Of a stretch of DNA of 64,000 nt, positions 1 through 64,000 are shown piece by piece (position 1 is the stretch's first letter; every line of letters starts with the position of its first letter). This DNA is from Stentor roeselii (Eukaryota > Ciliophora > Heterotrichea > Heterotrichida > Stentoridae), in NCBI GenBank assembly GCA_006503475.1, contig RSEH01000134.1, forward strand, positions 1 through 64,000, written 5' to 3'. The notes under the pieces are model-generated. The model worked only from the letters and a program-made list of their open reading frames with translations. It was not told the DNA's origin and made no database searches. The translations under genes were made by a program, and so were the position numbers.

Positions 1-695
1 AAAGATCCAGAAACTGCAATTGCTGCGTCCTTAGAAATTACTAAGCACAAAACATCCGATTTATGGTGGAGACAGCAAGCTACTTGACTCTTCGTCTGAA
101 TGTCCCAGACCCTCACAGAAGTGTCCAGCGAGCCAGTGACAAGAGTCCGTCCATCACTGGAAATCGCAAGACACTTGAATCCTCCGTTGTGAGTTTGAAG
201 AAATTTATTGTATCTGGATCGCTTCACCTCTACAGGATCATTGATGAAAGAATAGAGCTGTTGAGAATATTCTTGCAAAGCAGTTTGGTTTAAATCATTC
301 AAGTTCAGTTGATTAACGACAATATCTGTGGCAAGTATTAATGTAATTTCCTTAATCTGCGATTTTTGATAAGCTGAAATGGTGATAAGGTCAAGGTAAT
401 ACTTGGTAAGAGTGTTGATTTGTTTGATAACTGAGTTACTGCAGGTTTCAATAGTTTTGATTGTCTCCTTAGTTTCAAGATTAACTTTTTTCTCTAAAAA
501 TTTGAGAGATTGGATCCAATAATGAATTTTGTCATTGAGTATTGATTTTTGGATTGAGTCAAGCTCTTCGAGCAACGGTTCATGCTGATGCTTTGCTTTC
601 TTTGCTAAGTGTTCACCAAGGTGGGCTTTACATACATAAGCATTGGAGCAGTAGCAGATGAAGAAAGCTTGAGTTGAGCAGACTTGACATTTCAT
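1..695 (-). CDS. B-box zinc finger + WD40 repeat protein, 3' end beyond window
   Basis: The minus strand is open from an ATG at 695-693 to the left edge (231 codons), so the C-terminus is missing. The first 40 residues form a B-box-like zinc module: CQVC, CYC, then C-x2-H-x3-H and a closing H-x-H. About 110 residues of helical, probably coiled-coil sequence follow. From about residue 180 WD40 repeats begin, with TGSLDTSVRVWDI as a clear repeat end and a second repeat starting at the edge. B-box plus coiled coil plus beta-propeller is a scaffold or ubiquitin-ligase-like design, but no RING is present, so the function is unknown. A broken relative of the B-box part lies at 2015-2772. Start choice: first ATG, directly before the zinc module, with AT-rich DNA upstream. 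Confidence 0.78.
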   Translation of the reverse strand, partial: MKCQVCSTQAFFICYCSNAYVCKAHLGEHLAKKAKHQHEPLLEELDSIQKSILNDKIHYWIQSLKFLEKKVNLETKETIKTIETCSNSVIKQINTLTKYYLDLITISAYQKSQIKEITLILATDIVVNQLNLNDLNQTALQEYSQQLYSFINDPVEVKRSRYNKFLQTHNGGFKCLAISSDGRTLVTGSLDTSVRVWDIQTKSQVACCLHHKSDVLCLVISKDAAIAVSGS

Positions 696-699
696 TTTA

Positions 700-1360
700 C
701 CATAATTAAAGTTCTAAGATTTAAAATGGAAGAAAAATATGAATAAGAAGTGTTGTCGGGGTTCTTATGCACCCCATTAACTAACCTAGTGTGGTCTTAC
801 AGTCGGTTGATAACTGAGAGAGATGCCCATCCGCATGAGTTAAAGAATTCATGTAAGAAGAGGCTTGAAAGAATCACCTTCAGCCGACCAACCAGCTGTA
901 AATTAGACTTTTACCTCTTTGCTGACTTTCATTTTGCTGGAACCTTGACTCGTGTTTCATCTAGGGCCTTGGTGACTGACTTGAGATTTCTGAGGGTTGT
1001 TTGAGAAGTTTGCCTTTGAAACTTCACACTTCAGAACTTTTTCAATCTTTTTGAAGGATAAATTTTTCAATGAGAAGAACAGCTGGGGTCTGCGACTACT
1101 TCGTGGGCTCTCAATGGCTTCAAGTGTTCTGGCAAGGATGACTGGATGTGGCAGAGAATCACTTCCCAGTTACACTGCCAGATCTCTTGGCTCTTACCTG
1201 GAAGGATTCCATCCAGTTTTTCGCGTTTTAAAGTCGACTAATCAGATGCCTTACCACTCGTCCATATCACAGCTGTTAATGAGACTCCGAGGATTTCGTT
1301 TATTAAAGTCATCAAGTCTGATATTTCGCTTTCGAAGTTTTAGAAAATGATGGACTTAAT
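700..1360. other. Coding-like but broken sequence, identity unresolved
   Basis: This stretch is richer in G+C than real spacers here and has coding-like texture on both strands, but no frame stays open for a convincing protein. On the minus strand short charged segments appear (for example LRNLKSVTKALDETRVKV near 980) between stops in all frames. It could be a decayed gene, perhaps related to the adjacent B-box genes, but I cannot align it to either. Plus-strand frames at 750-1004 and 997-1350 start from non-convincing codons and show no domain. Confidence 0.25.
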
Positions 1361-2014
1361 TTAAATGTATATAATGAAACTCGAGAATCATTTCTTTATT
1401 TTTTTAAGATTCTAAGTATTATGAGCATCTTCGTTGAACTTCAAAAAAATCTAAAAAAATTATTTGAAGTTGGACTGCTATTGAATCAGTAGAATAATCT
1501 TATTTACCTGATAAGAAATGTGATTCGAAATATTTATTATAAGTAAAAAATAAAATAATGACTGGATAAATTTAGAGAATCAGTTTAGCTTTTGGGTCTG
1601 TCAAAACCCAATACTTATCTTAAAAGTACTCTCTTCAATCTTATAAAAAATTTCTAAAGGTTATACCTTAAACCATTTTAAAAAATACATAAAATATACA
1701 CATTTTAAACATATCACTCAAAAAGAAAAATAGTTTATCGATCTAGACCCAAAAACATAAAAAATCAACCTTATCACCCTTCAAAATTAATTTTTATGTT
1801 CATTAGCCTAAAATATGAAATTAAACCAACTATTTAGAGTTAAACCTTCCATCTTACCTTGATTCAAGCACCGCTTGATCCATTTCTTTTAAAATATTAC
1901 AATGAAAATATAGAAGCTACAACCCAAACAGCTTCTTTCAATCAAACTCTAAAAGAAAATCCAATTCCCTCTAAAAAAGCCATAGTTTTCTGTCCAATAA
2001 TCCCTTATAATTAA
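1361..2014. other. AT-rich spacer
   Basis: About 650 bases of AT-rich DNA with frequent stops in all frames. No RNA gene, repeat or domain-bearing frame was recognised. The last 400 bases are rich in A and C and poor in G on the plus strand, the signature seen upstream of plus-strand genes here, which fits a former promoter for the broken B-box gene at 2015. Confidence 0.4.
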
Positions 2015-2772
2015 ATGGATCAGGTTGTTTCCTGTGAGGGCTGCCGAGGCAGTCCGAAAAACAGTTGCTTATGCAACAAGAGCTTAACTTTCTGCGAGTT
2101 CCACATCGAGACGCACCTAAAAGAGCCAGGAAGTCACTCCAAGCGCCCTCTGCTGAACATCGAGAAGCCTTGAGAGGTGAGATGAAGAATGTCTCAGGTG
2201 CTGTGAAACAACTGATAATGACCGAGAAGGAAATGTTCACCGAGGTCTGCAACAAGCTGGTTGAGATCACTGTGAACCTGACTGAGAGACAAGAAGCTTT
2301 GATCAGCATGTCAAACAACTACCCTGCAAACGAGCTCAACATCGATTCAATCCGATAACTCGGCGACTTCAGTCTCAAGTTCAAGAAGCCGGAAGACTTT
2401 AAGAAGATGATTGACCAGCACTTCTCCCAGGAAGACGCCACTGTTGACTTCGCACTTTTCAATGCAGAGTTTCAGAATATCATGAGTCATCTTCAGCAGA
2501 GCAATAAACTTCTGAATAATGTCAGAAGTCAAACTGATCTTGACAAGGCGAATAGGCAAGAGGTCTTGAATAGGATTCAGAGGATTGAAGAATCTGCGCA
2601 ACAGACTTCGGCTGAATATGATAGTCGAGTAAAATGATTGAAGACAATTTTAGGAGAGGAGAAGAACTTCTGACAACTAGAACTAAAAACGAAAAAGGTC
2701 AGGACTCGTGTAAGAGATCTTGAATATAAACTAGAAAATCAGGGACAAGTTCTGGAAGAAGTCAGAAACTAG
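2015..2772 (+). pseudogene. Broken B-box / coiled-coil gene
   Basis: An ATG at 2015 opens a 53-residue frame with a clear B-box-like module: CEGC, then CLC, then C-x2-H-x3-H and a later H. That frame ends at a TGA near 2171. The reading then continues in another frame (through 2083-2358) as charged helical, coiled-coil-like sequence. It passes an in-frame TAA at 2356-2358 and two in-frame TGA codons (2635-2637 and about 2671) before a TAG at 2770-2772. No 15-16 nt GT...AG intron that would fix the frame change was found. The zinc module resembles that of the gene at 1-695 and WD40 repeats are absent, so this is best read as a dead paralogue. Alternative: two short genes, which I think less likely. 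Confidence 0.55.
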
Positions 2773-3057
2773 CTCAATATTATTATCTTTAATATTTAAT
2801 TGCATTTAATATCAACACTTCATAATCTTGTACAATTTAGATAATGTACTGAGTCAAGCCATCCCGTCAATTCGAGAATTTTTTTTCACATCAATTCCAT
2901 TTGAAAACTCTGTAAATCCCTCGAAGGACCTTTTAAGATTTCATATATATAATTATTCAATCTTCATAGATTGAAGTACCAATCACTTCTTTTCTGATCG
3001 AAATTTTATATTTTATAAGTTAATTGAGATTGATGGATTTTAAGTACTAATTATTAT
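2773..3057. other. AT-rich spacer
   Basis: Short AT-rich region between the broken B-box gene and the convergent small gene at 3058. Nothing recognisable. Confidence 0.4.
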
Positions 3058-3483
3058 TCAAGATTTTTTTTTTAACTTTTTTAGCTCTCTTACCAAGTAA
3101 GTATAAATGAGGAGAGAATTTGGTCCCAATTTCTTAAAGATCAAATAAATAAAGGTCCATTCCTTAAAAACCTTTTTCATTTGAAAAATGTTGTCGGAGT
3201 TCATATATCCGCATCTTAGGAGATATTGGGTCGCTTTTACAATATCGTCCATCATATCATAATCACTCAATTTGCAGTTCACTTTGCTCATCAACTTTAC
3301 TATTGATTTAGATCGATTCATGGGTGAAGCTTCTATCAAAGCTTGATTGATAATAACCTCATTCTGATGGATTATATGAGCTTCTCGGCTGATTTCATAA
3401 TTTTTTTCTTCCTCCGGTTTCGATTTTTTCTGATTCTTTAGCTTGAGCTTCGGATTCTTGTTTATGGGTATATCTTCTGACAT
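3058..3483 (-). CDS. Small basic protein of unknown function
   Basis: 141 codons from ATG (3483-3481). The first 30 residues are Lys/Glu-rich and probably disordered; residues about 45-130 look helical. No signal peptide, membrane helix or known motif was recognised. It ends in TGA, with a TAA six codons further, so the true end depends on whether TGA is a stop here. The 600-nt spacer upstream gives room for its own promoter. It could be a real lineage-specific gene or a surviving frame in a decaying region; helical periodicity and the ATG start favour a gene. Confidence 0.5.
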   Translation of the reverse strand: MSEDIPINKNPKLKLKNQKKSKPEEEKNYEISREAHIIHQNEVIINQALIEASPMNRSKSIVKLMSKVNCKLSDYDMMDDIVKATQYLLRCGYMNSDNIFQMKKVFKEWTFIYLIFKKLGPNSLLIYTYLVRELKKLKKKS

Positions 3484-4118
3484 TTATATAAGATACATTA
3501 ACAAGATAGGATTAATTAATGAAGAAATTACTCAAAAATTTAGGGTAATTTGAATAATACAAACGAAAACTACTCTTGATATTATGTAGACTTTGAAGAA
3601 GCCTTATAAGGTTGAGAAAATTTTTTTACTTATTTTGAATAATTGTAAATTTTACTTGTTTCTCCTTTCTAACCTATAAAGGTAAGATTATCCTAGTCCA
3701 AATGGTCGATTATCATGTGAATAAAAAGAATTGGGACTTAGAAGGCTATATATTCATGATTAAGATACAAGATCTTAATTATGGCGTAAATTCCTTCAAA
3801 AGGTCTGAAGCCTCCAGAAGTCTCTCCATTCGAGTCAAATTAAATAAATTCTTCTCTATTTTTTAGTTAACAATAATTCCATTGAGTTTATTCGAGAGTT
3901 CCAAGATAGTTGGACATCTTAACAATCTCACTTTTCCATCTTATGACCCAAAACCTGAACCCATCAAGTTCCAGAACTAAAATCACTTCAGGACTGATCG
4001 AAGTGGGTTTGCATCTGTCCACCCGTAAAATCATCAGCTGGTTACTTAGGATGTCTTATTGGCTTTAAGTTTTATTATCTTAAACATTCCTCAAATAATA
4101 ACTATCTAATAAATTAAA
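3484..4118. other. Spacer with possible gene remnant at 3770-4060
   Basis: No intact gene. Between about 3770 and 4060 the plus strand has higher G+C, and one frame stays protein-like (for example GHLNNLTFPSYDPKPEPIKF) but is cut by several stops. It may be a decayed gene; no family was recognised. Confidence 0.3.
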
Positions 4119-5174
4119 CTATCCTTTTAACTGCTTATTCCCAATGAATTTATCAAAGTTCACTTCCCTTCCCTTCCTGATAAATTCAAACAATTTTTCA
4201 AATAAGGCACCCTTAATATCCATCTGATAATTCGACTTCCATATTTCAAGATCATAATATTTCGGATCTTTGACCTTCAAGTCCATCAAATTAACATCCA
4301 AATTTTCAAAACTTTGAATAGCGTGCAAATTAGTGCAAAAGTTTTTAAGAAATTCAACAACTTTCTGCTTGTGCTCTTTTCTAAATAAAATCAATGCATT
4401 TTCAAACAAGACCCTATAAGTAACCCTATTAACCCCATCATTACTCCACCAGGCAACATTGACCAAATCAGAATTAATTCCATAATTCCTTAAAATATCA
4501 GTCTTATTAATCAAGTCAAACTTTTTCTTCCTCAAACAATCCTTGCATAGAGTCTTTTTCAGTAAAGGACATCGATTAAAAGTTTGATCAGAAGGTTTCT
4601 TCTTGCATTCTAAGCAATTATTAAAAAAACAAGTCACATAAGCTGTTTTTAACTCATTTCCACTTAAGTCTTGTTTAGTTACGTTGAAATCTCGAAATAG
4701 CAAAAATTCCCAAAGTTCTTTTTCCCAAGTTAGCATGTAAAAATTTTTATTTACCTTTGATAATGATGTAACTATCTCAGAAGCTTCAAAAAACTTGAAA
4801 ACTTCTAATAAAGATCTTCGGTTTTTTATTTGGACTTGAAATTTCTGTTGATTTGGAAGATCGGGACAGAATGGGATTTGGTCTAAAGGGAAATAATTCG
4901 CATTCCAAGAAGAGAGCCAGTCGTAGAAGATGAACTTTGACTCTTTGTCTAGTTCAAGCATGATATCATTCTTTGATATGAATTGTTTGAACTTTGGACC
5001 GTAGCAATTTAAATGGAAATAATCGGATTTTACCATGACTTTGTGGTGAACTATGCGGATTTCACCTTTTTTTAACTTTTTTTGGCATATTTCGCATTCG
5101 GTTTGATTTGATTTGGAGTTTTCTACAGTAAACTTGATCCTGAACATTCTTCTTGAATAGTAATGGCTTTGCAT
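4119..5174 (-). CDS. F-box protein with PARP-type zinc finger
   Basis: 351 codons from ATG (5174-5172) to TAG. An N-terminal zinc finger has C27-x2-C30, the phrase KKGEIRI, then H54-x2-C57, the layout of PARP-type (nick-sensor) zinc fingers. Residues about 120-165 look like an F-box (LLEVFKFFEASEIVTSL followed by a Trp/Leu-rich helix). A second Cys cluster (C182, C187, C190, C202, C210, C213) may bind another zinc. The C-terminal 130 residues are alpha/beta-like and unassigned. An F-box would suggest substrate recognition for an SCF ubiquitin ligase; that is inference. A collinear paralogue at 12047-13078 keeps the same zinc ligands but is broken, so the family exists in more than one copy. 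The combination is unfamiliar to me. Confidence 0.7.
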   Translation of the reverse strand: MQSHYYSRRMFRIKFTVENSKSNQTECEICQKKLKKGEIRIVHHKVMVKSDYFHLNCYGPKFKQFISKNDIMLELDKESKFIFYDWLSSWNANYFPLDQIPFCPDLPNQQKFQVQIKNRRSLLEVFKFFEASEIVTSLSKVNKNFYMLTWEKELWEFLLFRDFNVTKQDLSGNELKTAYVTCFFNNCLECKKKPSDQTFNRCPLLKKTLCKDCLRKKKFDLINKTDILRNYGINSDLVNVAWWSNDGVNRVTYRVLFENALILFRKEHKQKVVEFLKNFCTNLHAIQSFENLDVNLMDLKVKDPKYYDLEIWKSNYQMDIKGALFEKLFEFIRKGREVNFDKFIGNKQLKG

Positions 5175-5697
5175 ATTTATTATGTATTTTTTAGATATAA
5201 GTTAAAAAATTTCAAAGATATCCTCTTTATGGTGTATTCAATTCTAACTTTTATTTGTGAATGCTAATGATGATTTGATAGCAGTTGGCTTAAATGTGTT
5301 TCATTTTTAATCTGTATTTAGGTAAAGATTCATAAGCGTCTTTTATACATTTAAGATAGTTTAGTGATTTATTAATTTTAAGGTAATGAACTACTGAGAG
5401 TTTTAAAGGAAATTTATTATAAGTGAATTACATAAGTTTACTTAGCACTAGAATAAAGAAATTAGAATAAATATAAATTTAAGATAGCTTATAGTGATAT
5501 TGTTAATTGTGCTAAAATAATGGTAATTTAAAGACATAAAATGTAGGACAATTGTTGATATAATTGACATGGAACATATAAAATTGGTTTATTATTTTTT
5601 GGAGTAAAATTTGGATAATTGTTTATATATATAGATGAAAATAATAATTTTTGTATCATTCAAATTCACAACTAGTGAAAAGAAAATAATCATTAAT
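5175..5697. other. AT-rich spacer between two minus-strand genes
   Basis: About 520 bases, very AT-rich, with stops in all frames. It should hold the promoter of the F-box gene and the 3' flank of the receptor gene. No motif recognised. Confidence 0.4.
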
Positions 5698-8600
5698 CTA
5701 TTTTAACTCATGCGTCAAACGGATATCAGTTTCTGAAGGCCTTACTTTAGAAATATCAGTCTGTTGTACAGTCTGAATATCACTATCAGAAGTTCTTACC
5801 TGATATTTCTTTTCGCTCCGATCTCTGAAGAATTGAAACTTGAAAAGTTCCTCAATTTTATTTTCAGATTCACTATTCATAAATTCAGGACAAGATTTAT
5901 AAAAAATACCTCCAGCAGTAAAAACTAAGCCAAACCCAGTTATTTGAATAATAAATGAAACCTTTATATTAACATCAAATTTTTCAAAAACAAGTGAAGT
6001 GATGATACCCCAGGCAGCTAAAGCTAAGCAAGCAATGCTTAAAATTTTAGATCTTTTGTAGTTGTAAGGGTCAAACAAGAAAATCAATCCAATCAGAAAA
6101 ATAACTAGAAAGAAACTGAGGAGAACCTGAATAAACTCGTGGTTTTCTTTTAGAACCTTGCTCAATGAAACAAAAGCCACTTCCCAAAGACTTAAAATGC
6201 AAAGGAACTTGTGAGAAGTACTCAAATTATGAGTAAACTGAAATTTTTCCCACAAAGGTCTGCAGATAGTACAGAAGAAAACATATTGAGAAATTAAAAT
6301 ACTAGAAATCACTGAAAATACCAAATGATTATCTTGATAGCATTGAATTCTGCAGTCAAATTTAAAAAAACTATCTTCAAAACTGCTACTTTTTGATTTC
6401 AAACATTGGAAAAAGTCTAATAATTCCGAAAAAACAGTTAAAAACAAAAGATGGCCAAATAAACCGATGAAGATCTGTAAATAGTTAATCATTGCCTCAC
6501 ACTTTATCCCTTTAAGCACAGCAGCACAAAAAATGCTCCAGAGTAAAACCAAGACTAACAAAACCCCATAAGTAAAATAATAGCTTTCTTGTTCGATTTG
6601 ATACACAGAACTTAACTGCAAAGACAACATCCTGAAGCCCTTGCCATACATCATTTCAAACCTCCGATAAAATCCTCCAATTCCTAAAATCTGAAAAGCC
6701 TGCAAGAAAAAAAAAGACATGTAAATCATATCAGCCAACGTAGTTGTGACCTTCTCCTTTAAAGCGGTGGTGTCTTTAAGACCACTTTTGCAAGAAATGA
6801 CTCCAGCAACAGCAGCGAAACAAAAATACACACAACACAAGCTGATCAAAATAATAAATCCCAATCTCGAGTCCTTCACAGTGTCAGGATCGATACCGCA
6901 AGGATACTTTTCCAAGAAATTCGACGGAATCCCATCAGTCTCGAAGTTCCAGTGATACTCCCCAACAGTTGTCACGATTTTCTGTGCAAACTTATCTACA
7001 ACCGCGATAGGTTCGAAAAAAAACTCAGAAGTCGCATTTTCAGTTAGATTCCTCCTGATCTGTTCGAAGCTGAACTTTGAATAACCTCTACTGTTTGAGT
7101 CAGAAGCGAAGAAAACAAGACCAGTGCAACCTTTGAACTTAATAGTCCTCATAACGTTCATTAAACTATGAACGTTTTCATAGTCAGTTCCTTTTGACAA
7201 CATATAATTAATGCTTTCTTTGAAGACTAACATCGAGTCATAGGTCATGCATTTGTAAGTAGGATTACTGAACTGTTTTTTAAGAGAACTTCCGAAATCA
7301 CCTTGCCATTCAGAAAATTTGTAAGTAATCGACCCTTCAATTATTTCATATCTCTTTGCGAGACTTTCAGCTGGAGCACTATCTTTAGCCAGGTATTGAA
7401 GTATTGTGCTTAATGTTATTGTTATGATGTCACCTCGGCGTAGTCCTGCATCATAGAGACCCTCCCAGATCAGGCCTTGGTTCCAAGCAATTATGTAATA
7501 AATTCGGCATTTCTTGCTTTTTGCATGATCGAAGTAATCTTTGTATTGAGTAAAGTTTTCTCGGGTGTACCTCCAGGGCAGTATTCGGTATTTCTCGTCA
7601 TTCACGATATTTATTCCTATAATTTTAGAGTACTTTAAAGTTCTCTCGTAGATTGAAAGGGAGACTGAATCGTCTGTTGCTAGAAGCACCACGCTTTTCC
7701 AATTCATTGATTTCTGGTAGAGTAAACCTGTTGAAAAGAAATCTTCTGTACTTACTGTCAACTTTAGAAACTCTGGGAAAGATGTTTTGTTTTCAAGGCG
7801 ATCGCTTGAAGCGATCGCAGATATTTGAGGAAGGAACTGGTTGAAACTTTGAAAGACTTCTAAGGTCCCGACTGAGAGTTCGTCCCAAAGAGGGGCTAAG
7901 TACAGCAGACCCATCTTATCTTTGATTTTGGAATAACAGGCTTGTGTCGCATTTGGAAGGTAAAAGTAAATTCCGCAGTCAGTCGGAAAGAACTCAATTT
8001 TAAAATTTTTTATATCATTATTTTGGTTAATATGAGAAGCCGCTACTACGGCTCCTTGGTAGATATCAGCCATATAGCTAGTCTGATATTGATTCATAAT
8101 TTCATTAGTTCCATTTGCGATCGAAACTATAAGAACTGAGTTTTCAAGAGCATTTATCGAAGTAGTTCCACCAGGAAAAAAAATAGTTTTTGCTAATTTA
8201 ATTTCACCACTTTCTATTTTCCCGACAAATAAAGGTACATCATTATGAAAGTTTAACAAAGAATAAGAATCATTCTCTCGGATCAGTCGATTACTCAAAA
8301 CTATTTCAATAGAAGTTATTTCATGAGCAGAGAAAGATTTCACAAATTCCAAACCTTTTTCTGCTAAACTCAAAGCACCTTCAGTGATAACATCAGAAGA
8401 GCAGCGACATGAAACTATCAGATATCTTCCAATACCCAAAAAGTTAACCTCTTTCAAAGCACGTTGAAAAACAACACAAGATTCTGTCTTATCAACTAAA
8501 AGCAGTCTTTGAACTCCAGATATTTTTACAAACTTTCTGATAAGAATGACAGCATTTTCTAAAGTTATATCAGAGGCGTATTTTATCAAAGAAAAAATTT

Positions 8601-9051
8601 TTGCATCATTTTTACTGTGAATTTCTTCAGCAATTTTTAAAGATTCCTCAGAATTCGATGAAGCGATGATGAAGGTTTTCCATCTGAAGAACTCTAGCAT
8701 CTGATGTAAAGCTTCAACTTCTGACTCTAAGGTTAAATGGCTGTGAATACGATTACTTGAAAAGTCTCCTTGTATTGGTTTTAGCGGAGTTATGTAGGGA
8801 ATTGAAAGTTCATCCGAAATTGAATCAAGAAGTGGGTAATTAAAAGGCTTGTATGTCAAGTCTATTAAGCATTCGAATCTGCTTTGCCGGAATAATTCCA
8901 ATATTTTTGACTTGTTTTCCAATTCGAATAAGTTTAAACTGCTTGGCAGCTCAGAAGATTCTAGAACAGTGAAAGTAGATGGGCTTGAGAGAGATAAGCA
9001 GTCTGATAGGGAATAGGAGCTGCTGATATTTAGTAAAAGTAGGATGAACAT
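5698..9051 (-). CDS. Large receptor-like protein: tandem ANF-type ligand-binding folds plus multi-pass membrane domain
   Basis: 1117 codons from ATG (9051-9049) to TAG. It opens with a signal peptide (MFILLLLNISSS). Residues about 25-290 and 310-690 look like two successive periplasmic-binding/ANF-receptor type domains: alternating beta/alpha segments, and phrases such as DIYQGAVVAASHIN and WKSVVLLATDDS typical of ligand-binding regions of class C GPCRs and receptor cyclases. From about residue 730 to 1055 there are eight to nine hydrophobic helices, then a short charged tail ending RLTHELK. No kinase or cyclase follows. Class C GPCRs have seven helices, so this may be a GABA-B-receptor-like protein with extra segments or a separate ciliate receptor class. 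Plasma membrane sensing is inferred. Confidence 0.7.
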   Translation of the reverse strand: MFILLLLNISSSYSLSDCLSLSSPSTFTVLESSELPSSLNLFELENKSKILELFRQSRFECLIDLTYKPFNYPLLDSISDELSIPYITPLKPIQGDFSSNRIHSHLTLESEVEALHQMLEFFRWKTFIIASSNSEESLKIAEEIHSKNDAKIFSLIKYASDITLENAVILIRKFVKISGVQRLLLVDKTESCVVFQRALKEVNFLGIGRYLIVSCRCSSDVITEGALSLAEKGLEFVKSFSAHEITSIEIVLSNRLIRENDSYSLLNFHNDVPLFVGKIESGEIKLAKTIFFPGGTTSINALENSVLIVSIANGTNEIMNQYQTSYMADIYQGAVVAASHINQNNDIKNFKIEFFPTDCGIYFYLPNATQACYSKIKDKMGLLYLAPLWDELSVGTLEVFQSFNQFLPQISAIASSDRLENKTSFPEFLKLTVSTEDFFSTGLLYQKSMNWKSVVLLATDDSVSLSIYERTLKYSKIIGINIVNDEKYRILPWRYTRENFTQYKDYFDHAKSKKCRIYYIIAWNQGLIWEGLYDAGLRRGDIITITLSTILQYLAKDSAPAESLAKRYEIIEGSITYKFSEWQGDFGSSLKKQFSNPTYKCMTYDSMLVFKESINYMLSKGTDYENVHSLMNVMRTIKFKGCTGLVFFASDSNSRGYSKFSFEQIRRNLTENATSEFFFEPIAVVDKFAQKIVTTVGEYHWNFETDGIPSNFLEKYPCGIDPDTVKDSRLGFIILISLCCVYFCFAAVAGVISCKSGLKDTTALKEKVTTTLADMIYMSFFFLQAFQILGIGGFYRRFEMMYGKGFRMLSLQLSSVYQIEQESYYFTYGVLLVLVLLWSIFCAAVLKGIKCEAMINYLQIFIGLFGHLLFLTVFSELLDFFQCLKSKSSSFEDSFFKFDCRIQCYQDNHLVFSVISSILISQYVFFCTICRPLWEKFQFTHNLSTSHKFLCILSLWEVAFVSLSKVLKENHEFIQVLLSFFLVIFLIGLIFLFDPYNYKRSKILSIACLALAAWGIITSLVFEKFDVNIKVSFIIQITGFGLVFTAGGIFYKSCPEFMNSESENKIEELFKFQFFRDRSEKKYQVRTSDSDIQTVQQTDISKVRPSETDIRLTHELK
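7798..7818. repeat. GC-rich perfect inverted repeat inside the receptor gene
   Basis: GCGATCGCT, TGA, AGCGATCGC: 9-bp perfectly complementary arms, 3-nt spacer, in coding sequence for AIASSDRL. Same arm length as the hairpin at 33908. Confidence 0.9.
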
Positions 9052-9538
9052 TTAGATTATATGGTAAATAATTTGCTGTTTTAAAGATGAACAATACAAT
9101 TATGCAATTTAAGAATAATTGAAGTTTGTAAGATAGATGAACTAGCAGTGAAGTTTTGGTATCCTATTCATTTTTTTATCTTCATTTTGTTAGTTTATAT
9201 TCAATGACTAGAGATAATTTTCAGAAGTAATATCTTGCATTTATAAACAGTAAGCAACATCTTTTGAATACTCAGAATTTGACTCAAACTTAGTGTATAT
9301 TCTTGTGAATCATAAAAAAATAATAAGTTTATTAGTTTCAAATTCCAAACAAAATTATAGATTTAGTTGATAATACTCTATGAGGTTTAATGTCAATAGA
9401 TTTTGATCAAAAGTATCATCTAGTAAATTATTATTGAAAAATGGTTTTTAAGATAAAAAAGTATTTGCTCTAGCTATCTGTAAAACCATGAAACACAAAT
9501 AATGTCTTCAACTCTCTTATTATAAAAATATATCTTAT

Positions 9539-10530
9539 ATGGAAATTTACGAAATTAACAACTGGGGACTATATCTCAGTAAAATGGGAGATATTAAATT
9601 TCTCGACCAACAACTAACCCGCAAAAGCCTAGAAACAAAAAGCTTATAAACAAATACTTAATCTTCATAGTTCTTATAATGCTCAATGAAAACATCTACA
9701 ACTTAGGAGAAGAAACTCTAAATGACTTTAAGTACAAGCAAATGCAATCAGAACTATGGAAAAATATTTGAGAATTCAGAATAACTTGCAAAGAAAGAAT
9801 TTATTCCACTCAAACTACCTGAAAGACAAGAAAATCATTAATACTCTCTTGAAAATTGAAGAGAAAGAAAATATCAAATCTTATCATAGGTAATAAAGAA
9901 TCATAATCACGTATAGAACAGTAGCTAAACTGATGAAAAAGTGCAAGAAAGGCTGATATTCAAAGAAATTCTAATGAAAAGTAAAAAAAGTCTTACCCAA
10001 GAAAAAATTAGTGACATTCACTTTCTAAACCTTGGAAGCAGGACGTGCAACTCGATGAAAACAACGAGGGTATTAAGATAAAGAAAAGTAAGAAGAGTCT
10101 CTTTAAAATATATATTTGTCTCATGTTTCTTCTCAAATTTTTGAAAAATCCTGAAAATCGATATGTGGGTGCAAAAAAGCATTGAATATCAAGGAATAGA
10201 GCCTACAGGCAAGGAAAGCTGCCTAGAAAGGATCGAAGAAAAAAACATGAAGCTGGTCTGAAACTACCAGATTTATGACAAACTGGAGTCTTAAGAAACT
10301 GAAAGAAGAACAGATCAAAACTTTCCATAATATTCAAGAAAGGTTTTGGAAGGTGTAAGGCTGACCTGCTAAGAGAGGTTCAGGAAAAGGTCCAGCTGAT
10401 TTACTACTGTCTGGGAGTGCCAGAAGATACTTTAATGGATCATTTAAACAAATTTATTACAGCTCCTATCATTGAATAAGTAGCTCAATATCTCCGGGAC
10501 CGCAACTTACCCCAGAGTTCAAAAGAGAGC
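9539..10530 (+). pseudogene. Probable remnant of a protein-coding gene, family unknown
   Basis: Between AT-rich flanks this kilobase has coding-like composition on the plus strand. An ATG at 9539 opens about 36 codons (MEIYEINNWGLYLSKMGD...). Later short frames read as helical protein, for example around 9810-9890 and 10360-10480 (ADLLREVQEKVQLIYYCLG), but stops interrupt every frame. It is consistent with an old decayed gene; no domain can be named. Confidence 0.35.
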
Positions 10531-12046
10531 AAGATTTAAAAGGTTTTTGGTTAATTATTATCTCCTATTGGGGATTCTCTATCTAGGTCAATGAACCTCA
10601 TTCTTATAAGACTCACACTTTCATATCGATTTAATGCTTATAAATGGTTTAAAATTTAATAAATAAGAGCTTTAATTATAAGACAAAAATACTTAATTAA
10701 AGACAATACTTTGTTATCATCCTTCTTATCATAATATTTTACAAAGGTCTGTTTAATATACCTAATAAAATATGATAATTAATTTTAAAGAATGATAAAA
10801 TAATAGAAATTTACTCAGATATATCTATTTTCCTATTGTACGTTAAATCTCAGCTTTTCAAATATACTATAGTTCATTTACTGGTTTCAATCTTTCAGTA
10901 AATACAACATCAGTATCGATAACTCCAGTTCAACCTTTTCATTATTGGAAGTCAATTGGATGAATAATTTGATGGTGTTCAGCTCATAAAAAAAAATTTG
11001 AAGAACTTCAAGATATACTTATTTCATCTTAAATCATAAATTACCATACCATCTTTACTCTCCAGGAATTTAAACTAATTTTTTTATTTTTCAAGATGAA
11101 GCTTTCAATCAGCTAACTGCAATTAATGAATACCAAAAGAATATGAAATAACCATAATAGAAAAAGTATCTGTAATGAAGGGTACATTGGAAAATATCTG
11201 ATTTTAAAATATCACTTACTTAGGTACTTTTAACATGAGAAAATCTAAAACCTTCACTTTACTCAGTTGAAAATGCACAGAATAATTCTTCATAACACTA
11301 ATCAATATAATTAATAAAACCTCCCATAAGTTTAAATAAAATTATCAAGTTTTAAAAATCTTAAACCTCCTCTGCACCTTTAAGTAAACTTAAATATTTT
11401 ATATCACAAATCTTAACATAGTAATAAACTCAGTTTTGAATTAAAGCCTTCATTCGCTGATGAGATATGATCGATTTAAGTGAAAATCAATATTTTAGAT
11501 TGTTTAAATAGATTATTTGTTTATGTCTCTTGTTTTGGATAGATAGTCAAATTTCGAATAGAGAGTATGCTCATTATTTTGAACTAGATCCATTCAAACA
11601 TAGGGGTATCAAAGACAGAAACACTTTTCTTCTCTATCATTTATTAAACTGCTCAGTAGAATTCAAAGTCATTTGATAGTATCAGATCTTTCCAAATAAT
11701 TTTCTCAAGATAGTAAAAGGATTCATTTAAGTGAAACTTTAAGTCTTTTGAGTCATCGGGATGATTTTCATTCTTGACTTGCTCTGATCTTTCCATAGGA
11801 AAATATTCGAAAATCTTGAAACAATATATCAGAAAAGGTTTTCCATGTATTATCGAAAATAGTTCCTAGATAAATTACCATTTAAAAGAAATGTTGATAT
11901 GTTTAAATGTTAAAAGTTTTGAAAACTTAAAAGAGATACAAATATTTAAGGAATGATTGAGGGTCTTGAAAAATTAGGATGAAGGATTTTAATTATTTTT
12001 TTCTGTGATTCTTCATTTTTGTATCTATTAAATCTTCATCATAAAT
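10531..12046. other. Gene-free AT-rich stretch
   Basis: About 1.5 kb of AT-rich DNA without any frame that looks like protein. I see no tRNA, array or long repeat. Its last part should hold the former promoter of the broken F-box paralogue at 12047. Confidence 0.4.
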
Positions 12047-13078
12047 ATGCGCTACTATAAAAACTACATCACGAGATACCACTTAGTTATAGAGAGCAAT
12101 ACTTCAAATACAATTGGATGCCATAAATGCTATAGAAGCTTAAACATAAATGAGGTCTACATAATTAATCACAAACGTTCTTACCATCTATTCTGCTACG
12201 ACCCAGTGTTCAAGCAATTCTTAACATCCTAGGATGTCTCAAGACTAGACAGTCATTCATTAGCTACATTCAACAAATGGCTAGATGCTTGGAATTCGAA
12301 TTATTTTCCTTTAGATAAAAGACCTTTCTGTCCTAATCTGCCAAGTCAACAGCAACTTGAAGTGCAAGTTAAAAATCGAAGATCTTTTTAGAAATTTTCA
12401 AATTTCTTGAAGTGTCTGATATAGTTAGATCATTATTGAAGGTAAAAAAAAACTTTTACATGATAAGTTGGGAAAAAGAACTTTGGAAGTTTTTACTAAG
12501 TCGAGATTTCAAACTTTGTAAACAGGACTTGAGTGTAAATGAGTTAAAAGCAGCTTATGTGACTTGTTTTTTCGATTTTTGTTTCGAATGCAAGAAGAAA
12601 CCTCCTCCTTACGACTTTTCTCGGAATCCTGCGCTAAAAAAGACTTTCTGTGCTATGTGCTTTAATAGAAAAAAATTTCAACTTGATAACCAAATCTGAT
12701 ATTTTGAAGACTTATGAGATCAACTCTGATTTGGTTATCGTTTCCTGGTGGAGTAATAAACATACCGACTGGTTTACTTATAGGATTTTGTTTGAAAATG
12801 CCCTCATGCTATTTAGAAAAGAGCAGAAGAAAAAAGTTGTTGATTTCCTTAAGAACTTTTCCACTAATTTAAGTGCAATTCAAAGTTTTGAAAATTTGGA
12901 TGTTACTTTGATGGAATTGAAGTTTAGAGATAAAAAGTATATTGATTTAGAATTTTGGAAGCCTAATTATGAGATGACTATCAAGGGTGGCTTGTTTAAA
13001 AAACTGCTTCAATATATTAGGATCGGGAATGAATTGAATTTTTATAGATTCATCGGAAACAAGCATTTAAAATGATAG
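12047..13078 (+). pseudogene. Broken paralogue of the F-box / PARP-type zinc finger gene
   Basis: Collinear with the gene at 4119-5174 over its whole length, clearly diverged (I estimate a little over half of residues identical). The zinc ligands (CHKC, HLFC), the F-box region, the second Cys cluster and the conserved SFENLDV and FIGNK phrases are all present. It is interrupted by an in-frame TAG at 12230-12232 where the paralogue has Lys, a one-base loss near 12388 just before the F-box, and a one-base gain near 12670. Its end reads TGA then TAG, where the intact copy has Gly then TAG, so the original stop lies at 13076-13078. The intact start context and collinearity argue for a gene copy rather than a retrocopy fragment, but I cannot date it. 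Confidence 0.82.
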
Positions 13079-14899
13079 TTTAGAAATAATTTAGTTTAGA
13101 AAATTAGCAAATCTTCTGAGTTTTGCATATCTTAATAAGTTTGATCTCATTAAGAGCTGCTATCTCTTTTCAACCAAAAATAACAAAACTGTTTAGATCA
13201 AATGGAGTTTTGAATGGTAAAAAGTTCAATACCGAAACAATGTATCAAAAAGTCAATAAAAGAAATCATCATTATAATCTTCCAATAGTCATCAGAAAAC
13301 TAGACATTTTGAGCCAATGATAGTGAATGCTCATAAGCAATTTTCGGTTCAAGTTTGCAATAAGATTTTAAAAAAATAAGCTTAAATATGCTTTTGTAAC
13401 AAAATCATTTCTAGATCTTAACAGAAACGATGAAAGTTTTGAACTGCAATAAAAATAATATAAAGAATAAAGAAAGACTTATTCCATTTATAATTATTTC
13501 AACATTTTAATTTCATTACAATCATTCAAAAAACCTATAAAACAATTAAAACACTTATAATAATTAGTCAATATACCCTATTAATTATCTTGTAAGCTAA
13601 AATACACCAATGTGGTATAATCAATTGAGTAAAATTAAGCATAAGAAATTTGAATAATCTTTCAACTCTTCTACATCATTTTTTAGAAAAAGTACGATCA
13701 ACCCAAGCATTATGATGATTGTAAAGAACTGATATTTCCTTCAAATGCCTATTTTGAAATAATTATCATCAATATGTTTAAACAAACCGATTATCCCAAG
13801 TATTTAAATCACCACATTGAAAAAAATCAACTAAATATTTAATTTTACTATCACATTGATTGAATACTGAGTAAATCGAAATCATCACCTAAACAAAAAA
13901 CACATTATCAGAGAAAAGGTAGCCTAAAATAATTAAAACTAAAAAAAATAACTGTCCTTTAAAGTGACTTCAAAAACATCGCCACTGCCATTCAACATTG
14001 ATCCTTTAAAACAAAGCAAAACAACTCATGCAAATAAATAAATCATATCATTCATTTGAAAGTAATTTTTTTGCTAAAGGTTAGTTAAAACAGTTTCAGC
14101 TAAAAAGTCTTGCAAAATACTTTCACAATATTCAGAGATTTTCAAAATCAAATAAACCATTGAAGACTTGCTGAAGTTTCTTTATCTGCTAAAATAAAAA
14201 TTTTACTTAGACTGAAAAGAATCTATCTTTTATCAGGGCACTCTATCAGATTGATATAAACCTTGCAAAGAAAATTCTAACAGCTTCTTAGTTGGTCTGC
14301 CTTTTAAAACCAGTAAGATTAAAAATAATGATTAAATTTAAACCAGTAATGCTGTGGAAAATTAATAATTCAACACTTAAAGTTACTGCTGCCTTGTTTT
14401 GGAAAGAGGAGCTGTTAGTACTTTTGATGATAGAATTTAAAAGTATGGTAAAACGATAAGGAATCATTTTAATCAGTGCTAATAAGAGTGAAATATATAG
14501 CTTAGACTATTGAATGAGACTAAAGCTGTAAACTGACAGTAAGAAATGAAATCTATAATTAATTTAATGTTGTATTTTTAATTTTAAAACTAAAGAGTTA
14601 TTTTGAATAGATAAACATTTGATTCTTTTAATAATTTGGAGTGATTTACTTTGTTTAACTATAAGTTACGATGGTGAAGTAAAATATGGTTTTTATTTGA
14701 TCCGAAACTATCTCCAGTTATTTCATTTCAGTACTTCACTTGTGATATCTGAGTTCTGAATGCCTATGAAACTTCATATTATTCTAATCAAATAAAGACG
14801 GTTTCAAAGCCCTTCATGATTTAAACATCCAACATCCTTAAAAACGATAAACAGGTAATTTTTAATTAGTTCAAACCAAGGCCACCCTTACATCACATG
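13079..14899. other. Gene-free AT-rich stretch
   Basis: About 1.8 kb with no convincing coding frame. A 65-codon plus-strand frame at 13123-13320 lacks any recognisable feature and sits in spacer-like composition. No RNA gene or repeat was seen. Confidence 0.4.
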
Positions 14900-15425
14900 C
14901 CAAGTATATGAGGAGAAACAGTCTTTTATTAACTCCTCCTCTTCTCTACTCAGGTGAAACTGATTTCATCAAAGTTTTGGATATGCGAGGTCCAGTTTTT
15001 CAAGTGCCTTACTCTTAATTTTCAATGAACTACCCAAGTAAAAGTTGGATTTTAAGCTGATGTTGACAGAGTCTTCTAAACTTTGAGCCTCCAGAACCAG
15101 TTAATGGGACTTGTCGAGTAAAACTTGAGGACATTATGATTAAACTATTTTTCACGACTATTAAATCTGAACAACTGTCAGGAAAAGTATTTCTAAACAA
15201 TTAGTGATTACATCAGGAAAGTACAAACCCTTTAAATACGAGATCAGTTTTCATAAAATGTTTGAAAAAATCCAAAAAAAGTATCCCTGCCATAAACGAG
15301 TCATTAATAGTATCCATATAAGAGAACATTCTGTTGTTAGTAGAGGCAAGATGGAAATGTCTGAATCTAATCTTTTAATAAATCCAAAGAGACGCGAGTC
15401 TAAAACAATAAACATTTACTCTTAA
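14900..15425 (+). pseudogene. Possible decayed gene
   Basis: Plus-strand segments with protein-like texture follow each other in different frames: about 14908-15018 (MRRNSLLLTPPLLYSGETDF...), 15095-15200 (a Pro/Val-containing stretch), and 15204-15425, a 73-residue basic frame beginning from an ATT-type codon rather than ATG. Stops separate them. They may be pieces of one old gene; no domain recognised, and chance frames remain possible. Confidence 0.28.
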
Positions 15426-15599
15426 TTATCTAAAGATTCACAACTTTTCACATCAATCATGAAATATTTCTTAGGAAACTTTTTATCTTTTTGATTTGGC
15501 CTTTTATTTAAGTACCGATCCAGATTTGTCAACAATTACCCGAGCATTGAAGTTTCGACGTTAAAGAACTTCAAAGTTTTCTGGTGAATTTATTATATA

Positions 15600-16865
15600 C
15601 CTCTTTATTATTAATGATTACCTGGTGGAATCTTAAAAAGTCTGCTAGCTTGAGATTGGTAGATTCTAAAGTGATGCGGGCAGCTGAATTAATTGATGAA
15701 GAAGTTTTTACTCAAATTATGGATAAGTTCTATGAGATGAGTATCGATGAGCTTGGAATTCTTATCGCTGAAAAGATTAAAAGAGTTTTAGAAATATTGA
15801 ATCTAGAATTAGGAAGTTTGAGCGACTCATTTTGGGGAAGAAGCTTGAAAGACCCTATAGAAATAGAAGAAGCTTTTTCTGCAATTCTTTTAAACTTTTT
15901 GCAAAATTTTATTTCTCAAAGGATCCACTTTAAAACGATTATAGAACAGTTTGCTCTATTTAGTAAAGCAAGTTTTGTTAAAATACTTAAAAGAGTAATT
16001 TGCTCTCAAGAATTACTCTCCTTCAACATCTCAGCGCTTTTATTATTTTCACAGTTCAAGTATATAGAAAACATTCCATCAGAATTTTCCATATATTCAA
16101 CTAGAACATCTCTAACAGGACCCTTTAATTCTTATGCAGAAGAATTCAAAAATTTTCTATTTAGTTACTCAATGTTTGTTGAGTATTTTGAATCTCTTAG
16201 ATCAAGAGATACTTCAGAACCTTTTGAGCAAATCATTGATCAAATTTTAAATAATATTGTTATAGTTGATAGAAGCTCTTTTACTAGCTACAACATTGAT
16301 GGCTTAACGACTTACGATAGGAAGATTTATTTGATTAAATTTGCAACAGGTACATCAGATTTAGATAAAGGGGCTACTTTTTATGTACTTTTACATGAAC
16401 TCTGTCATTTGTTTTGGAGAGTTCCTTGTAAAACCTGGTAAGAATCATTTGAATGTAAAACCCCTGAGACTTTAGTTGGTAGAAATACTTTTTCAGAAGC
16501 AGGAGATATTTTTGAAATAATTTTTTTCGGTAAAAGACATAAATTCCTCAACTTGTCTACTTGTATGTTTTTAACTTCTTTTGGTGGAGGCATGATAAAG
16601 GAAGACTTCAAAAAAAGATTTATGGAGTTGAATGAAACTCAAGAATCTGTTTCTGTTGGACTTAAAAGAGGGAATCAGCCTAACACATCAAATGATGCGA
16701 CTTCAACTTTCGTTATGCTTAAAGGATGTGCCTTTCGAAACCACAGAAATTAATTAATTAGAAACTATTATATATTTCTTAGCTTGTTCATGATTATTTA
16801 CATAATATTGATTCTTTTTTACTATCACATACTTTAACCACATATTTATGTGCTTATTTTTTTCA
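15600..16865. repeat. Left arm of a 1.25-kb inverted duplication
   Basis: Similarity to the minus-strand copy near 48095-49350 starts just before the start codon (shared TATACCTCTTTATTATTAATG) and runs about 110 nt past the stop codon. There the AT-rich 3' flank is still alignable (shared TTCTTAGCTTGTTCAT). The two arms lie in opposite orientation about 31 kb apart. No terminal repeats or target-site duplication were recognised at the ends. Confidence 0.75.
15614..16753 (+). pseudogene. Zincin-like gene copy with premature stop
   Basis: Closely matches the intact gene at 48197-49336 from its ATG (MITWWNLKKS) to its end (CAFRNHRN), roughly nine residues in ten identical. The HELCH metal-binding motif is present. 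A TAA at 16439-16441, where the other copy has Lys (AAA), stops the frame after about 275 residues, only about a dozen residues past HELCH. The downstream 100 codons remain open and similar, so the break is recent. A truncated protein could still be made, but it would lose the downstream acidic segment that might supply the third zinc ligand. Confidence 0.8.
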
Positions 16866-17078
16866 ATAGGCTGTAATTTCTCATAAAGAAAACTTAATAT
16901 AACTCTGAGTCATAATCCAAATTTTGTATGCATTCTTAATATAAAATAATTTAAACAACCTTAACTGGATATAATTAATCAACACAAATTCAAATCCTTC
17001 AAACTTAAAATTTAGCGCCACAGTTCTACCTAAAATCAAATCACTAAAAATGTCCAAAATCTTCCACCTAAATAAACA
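16754..17078. other. Spacer between broken zincin-like gene and SIAH-like gene
   Basis: About 325 bases. The first 110 belong to the inverted duplication. The rest is A/C-rich and G-poor on the plus strand, as in other 5' flanks here, and presumably includes the promoter of the gene at 17079. No motif recognised. Confidence 0.45.
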
Positions 17079-17828
17079 ATGGAAAAATTAGAAGTAAACT
17101 CTTTACTCGCAGAATCCTTAGAATGTCCAGTATGTTTCGATTACTACGACCCTCCAATCTACATCTGCCAAAACGGTCATTCCCTCTGCCACCGATGCAC
17201 GAAAATCTCGAAGCCATGTCCTTTATGCCGAGCATCTCTGACCCAAAACTTCCGAAACTACTCCCTCGAAAAAATCCTCGAACAAATAAAAGTTCCATGC
17301 AAATTCACAGGCTGTCCAGAGTCAACAACGTTATTCGAAAGATCAAATCATTTACGAGTCTGCAAATTTAACAACAACATCAACTGCATCGAATGTGGAA
17401 GCAGCGAAGAAAGCATTGTGACACACCTGATAAAACAACACGAATACAAAGAAATCATCATGCAAGACTCGGGCGGACTCAGGTCTTTCAGTGGTCCTCA
17501 GAACTCCTGGCTTGGCGACACAGAATGGCCGAAGGGCGTTTGGAAGTTCGGTAAAAGTAATTTGATTGTAAAGGCGATTAGCACTGCAGGCATTTTTCAT
17601 GTTTATCTCTACAGGATTGAAGCTGAACCTGTTTTTGTGAAACTCATGCTTGACAGTGAAGAGTGCCAGCTGGGGTTTTCTGGAAAGCTTCCTCATATCA
17701 ATGACTACCAGGAAAAATCCTCTGAGCCTCATTTTAACTGTGATGTTTCGCTTTTACTTGAAAAATTTGTCAAGAAACACGAAGACGACGAAGATATTTT
17801 AAGACTTTGGATTAGAGTGTCGAAGTAA
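17079..17828 (+). CDS. SIAH/SINA-like RING E3 ubiquitin ligase
   Basis: 249 codons from ATG to TAA. An N-terminal C3HC4 RING has ligands C16, C19, C30, H34, C37, C40, C47 and C50, with the SIAH-typical wording LECPVCFDYYDPPIYICQNG. It is followed by a second Cys/His-rich region (about residues 70-125: C-x4-C, H-x3-C, C-x2-C, H-x4-H) matching the SIAH zinc-finger block, then a beta-rich C-terminal domain. Animal and plant SINA proteins are about 280-310 residues, so this is slightly short. Expected role: E2-dependent ubiquitination of substrates in cytosol or nucleus, usually as a dimer. The next gene begins 134 nt downstream across a tandem repeat. Confidence 0.88.
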   Translation: MEKLEVNSLLAESLECPVCFDYYDPPIYICQNGHSLCHRCTKISKPCPLCRASLTQNFRNYSLEKILEQIKVPCKFTGCPESTTLFERSNHLRVCKFNNNINCIECGSSEESIVTHLIKQHEYKEIIMQDSGGLRSFSGPQNSWLGDTEWPKGVWKFGKSNLIVKAISTAGIFHVYLYRIEAEPVFVKLMLDSEECQLGFSGKLPHINDYQEKSSEPHFNCDVSLLLEKFVKKHEDDEDILRLWIRVSK

Positions 17829-17841
17829 TTCGTATTTAATT

Positions 17842-17929
17842 AAGAACTTTATTTAAAATCATTAAGATCTTTATTTAAGATCTTTAAGAACTTTATTTAA
17901 AATTTTTAAGAATTTTATTTAAGATCTTT
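17842..17929. repeat. 22-bp tandem repeat, four copies
   Basis: Four consecutive 22-bp units beginning AAGAACTTTATTTAAAAT and variants, with units 2 and 4 carrying GATC where units 1 and 3 carry AA-rich sequence. The array fills most of the 134-nt gap between the SIAH-like and CK2 beta genes, so it sits where the 3' end of one transcript and the promoter of the next should be. The units differ at several positions, so it is not a fresh expansion. Confidence 0.85.
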
Positions 17930-17962
17930 AAGAAGGCCTCTTCAAACCATTTCTTATAAAGA

Positions 17963-18676
17963 ATGTCAGAGGACGACTCTTCTATGTCTCAGTCAGAAGG
18001 CGAGTTCGAAATGGAGGACCAGGAAGACGACCAGGACGACGACCCCGAAGAAGACTCGACAGAAGGCGACTGGATTCAATGGTACTGCGGCCTTGACGGG
18101 CATGAGTTTTTGGCGGAAGTGACCCGAGAGTTCATTCTTGACTTTTCCAACTTGTTTGACCTGCAAAATAAGGTCGAGAACTACAAACATGCACTTTCGC
18201 AAATTGTCACTGGCCGGGCTCCTTCTGAAAAAGATCTACAGGATGAAGAATATTTGTCCATTTATCAAAGTGCTACGGATTTGTATGGACTTATTCATGC
18301 TAGATTCATTCAGACACCTCCTGGACTTGCAATTATGAGGGAAAAGTATCTCTCTGGAAGGTTTGGAAGTTGTAGTCGAGTGCTTTGTGAGAGACATAAT
18401 GTTATGCCGGTTGGGATGAGTAGTGAACTTCGGACGAGCAGGGTTAAGGTTTTCTGTCCTAGATGTCAGGATGTTTATTACCCAAAGGATAGGAATGGAG
18501 ATATGGATGGAGCCTATTTCGGAACTTCTTTTCCTCATATTTTGATGCAGAGTTACCCAGATCTATATCCATTGCAGGAGCATAACAAGTACGTAGCGAA
18601 GATTAATGGCTTCAAGGTGCATAATGGACGAGGAATGTACAATGAAAACAAGTCCATTATAGGTAACTATCGGTAA
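17963..18676 (+). CDS. CSNK2B: Casein kinase II regulatory subunit beta
   Basis: 237 codons from ATG to TAA. After a very acidic 35-residue head comes the canonical core: WIQWYCGLDGHEFLAEV, the LYGLIHARFI segment, and the zinc finger made of C-x5-C (CSRVLC) and C-x2-C (CPRC) that dimerises the subunit. DGAYFGTSFPHILMQ and the GFKVHN end of the core follow. Animal CK2 beta is 215 residues; the extra length is the acidic head. The protein forms the tetrameric holoenzyme with two CK2 alpha chains and tunes substrate choice. No catalytic subunit lies in this window. Confidence 0.97.
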   Translation: MSEDDSSMSQSEGEFEMEDQEDDQDDDPEEDSTEGDWIQWYCGLDGHEFLAEVTREFILDFSNLFDLQNKVENYKHALSQIVTGRAPSEKDLQDEEYLSIYQSATDLYGLIHARFIQTPPGLAIMREKYLSGRFGSCSRVLCERHNVMPVGMSSELRTSRVKVFCPRCQDVYYPKDRNGDMDGAYFGTSFPHILMQSYPDLYPLQEHNKYVAKINGFKVHNGRGMYNENKSIIGNYR

Positions 18677-19128
18677 TCCAGGTCTTAGTGAAAAATTAAT
18701 AGGTTAGATGTGAAATCGAATTAAGGTTATTAAATCAGGTAATAAACACTATTATTCTAAATTTAAACAATCTAAAACTCTCTTTCTCTTCAAACCCTTC
18801 ACAAACCCTTTAACCTATAAAACTTAAAACTACCCTCAATAAATAATATCAGAGGATAAATTCTTTTCAACTCAACAAATCCTCTAAATCAAAGACCTAA
18901 ACCCAACAACTTAACTAAAAATCTCCATACTCCAAAAACAAATCTCCATACTTCTAATTCTCAAATGCAAATCCTTCATTAAAATTTCAACCAAACCCAA
19001 AACCAAAACTCATAAAAACCTACCCCATCAACCATCTCCAACTTTCACTTAAATCAAGACTATTCATTTCCCAAATGCCTAAAACCAAAAGAATCCTAAA
19101 GGAAAGAGTTCATTATTATTGGTGAAAA
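18677..19128. other. Spacer upstream of the cofilin gene
   Basis: About 450 bases without a coding frame. From about 18740 to 19090 the plus strand is strikingly A/C-rich and G-poor, the 5' flank signature in this window, so the cofilin promoter probably lies here. Confidence 0.5.
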
Positions 19129-19542
19129 ATGGTTGATGCTAACCTCGATGTCGCTCAAGTTTGCACTGACGCCTTCAACAGACTGAAGCTGGAAAAGGAT
19201 GTTTTTTATGTTTCTTACAAGATCGAAAATCAGACTACCGTGGTAGTCGACCATATCCAGCCGAAAGGAGTCTCATATGACAACCTGGCTCATCACATTC
19301 CTCACAACGAGCCGAGATTCATTGTCATTGACTTTGATTATACCAATAACGACGGAATCGTTCTCAGCAAAATCATTTTTGTTCATTGGTGCCCTGATAC
19401 TGCCCGAGTGCAACATAAAATGGTTTACGCAAGCACTAAAGAAAACTTGAAGAAGAAGTTCGTCGGGATCTTCAAAGAAATTCAGGCTTCGGCTGTTAAT
19501 GAACTGACCCATGAATCGATTTCATCAACTATTAGACTTTAG
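19129..19542 (+). CDS. ADF/cofilin actin-binding protein
   Basis: 137 codons from ATG to TAG, the usual size for single-domain ADF/cofilin. The order of motifs fits: an N-terminal helix, then YVSYKIENQTTVVVDH, the central strands with FIVIDFDYTNNDG, the IIFVHWCPDTARVQHKMVYAS segment (compare KIIFI.W.PD.A.vK.KMlYASSK of cofilins), and the final helix. The long actin-binding helix begins in the KMVYASTKENLKKK stretch. It severs and depolymerises actin filaments. Ser3-type phosphoregulation is not obvious: the start reads MVDAN, without the usual Ser. Confidence 0.95.
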   Translation: MVDANLDVAQVCTDAFNRLKLEKDVFYVSYKIENQTTVVVDHIQPKGVSYDNLAHHIPHNEPRFIVIDFDYTNNDGIVLSKIIFVHWCPDTARVQHKMVYASTKENLKKKFVGIFKEIQASAVNELTHESISSTIRL

Positions 19543-19830
19543 ACTAGATAATTACTTCTCCTGAAATAAAGGAATTTTATCTTACTGATCAGAAGATTGA
19601 TTATAAAGATAACTTAATAATCAATTGAAATTTTACGATGATTATTTCAGATGCTTTTCAATCATGACATTTTCTTCATGGGCTGATGAGAAGGTGTTAA
19701 AAATGAGATTTATTTAGAAAAGAAAAATTCACCTTGAAAATAATTCTTTAACTAAATCTAAAAAAATTAGAAGAATTAAGACTTAAACTATTTAAGTCAA
19801 TCTTGAAAAACATTCAAATATTTTCATAAT

Positions 19831-22800
19831 ATGTTTGAATTTCAAATACTTCGTTATGAAGGACTGGAAAACCCTGAAGAACTGCTGGTTGAATTATCAA
19901 GTTCAGACAACCCTGACCAGATCCAAACAATATGCCATCAAGACTTCAACTTCAAAGACGAGTCGACTTCGGAGTGTGAAAATGCTGAATCTTTAATTTC
20001 AATCCCAAGTCCAGGTCTTCTTTCAATACTTCTTTACAAACAAGGTCAAGAATTCGGGGTTTTCCTCAACAGTGACCTGCTGTTGGACATCAGAACTGCA
20101 GAGTTTTTACCTCTTTTCTCACCCGCCAGAGAAATTGAAAGTCTAGAAGAAGACTCGCCGATAAGAGTCCTGGTTGCTGTCCAAAAGACTGAAGAAGACA
20201 CTTCGAATTTCTTCACTCAGTTCAGTTTTTACCTTTATCGACAATATTCAGATCTCAGGAAAACCTCGAATATTGAAAGTCAGGAATTCATGAAAAAACT
20301 TAGAAATCAAGAGTTTGAATTATTAAAAGCTCAAAATGATTTTAATGTTTTCAGAGCTTTTCAAGAAGAAAAGGTGCAGATGTTAGAAAGTTCACATCAA
20401 CAAGATATGATTGTGAGGAATAACATGGAAGCTGTTGTTAGTGATCTGGAAGCTCAGAATTTTAATTTTGAGCAGGAATGTCAAAGATTGAGTAAAAAAG
20501 TAGAAATTTTTACGAATGTTGTTAGTTGTCTTTATGAAGAAAAGGAAAAAATGCAGGGATTTAATGATGTTTGTTTAGATGAGTTTCAAGGGAAAATTAT
20601 GGAATTGGTTGGAGTCGTTGAAGAATCTCAGAAGGAAAAACTTCAGAAAGAAAATTTCATCAAAAAGCTCCAGTTTGAAAAAAAAATGCTTGAACAGAGC
20701 TTGACCCTTGAAAAACTCAGAAATCAAGGAAAAAATGCAAGAGAAAACTTTTACCTGATTTTCAAAGATTTCCTAAACAAGGAAACTTCTGGATCACTTG
20801 AAAAAATCGTTGAAAAATTAGAACTTTTAATTAAAAAACTCATAAAAAAAAACACGAAATATTCTGTAAAAATTGAAGAACTTGAAGGAAAAATCATGGA
20901 AACTCAAAAGGATTACAAAAATCTTGAAAGCTCTTTAAGCGAGAAGATCTTGAATAAAAGTGAAAAAAAGAGAGGAATAAAGCAAAACCTCAGCCAAATC
21001 CAAGAAAAACTCCAAAAAAAACAGCAAAAAATTCTAATCTTAAAACAAAATTTTTCAGCAGAAATCTCAAAAAACGCTAAAGAACAAGAAAACCTGAAAA
21101 ATATTTTCACTGCTGAGAAAAAAGATCTTTTGACAGAAATCCAGTCTTTAAAAACTCACTTCGAATGTGAAAAGTCTTCTCTGATCATCAAGCATCAAAA
21201 AGACTTGAAAGACCTGGAAGTGACTTGTCAAAGGACTAAAGATGATTTCGATAAGGATAAAAAGGAACTCGTTGAAGACTGCAACAAAAAAATCATTCAA
21301 CTTAATAAAAAACATGAAAATGAGAAGAAAAAAATTGTTGAAGATCATGAAACCAGTTTAAATAATCTTCGCAGTTCTTTTAACCAGGAAAAAAAGAAGA
21401 TTCTTGAAGAAAAACTTGAAGAAAGCCGTGAAAATGAACGAGTCTTGAATCAAATCAAGTCAAAGTTCGAAGCAGACAGAAAAAAAATGGTCGCCGATCA
21501 AAACGACCTGGTCACTGAGCATGAAAAAGTTTTAAACCAAATAAAAGTAAAATTCGAAACAGACAACAAAAAATATCTGAATGAAAAAAACGAGATGATT
21601 GCAGAACATGAAAAAAACATAAAACAGCTCATTTTTGACTTCGAATCAACAAAATCTCGACTTTTGAAAGAAAAAAACGAGATTATTACTGAAAACTCCA
21701 AAAATCTCGCTGCTCTCATTGAAAAGTTCGAGTTGGAAAAAAAGACCACAAGCCAAGCACGACAAGAAGAAGTAAACCAATACGAAAAAACGATAAAAAC
21801 TCTAAAAACTCAGAAAGACGTTGAAAAACAGAAGTTTTTATCAGAAATCGAAGAAATCAAGCAAGTCCATGCAGTAGCTCTACACTCCAACACCCTATCC
21901 CTTCAATCAGAGTACAAAAAACAACTAGAATCCCAATCCGAGTTCTTTTCTTCTGAGAAATCCCAGCTAATAGCTCATTATGAATCTGAAAAGTCAAGAA
22001 TCACTTCAGAAAACCTTCAAAACTCCAAAAAACTCGAATCTCTTCTGTTAAAAGCGCAAGAAACTCACGAAAGTCAAATGAAATCCTTGAAACTCTCCTT
22101 AGAAGAAAAGCTCGACTTAAAGTCATCAGCTCTTCAAAAGGCCGAAAGCGATTTATCAGAAGAATCTCGTTTAAAATCCGATTTGACTTCAAAACTTTCC
22201 CAAGCCCTTCTAAAAATCGAGAACCTTTCACTCGACCTTCACTCGACCAAGGCCAGTCTCTCCTCAAAGACCTCAGAAAACTCTTCACTCGCCTCAGACC
22301 TTCTCGAAAAGTCGAAAATCATCGAATTCTTGACAGAATCACTAGAAACAGAAAAAAACATTAAAAAGTCTCAGTCAGAAGACTTCAAAACTTACATCGA
22401 AGAACTGAAGTTTTCTTATGAACAAACAATTATCACCTCAAAGCTATCAAATGACGACACTGTTCAAGACCTTCATCAGGAGATCAGAACTTTAAAGTCC
22501 GAACTGGCAACAAGTGAAAAGGACAGAAACTTGAGCAGAGAAAAACTTCAGCAAAGCCAAGAAAACTTCTTGATAAAGATGAAAGTTCTGCAGGATGAAA
22601 ACGCGTTTTTAAGTCTTCAGATCCAACAAAATATTGAAAAAAATCAGGAAGATCTCGCTTTTAGTCAGAAAAAATTTGAAAATTTTAAAGTGGTTACTGA
22701 AAAACAACAGGAACTTGCTTTGCAGGAAGCGGAACTTATTAGGGATCAGCTCAGTCAAGAAATAAAACATTTGAGTCGCCAGATTCAGTCGATAAATGAT

Positions 22801-23094
22801 TTGAGATTGAGAGAAAATGAGAATAGTGCTCAGATCATTAAGGATATCAAGGAAAATATGGAGATTGTCTTGAGGAATACCACTGATCATTATGAGAGTA
22901 AAATCGCTGAATTGAATAAAGAGATTCTTGCCATGCAGAGCTCAATGGACTCACTTTCTTTGCAGTGCGATAAGAAAATCAAGGAATGCAACAGGTCTTT
23001 TAAAGAAATGACCATCACCAAAATTATTAGTTCTACTGAGTTGGCGGAAAATGTTTATCCTGCTAGTTCACCTATGAGGTCACCATTTCAATAA
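19831..23094 (+). CDS. Long coiled-coil protein with N-terminal beta-rich (C2-like) domain
   Basis: 1087 codons from ATG to TAA. The first 150 residues are beta-rich with alternating hydrophobics and could be a C2-type domain, though calcium ligands are not clear. From about residue 150 to the end the chain is almost continuous coiled coil. Between about residues 500 and 640 a unit of about 28 residues recurs, seen as LNQIKSKFEADRKKM, LNQIKVKFETDNKKY and IKQLIFDFESTKSRL. The C-terminus is non-helical (YPASSPMRSPFQ). Heterotrich cortical and basal-body cytoskeletons use many such proteins, so a structural role is likely, but no orthologue can be named. Confidence 0.85.
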   Translation: MFEFQILRYEGLENPEELLVELSSSDNPDQIQTICHQDFNFKDESTSECENAESLISIPSPGLLSILLYKQGQEFGVFLNSDLLLDIRTAEFLPLFSPAREIESLEEDSPIRVLVAVQKTEEDTSNFFTQFSFYLYRQYSDLRKTSNIESQEFMKKLRNQEFELLKAQNDFNVFRAFQEEKVQMLESSHQQDMIVRNNMEAVVSDLEAQNFNFEQECQRLSKKVEIFTNVVSCLYEEKEKMQGFNDVCLDEFQGKIMELVGVVEESQKEKLQKENFIKKLQFEKKMLEQSLTLEKLRNQGKNARENFYLIFKDFLNKETSGSLEKIVEKLELLIKKLIKKNTKYSVKIEELEGKIMETQKDYKNLESSLSEKILNKSEKKRGIKQNLSQIQEKLQKKQQKILILKQNFSAEISKNAKEQENLKNIFTAEKKDLLTEIQSLKTHFECEKSSLIIKHQKDLKDLEVTCQRTKDDFDKDKKELVEDCNKKIIQLNKKHENEKKKIVEDHETSLNNLRSSFNQEKKKILEEKLEESRENERVLNQIKSKFEADRKKMVADQNDLVTEHEKVLNQIKVKFETDNKKYLNEKNEMIAEHEKNIKQLIFDFESTKSRLLKEKNEIITENSKNLAALIEKFELEKKTTSQARQEEVNQYEKTIKTLKTQKDVEKQKFLSEIEEIKQVHAVALHSNTLSLQSEYKKQLESQSEFFSSEKSQLIAHYESEKSRITSENLQNSKKLESLLLKAQETHESQMKSLKLSLEEKLDLKSSALQKAESDLSEESRLKSDLTSKLSQALLKIENLSLDLHSTKASLSSKTSENSSLASDLLEKSKIIEFLTESLETEKNIKKSQSEDFKTYIEELKFSYEQTIITSKLSNDDTVQDLHQEIRTLKSELATSEKDRNLSREKLQQSQENFLIKMKVLQDENAFLSLQIQQNIEKNQEDLAFSQKKFENFKVVTEKQQELALQEAELIRDQLSQEIKHLSRQIQSINDLRLRENENSAQIIKDIKENMEIVLRNTTDHYESKIAELNKEILAMQSSMDSLSLQCDKKIKECNRSFKEMTITKIISSTELAENVYPASSPMRSPFQ

Positions 23095-23578
23095 TAATGT
23101 AATAAGTTATCGGTTTTTAGATATAGTTATCAGAGAATTGATGATATTTTGAAGACTTTTCGAGGATTAACTGGATGTTTAAGTCTTTGGAGTTTAGAGT
23201 TTGAGAATTTGGAGATATTTAATTGGATCATTTGGATCTTCAAGGTATAAGGATATTGTCTTTAGACTTTAGATCTCAACCCACACAGCATCAATCTAAA
23301 GACTGGCTGTAACTAACAAGGATGAATTATCTCAAGTTTTAATTTCGATAGTTTCCCGCAGATATTCAATTCTACATCCCCCAAATTACCGAAACATCAA
23401 AAGACCTACATTAGAGCAGCTTTAGCAAATCCATGAATTTCTTCAGATGATTAAAACCCAATGTCAATCCCTAAGCTTTCAGTAGAAGATTCTAAACCAA
23501 AAACTAAAAAATTCATATTAGTGAATCCTAGCCACCTAATCGTGATATCCTCTAATATTTGATAGGTTAGAATCTAAG
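23095..23578. other. Spacer with abrupt strand-composition flip
   Basis: About 480 bases, no gene. Until about 23265 the plus strand is G/T-rich and C-poor (3' flank of the coiled-coil gene). After that it is A/C-rich and G-poor (5' flank of the FAR1-type gene). The flip likely separates the two transcription units. Confidence 0.5.
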
Positions 23579-24511
23579 ATGAACTGGTACAGCCAATCCC
23601 CACCATATAGCAGCGGAAGTGAAATGATGAGTCAATTCCCATCATTTGACATGACTTCAGCGCAAGCTTTGACAAGCATCATAGACAACGTGAACAGTTT
23701 GATTTCAATACTTCGAGATCCATCAGACACGACATGCCTTCGAACCGGTAAGATTCACTCAGATTTATCCAAACAAGAATACGAAAAAATGAGCAGACAT
23801 ATTTCAGAAGCAGCTCGAGCCCTCAATAAAATCGCCTTCGACTACAAGGTGGTCTCGCCCGTCTTCCTCTCTCCCCTGCAACTCAAATTAGAAGATGACC
23901 GAAAAATCAACACGCCACAGACTAGTTACCTTGTTTCCTCCTTCAAAGAAGTAAAAGATGAACTTAGTCCTTATCTTTACCACTCCAAAGAAAAAATAGA
24001 ACCCAATATCGACAATGAATGTATCGCAATTGGCAGAAGTTTTGAGACCCTTGAAGAAGCCGCTAATGTCTTTGAACAATACGCTGTTCGATGTGGGTTT
24101 AACACTTGCAAAGGGAATAGTAAGAAAGATGTTTACCAGGAATTTGCTTGTTCTGCACGTGGTAAGGTCAGAATGAGGAAAATTTCAGACCAGAGTAAGC
24201 AAAGAAATAGAAAAAGTATTAAAAAGATGTGCAAGTGTCACATTATTTTAAGGAAAAAAGATGAACTTTGGGTTGTTACTACGAGAAAACTTCATCATAC
24301 TCATGAATTGTTGACTCATGATGAAATTAAAAAAACTGCGAAGAATAGGTTTATACCTGAAGAGTATCAAAGGAAAGCTCTTGAACTTTATAATGCGGGA
24401 GAAGCTCCTGCGAAAATTCAGTATCGCTTTGAGTCGGAACTTCTGGATAAATGCACCTGGTCGATGAAGGATTTATACAACATGCTTTATAAATACAAAG
24501 ACAGCAATTAA
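23579..24511 (+). CDS. FAR1-type DNA-binding domain protein
   Basis: 310 codons from ATG to a run of three TAA codons. Residues about 145-240 match the FAR1/WRKY-GCM1 zinc fold: FETLEEAANVFEQYAVRCGF, then EFACSARGKV, the CKC pair, LWVVTTRKLHHTHEL with the closing His residues. FAR1 domains come from Mutator-like transposases and act as sequence-specific DNA binders in plants. Here there is no transposase core or SWIM finger, so this is a stand-alone, domesticated-looking DNA-binding protein, probably a nuclear regulator. The N-terminal 140 residues are partly helical. The next gene starts 7 nt after the stop. Confidence 0.82.
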   Translation: MNWYSQSPPYSSGSEMMSQFPSFDMTSAQALTSIIDNVNSLISILRDPSDTTCLRTGKIHSDLSKQEYEKMSRHISEAARALNKIAFDYKVVSPVFLSPLQLKLEDDRKINTPQTSYLVSSFKEVKDELSPYLYHSKEKIEPNIDNECIAIGRSFETLEEAANVFEQYAVRCGFNTCKGNSKKDVYQEFACSARGKVRMRKISDQSKQRNRKSIKKMCKCHIILRKKDELWVVTTRKLHHTHELLTHDEIKKTAKNRFIPEEYQRKALELYNAGEAPAKIQYRFESELLDKCTWSMKDLYNMLYKYKDSN

Positions 24512-24518
24512 TAATAAT

Positions 24519-27500
24519 ATGATTAAAAATTACCCGAATCAGAGCAAAACACCTACTGCTTTGATTGTTGGAAAGAAAATCGTCCCTGAGCAGCCGGTCT
24601 TTTCGTATGATGATGAAAAACCTCCTCCCTTCCAGATTTTCGTCAAAAAGAAAAAACTCGAAAAATCGCCTCCCGCTAATGATTCAAAACCATTGAGAAA
24701 AAAGTTAAAGTCCGCCTGTACCCGTCTTCCCCCAAAGCACCCAGAAAAAGAAAACAAAAAGCCACCTCAAAAGCCAGCAGTTCCGCGGTCGAAGCCGGCA
24801 GCAAACAAGTCCTTTTCAAAGCCGAAGTCAGTAAAAAAGGAAATTTTAAAAGATTCAGAAAGGCCGGGGACGGGTTTGAAGTCAGTCTCTCCAAACATCG
24901 AAGCAATAATAAAAAAATCTCTGAAAAAAGAACTAAAGCAAAAGATAAGAAAAGAGAAAGAAAAGAGAGGCCTCCAAGAAATCCGAATAATGAAAAAGCA
25001 AGAAATCATCGCACGTGACCAGCAGATAAGAGAAGACAACTCAAGAGCGAAGCAGGTGAAGTTCCACCCGAAGTACAACTGGGGAGTTGACCAGAGCCGC
25101 CTCCAGGACCGGAGAAGAAGCGAAAAAGACGCCCCTCGACGTCCGAAGTCCTCAGAAAGGGTCAGGACTTGCCTTGACACAATAAAAGAAATCCAGATGG
25201 AACTCGGTGTTTCTCATTTCCGCTCTAGAAGTCTCAGCAATAAACCTGAAACTTCAAATGTCTTTAAAAATCCCAGTTCACATGATAGAAGCCTTGTCAA
25301 CGCCTCTCAGGTCAGAGCTTTCATGAAAAAACAAGAACTTTGCAGAAAACAACAAAAAATCTATGAAAATCTGCAGAAATTCGCTGAAGAGTCTAGAAGA
25401 AGAGCTCAACTTAACAAGTTGCAAACTGTTGCGAAAGTTAAGAAAAGGGGGAAAAAAACTAGGAAAGTAAAGAAAAAACTTTTTAAACAAGCTTATAAGT
25501 TCGTTATCAAGGAAGAGTCTTTAGAAGATCAGAAAAGTCTTAGTTTTGTTTACGACTCGAACAGGAAAGAATCTGACCAACTTGACCTGAAAATCCCTGA
25601 CATGTCGAAAATCAGTAAAAATTCTCAATTTGCTAAATCAAGTGACTCAGATTTTTACAAGTCGAGTGAAGAAGACGTTTTCGATGCGGAAGAAGAAGAG
25701 ATCAAATTTTACGCTGCTTCGAAAATACAGGCTTGTATTCGAGGATTTCTTGTTAGAAGACGACTTTTAAGAGAGGATGACTTCGACTCGATAGATGATC
25801 AAGTCAAGAACATCACTGAAGGGCTCAAGGACCAAACTGCTAAAAAAGGTAAAAAATCTTTAAAACTTGACCTTCCCAGTGAAAGTGATGACTTCAGCTT
25901 ACCTGAAAGTGAAGATTTTAGTGAAAAATCTTATCAAATTCAACCTGTTCCTAATGCTGAAGATGAACTCAAAAGGCAGGTCATTTGGAGAGAGGCTCAA
26001 ATGATTAGTCTTGAAAGTCTTCGGAAAAAAGAAATCAGAGACATGCAGATCATTGCGGAAAAAGTAGGAAAAGCTGATGAACTTGGAGATATGCTCAGTT
26101 CTATGGTTGTTAAGAGGTATGATCAGATTTCTGAACTTTTTCAGCAGAACTTGAAGGAAGTTCAGAATAAACTTGAAGAAGATCTTAATACTGAAGAACG
26201 AGAAAGACTTAAGGAAAATTTGGATGAAAAAAGAGAAGAGTTTTCTAGGATGATTGATGAGGATGCTTTGGATAACTATGAAGATGATATGGAATTTAAT
26301 GACTATTATGATGAGTCTAGTCTTGAAAATAGGCCTGTGATCTACAAGCCAAAAAGCCAAGACCTAAAAACCCTCGAACCAGAACCAAGCCTAGAAAACT
26401 TCCAAGACTATCCGTTAGAAAGCGACCCATCCTCCTCAGACCATCCAGAAATCCTCAACTCATCACTCGACGAATCAGAAGTTCAAAGCAATTCCTTCAC
26501 AAACCAAAATCAAATTTCCTACATATCCCAACCCACAAATCCCCCAACTCTAGAAAATTTGATTCCAGAGGCAAAATTTTTCAATTCCTCATCAAGCGAT
26601 TCAGAAGAGATGGAGCAAATCAGCATAATGAACCCATCACCTGAAAAGCCTTCACAAAAGTACCGTCCTGACACATCTTCTGAAGAGACTTCGATTGACT
26701 TAAGGAAAGAGTCCTTCATTCTAAGCCAAGTCACCGAAGGTCCTTCATTAACGCCTGACTACATCCCCTGCAGGCCTCAAGCGCCTTTGGAGTACTTTCC
26801 AGGTGAGTTCGTCGAATCATCTCCTGAACTTCAACCCGACGACAGAAGCTTTCCCGAAGTCGACTTGACCCCTGAGCTTGTCATTCTTTTAGCGGACTCT
26901 ATTCTTTTCGCGCTTATCGACAAGATAAATTTTTCCGAGTTCAAAAAAATCTCAGTGTTCCAGTTGGAAGACTCTCCTTCAAGCAGCTCAACTGAATCCT
27001 GCCACATTCAGACTGACGCTATTTCAATCCGTGCGTATGTTGAAGAGATTTTTTTGAGATCTGACTTGAACGACTTGCAAGAACGTCTGAAAGTTCCTTT
27101 GAGGAAGAAGCCTTTAGACGTCTTGGCAAAAATGCAAGAAATTGAAATTGGGACAATGACTGAAGCAGATTTTTTCGTGTTTCCTGATGTTTTGAGGGTG
27201 AATCTTTATATTGATATTGAGAATAGCAGAGAGACTATGACGAGGGAAACCATGGCGAGTGCTTCTTCGAATATGAATCAATTGGCTATTGAAGCTGAGC
27301 ATATTCATAATAAGATGGTCTTTGATGCCACGAATGAAGCCCTGCAGAAGTTCAGGCCTTATGCTCTTCAGGGAGTCCCCATGCCTTGGAGCAATCGCAG
27401 GCAGTGGCCTGGTAATTTAAGGGAAATTCAAAAAGTCATTCAAAGTGTCACTGAGGAAATCGTTGAAAGTAGTCAGGTACAAGCTGGAAAAATCACTAAT

Positions 27501-27710
27501 GATGAAATGCTTATGTCCAATGGTATCGTTGATGAAGAATTGCTTCAGCAGGTTAGAGAAGAAAGACTTGCTTCTATGTTGGCTGATGAGATCATTGAAA
27601 AGGATGAACTTTGGACTTGCTATGAGTTTGAAGAAACACAGGTTAAACTTGACTTGGCGGATATGATCTTAGAATTGCTGGCTGATGAAACTTTGAAGGC
27701 TTTAGATTAA
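24519..27710 (+). CDS. IQ-motif cytoskeletal protein, basic N-terminus and acidic middle
   Basis: 1063 codons from ATG to TAA, beginning only 7 nt after the FAR1-type gene. Residues 1-130 are Pro/Lys-rich and disordered; residues about 130-330 are very basic helices. An IQ motif (AASKIQACIRGFLVRRRLL, about residues 405-423) should bind calmodulin or a light chain. Acidic, Ser-rich linkers and coiled coil follow. The last 80 residues form a compact helical module (DLADMILELLADETL) that faintly recalls the C-terminal module of CEP350/TRM-type microtubule-organising proteins; that similarity is weak. Codon style switches abruptly near 26340, from T/G-ending to C/A-ending codons. A basal body or microtubule role is inferred. 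Confidence 0.8.
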   Translation: MIKNYPNQSKTPTALIVGKKIVPEQPVFSYDDEKPPPFQIFVKKKKLEKSPPANDSKPLRKKLKSACTRLPPKHPEKENKKPPQKPAVPRSKPAANKSFSKPKSVKKEILKDSERPGTGLKSVSPNIEAIIKKSLKKELKQKIRKEKEKRGLQEIRIMKKQEIIARDQQIREDNSRAKQVKFHPKYNWGVDQSRLQDRRRSEKDAPRRPKSSERVRTCLDTIKEIQMELGVSHFRSRSLSNKPETSNVFKNPSSHDRSLVNASQVRAFMKKQELCRKQQKIYENLQKFAEESRRRAQLNKLQTVAKVKKRGKKTRKVKKKLFKQAYKFVIKEESLEDQKSLSFVYDSNRKESDQLDLKIPDMSKISKNSQFAKSSDSDFYKSSEEDVFDAEEEEIKFYAASKIQACIRGFLVRRRLLREDDFDSIDDQVKNITEGLKDQTAKKGKKSLKLDLPSESDDFSLPESEDFSEKSYQIQPVPNAEDELKRQVIWREAQMISLESLRKKEIRDMQIIAEKVGKADELGDMLSSMVVKRYDQISELFQQNLKEVQNKLEEDLNTEERERLKENLDEKREEFSRMIDEDALDNYEDDMEFNDYYDESSLENRPVIYKPKSQDLKTLEPEPSLENFQDYPLESDPSSSDHPEILNSSLDESEVQSNSFTNQNQISYISQPTNPPTLENLIPEAKFFNSSSSDSEEMEQISIMNPSPEKPSQKYRPDTSSEETSIDLRKESFILSQVTEGPSLTPDYIPCRPQAPLEYFPGEFVESSPELQPDDRSFPEVDLTPELVILLADSILFALIDKINFSEFKKISVFQLEDSPSSSSTESCHIQTDAISIRAYVEEIFLRSDLNDLQERLKVPLRKKPLDVLAKMQEIEIGTMTEADFFVFPDVLRVNLYIDIENSRETMTRETMASASSNMNQLAIEAEHIHNKMVFDATNEALQKFRPYALQGVPMPWSNRRQWPGNLREIQKVIQSVTEEIVESSQVQAGKITNDEMLMSNGIVDEELLQQVREERLASMLADEIIEKDELWTCYEFEETQVKLDLADMILELLADETLKALD

Positions 27711-28088
27711 GTTTAATTAATGGAATTTGGAGTAGTTTGAGAAGGTTAAAATGTTAGGGTCTTAACAATTTTAAGTGATTGTGAATTAGTAGACTGAAAG
27801 GAATAATTTAGAATTGACTATGGATGTTTAATTAGGATGTTTTAATTATGGATAATATTAATAATGCCACAATGTGTAAAAAAACAAGTCAAGGTTTACT
27901 ATTTAGACACTAAGTAATAAAGTTCTTCAACTTCCAACAATTACTTAAATATAATCACCTTTGTATAGTCTGTCCAAACTCAACTTTTCCTTAATTTCCA
28001 TAAAATCATAATTTTCCAGCAAATACAAACTTTTCAGATTTCTACTGAGCTTAACTTTAAATAAGTAAAAAATACTTCTAGCTAATAA
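27711..28088. other. Spacer
   Basis: About 380 bases. The first 200 are G/T-rich (3' flank), and from about 27870 the composition turns A/C-rich. No gene or motif recognised beyond these flanks. Confidence 0.45.
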
Positions 28089-28790
28089 ATGGAAGGACAT
28101 AATAAAAGCAAAGCCAGCAAACCTAAGAGGAAATCCTCTTCCCAAAAACTTTTCACTCAACCAACAAATCCTTCTCAATTATCTGATCTTGAGTCTCCCA
28201 GCACAAACCCAGAAGATTTCCTTGATTCTGAGTCAAACGATTTGGACTCTCTTCTGAAATCGAGAGCTTTCAACCTACCAGGCCAAGAAATATTCAACGA
28301 AATCCTTAAAAACAACGAAAAAGAGGGCCGAGGTTATAATAATGGTGAAGACTCTTCAGAGGTTTCAGAAGACTTGAGTCTAGATGAGTATTTTAGGTAC
28401 TTTAAACTGGAAAACGATTCCTTTGAAAGAAATCATCGTCCAAAACACCCTGATATGGCAGGATTCATTGAAATCTTAGAAAATTCTGAATCTCTTGACA
28501 GTCTTTTTGAGCCTAACTCGAATTCTTTAAGTCAAAGTTTCTCATTTGACTCAATTTCTTTTCTTCAAATGAAAAAACTTAGCAATTCAGAGATCCTTGC
28601 GCTGGTCGATATAATTGAAATCTTTAAAATCATGCAAAAGGACGGAAAAGTTTCACTTGAAGAAATAACAATCGCCATGAAAGAAAAGGACTTTTCAGAG
28701 AACTTCAAACAAATTTCATCGATTTTCACTTCAGAGCTGAAAGGTTTCATGTCTTTTCAAGAGTTCTACGAGTTCTGCACCTCCAAGTAA
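28089..28790 (+). CDS. Acidic protein with degenerate EF-hand-like C-terminus
   Basis: 233 codons from ATG to TAA. Residues 1-150 are Ser/Asp/Glu-rich and mostly disordered. The last 70 residues resemble a pair of EF-hands: helix, short loop around QKDGKVSLEEI, helix, then a second half ending in GFMSFQEFYEFC. The first loop keeps D, G and E of a calcium loop but is short; the second lacks clear ligands, so calcium binding is uncertain. It converges on the kinase gene downstream with 57 nt between stop codons. Confidence 0.7.
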   Translation: MEGHNKSKASKPKRKSSSQKLFTQPTNPSQLSDLESPSTNPEDFLDSESNDLDSLLKSRAFNLPGQEIFNEILKNNEKEGRGYNNGEDSSEVSEDLSLDEYFRYFKLENDSFERNHRPKHPDMAGFIEILENSESLDSLFEPNSNSLSQSFSFDSISFLQMKKLSNSEILALVDIIEIFKIMQKDGKVSLEEITIAMKEKDFSENFKQISSIFTSELKGFMSFQEFYEFCTSK

Positions 28791-28847
28791 ATCTTTAAAA
28801 TTCCATATTTTTCATAATTTAAGACTTATGCAAATACATTAATATAC

Positions 28848-31478
28848 TCAAAATAAAGTATCCCATCTATCATTATTCTTTTCTCCAAACCTCTCACTTT
28901 CAGCTCTTTCCAGCTTTCTGAGCTCTTCGATTAAATTTCCTGTGACTTCTGTGCTTCCCATATCAACTTTAGGAATATAAGGAGCTTTTAACTGCCTTGA
29001 AATAAGTCTTTCCCAGTTGAAATTTGCGAGCCAAGGATGTGACTTCAGCCTTTCCATTGATCCAGCAAGTCTTGCAGCTGGGTTCTGGTTAAGCAGCTGG
29101 CTGATGAATGTTTTGTAGTTGTTTCCTGGGTATGGACTCGTTTTTAGGTCTAGTTTGTGCTCTAGGACTTTTTGGTAAATTACTTTTGGCTCATCGTCAT
29201 CAGCTCCGAAAGGAACTTTTCCGTAGATTATCTCGTATACCATTATTCCTAAACTCCAGAGGTCAACATGAGTCGAGTAACCAGCTTTTAATATGATTTC
29301 AGGAGCAATATAATGAGGAGTCCCTAAAGTGGTATAAGTCCTTCCTTCAACAATCTTAGAAGTTCCAAAATCAACAAGTTTCGTATACCCTTCAAAATCA
29401 ATCATGACATTTTCAGGTTTCAAATCGCGATGAACAATGCTTCTCTCATGCAAATGTTCTAAAGTAAGTACAAGACAAGCAGTATAAAACCTCGCACTTT
29501 CCTCCCTGACAGTATCCAATTCAAGCAGGACATCAAACAAATCAAGTCCCTTAACATACTCCAACAAAAAATAAACCCTTTCAAAATCCTTAAAAGTTTT
29601 GACAAGTTTAACAATAAGAGGATGATCGATTTGCATTAAAAGATTTCTTTCAAGACTCAAATTATCAAAAATATTATAAGTCTGGACCTTTGCCCTCGAA
29701 ACAGACTTCAAAGCAAATCTAGTCTGCCTGGTCTGATGTTGAACAAGAAGAACATTAGCGAATTTTCCACTTCCAAGTAACTTGACAGGCATCAAATCAT
29801 TTAACTCAACTTTGCTATCAAAAATTTCGATGCGAGAAAGAAGGACTTGAAGTATCTGATTGTCAATGATTTGCATGAAGTGAGACTTGCTGATAACCCA
29901 AAGTTCCGAATACCCGACAGAAGACACTTCAGCTGAACGCGAGTTTTCAGTGAGACTAGCGCGTTCTCCGAAGTAGTCGTATTTTCCCATGTCCCTGATA
30001 TAAAGCCCGTCTTTAAACACCTTGACAGTTCCTGACTTGATGATGAAAAACGACTGATTTTCAGACCCTTGTTGCAAAATAACTTCTTTATCTCCAAAGC
30101 TTCTAACTTCCAAGGCTTTTGCAAGGTCAGCGACTTTTGAACTAGGAAGATTTTTAAATAAAGGAACTTTTTGTAGAATGTTTCTAGCTTCATTCGTTAA
30201 AATCACTTCTTTTATCCCCCCGCCAATGACCTGGTCGATTTTTTCTCGAGAGACAAAAGCGACGTCGACTTCTTGATTCGCAATGAAATCAACTGGGTAC
30301 AACTCTTGACTTCCTTCAGTGACTTCGACATCGCCAAGGCACTGATAAACTTCGAGATCTGTTAAAGTCCCTCGAAGCTGCCCTTTGACGATGATGAAAA
30401 TTCCTTGAACCTTCGGAGTGCCTCTGGAAATAACGACTTGCCCAGGGTGGAACTTTTTCAATTCAAAGGCTTCGACCAGTGCTTCAACCTGCGCTGAGCT
30501 GAGACATCTAAGGACGTTGCTTCTGTCAACTGCGATGAGCAGAGAGTTTTTATAAAGGGCTAATTCAAGCGTTGTTCCTAAAGCTTGCAGCAAGTCGCCT
30601 CTACCGATGCTGATAACTTTCACATCTGTCAACGCGATGACTGTCGCTGTTCTCGGCTTATTGTAAAGTAAAGCCTGTTCTCCGAAGTAGTCCCCTTTGA
30701 CCAACTGGCGCTTTTCTGACTTGTTCTCAACACAAGTGACGATTCCTTCTTTAATGATATAAAACAAGTCTCCATCTTCTCCTTCTTTAACAATAGACTG
30801 TCCACAAGCCCACTTTTGAGTAACACAAACTGCGAGTAGGTCTTCTTTTTGACTTGGAGAAAGAGCTGAAAATAAATGAATCGTGTTGAAGAACTTCTTG
30901 TTTTCTTCGTAGTTTATTTGGTTTAACTTCTTTATCGCGGTGTTGAAGGTCTTTCGGTCCACTCCCCATAAAGAACAGGGCTCGAGTGTCCTGATCGTCG
31001 CTGTTCTTGGACTCGAGTCCAGCAGAGCCAACTCGCCAAAGCCTGTGCCTGGGCCTATCACTGCTGTTCGCTCGCCGTTGCACAGGACTTCCAGCCGGCC
31101 TTTGGCCACGCAGAAGAAACAGACGCCCGGCTGTCCTTGTTCAAAAATAACTTCTCTTGGACCGACTGAATAATGCTTGACTGAGTCAAGAATCGACATC
31201 TGACTGTCTTGGTCGAGACTTTTGAATATGAAGTGTCCTTTCAGAGTTTTTAAAATATTTGCAATGTCTTGATCGGTTTTTTTTCTTGATGTTACTATCG
31301 CTGTTGTTGCTTCTTTGTAGGCTTCTTCTTGGTTTCTTTCGTCGACTTGAGGAGATTTGTGCTTTTGTTTGTCGAAAACTCGTTTGGAGATTGAGCGTCG
31401 TAGTCTTAAGTCTTCAGGAGCTCTGAGAAAAACATGTTTTTCGTCGTTGTTCTGAATACAAGAACAACCAGTGCCCAT
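28848..31478 (-). CDS. cGMP-dependent protein kinase (PKG) with four cyclic-nucleotide-binding domains
   Basis: 876 codons from ATG to TGA. The start MGTGCSC fits N-myristoylation plus palmitoylation, so membrane anchoring is likely. Four successive cNMP-binding domains lie at about residues 70-185, 190-300, 305-420 and 430-545. The first and second keep good phosphate cassettes (FGELALLDSSPRTAT, FGEQALLYNKPRTAT), the third is degenerate, and the fourth is near-canonical (FGERASLTENSRSAE). The kinase domain follows, with GSGKFANV, ALK, HRDLKPEN, DFG and TLGTPHYIAPE. The end WDTLF resembles the WDIDF end of PKGs and supports the TGA stop. Four domains with a dead third one is the layout of apicomplexan PKG. 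Cyclic-nucleotide release of autoinhibition is expected. Confidence 0.93.
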   Translation of the reverse strand: MGTGCSCIQNNDEKHVFLRAPEDLRLRRSISKRVFDKQKHKSPQVDERNQEEAYKEATTAIVTSRKKTDQDIANILKTLKGHFIFKSLDQDSQMSILDSVKHYSVGPREVIFEQGQPGVCFFCVAKGRLEVLCNGERTAVIGPGTGFGELALLDSSPRTATIRTLEPCSLWGVDRKTFNTAIKKLNQINYEENKKFFNTIHLFSALSPSQKEDLLAVCVTQKWACGQSIVKEGEDGDLFYIIKEGIVTCVENKSEKRQLVKGDYFGEQALLYNKPRTATVIALTDVKVISIGRGDLLQALGTTLELALYKNSLLIAVDRSNVLRCLSSAQVEALVEAFELKKFHPGQVVISRGTPKVQGIFIIVKGQLRGTLTDLEVYQCLGDVEVTEGSQELYPVDFIANQEVDVAFVSREKIDQVIGGGIKEVILTNEARNILQKVPLFKNLPSSKVADLAKALEVRSFGDKEVILQQGSENQSFFIIKSGTVKVFKDGLYIRDMGKYDYFGERASLTENSRSAEVSSVGYSELWVISKSHFMQIIDNQILQVLLSRIEIFDSKVELNDLMPVKLLGSGKFANVLLVQHQTRQTRFALKSVSRAKVQTYNIFDNLSLERNLLMQIDHPLIVKLVKTFKDFERVYFLLEYVKGLDLFDVLLELDTVREESARFYTACLVLTLEHLHERSIVHRDLKPENVMIDFEGYTKLVDFGTSKIVEGRTYTTLGTPHYIAPEIILKAGYSTHVDLWSLGIMVYEIIYGKVPFGADDDEPKVIYQKVLEHKLDLKTSPYPGNNYKTFISQLLNQNPAARLAGSMERLKSHPWLANFNWERLISRQLKAPYIPKVDMGSTEVTGNLIEELRKLERAESERFGEKNNDRWDTLF

Positions 31479-31569
31479 TATTTACTTCTTTTTATTAACT
31501 GAGGTTAATGTTCTTAGAAAGCAGAAAAAATTGAGATTTTTGATTATTAGTAATAAATTATTAGAATCT
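31479..31569. promoter_or_regulatory. 91-nt divergent promoter region
   Basis: The PKG gene (minus) and the protease gene (plus) start 91 nt apart, so both core promoters must fit here or overlap the coding ends. The stretch is AT-rich, without a clear TATA box or repeated motif. Inferred from layout only. Confidence 0.5.
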
Positions 31570-32181
31570 ATGATAAAATACTTGGTAGGCTTCGCTTGCT
31601 GTTATTATGAACATCACGGAAAGGTCAAAGACTCAATTTTTTCGCTGAATTATAGAAGCAGTGCCAAGGGAACGTGTTTTTTAGTATCTAGGTCAGGATT
31701 GGCTGTTTCAAATTATCATCCTCTTGAGTCAGAACCTGCAAGTAATAAAGACGGAGTGCTTATTAAAGTTCTTGCGGGCGATGAGGAACTGGACCTTTCT
31801 CTGCTGCAGATGCCAGGATCTTCTCACAGTTCTTGTCTATCACTTGGTGATTCTTCAACTCTTGAATCAGGTCAAGTCCTCTACCACTTCGGCTTCGGTA
31901 TGGGTTCGTTAATCGGAAACAAGGGTTTCTTCCAGGGTGCATCAGGTCCTTACCTCCTCGCAACAACAGAGATGATGCACGGTCAGAGTGGAGGACCAGT
32001 TTTGAACGAAGAAGGTCTCGTAGTCGGAGTCTGCAAAGGACACTTTTACTGCAGCCCTACAAAAATGCGTGAAGCTCCTTATCACACAGGTCCTTCTCTT
32101 TACGTCTCCAGCAACACCGTCAAAGAATTTCTGTCAAGATACTGCGAATTACGAGAAAATCAATGGGAACTTAAACTTTAA
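31570..32181 (+). CDS. Small trypsin-fold (S1-type) serine peptidase
   Basis: 203 codons from ATG (31570) to TAA; the frame is open upstream but has no in-frame ATG there. The catalytic triad is visible: H50 in VSNYHPLE, D75 in ELDLSLLQM and S140 in GQSGGPVLN, with the GTCFLVS strand typical of trypsin-like/DegP-like folds (usual GTGFLV). There is no signal peptide or PDZ domain, so a cytosolic single-domain peptidase is likely. The catalytic-Ser block MMHGQSGGPVLNEEGLVVGV fits well. Its stop codon is one base from the stop codon of the next, convergent gene. Confidence 0.85.
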   Translation: MIKYLVGFACCYYEHHGKVKDSIFSLNYRSSAKGTCFLVSRSGLAVSNYHPLESEPASNKDGVLIKVLAGDEELDLSLLQMPGSSHSSCLSLGDSSTLESGQVLYHFGFGMGSLIGNKGFFQGASGPYLLATTEMMHGQSGGPVLNEEGLVVGVCKGHFYCSPTKMREAPYHTGPSLYVSSNTVKEFLSRYCELRENQWELKL

Positions 32182-32182
32182 C

Positions 32183-32623
32183 TTACCTAACTCTTCCAGG
32201 TCTCGCATTTGAAGTGAAAATTTCTCGAGGAAATCGAAATTTCTTACTTCCTTCTCCATTCAAAGGCGTATTTTCCAAATTTCCTGTTTTTTCTAAGTTT
32301 TCTTTGCAAAATGCTAAATTTTTGAATTTTACTGGAAGAGGAGGTCGTTTCTTGTACATCTTTTGAATCAAGCGGCCTTGTTCTCGTATTTTCATTTTAA
32401 GTGCTTTTTGTTCCTGTAGAATTTGTCGGAAGATAAGAGACAAGTCCTGCTCGTTTGAGTCATTCCGTTGGATTTCAGAATGGTTGAAGCAAGGGGTCGC
32501 TTCTTCGAAGTCTATTTCGCTTTTTTCGTTGTTGAGTCTTGCTGAGTTTGACCGGACTGTTGTGACTTTTAGGTTTGGAAGCTTTACACATCTCGTCAAG
32601 TTGGTTTCGATATCTTTAATCAT
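32183..32623 (-). CDS. Small protein with coiled-coil segment, unknown function
   Basis: 146 codons from ATG to TAA. Residues about 55-95 form a helix with coiled-coil character (RQILQEQKALKMKIREQGRL); the rest is basic and disordered. It begins 8 nt after the TAG of the 948-codon gene on the same strand and ends 1 nt from the convergent protease gene. No GT...AG intron of 15-16 nt would join it to the larger gene, so it is treated as separate. It could share that gene's transcript. Confidence 0.6.
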   Translation of the reverse strand: MIKDIETNLTRCVKLPNLKVTTVRSNSARLNNEKSEIDFEEATPCFNHSEIQRNDSNEQDLSLIFRQILQEQKALKMKIREQGRLIQKMYKKRPPLPVKFKNLAFCKENLEKTGNLENTPLNGEGSKKFRFPREIFTSNARPGRVR

Positions 32624-32631
32624 TATCCTAA

Positions 32632-35478
32632 CTATTCTACTTTAAAGATCGTACTTGAATGGAAGTCACCTTCTTCGTCGCTTACATCGAAATCGCTCTC
32701 GCTTAGAAGACCTGAACCTGAAAGGCGAGGCTTTTCATCTCTTTGAACTTTTAGTTGGTTTAGAACTAGGCCTCTGGGAATCTCTCCGGAACTGAGGTTT
32801 GAGTCGGACATTCTTACTTCCCCTTCGCTTAGGTCTGAGTTCCCTGGGACTTGACCTTCTTCGAGCTCTCTGGCTTTGCGGACGAAGTCCATGAACCCTC
32901 CAAAAAACTCAGGATTTTCAATATTAAACACTTCTGATCCAATCGATCCAGTTTGCGACAATCCCGAAACCTCCGAGTCAGTCACAAGGCATTCTTCCTG
33001 ACTATGCGATTTGCGAGGAAGTGAAAGTACAGGAATACTAAAAACCTTTCTAATCGACGAGTTTTCTTCAGAAATCTTCTTTTCTTCAGCTTCCAAGTCA
33101 AAAATGCGTGCCCCTCTTGGTTCAGGTTTTAAATCCGCATCAAAAACCTGCTGTTCAGAGTTATTATGAGGAAAGTCGATTTTCGGTGGGTAATTAACAG
33201 AGAATCCCTGTCTTTTGACCCAAGATTCCATGACTTGTTGAGGTGAAAGTGAAGGATTTTCCTTGATAGTTGAAAAGATCTGAGCTCCAACAGGACTAGT
33301 GAAGAATTCCTTCACGTCTTCAGGCATCTTCGGCTCAATAATCGTTGTTTCTGAAGCTTTATACTGAGGAGTCGTCAATGGCAAGGTCTTCGGTGTCGGG
33401 TCTCTGGAGAAGAAACTCGGAGTTCCTTGAGACCTGGGAATGTGTCCTGATTCGATGAGGGCTGAGATGTAATGCTGGATCGATGAAGCACTCATTCGGC
33501 CTAAGAGTCTCGGGTCGAACAAGCTGTGAAACCCTTCACCTCCTACTCCTTCTGTGAGACTTGGAGACTTTTCAGGTATTTCAAATCTTTGATCGTAAAA
33601 CTGTGGAGGCGTCTTTGGAGAAATCTTGTCGAATAAACTTTGAGAAGGCTCTGGTTTAGTTTCTTTAATAACTGGTTCTTCAATTTTAAGGTCTTCTTCA
33701 AAGTCATCTTCGTAGTTTGACTCTTCTTTTTCAGATGGTTCTGAAACTTTTAGGACTTTTGGTTGAGTTTTTTTGGATTTTAAGTCGATTATCTCGTTTT
33801 TTAAAACTTCTTTTCCTACCTTGTCTATTGTTAGAGGGTCGAAGTAAAGTCCGAGTTTCGTCAATTCGCTTAATTCAGAGACTCCGAGCCACTTGCTCGG
33901 TTTTATCTCGGCCGGCTTGCCGGCCGATGGTTCTTTAAGGAGGAGTTTATTCAGCACGAACTCAGTCACCGCGTCGACTGTTTTTTCAACCAGAGAAGGT
34001 TTCGGAGGTTCTTGAGTTTCAATATTTTTCAAGTTTGGATAGATCTGGTCAATTGTGACTGTCTTGGTTTGTTCCCCTTTGCAAACTCCAGTTCTTGTCT
34101 TGAAAGCTTCTGGCGACGAAGGTTTTGGAATTGTGCCTGGAATGAAATCATCTTTGAATTCATTTCTTGATTCTCTGAAGTTTTCGATATTTTTCACAGG
34201 TTGTCGAAGATTATCCGGAATCTGATTGTGACTTGGAGATTTGACATCTTCTCTATCAGGTGATTTATTTTTAATACTTTTTAAAGGTTTTTCAAATTTT
34301 TCCAGGTCTTCACCTTTAACAGGTTTTTGGTCTTTGTCGATTATTGAAGGCTGGTCAGAGCCGGCCCTGCTAGACCCTCCTTGACGAGAGGAGGACTTCG
34401 GCATTTGTTTCGGTTGTGTGACGATATGTTGCAAAGAGCTCGGCTTTGTTTTTACTGTTTTTCTAGGAGGAACCTGAGGAACTGGCACCATCTGTGCAGG
34501 TTTTTTTACAGAGGTTTTTTTCTCTGCGACTTGAGTGACGATGGGTTTTACAGGTTTCGGGTAAACCGGTGCAGATTTCTTGAACTCCATCAAAAGACGG
34601 TTCTTTAAAGTACTGAGTTCATTGATCTCAAATAAGACCTCTTCATAGTCCATTCTTCCCCCAAGAGCTTTTTCAAGTTTCGCTTCAGACCCTTCAAAAT
34701 CAGGAAGTTTCCAAGTTTCAACTGGAATAGTTTTAACTTTTTGAGCTTGGATTAAAATACGTTTAAATCTATCTTGCATGTCATTTTCAATTTTTTCTGC
34801 ATCTTTTTGAATAGCTTCTATTTGTTCTTTTAAATACTCGATTCCTTGTTTACAGCCAGAAAGGTTTAAATTCTCTTCAGTCTCAGCAGCGAAGTGATTG
34901 ACGAGGTTTTCAGCTTCTCGCACCTTGTCGTTGAAGACTTGCTTCTTTTGAGTGAACTTGTTCATCCCTTCCTCGACAGACTTCCGCAAACGAAGGGAGC
35001 CGCGGTTTTCATCGAGAGCTTTTTTTAAATCAGAGACTTGAGAAGAGATCTCTTTTGCTGTTGTTTTCGTTTCTTCGTAGTAAGCCTTTACTTCTTTTAT
35101 TTGCTTGTCGAGAGGAGCTAGCATCTCAGCCATCACACGTTTTGGCTCATCTGATGATGAACGGTTCAGGTGGCTGAAGACTTGTTGGAATGTTTTTTGC
35201 TCTTGACGAAGAAGGTCTACTTGTTGTTGCATTATACTGGCCTGGTGCTTTAGGATGTCTTGGGGAAGACTGCTTGATGATTGGTTTTTTAAAGTGTTTT
35301 GCATTTCTTCTAGGAAATCGCTTAGACCTTTATCGAGATGCTTTGGTCCAACTTCGGGGATTGATGTTGGCTTTGATAAGGGGTCTGGCTTTTGGCTTCG
35401 GAAAAAACGGGCTTTCAGTTGCTGCTCTTTTGAGGAAATGTTCAGGTCTGATACTACTATTTCTTTACCGGAATTCAT
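32632..35478 (-). CDS. Coiled-coil, Pro/Ser-rich protein, possible TALPID3-like basal body protein
   Basis: 948 codons from ATG to TAG. Residues about 40-300 are coiled coil; about 300-480 are Lys/Pro/Ser-rich and disordered. A helical block around residues 500-590 (VEKTVDAVTEFVLNKLL, then GLYFDPLTIDKVGKEVL) resembles the conserved helical region of TALPID3/KIAA0586 proteins, which act at basal body docking. This is a weak, by-eye match. An acidic tail ends in STIFKVE. Near 33908-33927 the coding sequence forms a GC-rich perfect hairpin encoding SAGKPAE. Alternatives: any ciliate centrosomal/cortical scaffold. Confidence 0.72.
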   Translation of the reverse strand: MNSGKEIVVSDLNISSKEQQLKARFFRSQKPDPLSKPTSIPEVGPKHLDKGLSDFLEEMQNTLKNQSSSSLPQDILKHQASIMQQQVDLLRQEQKTFQQVFSHLNRSSSDEPKRVMAEMLAPLDKQIKEVKAYYEETKTTAKEISSQVSDLKKALDENRGSLRLRKSVEEGMNKFTQKKQVFNDKVREAENLVNHFAAETEENLNLSGCKQGIEYLKEQIEAIQKDAEKIENDMQDRFKRILIQAQKVKTIPVETWKLPDFEGSEAKLEKALGGRMDYEEVLFEINELSTLKNRLLMEFKKSAPVYPKPVKPIVTQVAEKKTSVKKPAQMVPVPQVPPRKTVKTKPSSLQHIVTQPKQMPKSSSRQGGSSRAGSDQPSIIDKDQKPVKGEDLEKFEKPLKSIKNKSPDREDVKSPSHNQIPDNLRQPVKNIENFRESRNEFKDDFIPGTIPKPSSPEAFKTRTGVCKGEQTKTVTIDQIYPNLKNIETQEPPKPSLVEKTVDAVTEFVLNKLLLKEPSAGKPAEIKPSKWLGVSELSELTKLGLYFDPLTIDKVGKEVLKNEIIDLKSKKTQPKVLKVSEPSEKEESNYEDDFEEDLKIEEPVIKETKPEPSQSLFDKISPKTPPQFYDQRFEIPEKSPSLTEGVGGEGFHSLFDPRLLGRMSASSIQHYISALIESGHIPRSQGTPSFFSRDPTPKTLPLTTPQYKASETTIIEPKMPEDVKEFFTSPVGAQIFSTIKENPSLSPQQVMESWVKRQGFSVNYPPKIDFPHNNSEQQVFDADLKPEPRGARIFDLEAEEKKISEENSSIRKVFSIPVLSLPRKSHSQEECLVTDSEVSGLSQTGSIGSEVFNIENPEFFGGFMDFVRKARELEEGQVPGNSDLSEGEVRMSDSNLSSGEIPRGLVLNQLKVQRDEKPRLSGSGLLSESDFDVSDEEGDFHSSTIFKVE
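33908..33927. repeat. GC-rich perfect inverted repeat inside a gene
   Basis: TCGGCCGGC, TT, GCCGGCCGA: 9-bp perfectly complementary arms with a 2-nt spacer, almost all G+C in an AT-rich genome. It lies within the coding frame of the 948-codon gene. Confidence 0.9.
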
Positions 35479-35706
35479 TTAATTATTTGTGGAGTGAATG
35501 GAAGGTTTAGAGGAGAAGGATTTTTAGGTGGTTTATTGGGATTGTGTTTTATTGATTAAGATTTTGGTTTTTCAATATTGAGGGAGATGAATCTTTTTAT
35601 GAGATTTTCAATTTTGTGTTATTGAATAATCAAATTAGCATGATGTTCAATATAATTAAAAGCTCTCAACTACTTAAATCTATTGAATCTATTTAAAACT
35701 AAAAAA

Positions 35707-37053
35707 CTAATCCACTTTCAAAACATAAGGCTCACATAAATCCAATGTTGACTCTTTGTCCTTATAGAAATGAAGCTCATATGTTTCTCCCTTAGCAACT
35801 GGAATATTGACTTTTTCTAATTTTCTTGCGTTAAGCTTCTGGTTTATCGTCTTACATAAATTTGAATGGGTGTTCGTGGATGTAATTCTAAAAGAAGGTA
35901 TGGTTCTTATACTATTTCGTACATCTAGTGAAGCAAGTGTCCCTTTAATATTGTAGCCAACTACAGAAACACTAGCCAAGTCTATTTTATTACTAATTGG
36001 CTGAGAATGATAAAACAGCTGAACCTTATAAAAGCCAAGTTCTTCAATCAATCGATCGGTATATCCTACTTGCACCGTAATAGTTTGTTTAGGAAGTATT
36101 TCAATAATTTCAGTGAATCTTTTTCCGTAATTTTTATCGTCGAAGCTAGTATTAAATGAATTATTTTGCACGAATATTATGCTCAAGTTTTTCCACACAT
36201 AAGTTGTTGTATTTTCGATAGTGAACACATGGTTAGCCCAGTCAGCAGACTGAGTATGAGATAACTTCATTTGATTTTCGTTGAATTCAGTTGGATATTT
36301 GATGATTTCTCTGCTTCCGATATAAGGATTTTTAAATTGATCTTCTTTTCTTATTTCTTTGATTACATTTAAAGATTGATCTGTTGCTGTCTTTAAAGCT
36401 AATATATTATCATGAATTTGTTGCTCAATCTTTAAAATGGTTTCAGATTGACCTTTGCCTATCTTATTTCCTGATTGCTGAGAAAGGTCCATTACATGAG
36501 CACACAAAATGGCATTACTTTTTATTTCGTTAATTGTTTTGTATAAAGCTTCTTGATTATTTTCTGATCTGGTAACGATTACCGATGACTCTGAAGTTAA
36601 GTAAAGCCTTCCGATTCTTTGTCCATTTTCATAAAAGTCCTGATTTTCTTTAAACATAGGATTGAATACTTCACATTCCTCTAAACAATACTCATTCTCT
36701 TGGATTTTCACTCTGATAAAATGGTAATTTGGAATTTTATTTAATTTTCTGTAAGGTAAACTATCAAATTCTTCTCTTGTTCCAAAAATGATTATAGCAG
36801 AGTCATTATGAAAATAGTCATTTATTGAGCTTAGAATATCATCCAAATTATCTTTCTCACGATCTCCAATATTCATTAGTTCAAATTCTTGGACAAAATT
36901 GTTAATCTCATCCTGATATCCGTCAAAAGACTTAAAAAGTTTGCTGCCTTCAGCCAAATTATGAAAAGCCTCTCTCAAAACCCTTTTTAAACCAGCAGAA
37001 ACATTTTCATTTCCTAGAGCTGAAGAACTGATATCAATAAGTAGCGCAGACAT
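35707..37053 (-). CDS. Unknown protein with possible vWA-like start and beta-sandwich C-terminus
   Basis: 448 codons from ATG to TAG. The start SALLIDISSSALG has a D-x-S-x-S-like pattern, and about residue 90 a second strand (DSAIIIFG) follows, as in von Willebrand A/MIDAS folds, but the domain is not complete by eye. Residues about 195-240 are helical. From about 265 on the chain is beta-rich (ANHVFTIENTTTYVWKNLSI, then TITVQVGYTDRL), like an Ig- or FW-type sandwich. No signal peptide or membrane helix. Function not assignable. Confidence 0.65.
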   Translation of the reverse strand: MSALLIDISSSALGNENVSAGLKRVLREAFHNLAEGSKLFKSFDGYQDEINNFVQEFELMNIGDREKDNLDDILSSINDYFHNDSAIIIFGTREEFDSLPYRKLNKIPNYHFIRVKIQENEYCLEECEVFNPMFKENQDFYENGQRIGRLYLTSESSVIVTRSENNQEALYKTINEIKSNAILCAHVMDLSQQSGNKIGKGQSETILKIEQQIHDNILALKTATDQSLNVIKEIRKEDQFKNPYIGSREIIKYPTEFNENQMKLSHTQSADWANHVFTIENTTTYVWKNLSIIFVQNNSFNTSFDDKNYGKRFTEIIEILPKQTITVQVGYTDRLIEELGFYKVQLFYHSQPISNKIDLASVSVVGYNIKGTLASLDVRNSIRTIPSFRITSTNTHSNLCKTINQKLNARKLEKVNIPVAKGETYELHFYKDKESTLDLCEPYVLKVD

Positions 37054-37977
37054 TTATAATGTTCTACAATTGGATAATTCATCATGGTGTATTTGAACGA
37101 TTTAGTTTAGTTATAAAGGGTTGGAATTATTTAGAAGATTAGAGTAATTCACTCAAGAGATATATTAATCATTCTAATTTAAGATTTTAACGTTATAGCG
37201 CATGGATTATATAATCTCTTTGATAAACTTGACGATAATATCTTAATTGTATCAAAAAACCCCAAAATCATTAAGCAATTCCATCAAAAATGCAAAAGTT
37301 AAACTTTATTATGAATGAAATGAAAATTCTCATCGTAAATTATAATTGAATTCAAGAATATAAATACTCAAGTTCTATCAAGAGTACCCTAAATATTTTG
37401 ATTAAAGTTAAATCCTTTCAAAATAAATTTGGAAATCACCACCTTCAACCTCATCAGAATCCAAATGATTAATAAAATATTCTAAACTTCTAATGATATT
37501 TCTAAGTTTCATGAGCATCTACAAACTTACTTTTTTCATATAAATAAAATCAAATATCATAATAAAGAAGTTCATACATACAATTATTTCAAGATATCCC
37601 AATATTCTAGCTCTTTTCTTACAAGCTAATTACTAACGAGTCGATATGAATCCCTGACTATAAATCCAAGTTCAGTATTTTATCCTATATATGATTGAAT
37701 CCCCCAAACCAAATAAAATCTAATATTCAAATATATTTGATAAAGAACCTTCAACTTAAATGAATTTTTCCTCATCATTTCTTCCAGATTGATCTCTACA
37801 TATTCTCAAAAAAAAATATCAAGCCATGAAACATTCCAAATCCAGACTTTTCTCATATTTCATATCAAATCCTACTTAAATTCAATTAATCTAAAACCAA
37901 ACAATCTTCCACACCATATATACACTAACCATATAAAATAATCCTAATATCCCAACACTTCCCTATTCATAATCTCA
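37054..37977. other. Divergent spacer with strand-composition flip
   Basis: About 920 bases between two divergent genes, with no coding frame. The left end is G/T-rich on the plus strand (5' flank of the minus-strand gene). The right end is extremely C/A-rich: in the last 180 nt I count 3 G against about 47 C. Two promoters are expected; no defined motif was recognised. Confidence 0.55.
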
Positions 37978-38910
37978 ATGAAGCAACCCCTTATCTCAAA
38001 ACACATAAGAATGAAGATCTTACGAACTCCTCTGCTACAAACACTAATCTCATATTCCAAAAAGTCAACTCCTAAAAAAGAACACATAGAAAACATCTGC
38101 CGAGTGCTTCAAACGATTCCCCAACCAGAGCAGTCTTCTTACAAAAACATCCTGAACATGTCAATGAACTCTTCAACAAACCTGTACAGATCTTTCGGGT
38201 CTCCTAACAAAAACTTAAGCCCAATCCTTCGAAGCAAGTCAAATAAAAATCCACTCGTCAAGTCTCGTCCCAACCGACTCATCATTTCTCCTCAAAAAGA
38301 AGAAGCAAAAGCTCAGTTCAAGATTTCTCAAGAGACTAAAACATTGGCAATAAATCTTAACAAACATAAACTTGAAGAAGAAGAAAACTTTTTAAAACCT
38401 CAGTATGTTACTCAGCTCTTGTCTAGAACGGCGAAGAATAAACATCGGCTTGAGTGTGATTGTTTTATTTCAGAAGTTCAGTATCAGATGTATGCAAGTC
38501 AACTGCTTACTCTTAATAAGCTTTTCATTTGTTGTCGAACTGCTGCTAGTGATTTGCCACAACTGTTATCGAATAACATTCACTCAATTATTTCAATCGG
38601 CGAAGAGCCAAATAATTTTCCATCAATTCGAGGAGGTTATAAAAATTTACCCTTTGAAGGAAGCTATCACAAGCTAGTTGCTCCAGTTTTTGCATTTTTG
38701 ACTAGTCAGAATTTTAAAGGAAATGTTTTGGTTTGTGATGAGAGTGGAAAAGGAGCAGCTTGTGTGATGGTCATGTGTTTTTTGATGAAGTATCTGAAAA
38801 TCAACTATATTGCAATGATAGAAATAATGAAAAACTCCAGAAAGCACTTCACAATTGGAGAAGCAGAAGAGAACTTCATTAAGGCCTTTGACCAGCACAA
38901 GATAGGATGA
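37978..38910 (+). CDS. Dual-specificity-phosphatase-fold pseudophosphatase
   Basis: 310 codons from ATG to TGA (a TAA follows six codons later). The first 150 residues are basic, Ser/Pro-rich and disordered. Residues about 160-305 follow the DUSP fold: LFICCRTAA, NNIHSIISIGEE (compare ITHILNV), YKNLPFEGS, then a strand and the position of the signature loop. There NVLVCDESGKGAA stands where HCxxGxxRS is expected: Asp254 replaces the catalytic Cys, Ala260 the Arg and Ala261 the Ser, while Gly257 is kept. So the protein should bind rather than hydrolyse phospho-ligands, as STYX-type proteins do. Alignment is by eye. Confidence 0.75.
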   Translation: MKQPLISKHIRMKILRTPLLQTLISYSKKSTPKKEHIENICRVLQTIPQPEQSSYKNILNMSMNSSTNLYRSFGSPNKNLSPILRSKSNKNPLVKSRPNRLIISPQKEEAKAQFKISQETKTLAINLNKHKLEEEENFLKPQYVTQLLSRTAKNKHRLECDCFISEVQYQMYASQLLTLNKLFICCRTAASDLPQLLSNNIHSIISIGEEPNNFPSIRGGYKNLPFEGSYHKLVAPVFAFLTSQNFKGNVLVCDESGKGAACVMVMCFLMKYLKINYIAMIEIMKNSRKHFTIGEAEENFIKAFDQHKIG

Positions 38911-39549
38911 ATGTTTATAACTAGCTAATTAACTTAATCCTTTATCCTTAAATTTCAATTTTTTTAATATATAGATCATTATTTTTCCCCTTTTTGAGAT
39001 AGTAACCAAAGTTTATTTTTCGATTAATTAAACACTTGTCTCAAGAAGGTTATTTCCAGTCTTCTTACTTTGAATTCTATTTGTGGACTGTAGGAGAAGG
39101 AATATTTTTGGTAAGGAGAAACTATCAATATTATCTTTTCATTACGAAAAATATAGATAATTTGTGTGAAAATTTTTTATTTATAAATTCCTTAAGAAAA
39201 AGCTGAACAAAATACTTTTACCAACTAAAGACAAATGAAATACAAGATCCAAACTGAGATTCTTTCAATGGTCAAATCTTTAAATTAACAAAAGCATTAA
39301 ATATTCTAGAACAAACAAAATCCTTATCAACATATAAACTTAATTTCAAAATCTAAAATCAATAAGATTCTATTTCCGACTCACTAAATTCAATATAAAA
39401 TCCATTTAACCACTATACCCTGAAATAAATCCTAAAATAAAGTTAAACCCAATCAGATTCATTAATATCTTAAAGTATCATCACCTTCTCAACCTAACCT
39501 ATCACAATATAAAAAATTCATCAAAAATAGCGAAATAATAAAATATAAA
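38911..39549. other. Spacer
   Basis: About 640 bases without gene. G-containing until about 39120, then A/C-rich and G-poor up to the K+ channel start, as in other 5' flanks. No RNA gene or repeat recognised. Confidence 0.45.
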
Positions 39550-40776
39550 ATGATTGTCAAAAGAACAGTCTCAGTATCTCAAATATACGATCAAAACTAC
39601 GAGCTTTTTCGTATCTGGTTGAAATTCGATGCAGCAAGTTCATTTTTCTCAGTTCTTGCAATAATTTCAAGCACAATAGACTACGAATTGAATTACCCTG
39701 AAAGTCGTACCTATTCCAATTGTCACGAAAGTTACATTCGAGCAGAAGGCTTTAGATACACGACCCTTCTACTGACAGTAGTAGGTCTAATAATGACAAT
39801 TCTTCGATACAACTACAAAAGTCTTTGGGTTGAAACATTCAACAAGTTAAACCACGAAAGGCTTTACGTGCATCGATATCGTGAAAGTCTTTACGCCCAA
39901 CGGAGAAATTTTGTCATCCAAATACTGATTTTAGTGATTTTTCCATATCCTAACCTAACAACTTACATGAGAATTCCTCTAAGAATAGGAAATGAAACTA
40001 GAATGACTTGTTACACAGTTGCTGAATTTTTGTATTGTTTCATGTTTTTTAGACTTTTTTTCATCATCAGGACCATCGTGAATTTTTCAGTCTTTGATAA
40101 TGAATGGGCTCGAATGAGTTGTCATCGGTTTGACACTTTTCATGGATTTAAATTTGCTTTTAAATGCTTGTTTAGGACTCGCCCTGTTCTCATGATTGTT
40201 CTTATTTTCTTGATGCTCATGGTTTTTTCTTCAGCGGTTTATAGGGTGCTTGAAAGACCTCTTGATGATTTTAAATCTGAAAATATTTCTGACCCGCTAC
40301 TTGCCATGTGGTTCACTTTTGAAACTATTAGCACTTTGGGATATGGAGAACTTTATCCGTTGACTTACTTTGGAAGGACTATAAGTGTTTTCACTTATTT
40401 GGTTGGAGCCATTGTGCTTTCGCTTGTGATTGTTCAATTGCAAAGTGTGAGTGAACTCAACAACAACGAAAGACAAGTCTTCGAGCACGTTTCAGTTTCA
40501 AACAGTGCAGCCGAGTTCATCAATTCCGCGATCCGTTTCTACGTAATCCGAAGAAAATACCCACCAAACGACCCTCGAATCTCAATCCAAAACCTAAAAG
40601 TAAAGCGTCTAAAAGCAATATTCAGAAGCCAGAGGTCAATAGCCCTATCCTTAGATTTTTCACTAAGCGATTCAATAAAGCGTTTAAAATCCCAAGTAAT
40701 GCTTTCCAAGATCCAACTAAACCTTTGTAAAAGAGAGCTAGACCGTTGTATATCAATTCTAAAAGACCATTACTAA
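39550..40776 (+). CDS. SK-type (small conductance, Ca2+/calmodulin-gated) K+ channel
   Basis: 408 codons from ATG to TAA. Six hydrophobic segments; the pore carries the selectivity filter TLGYGE at residues 262-267 after the pore helix LLAMWFTFETIS. The S6 helix (YLVGAIVLSLVIVQLQSV) runs into a basic helical region with the layout of the SK calmodulin-binding domain (VFEHVSVSNSAAEFINSAIRF). S4 is not strongly charged, which fits voltage-independent SK channels. The C-terminal part (from about 40445) uses C/A-ending codons unlike the preceding pore region. Plasma membrane or ciliary K+ permeability is inferred. The IFT70 gene starts 33 nt downstream. Confidence 0.85.
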   Translation: MIVKRTVSVSQIYDQNYELFRIWLKFDAASSFFSVLAIISSTIDYELNYPESRTYSNCHESYIRAEGFRYTTLLLTVVGLIMTILRYNYKSLWVETFNKLNHERLYVHRYRESLYAQRRNFVIQILILVIFPYPNLTTYMRIPLRIGNETRMTCYTVAEFLYCFMFFRLFFIIRTIVNFSVFDNEWARMSCHRFDTFHGFKFAFKCLFRTRPVLMIVLIFLMLMVFSSAVYRVLERPLDDFKSENISDPLLAMWFTFETISTLGYGELYPLTYFGRTISVFTYLVGAIVLSLVIVQLQSVSELNNNERQVFEHVSVSNSAAEFINSAIRFYVIRRKYPPNDPRISIQNLKVKRLKAIFRSQRSIALSLDFSLSDSIKRLKSQVMLSKIQLNLCKRELDRCISILKDHY

Positions 40777-40809
40777 AAATTCCAAAACTAATTAGCGGTT
40801 GTTTAATAA

Positions 40810-42744
40810 ATGCAAACTCGTCAGATACAAGATGGTCAATATACAGCGACAGTCTACACTCTGATCCGTGAAGGTCGTTTAGAAGACGTTGTTGGCATTC
40901 TAAACAAAGAGCTTCAACTAGCGCCTCGTTCTCGAGCAGCTCTGTCTTTATTAGGCTACTGTTACTACAACATGCAGGACTTCCGAATGGCGGCCACGAT
41001 GTACGAACAACTTGTTCGTTACTACCCGGACAATGAGGAGTACCGTCTTTATCACGCTCAAAGTCTTCTCAAAGCCGCGGCTTACGACGAGGTCATTCCC
41101 ATTCTAAACACTTTCAAATCTTCTCAGTTCGCCCAGAGGATCCTGCTGATGCAGGCAGCGGCTTATTACGAGCAAGACGACCTTTCCCACGCCAAAAGCA
41201 TTCTGAGCTACTGCTCCACTAACGACCCTGAAGCAAGCATCATTGACGGGGCAATCATGTACAAAGAGAATAAATTCGAAGAAGCGCGAGTCAAGTTCCA
41301 AGACGCGCTGAATCAAATCGGGTATCAATGCGACTTGGCCTATAATGTCGGTCTTTGCCATTTTAAACTTAAACAATGGGCGCCTTGTTTGAAGTTCATC
41401 GCAGAAATCATTGAAAAAGGCGTCAGGGAACACCCTGAACTAGGAGTTGGGAGTAATGCTGAAGGAGTAGAAGTGAAAAGTGTGGGCAACACCCAGATCT
41501 TGAAAGAAACTGCTTTAATCGAAGCTTTTAACTTAAAAAGCGCGATTGAGTATGTGACGAAGAACTTTCCTGCTGCGCGAGAAGCTTTGATGGACATGCC
41601 TCCTCGAAATGAAGAAGAGTTGGACCCGGTGACTTTGCATAACCAGGCCTTGATCAATATGGACCTGGACCCTTCGACAGGTTTCAAGAAGTTTAACTTT
41701 TTACTTCAAAATCCTCCTTTTCCACAAGAGACTTTTGCGAATCTTCTGATTTTATACTGCAAATATAACTACTACGACCTTGCCGCTGATGTCCTCGCTG
41801 AAAACGCGCAGTTGACTTATAAATGCTTGTCACCTGACGACTTTGACTACCTCGATGCACTGATCATGTGTCAGGCCTCTCCAGAAGAGGCTTATAAAAA
41901 GTTTGATAATCTTGCGAACCAACATATTGACAACTTGAGAAAATTCACAAAACAAATCCAAGATGCCAGACTTGCCAGAGATAATGAAGAAATCAGAAAA
42001 ACTCTAAAGGAATATGACCAGGCCTTGGAAAAATACATTCCTGTTCTCATGGCGCAGGCAAAGATATATTGGGACAAGGAAAATTACCCGATGGTTGAAA
42101 AACTCTTTCGACAGTCAGCTGAGTTCTGCTCGGAACATGAAACTTGGCAACTCAATGTCGCGCATGTTTTTTTCATGCAGGAAAATAGATTTTTAGAAGC
42201 GATCAGGTACTACGAGCCTGTTGTGCATCGGTATGAGGAGAACTTACTTGATCTCACTGCTATTGTCTTGGCGAATCTCTGTGTCAGTTATATCATGAAC
42301 AGTCAAAATGAAGAGGCTGAAGAACTTATGAAAAAAATCGAGAGAGAAGAGGAAAAAGTTACTTATGAAAATCCTGATCAACAACTTTTTCATCTTTGTA
42401 TTGTTAATCTTGTTATTGGAACACTTTATTGTTGTAAGGGAAATTTTGAGTTTGGAATTTCGAGAATTGTTAGAAGTCTTGAACCTTATAATAAGAAACT
42501 TGGAACTGATACTTGGTATTATGCAAAAAGATGCTTTTTAGCTCTTATTGAATCTATGGCTAAACATATGGTTGTCTTGCCTGATGCTTCTATTGCGGAA
42601 ATTATGCTGTTTTTGGATGCTGCTGAATTGTATGGCAAGGAAATACCGACTGAAATCAAACCGCTGGAAAATGCGAATGATAAGAAAACGGTCTCGCATG
42701 AAGCTAGGATTTTAAAGAGAATGATTTTGAAACTTAGGGATTAA
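40810..42744 (+). CDS. IFT70: Intraflagellar transport protein IFT70 / TTC30
   Basis: 644 codons from ATG to TAA, the usual length of IFT70 (about 640-665). The N-terminus (ATVYTLIREGRLEDVVGIL, then RAALSLLGYCYYNMQDF) matches TTC30/DYF-1 proteins, and the whole chain is TPR superhelix, including CYYNMQDFRMAATMYEQL and AYNVGLCHFKLKQW. IFT70 is a core IFT-B subunit that wraps around IFT52 and supports tubulin modification and cilia assembly. No introns. The start lies 33 nt after the K+ channel stop. Confidence 0.95.
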   Translation: MQTRQIQDGQYTATVYTLIREGRLEDVVGILNKELQLAPRSRAALSLLGYCYYNMQDFRMAATMYEQLVRYYPDNEEYRLYHAQSLLKAAAYDEVIPILNTFKSSQFAQRILLMQAAAYYEQDDLSHAKSILSYCSTNDPEASIIDGAIMYKENKFEEARVKFQDALNQIGYQCDLAYNVGLCHFKLKQWAPCLKFIAEIIEKGVREHPELGVGSNAEGVEVKSVGNTQILKETALIEAFNLKSAIEYVTKNFPAAREALMDMPPRNEEELDPVTLHNQALINMDLDPSTGFKKFNFLLQNPPFPQETFANLLILYCKYNYYDLAADVLAENAQLTYKCLSPDDFDYLDALIMCQASPEEAYKKFDNLANQHIDNLRKFTKQIQDARLARDNEEIRKTLKEYDQALEKYIPVLMAQAKIYWDKENYPMVEKLFRQSAEFCSEHETWQLNVAHVFFMQENRFLEAIRYYEPVVHRYEENLLDLTAIVLANLCVSYIMNSQNEEAEELMKKIEREEEKVTYENPDQQLFHLCIVNLVIGTLYCCKGNFEFGISRIVRSLEPYNKKLGTDTWYYAKRCFLALIESMAKHMVVLPDASIAEIMLFLDAAELYGKEIPTEIKPLENANDKKTVSHEARILKRMILKLRD

Positions 42745-43229
42745 TTTAGAGTAATGAGTTATGAATGGATTTGGAAATTTTTTAGGATTTTTGGATTTAT
42801 TGTTGGATTTAGTTTTTAGGTTAATTTAAAGTTTAGATTGCAGAGAGTTTCATGAGGTTTTAAAGAGACTTATATACATATTCACTGAAAAAACTTTCTT
42901 TTGTTTTAATTCTGAAGTTAAAATCATTTTATTCATTAAATCGCTTGATTCTCGATTCTTCAAAACAAACTCATTACACAATAAATTTTGACTTTCCCAT
43001 GTTTCTCAAATGAACCCGAGTATAAAATCGAATTCTAAAGAGAATCAATCGTTTTATCAAATCTCTCCGCAATGTTCAAATAGCCAAAAGTTTCTTAAAA
43101 ATATTTTACCATCATTATTCAATTATACTAAAACGATGAAGCATAATTCATGAAAATATTATCAGATCTTGACCTTCAAGCTTTAAATTCGTATCCTCTT
43201 CAGTAAAGCCTTCCTTATTCCTGATCATT
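42745..43229. other. Spacer
   Basis: G/T-rich 3' flank of IFT70 followed by AT-rich DNA with stops in all frames. Weak protein-like texture appears from about 43010 but no frame is open. Confidence 0.4.
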
Positions 43230-43735
43230 GCCCACAAGGAGCATCCTTAATCATCTTGATTCAAATAATTTCTCCAAAACATTCAAATCAAGAAGTTCGA
43301 CCAACTAAAATGACTAAATCTTGACCGAATTAAAACCTTCTTCAAAGATTAACAAACTTCAAAAATACTTTGATGAACTTAAATCTATTCTCAAGATAAA
43401 CCAAGAATTAAAAATGAGTGAAAAAATAACGACAGTCTTCATGGATAGATCAGTGAGAAAATATTGAAGCTTTGAAAGACGTCGATTCTTTAAACTTCAA
43501 ATGGCCCAGTCATTGCTTTTAAAAATATTGAAAGAGATCTTCAGGATAAATTTTTAATTGTCCCTTAACTTCGCACTCACCAAGAAAGATATTTATTGAG
43601 CAGGTTTTTGGATTGGATTAAAAATGATCGGAAAAATTCAGGCAGCAGGGGATAAAGAAACGTTATACCTTAGAAAATTCAATATTATTCATATTTGAAG
43701 AAACTTAGGGCTCAAATATACCTTGAGAAGTGATA
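43230..43735 (+). pseudogene. Probable decayed gene, family unknown
   Basis: One plus-strand frame reads as protein across about 330 nt despite interspersed stops (PTRSILNHLDSNNFSKTF, INKLQKYFDELKSILKINQ, FERRRFFKLQMAQSLLLKI). A second frame continues to about 43735 (AGFWIGLKMIGKIQAAGDKE). Several stops are TGA at positions where a Trp would be natural, as expected after TGG to TGA decay or under a TGA = Trp code, but TAA and TAG stops are also present. No domain can be named. Confidence 0.38.
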
Positions 43736-44178
43736 TAATCTAGCAATACATATTTATCAAAATAAACTTTAATCAATAAAATTATAAGTTTTACAACACT
43801 TCTTATTCGAAAATAAATAAATCTTCGATTACTTGAAGATATCCAAATTCAAATTCCTAACTAAATTCAATTAAATAGTCTAATAATTAAGACCTAATCC
43901 AACTTCTATAAAAATAGCCTCAAATTCACTCCCTAATCCTTAAAAATATAAATATTCCACAAATCTTCAATCCAAAAACCTAAAATCTTTCAAACCAATT
44001 CAACCCACCTCATCAAACATTAATCAAATCAAAAAATAATTAAAAATTAAATCTCTCCCAATCCATCAATTCCAAATTAAAATTCCCTATTCCCCCAAAT
44101 ACTTATCAGTCCCTACCAGAACCCGTCTCTATAAATTCCAAAAAAAAAATGAAATCCTTATAATTTGTTCAAGGACTA
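43736..44178. other. 5' flank of the NBR1-like gene
   Basis: About 440 bases, A/C-rich and very G-poor on the plus strand. Presumed promoter region; no motif recognised. Confidence 0.45.
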
Positions 44179-45186
44179 ATGAGTCTGAGCATAAAACTAG
44201 TATTCAACAACGAGATCCATCGCTTGACACGCCTTCCACAATCCTTCCAGCATCTTCAAAGCTACTGTTCATCAATCTTCCACTACCCATCATTCAACAT
44301 GCGATACGAAGACGAAGAAGGAGACCTGATAACGATCGGTTCAGACCTGGACCTTCAAACAGCGATTTCATCTTCCTCTTCAATCAGAAGCCTTCGCCTT
44401 CTTTTAACCCTTCCAAACTCAGTTGAAGTCCCATCTTGCTCATATGAAAAGGCCTCATCAGAAAGTTCCCTAAACGGAGTGAAAAGCCTGAACAGTTCTC
44501 AGTTCACTCAAGAAGAAAGGCCTCAGGTCTGGCCTCGACATACCTGCGACGGGTGCGACACGAAGCCTATCGTCGGTCCTCGATTTCACTGCACCGTTTG
44601 CGGAGACTTCGACTTTTGCGAGACTTGTGAACGAGAAACGCCTCACGAGCATCCTTTTATGAAGTTTGTCAGAGACACTGAAGACCACTACGTCAATATC
44701 GACTTTAACCCGGAGAATCTCTTTCAAAGTTTACTGGAAATCAGGAAGTTTTTTTCTAGTCAGAAACCGAAAATGATGGTGAAAAGTGAAGTGAACTTGA
44801 AAGGAATAATGAAAGAGGATGAAGTCATTCGTTGGCAGGTCTTTAATAATGGAAATTGCGCTTGGCCTAGTGGATGTGTCGTTGAAAAGGTAAAGGGAAA
44901 TATTGATGCTGAGTTTTTAAATGTACCGCAACTTGCACCTGGACAAGATGGAGAAATTTTAGCTAGGATTAGGTGGGCGAATGGAGAGTTGTATGGAAAG
45001 TGGAAGGTTTGTACTTCTAATGGGTTGAAAATCGGAAAAATCAAGGCGAAAGGGTTTCTGGAAAATGGAATGAATGAGAAAATTCAAGTTCTTGTTGAGA
45101 TGGGATGTGATGCGATACTCGCCCAGGAAGTGATTCTTAAGGCAGAAGGCAACTTGGAACAAGCAGTCAAGCTTTTATTTCCTTAG
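44179..45186 (+). CDS. NBR1/p62-like autophagy receptor
   Basis: 335 codons from ATG to TAG with the full NBR1 domain order. A PB1 domain (residues 1-80) shows the basic start [11 protein letters not shown] and acidic OPCA-like [20 protein letters not shown] zinc finger spans about 121-160 (C123, C126, C138, C141, C147, C150, H156, H158). A four-Trp (FW) type domain spans about 205-300 ([18 protein letters not shown]), and a UBA domain forms the end ([18 protein letters not shown]). It is much shorter than human NBR1 because linkers are missing. Role expected: PB1 polymerisation, ubiquitin binding and delivery of cargo to Atg8 membranes; an Atg8-interacting motif was not located. Confidence 0.92.
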
Positions 45187-45406
45187 TTAGTTAAAAATCG
45201 ACAGTCTAACCTGCAGAGTAATCAAATATCTTCTCTTTAGAAAGAAAAAAATTGACACATTCGAAGTAAGAAGTCAATTCACAAGGAACATCAATTTTCA
45301 CAGGAAAATTTGTTGATTTTGCAATAACTTCTAAATTTTCAAGAGCGAAACTCAACATTTCAACCTGTTCCAAAAGAACCCGTTTTTTTTCTATTCTGTA
45401 AACAAT

Positions 45407-46777
45407 CTAAATAAGACTTACTGCGAACTTAAGCCGAGAACTGTTAGTTTTCGAGCACCTGTCCTGCAAAATCGAAGTAGGAAAAAGGGAAAGTCTGTTT
45501 TTCACTATTTCCAAATACTGTGAAATGACTTGAATCTCTCGAAAAACATCACTTTGAGAGAAAAAAGAGGTTTTTTTGTTCTCAGGTTTCCATGACAAGG
45601 CCCTGAGACATCTGAGCAGTTCGCGGTTTAGTTCTTTTGAGTTTAAATGAAAGATAACGACTGAGTTTAAATTGAATCGACGAGGAAGGAACTCTTTTTG
45701 GCCAGGGCTGAGCAAGTCTTCAAGTTTTACCTTCAAGCGAAAAAACTCGTGTCGATTGTTAAGAATAGAAAATCCGTAATGCATGAGCAAGGCAGTGTTG
45801 GAGTAGTTCCCGTATTCTAAAAAAACTTGATCACCTTCACTGTAACTCTGTTTTTTTCCAACAGCGACAATAAAATCAGAGTTTTTCACATTGTCTTCAT
45901 TTTCCTTCACCTTTTTTTTATCATCTAGCATCTTCTGCAAGGCTTCAGCTTCAACTAAAAGTGACTCAGAAGTTTCCAGAAGACCTGAGCAGTTTAAGTC
46001 AAAAGCAGAAAAACTAATTTCAAGTAAATCTTTAAAAGACAAGACCTGGACCTCCTCATCAGTTAAGATTTCATCAACATCATCAAAACTTTCACCCCAG
46101 GAGTCATTCTGATCTTCAAAGTAAAAACAAGTACTCGACTCTCCATGATTAAAAAAGTCAGCAAAAGGAATCAAAGCAGAATGTTGAGCAGATCTCATAA
46201 AGCACCTAGTCCAAATGATCTTCCAAGCCCATTCCACCTGTTCCAAACTCACGAATTCAGGAAAAAACTCTTGAAAACTGTTAAGAATTCCTTGTAAAAC
46301 CCGATAAGAACTAAAATATTTCTCTTTTCTTATCTGAATATCAGTCATCAAGTCCACATCCTGCAATTCTTCCAGTTCTTCACTAGTCCAATCACAGAGA
46401 TTTTCCAGTCTTTCCGGAAGTACCTCAAAAAAATACTTCCAAATCGACTTCCTTCCCTTACTTTTCTCATGAATAACAAGTGCCAGGTACTGATTATCAA
46501 GCCCTTCCGGATTTTCCCTTCCAAAAAACCAAGGATGCTCTAAAAAGACCTTCTGCAGAGGAGATTCCAAAAGACATTCAGTAGAAAGCACAGCAGAAGC
46601 ATTAACTTTAACTAAAACTTCTCCAGGCTCCAAAGGTTGACATGCGACCATTCCAAAAACCCCATCAAATTCAAAAGGATAAAAAATTTTAGGACTTATC
46701 TGACATTCAATACTTTCCATCCAAGTCCTAAGCAGTTGAACTTTAGCAGTTTTAACAGCAAGAAGTCCTGAGTCCAT
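45407..46777 (-). CDS. SET-domain protein lysine/histidine methyltransferase, SETD3/Rubisco-LSMT type
   Basis: 456 codons from ATG to TAG. A SET domain split by a helical insert is characteristic of the SETD3/SETD6/LSMT group. An early strand block (FDGVFGMVACQPLEPGEVLV) is followed by an iSET helix region (EWAWKIIWTRCF), the SALIPFADFFNHGE motif (usual LIPLADMLNH) and GDQVFLEYGNYSNTALLMHYGF, containing the conserved Tyr. The C-terminal 100 residues form the helical substrate-binding domain. An acidic insert of about 80 residues lies between the two SET halves. Substrates in this group include actin His73 (SETD3) and ribosomal proteins; which applies here is unknown. It starts 17 nt after the stop of the dynactin p62 gene. 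Confidence 0.88.
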   Translation of the reverse strand: MDSGLLAVKTAKVQLLRTWMESIECQISPKIFYPFEFDGVFGMVACQPLEPGEVLVKVNASAVLSTECLLESPLQKVFLEHPWFFGRENPEGLDNQYLALVIHEKSKGRKSIWKYFFEVLPERLENLCDWTSEELEELQDVDLMTDIQIRKEKYFSSYRVLQGILNSFQEFFPEFVSLEQVEWAWKIIWTRCFMRSAQHSALIPFADFFNHGESSTCFYFEDQNDSWGESFDDVDEILTDEEVQVLSFKDLLEISFSAFDLNCSGLLETSESLLVEAEALQKMLDDKKKVKENEDNVKNSDFIVAVGKKQSYSEGDQVFLEYGNYSNTALLMHYGFSILNNRHEFFRLKVKLEDLLSPGQKEFLPRRFNLNSVVIFHLNSKELNRELLRCLRALSWKPENKKTSFFSQSDVFREIQVISQYLEIVKNRLSLFPTSILQDRCSKTNSSRLKFAVSLI

Positions 46778-46794
46778 AATAAGAATTAGCTAAT

Positions 46795-47928
46795 TCAAAC
46801 AGAAAGCTTGATGAAAACTTTAGCACTGATGATTTTAGTTTCAACACCTCGCATAAACTTCCAAATCAAAGTGAATTCAACTTCATTTGAAGTGCGAAGA
46901 ACGGGGACAGCGACTGAGTTTTTGTCTCTGATGTACTCGTCGGCGCCGCCGTCACTGGTGACCATGTCCATGACCGGGTCGTAAGCGTTGATGAAGATCT
47001 CTTCGCTGGGCACCCCAGGGCCTTCGAGGCTCATGTGTCCGAGGTTCTGCCCAGGGTTGAAGAAAAGAAGAACAAGAGAATTTTCCTCGATTTTTCTGAT
47101 TAAAATCCTGGGAAAGAGATTGACGAATAAATTTTCCATCTTGAAAGGATTCGCTGATTGAGGGTTGGTTTCTGGTTTTAAGACGTATTTTTTGCAGGTC
47201 TTGCATCTTTTACTTCTTTTTGTTATCAGTTGAATTGGCTGTAGAAGGCATTTTGAAAGGTCTCTTGGCTGTGAACTGATGTTAAACAGCCGTTGTTGCA
47301 TGGAGCTGATTTCACTGTAGTTTAAATTTTCACTTAACAGGTCTGTCAGTGAAATAGACTCTGCTTTCGCTTGGTTTGTCTGAAAAACAGCTTCTTTTGC
47401 CTTTTGGGCTTTTTCTAGATCTTCAATAGTCCAGGTTTCTTTTGTTGAAACATGTCGGAAAGTTGTTCTTTTTTTAGTTCTTTGGGCTTCTCGGTACGTG
47501 TCTTGCAGGTTTTTGAACTTTTCGTTGAAAGTCGCGTCTCTGGAGTACATGTCTTTGTTGTTCACCAGCAGCTCGTTGTAAGAGTTTCCTTTTAACTCGA
47601 AGGCTCGAGAGTCCCAGTAGCAACTATTGCATACGAAGTGGTAGAACTTGTTGGACTTCATACTGAAGTAAGTGATTGAAAGGTTGTGGAAACAGATTGG
47701 ACATTGAAAACAACGAGAACAACGGTTTTTAAAAGCGTTTGCCTCTGCTGGAGGCATATTTTCCATACATGCTCGGCAGAAGAATGAGTCGATTTCTTCG
47801 TAGATGCAGTAAACGCATAGGATTTTACTGCATGTGTAGCAGTAGTATAGGTCTTCGATTCCCCATGGCTTCTCGCATGAACACCTCACGTGAACGTATG
47901 GCACTTTCCATGATGTGGCTCTCAACAT
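46795..47928 (-). CDS. DCTN4: Dynactin subunit 4 (p62)
   Basis: 377 codons from ATG to TGA; a TAA follows three codons later. The N-terminal 100 residues hold the family's Cys-rich block: CSCEKPWG, DLYYCYTCSKILCVYC, then FFCRACMENMPPAEANAF and NRCSRCFQCPICFHNLS, closely following dynactin p62 wording. A helical middle and a beta-rich C-terminal half complete the family fold; human DCTN4 is 460 residues, so this one is compact. It belongs to the pointed-end complex of dynactin, which links cytoplasmic dynein to cargo. It is followed on the same strand by the SET-domain gene after 17 nt. Confidence 0.92.
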   Translation of the reverse strand: MLRATSWKVPYVHVRCSCEKPWGIEDLYYCYTCSKILCVYCIYEEIDSFFCRACMENMPPAEANAFKNRCSRCFQCPICFHNLSITYFSMKSNKFYHFVCNSCYWDSRAFELKGNSYNELLVNNKDMYSRDATFNEKFKNLQDTYREAQRTKKRTTFRHVSTKETWTIEDLEKAQKAKEAVFQTNQAKAESISLTDLLSENLNYSEISSMQQRLFNISSQPRDLSKCLLQPIQLITKRSKRCKTCKKYVLKPETNPQSANPFKMENLFVNLFPRILIRKIEENSLVLLFFNPGQNLGHMSLEGPGVPSEEIFINAYDPVMDMVTSDGGADEYIRDKNSVAVPVLRTSNEVEFTLIWKFMRGVETKIISAKVFIKLSV

Positions 47929-48196
47929 TTTAATTTTAACTTTAATGTTTAGAGGATAATTGGAGAGAAGGTTTTATTTTAGGTGGTATATGAAATTAGA
48001 AAATCAATATTCGAATAGGCATCTTATTTAATATTTTACTTTTAAGTGCGAAATGAAACTCAGATAATTGGATCAATGCTGTGAAAAAATAATATAAGCA
48101 TGAATATGGAGTTAAAATATGTTATACTTTAGAAGAATCAATATGATAATAGATAATTATGAACAAGCTAAGAAATATATAAGAGTTTATAATTAA
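47929..48196. other. Spacer
   Basis: About 270 bases. The right-hand part (from about 48095) is the 3' flank shared with the broken zincin-like copy at 16754-16865. Nothing else recognised. Confidence 0.45.
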
Positions 48197-49350
48197 TTAA
48201 TTTCTGTGGTTTCGAAAGGCACATCCTTTGAGCATAACGAAAGTAGAAGTCGCATCATTTGATGTATTAGCCTTATTCCTTCTTTTAAGTCCAACTGAAA
48301 CAGATTCTTGAGTTTTATTCAGCTCTATAAATCTTTTTTTGAAGTCTTCCTTAATCATTCCTCGGCCAAAAGAAGTCAAAAAGATGCAAGTAGACAAATT
48401 GAGAAATTTATGTCTTTTACCAAAAAATATTATTTCAAAAATATCTCCTGGTTCTGAAAAAGTATTCCTACCAACCAAAGTCTCAGGAGTTTTACACTCA
48501 AATGATTCTTTCCAGGTTTTACAAGGAACTCTCCAAAACAAATGACAGAGTTCATGTAAAAGTATATAAAAAGTTGCTCCTTTATCTAAATCTGATGAAC
48601 CTGTTTCAAATTTAATCAAATAAATCTTCCTATCGTAAGTCGTTAAGCCATCAATATTGTAGCTAGTAAAAGAGCTTCTATCAACTATAACAATATTATT
48701 TAAAATTTGATCAATGATTTGCTCAAAAGGTTCTGAAGTATCTCTTGATCTAAGAGATTCAAAATACTCAACAAACATTGAGTAACTAAATAGAAAGTTT
48801 TTAAATTCTTCTACATAAGAATTAAAGGAACTTATGAGAGATGCTCTAGTTGAATATATGGAAAATTCTGATGGAATGTTTTCTATATACTTGAACTGTG
48901 AAAATAGTAAAAGCGCTGAGATGTTGAAGGAGAGTAATTCTTGAGAGCAAATTACTCTTCTAAGTATTTTAACAAAACTCGCTTCAGTCAATAAAGCAAA
49001 ATTTTTTATGATCGTTTTGAAGTGCACCCTTTGAGATATAAAATTTTGCAAAAAGTTTAAAAGAAGTGCTGCTAGAGCTTCTTCTATTTCGATAGGGTCT
49101 TTCAAACTTCTTTTCCAAAAAGACTCGCTCAAACTTCCCAATTCTGGATTCAATATATCTAAAACTTTTGTAATCTTTTCAGCTATTAGAACTCCAAGGT
49201 CATCGATACTAATCTCATAGAAATTTACCATAATTTGAGTAAAAACTTCTTCATCAATCATTTCAGCAGCCCACATCACTTTAGAATCTACTAATCGCAA
49301 GCTAGAAGACTTTTTAAGATTCCACCAGGTAATCATTAATAATAAAGAGG
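48095..49350. repeat. Right arm of the 1.25-kb inverted duplication
   Basis: Counterpart of 15600-16865 in opposite orientation. Similarity includes the coding region, about 15-20 nt before the start codon and about 100 nt after the stop. Confidence 0.75.
48197..49336 (-). CDS. Zincin-like protein with HExxH motif, intact copy
   Basis: 379 codons from ATG (49336-49334) to TAA. Mostly helical, with HELCH at about residue 267 inside a hydrophobic helix (FYILLHELCHLFWRV), the metallopeptidase signature. A downstream acidic segment (FSEPGDIFE) could provide the third zinc ligand. There is no signal peptide or membrane helix and no recognised family, so substrate and location are unknown. A near-identical copy in inverted orientation at 15614-16753 is stopped early. 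Being intact, and with most differences between the copies conservative, suggests this copy is under selection. Confidence 0.72.
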   Translation of the reverse strand: MITWWNLKKSSSLRLVDSKVMWAAEMIDEEVFTQIMVNFYEISIDDLGVLIAEKITKVLDILNPELGSLSESFWKRSLKDPIEIEEALAALLLNFLQNFISQRVHFKTIIKNFALLTEASFVKILRRVICSQELLSFNISALLLFSQFKYIENIPSEFSIYSTRASLISSFNSYVEEFKNFLFSYSMFVEYFESLRSRDTSEPFEQIIDQILNNIVIVDRSSFTSYNIDGLTTYDRKIYLIKFETGSSDLDKGATFYILLHELCHLFWRVPCKTWKESFECKTPETLVGRNTFSEPGDIFEIIFFGKRHKFLNLSTCIFLTSFGRGMIKEDFKKRFIELNKTQESVSVGLKRRNKANTSNDATSTFVMLKGCAFRNHRN

Positions 49351-50083
49351 TATAGAAAGTCCAATTAACCAGATATCGCTATTCAAGTCTTGATATGAAA
49401 TAACTGGATATGGTTTCGGAATCAGCAAATACTAAATTTTTACTGCATCATCGCAACCACCAGTTAATAAAAAAATATACTAAGCTTAATGATATTATTT
49501 TTCAGTTACAATTGCAGTCTAATTAAATAATCTAAGCTTAGATATTCCACTCTTATGAGCACTGATAAAAACTTACTCCTTATCTTTTTGCCATACTTTT
49601 AACATTCTATTAGCGAAAGCACTGACAAAACCTCTTCCCAAAACAAGGCAGCAGTGACTTGAAGTATTGAATGATAACTTTTCCACGTAATTATTTGGTT
49701 TTAATCATTATTTTTTCATCTTACTGATGTCGAAAAGGCATATTGAACCAACTTCTGAAGTTTACAAAATTTTTTCTCAAAATTTTTCTCGATCTGAAAG
49801 GGCCTCGATACCCTGATCACCTCCATACTAAAACCAACCCTAATTAAAATCAACCTACCATCATAAATCCCATCCAAAATCATTAACACAATGATATTCC
49901 TAAAATCGCTTTTTCGGTTACACCCTGATCCACAATTCAATATCTCAAAAACATTAAAATTTCCAATTCCACCAAAAACCCCTCTTCACATCCCACCTAA
50001 TTCAAAGCGATTCCAAAAAAACCCAAAACTTTTCTCAAACACAAAAAGGTTCAAAATCCTTCCAAAAAACCTGAAATTTCCAG
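49351..50083. other. Divergent spacer with promoters of the zincin-like and WD40-channel genes
   Basis: About 730 bases without a gene. The left part is mixed AT-rich. From about 49790 the plus strand is C/A-rich and G-poor up to the channel gene. No motif recognised. Confidence 0.45.
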
Positions 50084-53000
50084 ATGCTGACTAAAATCTA
50101 TCCCAAATCTCCAACCCTCTTCTACTCCAATAATAAAACGATGGCGAAAATCTTGATAGCCCAAGACGAGATAGAGATGAAGCCTGTGAACCCACTGACA
50201 GCAACATCCCCAAAAGGATCATACCAAGTGCAACCCTTGCTAAACAACATGTTTCCATCAATCCACGAAGAGATGCGATCCTTGAAGCAATGTTTCTTAG
50301 AAGGCAACCCAGTCCAAATCGTGACTCCCTTCGAAGGGACGGCTTTGGCTTTGACAAAAGACGGTTCTCACTACATCTTCTCCAGCAAGCAAAGCCGTAT
50401 AGCAGTATGCGACGCGAATAACCGGAGACTAGTCCTGGACAAGCAAGTGAAAGAAAAAGAGATCTGGACATTAGCCGTCTGTAAAAATGACTCAGTGGTT
50501 TTAATAGCAGGGACTTCAGGCCTGATCCGAAAGCTTTCATATCCTTCACTGAAGGAAATCGATACCCTTTCAGGACATGTTGGCGAAATTAACTACGTCC
50601 TTGTTTCACATGACGAGCAGTGGGTCTTTTCTTGTGGAGACGATATGACTGTCCGAAAATGGCCTTTGAATGAAACGAGTCCCAGTAGTCAAGTCTTGTA
50701 CAATCACAATGGAATCGTTTATGGAATGGGAATTTCTAATGACTCTTCTTTAATCGCCACTACTGGAGGTGAAGGGGTTTGTATTGTTTACCGAAACTCT
50801 GGAGATTTGACTGAAACTGGAACTATTCTCAGTAGATTAATGCCTGAAAATGGCGGGAATATTTTATGGATCTGCAGGTTTTCCCCTGATACTTCACTTC
50901 TCGCTGTTGGGAGTCAGGACTCGAATACTTATCTTTACAGCACTAGTGACTGGAACTTGTTAAGGAAACTTTCAGGGCATAGTGAAAGAGTGAGATGTAT
51001 GAACTTCTCACATTCTGGGCATATTCTTATCACTGGCAGCATCGACAGTACCATCATTGTCTGGGATATGAAGGGAAATAAAGACCATATTCAAATTAAG
51101 CTTCATGAAGGGTGGGTCAGAGCGACAATCATCAGTGAAAGCGACTTGTTCTGCACGTCTTTCGGAGATGATAAAAAAATCATTCGATGGAAGATCCCGA
51201 CGTTTGATAGAATGATTGCGTTAAGATCAGACGACTCTGTCATTTTACGCATTTGGGTTAGTAAAGACTCAGGAAAAGTCTTCGCTCTAGGCGATAACTA
51301 CTCAATTAGAGTATGGGATGTCTCAACAGGTTTTCAAGAAAAGTCATTTATGATCAACATTCCAAACATCTTGAATTATGCAGTTTCAGGAGACACTTTA
51401 AATCTTTACATTTTCAGTCAAGATAAAACTGAAGACGACGACGAGACCTCGAACATCATTGCAAGTCTTATTAACATAGAAACTGAAAGAATAACAAAGC
51501 AAATCACTTTAAAGTTCTTTGAACTTTGCTCGTCTTACTCAACTCCTGATAATCAATACGTGATAATTGGAACGAAATACACTGTCGACATCTACGACTC
51601 TAACTTCGAACTTCTTCACAACTTCCGAAACCATTCTTCTAAAGTCATATCAATCTTCGCAACTTTAGACAGTCGTTACTTGTTCACAGCTTCTTCTGAT
51701 GGAGAACTGATCATGTCTGAAATAAAAGCAGAGGCTCAAGTTGGAACATCGAGGAAAAACCTATCTGAAAGTAAAATGGTGAAAAGATTATTAAGAGAAA
51801 ACCCGGATCATCCAGTTCAGTTGATGAGAGTTTCAGCAAATGGAGAACTTTTGATTGCTGTTCATGCACTTTTCTTTGATATTTTCAGTATCACGAAGCA
51901 GTCAAAGATAATCACTATAACTGAAGCTGGGATTAAAAACGTGACTTTCAATGAAGACAGTACGAAAGCTTTATTCTTTGAAAGAAACTCGTTGACTGTG
52001 TTTAACATGGACAACTTTAGTATGTATTTTCGGCAAGTCTTTATAACGCCTACAAGTCACATCACTTTTGCACCTAATAAGAAATTCTGGGTGGTTTATC
52101 GAGGAAGCTCTTCTCGAATCGTTCCAAGTCATTTGAACATTGAAACATTTGACACTATTGGAAAGCGAGGTGAAGAGTCCACTTTCCGTAAGTACATCAC
52201 AGATATTATTAAAGATAAAGAGCCGAAACATAATAAAAACTTTGATAAATGGATCATAATGCCGAATGGAATGAATACGACTCACTTTTATGCTTATTTC
52301 AACTTGCCGACTTACCTTCAAAAGGCTTTAGAAGAAGGGGCTCCATTTTACCCTTCGAAGTCAGGACATACTCCTTTATCCATCGCTTTAGAGCTGAAGT
52401 ACCTTAGCTGTGTCCGAGCTGTTATCAAAGGATTGACCCAGTCAATGAAAACCAACCCTTTAACCCTTTTTTACTTCGACCGGTCATTGACCCAACTGAA
52501 CGATTTAGGGTATTCAGGCCTTCACCGTATTTACGATTACATGTTTGCTAGAAGTGTCAACAGGTCCCTTCCCAAGTTCAGTACTGATAAACCTTCACAG
52601 ATCTACATTGAAAACACGAACCTTATTCCAAGTAAAACTGACTTCATGCCTAGTGAAAGCTACTCTAATGATGGATATGCTATTATCTTTAAACAGTCTT
52701 ATTGCAAATTTCCTTTAGTTCCTGGAAGTGAAGAGTCTTTGGAGTTCATTAGAAGTCTCATTGAGTGCACTAATAATAAAATTTATGATACTGAAATTAT
52801 TAAACTACTTCTGGAAGAGAAATGGAAAAGATCTCAGTGGATCATGTTTATCATTGCTGGGGTTTTCTTGAGCTTTTCTATTTTACTTGCTGTTCACACT
52901 GTGAGGGACAGGAATGACAAGACTTTTATCATCGGTCCTTTGGTTATTGAATGTTTGTTGATTTTATATGAGTTTGTTCAGCTTTATATCAATAAGTTGG

Positions 53001-53752
53001 AGTATTTTAAAGATATTTGGAACTGGGTGGATCTGGGAAAAACTGCCTTGTTTTTAGCTTATTTCGTAATGGTTCAGATGGATAATCGAGAAAATAACTC
53101 TTTGCTGGCGATTGTTTTGTTTATTACCTTGCTTCGAGGTATCACTTTTTTCCGACTTTTCACTGAGACTAGAAAATATATTAACTTGCTGTATGAGGTC
53201 GTTTTTGACTTGATACCTTTCTTGATCATTTTTTATTACTCAGCTGTTGGGTTTTCAATGATTTTCTTGTCGTTAGGACGTGAAAGAGAAACTGATTTCT
53301 TCCAGTATGTTACTTGGGGATATCCAACTGACTTGGGTAACTATGATACTTCTAATTTTGATAAAGCTGAATGGCTTACTTACTTTTTGGTTACTTTGCT
53401 GATTTCTATTGTTATGCTCAGTCTTGTCGTTTCTATCTTGTCTGATACTTATGGACGGGTAAGTTCTCATGCCCAGGTAGCCGACAGCCAAGCCTTAGCC
53501 CAGATGATCTACGAATGCGAGCTTCTCTTTTTCTGGAACCGTAAAAGCCCAGAATCAAGATTCGTGTTTATCTGCACCGAACAAGAAGACCCAACCTTAG
53601 AAAAAGTCGACGTGAAAGAAAAAGTCGGTAAACTAAAAAATCTTGTCACGATCCTTGCGAAAAAAATCAACAACAACAGACGAATGATGAGAAAAGTCAA
53701 GGCGGAGTTCGTGGAAGACTCAGAGAAGATAATATCAAGCCTTGAGATTTAG
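50084..53752 (+). CDS. WD40-repeat / TRP-type cation channel fusion protein
   Basis: 1222 codons from ATG (50084) to TAG; a second in-frame ATG at 50141 (MAKILIAQDEIEM) is an equally plausible start. Residues about 70-650 form WD40 propellers, with clear repeats such as LSGHVGEINYVLVSHDEQWVF, HSGHILITGSIDSTIIVWDM and FALGDNYSIRVWDVST. A short ankyrin-like stretch (GHTPLSIALELKYLSCVRAV) precedes six membrane helices between about 919 and 1120 with TRP-like order: paired S1-S2, an S4 lacking a regular Arg ladder (LLRGITFFRLFTETRKYI), a pore region near ETDFFQYVTWGY, and S6 continuing into ILSDTYGRV. Cytosolic propellers on a TRP-like pore suggest a sensor or scaffold-gated cation channel. It converges on the next gene with 12 nt between stops. 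Confidence 0.85.
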   Translation: MLTKIYPKSPTLFYSNNKTMAKILIAQDEIEMKPVNPLTATSPKGSYQVQPLLNNMFPSIHEEMRSLKQCFLEGNPVQIVTPFEGTALALTKDGSHYIFSSKQSRIAVCDANNRRLVLDKQVKEKEIWTLAVCKNDSVVLIAGTSGLIRKLSYPSLKEIDTLSGHVGEINYVLVSHDEQWVFSCGDDMTVRKWPLNETSPSSQVLYNHNGIVYGMGISNDSSLIATTGGEGVCIVYRNSGDLTETGTILSRLMPENGGNILWICRFSPDTSLLAVGSQDSNTYLYSTSDWNLLRKLSGHSERVRCMNFSHSGHILITGSIDSTIIVWDMKGNKDHIQIKLHEGWVRATIISESDLFCTSFGDDKKIIRWKIPTFDRMIALRSDDSVILRIWVSKDSGKVFALGDNYSIRVWDVSTGFQEKSFMINIPNILNYAVSGDTLNLYIFSQDKTEDDDETSNIIASLINIETERITKQITLKFFELCSSYSTPDNQYVIIGTKYTVDIYDSNFELLHNFRNHSSKVISIFATLDSRYLFTASSDGELIMSEIKAEAQVGTSRKNLSESKMVKRLLRENPDHPVQLMRVSANGELLIAVHALFFDIFSITKQSKIITITEAGIKNVTFNEDSTKALFFERNSLTVFNMDNFSMYFRQVFITPTSHITFAPNKKFWVVYRGSSSRIVPSHLNIETFDTIGKRGEESTFRKYITDIIKDKEPKHNKNFDKWIIMPNGMNTTHFYAYFNLPTYLQKALEEGAPFYPSKSGHTPLSIALELKYLSCVRAVIKGLTQSMKTNPLTLFYFDRSLTQLNDLGYSGLHRIYDYMFARSVNRSLPKFSTDKPSQIYIENTNLIPSKTDFMPSESYSNDGYAIIFKQSYCKFPLVPGSEESLEFIRSLIECTNNKIYDTEIIKLLLEEKWKRSQWIMFIIAGVFLSFSILLAVHTVRDRNDKTFIIGPLVIECLLILYEFVQLYINKLEYFKDIWNWVDLGKTALFLAYFVMVQMDNRENNSLLAIVLFITLLRGITFFRLFTETRKYINLLYEVVFDLIPFLIIFYYSAVGFSMIFLSLGRERETDFFQYVTWGYPTDLGNYDTSNFDKAEWLTYFLVTLLISIVMLSLVVSILSDTYGRVSSHAQVADSQALAQMIYECELLFFWNRKSPESRFVFICTEQEDPTLEKVDVKEKVGKLKNLVTILAKKINNNRRMMRKVKAEFVEDSEKIISSLEI

Positions 53753-53764
53753 TAGTTTATCAAA

Positions 53765-55819
53765 TTACTCAGAAAACTTATAAAAAATCTTACTTCTGCT
53801 GTTTTCAAACTCTTTCATCGCATTGCTGGTTATTTTTAAATCAGCATAATCATCTTCTTTAACCCGCTTCGGACTTGCCTGGCCCCTGAGTCTAAGATTT
53901 TCTTGTCCTAACTCTGAAAGTCGATCGACAAGCCAATCATTATCATTTGCCAATTTATTCACAATGCTCGAAATAAAATCAACTTCATTAAAAAGTTGAG
54001 AAAAATCATCAGAAGGTTCATCTTTCCAGTCTTCCAAGTCCTCATCTCTTGAAAACCTTTCACAGATCTTATGAACTGAGTCCTGTAACTTCGCAATCAA
54101 ATGTTTCGAAGGGGTTTCATTGTTACCTGAACAGAGAAGTTTCAGGTCTGAATTTTGCTCTTTATAGTCAAGGCACTGGTTTTTATACAAAAGCAGCTCT
54201 TCTTTGATGTCACTGATTTTTGACTTGCTTAGCGCGAGTTCTTCTTTTAACTTCGAGTTTTGAACTCGCAGGTCCTGAGTTTCTTTCTGGTCTATCGACC
54301 GGGACTTGAAAAAAGCGAGTTCGTCTTTCATTTCTTTCGACCTTGTCTTGAGTTCCTGGATTTCTTTCGTGTCTTGAGTTTTTGACTTGTAAAAGTTCAG
54401 CTCGTCTTTGAGTTCTGAATTTTTTATTTTCAGGTCTTGGAAGTCTTTAGGGTCGATAAGGCGAGTTTTGTAAAAATTCACTTCTTCTTTCATTTCTGCA
54501 CATTTTTGACGTAAGTCTTGAAGGTCTTTAAGATCGTTTTTAGATCTTGTTAACTCGTCTTTGAGTTCTTTGAATTCTATTTTGGATCGGGTGAGGTCTT
54601 CTTTAAGTTCTTTGTTTCTAATGCGGAGTTCTTGGGCTTCTCGTGTTTCAAGAGACTTTAACTTGTTTTCTTGGTCCCTGTTGTATTTGTAAGACGAGAG
54701 CTCTTCTTGTAAGAACTTGATTTTTTCAAAGGCTTCTTCAAGTTCGTTTTCTTTTGAGTCCAGGAGACGTTTAAGTTCTGTTTGAGACTCAAGTCTGAAG
54801 TTTTCTTCTTTGGCTTTCTCCCTGACCAGCTTTTCATTCAAAGCCAGTTCTTTTTTAAGGTCCATGTTTTTTCCTTCAGTTTCTCTGATTTTTTCAGTCA
54901 TTTTCTCGAGTTTTTCAGTCATTCTCTCGAAATTTTCAGTCATTTTCTCGATTTTCTGGTCTTTTTTTTCAAGTTCACCTGAAATTTCACTGATCTGAGA
55001 TTCAAGTTTTCCGATGACCTCTAAAAGTTGTGAGTTGTTTTTTTCTATTTCCAAAGAATTCTTACGGAAGTGACTTTGCATCATTTTCTTTTCATTTGCG
55101 AGTTTTTCTTCATTCATTTCTTTGAGTTTCTCGATTTGTTCACTGTAATCATGACAAGTTTCCAATAATTCCTGAAGTCGACTCTGACATTCATCTCTTT
55201 CATCTTTTCCCTTCAAAATGATGCTATCAACATGATTTTCAAGATTTTTCAAGTTTTTTTCATAAATCGCGCACTTTTCTTCAACACTCAAGAGAATCGA
55301 ATGAAGATTCTTTTGAACGATGCTGAATTCTTTTGAATAATTTTCTAAAACTTTCGCTTCTTTCAAGTCCATTTCTTTGAACTTGCCCAAGTCTTTATAG
55401 TAGATCTGTTCCAAGTCATTTGTTTTGAAAGTCTTGCAAGACGTTGGAATTGAACTGTCCAGGACCATTTCTAGGCTTTGACTAAGTTTTTCATAACCTT
55501 CGAACATCTCCTGAATGAATCGAGAGTACTTGAAAGTGGTTTCATGACTGCATGAAAGTCGTTCAATGTACTCATAAGGCGCGATTTCCTGGTTTTCTGG
55601 CTTCGGCTTCAAAGGCGGTCTTGATTTGAGTTCGCTTTGAATGCGCCAGACCTTTGAAGAACTCTGAGCAAGTCCAAGTCTTTTAAAGACCTTTTCTCGG
55701 GTGAGTTCGTATTTTAAAGCTTGTTCATAGGACAAGGAGGCTGCGACGAGGAGTTCTGAATAGTTTTTACCTTCAGCAGTTTCGAGTAAATATAAAAAGG
55801 CTTCAACGTCCGTTGACAT
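53765..55819 (-). CDS. Coiled-coil protein with internal ~28-residue repeats
   Basis: 684 codons from ATG to TAA. Residues 1-100 are mixed helical; about 150-590 are coiled coil. A unit of about 28 residues recurs five to six times in the second half, recognisable by NSELKDELNFYKSK, SKEMKDELAFFKSR, NSKLKEELALSKSK and similar, separated by Asp/Gln-rich turns. A helical C-terminal module (residues 590-650) precedes a basic tail. A structural role is likely; no orthologue recognised. It starts 20 nt after the dynein gene's stop on the same strand and ends 12 nt from the convergent channel gene. Confidence 0.82.
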   Translation of the reverse strand: MSTDVEAFLYLLETAEGKNYSELLVAASLSYEQALKYELTREKVFKRLGLAQSSSKVWRIQSELKSRPPLKPKPENQEIAPYEYIERLSCSHETTFKYSRFIQEMFEGYEKLSQSLEMVLDSSIPTSCKTFKTNDLEQIYYKDLGKFKEMDLKEAKVLENYSKEFSIVQKNLHSILLSVEEKCAIYEKNLKNLENHVDSIILKGKDERDECQSRLQELLETCHDYSEQIEKLKEMNEEKLANEKKMMQSHFRKNSLEIEKNNSQLLEVIGKLESQISEISGELEKKDQKIEKMTENFERMTEKLEKMTEKIRETEGKNMDLKKELALNEKLVREKAKEENFRLESQTELKRLLDSKENELEEAFEKIKFLQEELSSYKYNRDQENKLKSLETREAQELRIRNKELKEDLTRSKIEFKELKDELTRSKNDLKDLQDLRQKCAEMKEEVNFYKTRLIDPKDFQDLKIKNSELKDELNFYKSKTQDTKEIQELKTRSKEMKDELAFFKSRSIDQKETQDLRVQNSKLKEELALSKSKISDIKEELLLYKNQCLDYKEQNSDLKLLCSGNNETPSKHLIAKLQDSVHKICERFSRDEDLEDWKDEPSDDFSQLFNEVDFISSIVNKLANDNDWLVDRLSELGQENLRLRGQASPKRVKEDDYADLKITSNAMKEFENSRSKIFYKFSE

Positions 55820-55839
55820 TAAAATTTAAAAGGAATTAA

Positions 55840-58800
55840 TTAGAAGTTTTTGAGTTCTGAATTTTCAATAAAAACACTGGAAACCTGCTCTTTTTCAATG
55901 ATTTCTTCCTTCAGCACCTTTTCAAGCAAGATGTTACTCCAGACGTCTTCATAGCTTTCTAAGTCTTCAGTGTTTTGGAAGGACATGTAGAACCTAATGG
56001 ACTCCTTTGATAAGAAGTGGTCAGGGATCTCATAGTGCTTCAGGCCTTGCACGTCAAGAAAGAGTCGAAAGGTGTTGCTGATTTTCAGTTTTTCACGCAA
56101 ATCATGCAGGGTATCAACAGTTTTTTTCCAGAAACTTGGGAATTTCGAAGTAGAAACTAACACCCAGGTCCCTTCTTCAGCGCATTTTTGAATAAGTTCT
56201 AAAGTTTCAATAGTCTCTGACTTGGAATTTTCATCGAGTTCTGGGTCAGTCCTTATCACTTCAAGACCGACTCCGTAGTAGTTCGCCAAGGAACAAATAA
56301 TGTTCACGATGTTGATGCCAGGCCAAGAGTGAAGAACTATCGGAATCGACCAACTGGCACATTTGATGAAGTGGTTTAACTTGAAGTAGTCTTCTTGGTA
56401 CTCGTAAATCGAGTTCAACTGCTCGAATATAAACTGTCGAAGTAAAGCTTTCAATGTCGAGTCCGGGTAATGCGCCGCTATCAGAATTTTCGCGAAGATT
56501 GGAAGGGTCTTGAATTGTGGACCAAGTAAAATCGCTTTAAAAACGTTGCCGATTTCAAGTTTGCTGTAGTTGTAAGCTCCTAGTTTACTTGATATTTCAT
56601 TTAAACACTCGTCAGTATCTGGAAACCAAGTAAGCAGCAGCTCTTGAAGTGCTCTGAAGTTGTCTTCAAAGTTTCCTTCCACTGGAGGCCTGTCAAAAGA
56701 ACTCATCCAAGTGCAGACTTCTGGATCTTGCATGAAAAGCTGTCCGAAAACGTCGAAGTTATCAAGAGTAATCGTTTCTCTCATCACTCCGATGTTTAAA
56801 GCGAAAACCAGTGCGAGAAGAGCGAGATTTTCTTGAGGAACTCCACTTTTAATGACATTCCAGATACTTGGCAGGAGTTCTCGACTGTAAAATTCTTCAT
56901 CAACAGTGACAGGTTTTCCTTCAGCGTCACTTCTGTTCAGGTTTACGTCTCTGAAGGTCTTCGAGCTGATCATTGCGACGATTCTCAAGAAGCTGGTCCA
57001 GGAATAAGTCACGTCTCCGATGAGCCGTCCTATTTGTTTGAGTGAAATATAAAGCAAATAGATAACATAACTGAAAGTGCTTAGAGACTGGTTCTCCACC
57101 ATCAAAGTTTCTAACATTTCTTTAGATTCTTCGAAGATCTCTTTTGATTGGTTAGTGACTTTGATTATTTCTAGAAGATCGATGAAGTTATCGTAACTTT
57201 GAAGAGAGTCCATGTCTAGTTGGGTTAATTCTAGTCTTTTTCTCATACTCACGTCTTTGAAGTCTTTTTTGGTTTTGTTGAAATTTTCCTTTACTTTTAA
57301 GAGCTTTTCTGACATCTCTGGAAGAAGATGGACTATTAAAGTTTCTTTTATTTGGTTAAGAGCTTTGTCTTCTCCTATTGAGTTGTTGTACATGAAAATA
57401 CTGGAGGACCAGAAGTAACAGGATAAGTTTAATGGAAAACGTGAGTTGAAAATGCAGATGTCTTTGAATTTCGTTGGATTTGAAGTGAATTTCAAGTTGT
57501 TTTCCCATAAATGGCTTAAAACTGGAGAGTCACTTGTAAGACCTGCTCCGATTTTCCACCCTTGAAGGTCAGTTTCAGGAAAAGCATCAGAAAAGTCTTC
57601 TAAAAATACTTGAGCTTCATGTTGCAGGGCGGATTCGACGATACTTGAAGTGTTGTAAAGAGAGCATAGGACGTGAATTGTTTTTTCTTTGGAGTAGTTT
57701 TTTGAGATTAGGTCTTGAAGTTCGTGATTCTCATCAATAAAAATTGAGACATTTTTGGTGAAGTAATGAGCGAAAATTCCTTCATAAGCATCAAGTTCTT
57801 CCATGTTGCCAGCTGTGACTTTGCCGATTAAAAGCGCTTTGAGAATCTTCCTCATGGCGATTTTATGTGAATTCAGATACTGGTCCTGCCACGCCTCATC
57901 AGTTGGAATTTCATTGGTTTCTAAAATATTACTTAACGCTCCACGCACCTCAGCCCTTTGCGCGACGTTAAGCACTCCAAGGTAAGCCAAGTTACATGCT
58001 AAAATATAAGAATCTCCAATCAAGTTCTTCTCCAATTTTTCAATTCCATTCAACTTCTCCTGTAAAGCCTGGTTAAGATCATTAACAGCAGTGATTAAAT
58101 TTTCAGTTCGAATATGTGTAATTTCGCTAGTCTTCAAAGGTTGCTTTCTTTTTTGCAGTTCAGAACTGAATCTCCGTTCTTGGTCAAGATATTGTTTCAG
58201 TTCTCTTTCCACATCCAAAATATACTTCTGCGCATAGGTGATCGAAACATTGTTATTTATGATCTCATTTTTAAGTTCTTCAATTTTCGCACTTTTCGGT
58301 GCGAGCATCTTGTTAATTTCAATTCGTTCCACAAGGGCAGTCAGATAATCATAAATCGCTAAAACAGCTGAATCTTCAAATCGACTTCGAGGTGTTTTTC
58401 CCATGTACTTGACGAGATCTTCACGAAACTTCGCAGTATGTGCAAGACTTTCTCGTGTTTTAAGCAAGTCGATGAATCCTTCATTGTCCCTCAAAGCTTC
58501 TTCTAAGGAAAAACTGCTGTCAAGTCCTGTGACCGCCAAGAGAAAATAAAGGACTTTGTTGATGTCTGCATCGTTTTTCTCTGATAATGCGACGATTTTT
58601 TCAGGTTCGTTAAGAGCTGTGATGAGGTTCGACATGGTTTCTTGGAGTTTCATTGTTTTGTTGGAAAGCATGAATTCATTTTCTTTTTGCATGATTTCTA
58701 ATTCTTCTTGAAGTTTTGAGTTGATTTTTTCTTTTTCTTCGATGAGAGTGTTTTTCATTTGCTGGTTTTTACGGATTTTCTCGATTTGAGTCTTGATTGA

Positions 58801-61800
58801 GGCGATGTTTGAAGAGGTTCTCATGGAGAAGTCTTGAAGGGAAGTCATGTTGTTTTCTAATTGAGAATGAAGCTTTTGGAACCTTTTTGTTTTGTTAACC
58901 ATTGACTCGACTCTTTGTTTGTACTCTTTGAGCTTTTCGGATCGAACAGTGATGATTGAGGACAGGAGATCGACGAAGAGGATAAGTCGTTTATTGCACA
59001 TGAAAGTTGAAATGGGAGTGGTTTCAATAGGTGAGTGGTCAAGACTGATGTAATATTCTTTTCTCTCAAAAACGCCCCTGATGTACATAAACAACTCAGT
59101 GATTATATCAGCCATTGAAGGGTCTAAGTCTCTATGCGGCAGGTAACGTTCTATCATATTACTAGTCTCAGTAAAGTCATTATGAGCAACATCTACAATC
59201 ACTTCAGCCCTTTCCACAAATCTCGGGTACTTCTGCTGAAAAGCCTCAAATTCATCAGTAGTGTTCATCAAAACAGCAACATGTAAATATTTTCTTCCTA
59301 AAACAATCGCCTGTTTAATAGGATCTTCATCTTTAACACTAACAGAAGCCAATTGAATCTTTCTTTTTTCCAGAACTGACAGTTTTTCAATAAAAACAGG
59401 AGAAAAAAACTTAGCGTCCAGGTCTTCACTGGTCACGAAACTGTTCAAATAGTCGAAACTGGCAGAGCACTTCACATGTGAAACGAGACATAAAAAAAGA
59501 CAAGGAACCCATTCATGTCCTTTTCGAACACCTTCAACGATGCTCAACAAACTATCTTCTAAGTCGCTTCTGAACTTATGGAAATCTTTCTGACTTTTTG
59601 TATGTGGTTCGACAATCCGGGTCTTTTTCAGCATGCAGGCCAGTTGAAGACACTCATAAGCCCCTTGGCCGACAGGAATTTCAACAACCGCGTGAAGACT
59701 TTCACCTTGAAGAACCCTGCAAAAGGCCCAGATGTATTCTAAAGAACTTGAATGGAGACAATTTGCACTGATAGTTAAAGTCTTTTCTTTATTTTGTAAA
59801 GAGTTCTTCTCAGCGCTTTCAATGATAAAAGTCTGAAGGTCTCTGTACTTGTTCGCATGTTGTCGGGTGAAAGGAATCATTAAGTTATAAGCCACTTCAT
59901 CTTGAGCGTAGTTTCCATACATGAAGTCAATAGTTTCTTTCGTGATTTTCAGTTTTTTGTTGATTATTTCTAAAAGTTTCTGCTCGACAGGTTTTTTTTC
60001 CCTCACGGCGTCTTTGAATCCTCTAAAAATTTCATAAATCAAGATTTCACTGATTCTTTCCTCTTCTTTCAAGTCAGGTTCCGGGTAAAGTTCGCAGTTG
60101 TTAGTGAAAAACAATAGAGTTCTGAAATTTCTCAATGTTCTCGGAAAAGAAAACGCAGGGTCGTCTTTAAACTCGATTCGAACATTGCTGATGATAGAAG
60201 TGATCAGTTTTAAATAACGATGAACGAGCATATCGATGGGGGTTGACCGAAGATAGACAAAGTTGATTAAAGCTTGCTTGAACAAAGAGTTTTCAGGACT
60301 TTCACAGTAAAACAAGTGCTGACCTGAACTTTTAACTACTTCTCGATCAGTTGTCAAGAAGTTAATGTCTCTGCATTGCTTGAAGGTGAGGTCTTTAGGC
60401 TCATAGTACCCTGCTTGTTTCACGAAATATCTCAGCCCTTCTACTAGTTCTCCTTTCGTGTCAAGGTTGATATCCTCGACAACGACTAGAATCCTTTTAT
60501 CGATATCTGAGTTCAGCACTTTAAATGAAGACTTACGAGTGATCAGTTTGTAAATCTCGTGAAGTGAAAAAGTCTTGTCGTAGTTTTTTAGAATTGATTG
60601 ATCGGAATAACCGCTTGACATTATCTTCGCTATTGAAGACTTACCTGATGCCACTGGACCGAACAGGTGGATGTGAAGAAGAGATGGAACGTGAGTTGAA
60701 GAAGGGGTTAAAAAATGCTTGCAAAGGAAAAAACAACGGCTTATATGCGCTGAAGGAACTAAAATCTCAGCAGGCTGAGGAGAAGTCAGCCCATATTGAG
60801 AAAATTCTGTGAAAATCTGGAAGAAACTCAGAGATTCCCAGTCGATGTAATTGTCGAAAAGCTCTAAATCGTCTGGGTAGAAATATTTTCCTCTTAAGTT
60901 TGAAAAGTGCTTTGAGAATAAACTGCTGAAGATCTTTTTCTCGTCTTCTGAAAGAACTACTCCGAATGTCCAGATCACAGCAAAGATTAAACCGATCTCC
61001 AGTCGAGCCTTTACTTCTAAAAGGCCCTGATGTGTGGAGCCGTATTTTACTGCATAGTCAAATATTTCTTGGTAACTCGGTGAAAAAAGACCCTCAGCTT
61101 CTCCTAAAGGCCGGACATATGGAACTATCCCTAATTCGATCACACTTGACAATAATCGACAAAAGGCTAAAGTGATTGACTTTGTATTCCATATGTCAAT
61201 ATTTTTAAATTGCTTGTGAAGTTTTATTATAAAACTTCTGATCTTTTCATGAAAAATGTCTAAAATCCACTGACTTAGCAAACCGTACTTTATGAACTTT
61301 TCACTCAGTTCTTTGCTTACAGGTACTAAATAACTATCCCAATTCACGTAGTTTTCACGTACATAGTGAGTTGAAAGCTTTGTGAACAGAGCTGGACTCA
61401 CACTTTCAGCTGAACAAGTCTCAAAAATAACTTGCATGTCTCTTGGAACTCGCAAATGGATCAAATTCGGCAGGACTAAAAAGTTACTAAAAGAATCATT
61501 CAAAGTCTTCTGAGACAAACACAACTCCCAAGGCTCTAACGTGTAACTTTCTGAATTCAGCAAAGGTGACTGATCAACAAACTGCAAAAAACACTCAGAC
61601 CACCAAGGTTTTAACTTTTCGCATTCAAGAACGAGCCACTTCGCATTGAATTCAAAAGTTTCATTGAATGCGTTTTCGATGAGACTTGCGAGGATTCCTG
61701 GCCTTTGAATCTTTTCTGAGTTCAAAGACCCGAAAAGTTGCTTTTCTGTGAAAATGTTTGGGTTTAGGAAATATTTGTTTACTTGTAATTCGTAGAGGTT

Positions 61801-64000
61801 TTTTAAGGCTGTTGATAAAAGATGGAGAATTGTTGATTTTCCGGATGATTTTTCACCGAGGATTAGAATTCCTTTGTGCATTCGAAGACCGTAGTAGATT
61901 TCTTCAGCTGTTCTTGTTAGGTGGTCTTGGACTGTTAGCTTTAAGGAGGCGAAAGATTGCTCAAGACCTTTTCTTAGCTCGGGTAACTCGAAACCTCCTC
62001 TTTGCCTTTTTCTGAAAACGAAGGCAACGGAATCGTCTACTGCATCAAATATGAATTTTTCACTTTCTTTATCGAAACCTCCTTTTTTATGCATGAATTT
62101 TGGGATAAAGTAAAGTTTGCATGCTTTGGCCACTGACTGTGTTTCACCCATTTCAAGATCATTATCAGCTATGATAACATCTCTAAATTTTTTAGCAATA
62201 GTTACAACAGTCATAATATCACGACTTGAAATCGCAAGCTGAAGGTCAAGTTTTTCAATAATATTTCTGCAAAAATCAGCGACCATTCGACTAAGTCCTT
62301 GATGATATCTGAATCCTTCCCTGACCAACATGAAAGCAGCAGTTGACTTATAATCAGGCCGAATCATCTCAGTAGTTCTGAAGCTATTTGAAAGAGTGAC
62401 AAGCAGATTTGGGTTAATCTCAACGAAATGGTCTACAGAGCCCATAACAACGAATAAGGAGTTAGAAGATTTTATCGGAACTTTTACTTGTTTCGAGGAA
62501 TTTTCGCTCACTCCGGACCTGGATGACTTTTGGATGCTTGACTCGTTTTGACTGTCGCCTGTTACTGAAATTAGGAACTGCTGTTGGACCATTTGGATTT
62601 CTTTTATTATGATTTGAAGGTCTGAGAGACTTAGTTTCGTGATGTGTTCAAATAAGACCCAGAAATTCGCTAAGGCAGCACCGTTTAAAACTTGCATTAG
62701 GGAACTTGTGGCTGTCCCTGAGTTTATGCATAGTCGTTTACTGCCCATTCCACACCAGTTGGCCAGCTCTTCAAAAACATCTCCAGCAAATGAATGACTG
62801 GAGTTAGTTTTAAACAAAACAGAGCTCGACTCTCTAATACTGCAAGCCATGAACAAAAAGTACTTAGTAGTAAGTGGAGTACATAAAAGTCGATACCCAG
62901 TTCCCAAATATTCCCAATTTTGCACCAAATGAAGTCCTCCACATTCAATTTTCGTGACATTTTCATCCGCTTTCCAATAAACCCTGAAATGTTTCTGCCA
63001 TTCGAAGTCCTCAGGAGAAAAAATTTTTTTTTCAAGTAAACTACCAACGATTTCCCGTTGATAACAAAGAAAAAAAACAAGACTTCTCAAAGACATCATA
63101 TGAAGAGAAGTCATTCTTTGTTTAGTTTCCTGGTCAGCCTGCATGCTTTTAGTGATTTGATTAATCCAGAACTGAAGCCTTAAAAACAATCCCCGATAAT
63201 TTTTACTTTGAAGAATTTTCATCATATCAAGTTTGCTCTGCCCCATCGATTTCGTCTGTGCCAAGCTTCCAAAATAAACTTTCGAAAAATGTTCTTCATA
63301 ATCTTCAGGAATATTTTCACTGTCATCAAAACTTTCATCCGAGTTAGATCCAGCATCTTTAGCATTTTCTTCCATGAGTTCAGTGATTTCATGAGTTAAA
63401 ATCAAGTTAATAGCTGTGTAAATGATTTGTTGGGGATAGTCAAGAACCCATTCATCTAGACTTTGTTTAGGAAAGGTGGAAACAGCGAAGCTGATCATTT
63501 TTGACAATGATTCTTTCATTTGTTTTTCAACCTCACCGATCCATCCTTCGACGCCTTCATGAATTCCGACGGATTTCTCGAAAAAGAAGAGTTCTTCATT
63601 AAACCCGAACATTCCAAGGATTTCAAAAGGATGCATGCCTCCGAGATCACTTGATTCAGGGTACTTGTCCCTCAAGTCCTGTTGTTTCGTAACCAAGTTG
63701 CTGTTCGACAAGACAATCGCACTCGTGTCTTGAGCAATGGAAGACTCAGAAAATTCAAAAGGACCTAACAAGTCACCAACAGCTGGGGTAAAAGAATTGA
63801 AAGGCAACTTGTCAGTATCTCCACTTTCTTCGGTAGTGAACGTCCTTGGGTGGATTTCTTTAACGTAAAATCTACTACACCCTGGAAAAATCACGGAAAT
63901 GTGCTTGTCGTACTTTTCTCGACTGTGAATTTTGCTTAAAAACTCTAAGAGCTGAGGGTCTGATAAGAAGAAAAATCTGGGAAAGTTCACTCTGCGGTTT
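55840..64000 (-). CDS. Divergent dynein heavy chain with degenerate AAA1 and AAA4, 5' part beyond window
   Basis: The frame is open from the right edge to TAA at 55840, more than 2716 codons; the N-terminal tail lies outside. It begins in the linker (FPRFFFLSDPQLLEFLS) and proceeds through the motor ring. AAA1 is recognised by FRVYWKADE and YRLLCTPLTTKYF, yet its Walker A position (near 62800-62830) reads SVLFKTNSSHSF instead of GPAGTGKT, and the Walker B site reads FWVLFEHITK. AAA2 keeps GEKSSGKST (about 61835-61862) and AAA3 keeps GPVASGKSS (about 60628-60668). AAA4 has EIPVGQGAYECL, no P-loop. The stalk coiled coils and a microtubule-binding-domain-sized insert are present (about 58950-58150). 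The protein ends soon after AAA6 begins and lacks the usual C-terminal domain. Clearly dynein, but unlikely to be a normal motor. Confidence 0.9.
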   Translation of the reverse strand, partial: NRRVNFPRFFFLSDPQLLEFLSKIHSREKYDKHISVIFPGCSRFYVKEIHPRTFTTEESGDTDKLPFNSFTPAVGDLLGPFEFSESSIAQDTSAIVLSNSNLVTKQQDLRDKYPESSDLGGMHPFEILGMFGFNEELFFFEKSVGIHEGVEGWIGEVEKQMKESLSKMISFAVSTFPKQSLDEWVLDYPQQIIYTAINLILTHEITELMEENAKDAGSNSDESFDDSENIPEDYEEHFSKVYFGSLAQTKSMGQSKLDMMKILQSKNYRGLFLRLQFWINQITKSMQADQETKQRMTSLHMMSLRSLVFFLCYQREIVGSLLEKKIFSPEDFEWQKHFRVYWKADENVTKIECGGLHLVQNWEYLGTGYRLLCTPLTTKYFLFMACSIRESSSVLFKTNSSHSFAGDVFEELANWCGMGSKRLCINSGTATSSLMQVLNGAALANFWVLFEHITKLSLSDLQIIIKEIQMVQQQFLISVTGDSQNESSIQKSSRSGVSENSSKQVKVPIKSSNSLFVVMGSVDHFVEINPNLLVTLSNSFRTTEMIRPDYKSTAAFMLVREGFRYHQGLSRMVADFCRNIIEKLDLQLAISSRDIMTVVTIAKKFRDVIIADNDLEMGETQSVAKACKLYFIPKFMHKKGGFDKESEKFIFDAVDDSVAFVFRKRQRGGFELPELRKGLEQSFASLKLTVQDHLTRTAEEIYYGLRMHKGILILGEKSSGKSTILHLLSTALKNLYELQVNKYFLNPNIFTEKQLFGSLNSEKIQRPGILASLIENAFNETFEFNAKWLVLECEKLKPWWSECFLQFVDQSPLLNSESYTLEPWELCLSQKTLNDSFSNFLVLPNLIHLRVPRDMQVIFETCSAESVSPALFTKLSTHYVRENYVNWDSYLVPVSKELSEKFIKYGLLSQWILDIFHEKIRSFIIKLHKQFKNIDIWNTKSITLAFCRLLSSVIELGIVPYVRPLGEAEGLFSPSYQEIFDYAVKYGSTHQGLLEVKARLEIGLIFAVIWTFGVVLSEDEKKIFSSLFSKHFSNLRGKYFYPDDLELFDNYIDWESLSFFQIFTEFSQYGLTSPQPAEILVPSAHISRCFFLCKHFLTPSSTHVPSLLHIHLFGPVASGKSSIAKIMSSGYSDQSILKNYDKTFSLHEIYKLITRKSSFKVLNSDIDKRILVVVEDINLDTKGELVEGLRYFVKQAGYYEPKDLTFKQCRDINFLTTDREVVKSSGQHLFYCESPENSLFKQALINFVYLRSTPIDMLVHRYLKLITSIISNVRIEFKDDPAFSFPRTLRNFRTLLFFTNNCELYPEPDLKEEERISEILIYEIFRGFKDAVREKKPVEQKLLEIINKKLKITKETIDFMYGNYAQDEVAYNLMIPFTRQHANKYRDLQTFIIESAEKNSLQNKEKTLTISANCLHSSSLEYIWAFCRVLQGESLHAVVEIPVGQGAYECLQLACMLKKTRIVEPHTKSQKDFHKFRSDLEDSLLSIVEGVRKGHEWVPCLFLCLVSHVKCSASFDYLNSFVTSEDLDAKFFSPVFIEKLSVLEKRKIQLASVSVKDEDPIKQAIVLGRKYLHVAVLMNTTDEFEAFQQKYPRFVERAEVIVDVAHNDFTETSNMIERYLPHRDLDPSMADIITELFMYIRGVFERKEYYISLDHSPIETTPISTFMCNKRLILFVDLLSSIITVRSEKLKEYKQRVESMVNKTKRFQKLHSQLENNMTSLQDFSMRTSSNIASIKTQIEKIRKNQQMKNTLIEEKEKINSKLQEELEIMQKENEFMLSNKTMKLQETMSNLITALNEPEKIVALSEKNDADINKVLYFLLAVTGLDSSFSLEEALRDNEGFIDLLKTRESLAHTAKFREDLVKYMGKTPRSRFEDSAVLAIYDYLTALVERIEINKMLAPKSAKIEELKNEIINNNVSITYAQKYILDVERELKQYLDQERRFSSELQKRKQPLKTSEITHIRTENLITAVNDLNQALQEKLNGIEKLEKNLIGDSYILACNLAYLGVLNVAQRAEVRGALSNILETNEIPTDEAWQDQYLNSHKIAMRKILKALLIGKVTAGNMEELDAYEGIFAHYFTKNVSIFIDENHELQDLISKNYSKEKTIHVLCSLYNTSSIVESALQHEAQVFLEDFSDAFPETDLQGWKIGAGLTSDSPVLSHLWENNLKFTSNPTKFKDICIFNSRFPLNLSCYFWSSSIFMYNNSIGEDKALNQIKETLIVHLLPEMSEKLLKVKENFNKTKKDFKDVSMRKRLELTQLDMDSLQSYDNFIDLLEIIKVTNQSKEIFEESKEMLETLMVENQSLSTFSYVIYLLYISLKQIGRLIGDVTYSWTSFLRIVAMISSKTFRDVNLNRSDAEGKPVTVDEEFYSRELLPSIWNVIKSGVPQENLALLALVFALNIGVMRETITLDNFDVFGQLFMQDPEVCTWMSSFDRPPVEGNFEDNFRALQELLLTWFPDTDECLNEISSKLGAYNYSKLEIGNVFKAILLGPQFKTLPIFAKILIAAHYPDSTLKALLRQFIFEQLNSIYEYQEDYFKLNHFIKCASWSIPIVLHSWPGINIVNIICSLANYYGVGLEVIRTDPELDENSKSETIETLELIQKCAEEGTWVLVSTSKFPSFWKKTVDTLHDLREKLKISNTFRLFLDVQGLKHYEIPDHFLSKESIRFYMSFQNTEDLESYEDVWSNILLEKVLKEEIIEKEQVSSVFIENSELKNF

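What the first reader, a model, noticed from the sequence alone, without database searches (positions are those of the whole stretch)
55840..64000. Dynein heavy chain that has lost its main ATPase site
Seen: the linker, ring order, stalk and a stalk-tip-sized insert of a dynein heavy chain are present, but AAA1 has neither Walker A (SVLFKTNSSHSF where GPAGTGKT is expected) nor the usual CFDEFNR Walker B. AAA4 has lost its P-loop, AAA2 and AAA3 keep theirs, and the chain stops shortly after AAA6 starts. Known: AAA1 hydrolysis drives all characterised dyneins, so this chain should not walk. The frame stays open for more than 2700 codons, so it is maintained by selection. Inference: a structural or regulatory dynein-like protein, possibly comparable to the animal dynein-like protein DNHD1, or an ancient ciliate invention.
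Basis: partly seen in the sequence, partly recalled or inferred. Interest (0 to 1): 0.78.

Follow-up and report, generated by a model that had tools for sequence, protein, structure and literature searches.

The report
Dynein-like protein with dead motor
A ciliate keeps an intact, very large gene for a relative of the cilium motor dynein that has lost its main fuel-burning site and its tail end, so it probably serves as a non-moving structural or regulatory part rather than as a motor.

Summary
The gene is one intact standard-code ORF on the minus strand, contig 55840-67404 (3404 bp beyond the window), 3854 codons plus stop. AAA1 has neither Walker A nor the DE of Walker B, and the aligned AAA2 arginine finger is lysine. 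AAA2 and AAA3 keep P-loops; AAA4 does not. The AAA6 lid and C-terminal domain are missing. A DNA pattern for GPAGTGKT has 23 matches in this genome, one on each of the other 23 AAA4-bearing dynein contigs, none here. It does not look like a decaying pseudogene: 259 stops expected, none seen; codon usage equals that of 12 other dyneins. The linker is best preserved (23 of 27 invariant positions), AAA1 poorly (30 of 76), the stalk worst among the parts present (3 of 15). The tail is collinear with other dynein tails, best with inner-arm types. Best reading: a maintained non-motor paralogue of an inner-arm dynein, used through tail and linker. New here: C390, a second divergent dynein, keeps an AAA1 P-loop but has changed Walker B, sensor I and arginine finger. 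Kinship to animal DNHD1 could not be tested. The genome looks like a heterotrich ciliate's.

The parts
55840..64000 (-). dynein-heavy-chain-like gene, its C-terminal 2719 codons and stop out of 3854; continues to contig position 67404 (ATG)
   Evidence: single open frame in the standard code; Pfam hits
63793..64000 (-). end of the linker domain (DHC_N2, whole match 63793-64890 of the contig, 239.7 bits)
61834..62916 (-). degenerate AAA1 as matched by PF12774 (52.3 bits; best match on each of the other 23 dynein contigs 324-538 bits)
   Evidence: alignment; coordinates
62635..62658 (-). position of the AAA1 Walker B: VLFEHITK in place of xCFDEFNR (residues 1583-1590)
   Evidence: alignment; coordinates
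61834..61857 (-). AAA2 P-loop kept, GEKSSGKS (residues 1850-1857)
60637..60660 (-). AAA3 P-loop kept, GPVASGKS (residues 2249-2256); an intron-like 15-mer overlaps it
59200..59757 (-). AAA4 (PF12780, 28.3 bits in the genome search, 25.1 bits and just under the cut-off in the protein scan), P-loop lost
58015..58974 (-). stalk coiled coil and tip region; length about kept, 3 of 15 invariant positions kept (boundaries approximate)
56011..56343 (-). AAA6 large subdomain (PF03028, 20.0 bits, below its cut-off)
55840..55842 (-). TAA stop; no AAA6 lid, no C-terminal domain after it

Best explanation
A maintained, non-motor paralogue of a single-headed inner-arm axonemal dynein heavy chain in a ciliate (probably a heterotrich). 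Shown: the ORF is intact and has dynein-like codon usage; tail and linker are those of a dynein; the AAA1 Walker A and the DE of Walker B are absent; AAA2 and AAA3 keep P-loops; the AAA6 lid and C-terminal domain are absent. Inferred: AAA1 neither binds nor hydrolyses ATP, so no linker power stroke occurs; the protein docks through its tail and linker like an inner-arm dynein; ATP at AAA2 and AAA3 only stabilises the ring; it acts as a passive spacer, tether or regulator, most likely in cilia, in place of or beside a real arm.
For: Intact 3854-codon ORF; 259 stops expected by composition, 0 observed; codon-usage score 0.082, within the 0.071-0.095 of 12 other dyneins, composition control -0.031 +- 0.007. 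Dynein pieces with stops exist in the same genome: C511, C339, C84, C403, and weaker C148, C356, C428. AAA1 Walker A, Walker B and the aligned AAA2 arginine finger (R to K) all changed. GPAGTGKT pattern on 23 of 23 other dynein contigs, 0 here. Kept invariant positions are most frequent in the linker (23 of 27). The tail aligns collinearly with 8glv chain Mm (residues 224-1128 to 222-1123, E 9.3e-27) and with this genome's C24 (227-1103, E 1.5e-27). The three best solved matches of the motor part are DNAH6 chains, and DNAH6 is the best named match of C24.
Against: No transcript, protein or localisation data. No orthologue was found, so selection could not be measured directly. The tree does not place the gene (branch 5.92 against a median of 0.68), and grouping with C24 alone is nearly rejected (p-AU 0.055). 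Tail and linker are the least diverged parts, so their best hits could reflect slow change rather than close kinship. Stops inside a match are not by themselves decay: C28 and C390 each show one in-frame TAG. Docking site and role are inferred only.
Confidence: 0.6

Rival explanations
1. It belongs to an old clade of dead dyneins that includes animal DNHD1, and perhaps C390 of this genome; the loss of AAA1 function is ancient and shared.
For: Window gene and C390 held together fit no worse than the free tree (p-AU 0.608, log-likelihood 1.13 higher). A review calls DNHD1 an orphan dynein-related gene or 'ghost gene' (passage of PMC8754002); bi-allelic DNHD1 variants are reported in men with malformed sperm flagella (passages of PMC9916431).
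Against: Long branches attract, so the test is weak. Identical replacements in the two proteins are 10 of 92, with 7.4 expected by chance. The best solved matches differ: DNAH7 and DHC2 for a 1719-residue part of C390, DNAH6 for the window gene. C390 keeps an AAA1 P-loop. DNHD1 could not be compared.
Confidence: 0.15
2. A pseudogene caught early in decay.
For: Very high divergence, loss of catalytic residues and of the C-terminus; dynein pieces with stops do exist in this genome.
Against: 0 stops against 259 expected, dynein-like codon usage in all eight 500-codon segments, kept P-loops in AAA2 and AAA3, 23 of 27 invariant linker positions. Inference: divergence of this size takes far longer than an open frame survives without selection.
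Confidence: 0.05
3. Still a motor, driven from AAA3 instead of AAA1.
For: AAA3 keeps GPVASGKS and an ED pair in Walker B.
Against: AAA3's GPPGGGRN-type stretch is lost, there is no AAA6 lid, stalk and tip are poorly conserved. From general knowledge AAA3 is regulatory in characterised dyneins.
Confidence: 0.04
4. A gene-model or assembly artefact that hides a normal AAA1 and C-terminus.
For: A tiny 15-nt intron is likely in C390, and one intron-like 15-mer lies in this ORF.
Against: No AAA1 P-loop in any of six frames over the locus; no Dynein_C match on this contig; no intron-like stretch of 13-30 nt over the stop; splicing out 15 nt cannot create GPAGTGKT from this DNA.
Confidence: 0.02

Closest known systems
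Single-headed inner-arm axonemal dynein heavy chains (DNAH6 group; this genome's C24 and C295, and C44 that groups with C295)
   Same: tail and linker collinear, ring order, stalk-plus-tip length 336 against 343
   Different: AAA1 Walker A and B, AAA2 arginine finger, AAA4 P-loop, AAA6 lid and C-terminal domain lost; about 21% identity to C24 over the two longest matches
DNHD1 of animals
   Same: described as an orphan, dynein-related gene (passage); 4753 residues, variants found in men with malformed sperm flagella (passages)
   Different: cannot be compared here: no DNHD1 sequence in the collections searched; what DNHD1's AAA1 looks like was not seen in any text I read
C390 of the same genome
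   Same: very divergent dynein-like protein, AAA1 Walker B D to E, sensor I N lost, aligned arginine finger R to K
   Different: keeps AAA1 P-loop GCGTSGKT and a weak C-terminal domain; best solved matches of the part searched are DNAH7 and DHC2 rather than DNAH6

Membership tests
Dynein heavy chain (by descent) | linker domain DHC_N2 | tested here: met
   239.7 bits in one piece, cut-off 31.9
Dynein heavy chain (by descent) | AAA modules in dynein order with a stalk between AAA4 and AAA5 | tested here: met
   AAA_6 and lid over their cut-offs, AAA_7, AAA_8 and Dynein_heavy under theirs, in dynein order; alignment; stalk length
Dynein motor | AAA1 Walker A GPAGTGKT | tested here: not met
   SFAGDVFE; the DNA pattern is on 23 of 23 other dynein contigs
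Dynein motor | AAA1 Walker B with DE and AAA2 arginine finger | tested here: not met
   FEH for FDE; aligned finger R to K
Dynein motor | AAA1 sensor I asparagine | tested here: inconclusive
   MGS for MNP if no gap is allowed (by eye); the aligner's gapped placement keeps an NP
Dynein motor | AAA6 lid and C-terminal domain | tested here: not met
   no PF18199 match on this contig; 0 of 26 invariant positions; yeast dynein lacks most of this domain (recalled), so this alone would not exclude a motor
Dynein motor | microtubule-binding tip that works | tested here: inconclusive
   length about kept, 3 of 15 invariant positions kept in stalk and tip; structure prediction never ran
Single-headed inner-arm dynein | tail homologous along its length | tested here: met
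   from residue 224 on; the best matches do not cover the first 223 residues
Single-headed inner-arm dynein | tree placement among them | tested here: inconclusive
DNHD1 | orthology to animal DNHD1 | not testable with these tools
   no DNHD1 chain among the PDB matches; no animal genomes held

The most novel reading that the evidence does not exclude
A clade of catalytically dead dynein heavy chains, kept since early eukaryotes and including this gene, C390 and perhaps DNHD1, works as a non-motor component of cilia. The 'ghost gene' DNHD1 would then be the animal remnant of a real, functional class of pseudo-dyneins.
Probability: 0.12. Interest if true: 0.82.

Novelty: new variant of a known kind. 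Interest (0 to 1): 0.57.

Why it matters
Dyneins are understood as motors in which AAA1 drives the stroke. A selected, full-scale heavy chain with no AAA1 site would be a pseudo-motor, comparable to pseudokinases, in one of the great motor families. It would show that tail and linker are worth keeping without the engine, and it offers a single-exon test case for the open question of what orphan dyneins such as DNHD1 do.

Tried and rejected
Tried without result: relatives of part of the window gene (window 59000-63999) in viral contigs and prokaryote genome contigs, and of five ordinary dyneins in viral contigs, gave none. No closer paralogue turned up in the own genome (17 of 98 candidates scored). 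Structure prediction of the stalk was never accepted, so no fold search was made. The tree cannot place the gene; four of seven clade tests did not finish. The paper by Kollmar on dynein evolution is not held; I know its view of DNHD1 only as cited in PMC8754002 (passage). Searches for a described dynein lacking the AAA1 P-loop: one search found 0 papers; searches listed none whose title or shown abstract start reports one (listings only). That is no proof that none is in print, as most subscription papers are missing.

Considered and rejected: genetic-code artefact (TAA, TAG and TGA all end ORFs here); a spliced repair of AAA1 (no P-loop in any frame); an intron over the stop codon (none of 13-30 nt); the downstream ORF as the missing C-terminus (only a DUF6776 hit below its cut-off; different frame); shared ancestry with C390 from identical replacements (10 against 7.4 expected).

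Against my reading or open: an intron-like 15-mer GTAAN8TAG overlaps the AAA3 P-loop; such 15-mers occur once in 151,848 bases of the 12 other dynein ORFs, so 0.08 are expected in this gene and 1 is seen. If it were spliced, the AAA3 P-loop would go too. I think it is chance, because unspliced it gives a canonical P-loop at the aligned place. Rows dropped: 12 of the 23 other dyneins were aligned; C1 was fetched but left out because its ORF is interrupted, and 10 were not fetched. Domain boundaries for the counts were set by me. Names and places of sensor I, arginine finger and the AAA6 lid are recalled, not from a call. Reading the stop-bearing dynein pieces as decayed copies is inference; contamination was not tested.

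Full report
What is there. Fetching the contig beyond the window closes it: ATG at contig 67404, in-frame TAA at 55842-55840, 3854 codons, no internal stop in the standard code. The genome is 44.39 Mb in 522 contigs. A doubled CCCTAACA pattern has 660 overlapping matches, 0 for the control; those listed lie at the first bases or high ends of contigs, checked for C5, whose contig ends at 153588. A putative 15-nt intron was found in a dynein gene, and TAA, TAG and TGA all end ORFs. The heterotrich Blepharisma has CCCTAACA telomeres and mostly 15-16 bp introns but reads TGA as tryptophan (passages of PMC9942806), so this is most likely another heterotrich with the standard code, such as a Stentor (this last step is recalled).

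The AAA1 site is gone. In an alignment with 12 full-length dyneins of the same genome, GPAGTGKT is replaced by SFAGDVFE and FDEFNR or LDEFNR by FEHITK. The aligned AAA2 arginine finger that serves AAA1 is K instead of R. Sensor I reads MGS for MNP if no gap is allowed (my reading); the aligner instead opens gaps and keeps an NP, so this residue is ambiguous. A six-frame scan of contig 55601-67600 finds only the AAA2 and AAA3 P-loops. A DNA pattern for GPAGTGKT has 23 matches in the whole genome, one on each of the 23 other contigs that carry a dynein AAA4 domain, none here; the reversed control pattern has 0. Thus 23 of 24 AAA4-bearing dynein genes keep the motif and this one does not. C390, which has no AAA4 match, is a further gene without it.

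Other parts. AAA2 GEKSSGKS and AAA3 GPVASGKS are kept, AAA4's P-loop is not. The chain covers most of the AAA6 large subdomain and then ends. Dynein_C matches the 23 other dynein contigs, C390 (weak) and a stop-bearing piece on C84, but not this contig. The stalk with its tip is 336 residues long against 343 in C24, C44 and C295 and 344-360 in the other nine dyneins. Of 271 columns identical in the 12 others the gene keeps 107: linker 23 of 27, AAA1 30 of 76, AAA2 17 of 38, AAA3 9 of 19, AAA4 8 of 18, stalk and tip 3 of 15, AAA5 10 of 30, AAA6 large 7 of 22, lid and C-terminal domain 0 of 26. With one other dynein left out in turn, the worst (C131) keeps 271 of 342 (this control is lenient by construction).

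Is it maintained? By base composition 259 stops would be expected in 3854 codons and none is seen; the five other frames hold 174 to 322. The codon-usage score is 0.082 (12 other dyneins 0.071 to 0.095; composition control -0.031 +- 0.007) and is positive in all eight 500-codon segments. Dynein pieces with stops exist in this genome on C511, C339, C84 and C403, and weaker ones on C148, C356 and C428. Stops alone do not prove decay: C28 and C390 each show one in-frame TAG, which in C390 fits a tiny intron. No orthologue was found, so Ka/Ks could not be measured. I have no transcript data.

Descent. The tail, residues 224-1128, aligns collinearly with 8glv chain Mm (222-1123) and, over 227-1103, with C24 of this genome. 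The three best solved matches of the motor part are DNAH6 chains, and DNAH6 is the best named match of C24 and C295. That 8glv is a Chlamydomonas axoneme and that these chains are single-headed inner-arm dyneins is recalled knowledge. The maximum-likelihood tree of 14 rows does not place the gene; its branch is 5.92 against a median of 0.68. Holding it with C390 is not rejected (p-AU 0.608), with C24, C44 and C295 not rejected (0.307), with C24 alone nearly rejected (0.055); four further tests did not finish.

A second divergent dynein. A search with AAA1 showed C390 (87 bits). It is a 4284-residue protein once one 15-nt GT..AG stretch with an in-frame TAG is taken as an intron. It keeps P-loops in AAA1 (GCGTSGKT), AAA2 and AAA3, but AAA1 Walker B reads IEE for FDE, sensor I lacks its N, and the aligned arginine finger is K. 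It keeps 97 of 272 invariant columns. The best solved matches of the 1719-residue part searched are DNAH7 and DHC2, so the two genes may be independent.

How it most likely works. With no AAA1 site the linker stroke of known dyneins cannot be driven (established knowledge of the family). What is best kept is the linker and, from the matches, the tail, the parts that carry and dock the arm. I infer a passive or regulatory arm-like part of the cilium, with ATP at AAA2 and AAA3 holding the ring together. Shown: anatomy, loss of motifs, and signs of maintenance. Inferred: ciliary place, docking partners, role.

Known or new. A review text describes DNHD1 as a 'ghost gene' and orphan, perhaps becoming a pseudogene (passage of PMC8754002); men with bi-allelic DNHD1 variants have malformed sperm flagella (passages of PMC9916431). 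Whether DNHD1 lacks AAA1 I could not read or test. Literature searches listed no paper whose title or abstract start describes a ciliate dynein of this kind; I read passages of five papers only. I file it as a dynein heavy chain by descent, not a dynein motor, and as a new variant of a known kind.

Noticed in passing
G000:C390:71023-83892 + (loci L041, L042): Second very divergent dynein-like gene, 4284 residues with one putative 15-nt intron; AAA1 P-loop kept but Walker B, sensor I and aligned arginine finger changed.
   Followed up: partly
G000:C286:14999-16753 - (not fetched): A 1056-codon open frame with a dynein tail and linker match but no AAA_6, AAA_8 or Dynein_C match listed on that contig; possibly a tail-only dynein or a fragment.
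   Followed up: no
G000:C511, C339, C84, C403, C428: Pieces of dynein genes, most with stops inside: perhaps decayed dynein copies in the genome.
   Followed up: no
window 50084-53752 +: 1222-codon ORF with WD40 repeats followed by an Ion_trans domain, a combination that struck me as unusual.
   Followed up: no
window 15614-16441 + and 48197-49336 -: Two ORFs that share 49 of their first 60 residues (MITWWNLKKS...), a duplicated gene pair about 32 kb apart on opposite strands.
   Followed up: no
window 60637-60660 -: Intron-like 15-mer GTAAGTCTTCAATAG overlaps the codons of the AAA3 P-loop; 0.08 expected in this gene from the 12 other dyneins.
   Followed up: partly
window 53765-55819 -: 684-codon ORF 20 bp downstream on the same strand, coiled-coil-like by eye, no Pfam family over its cut-off.
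   Followed up: partly
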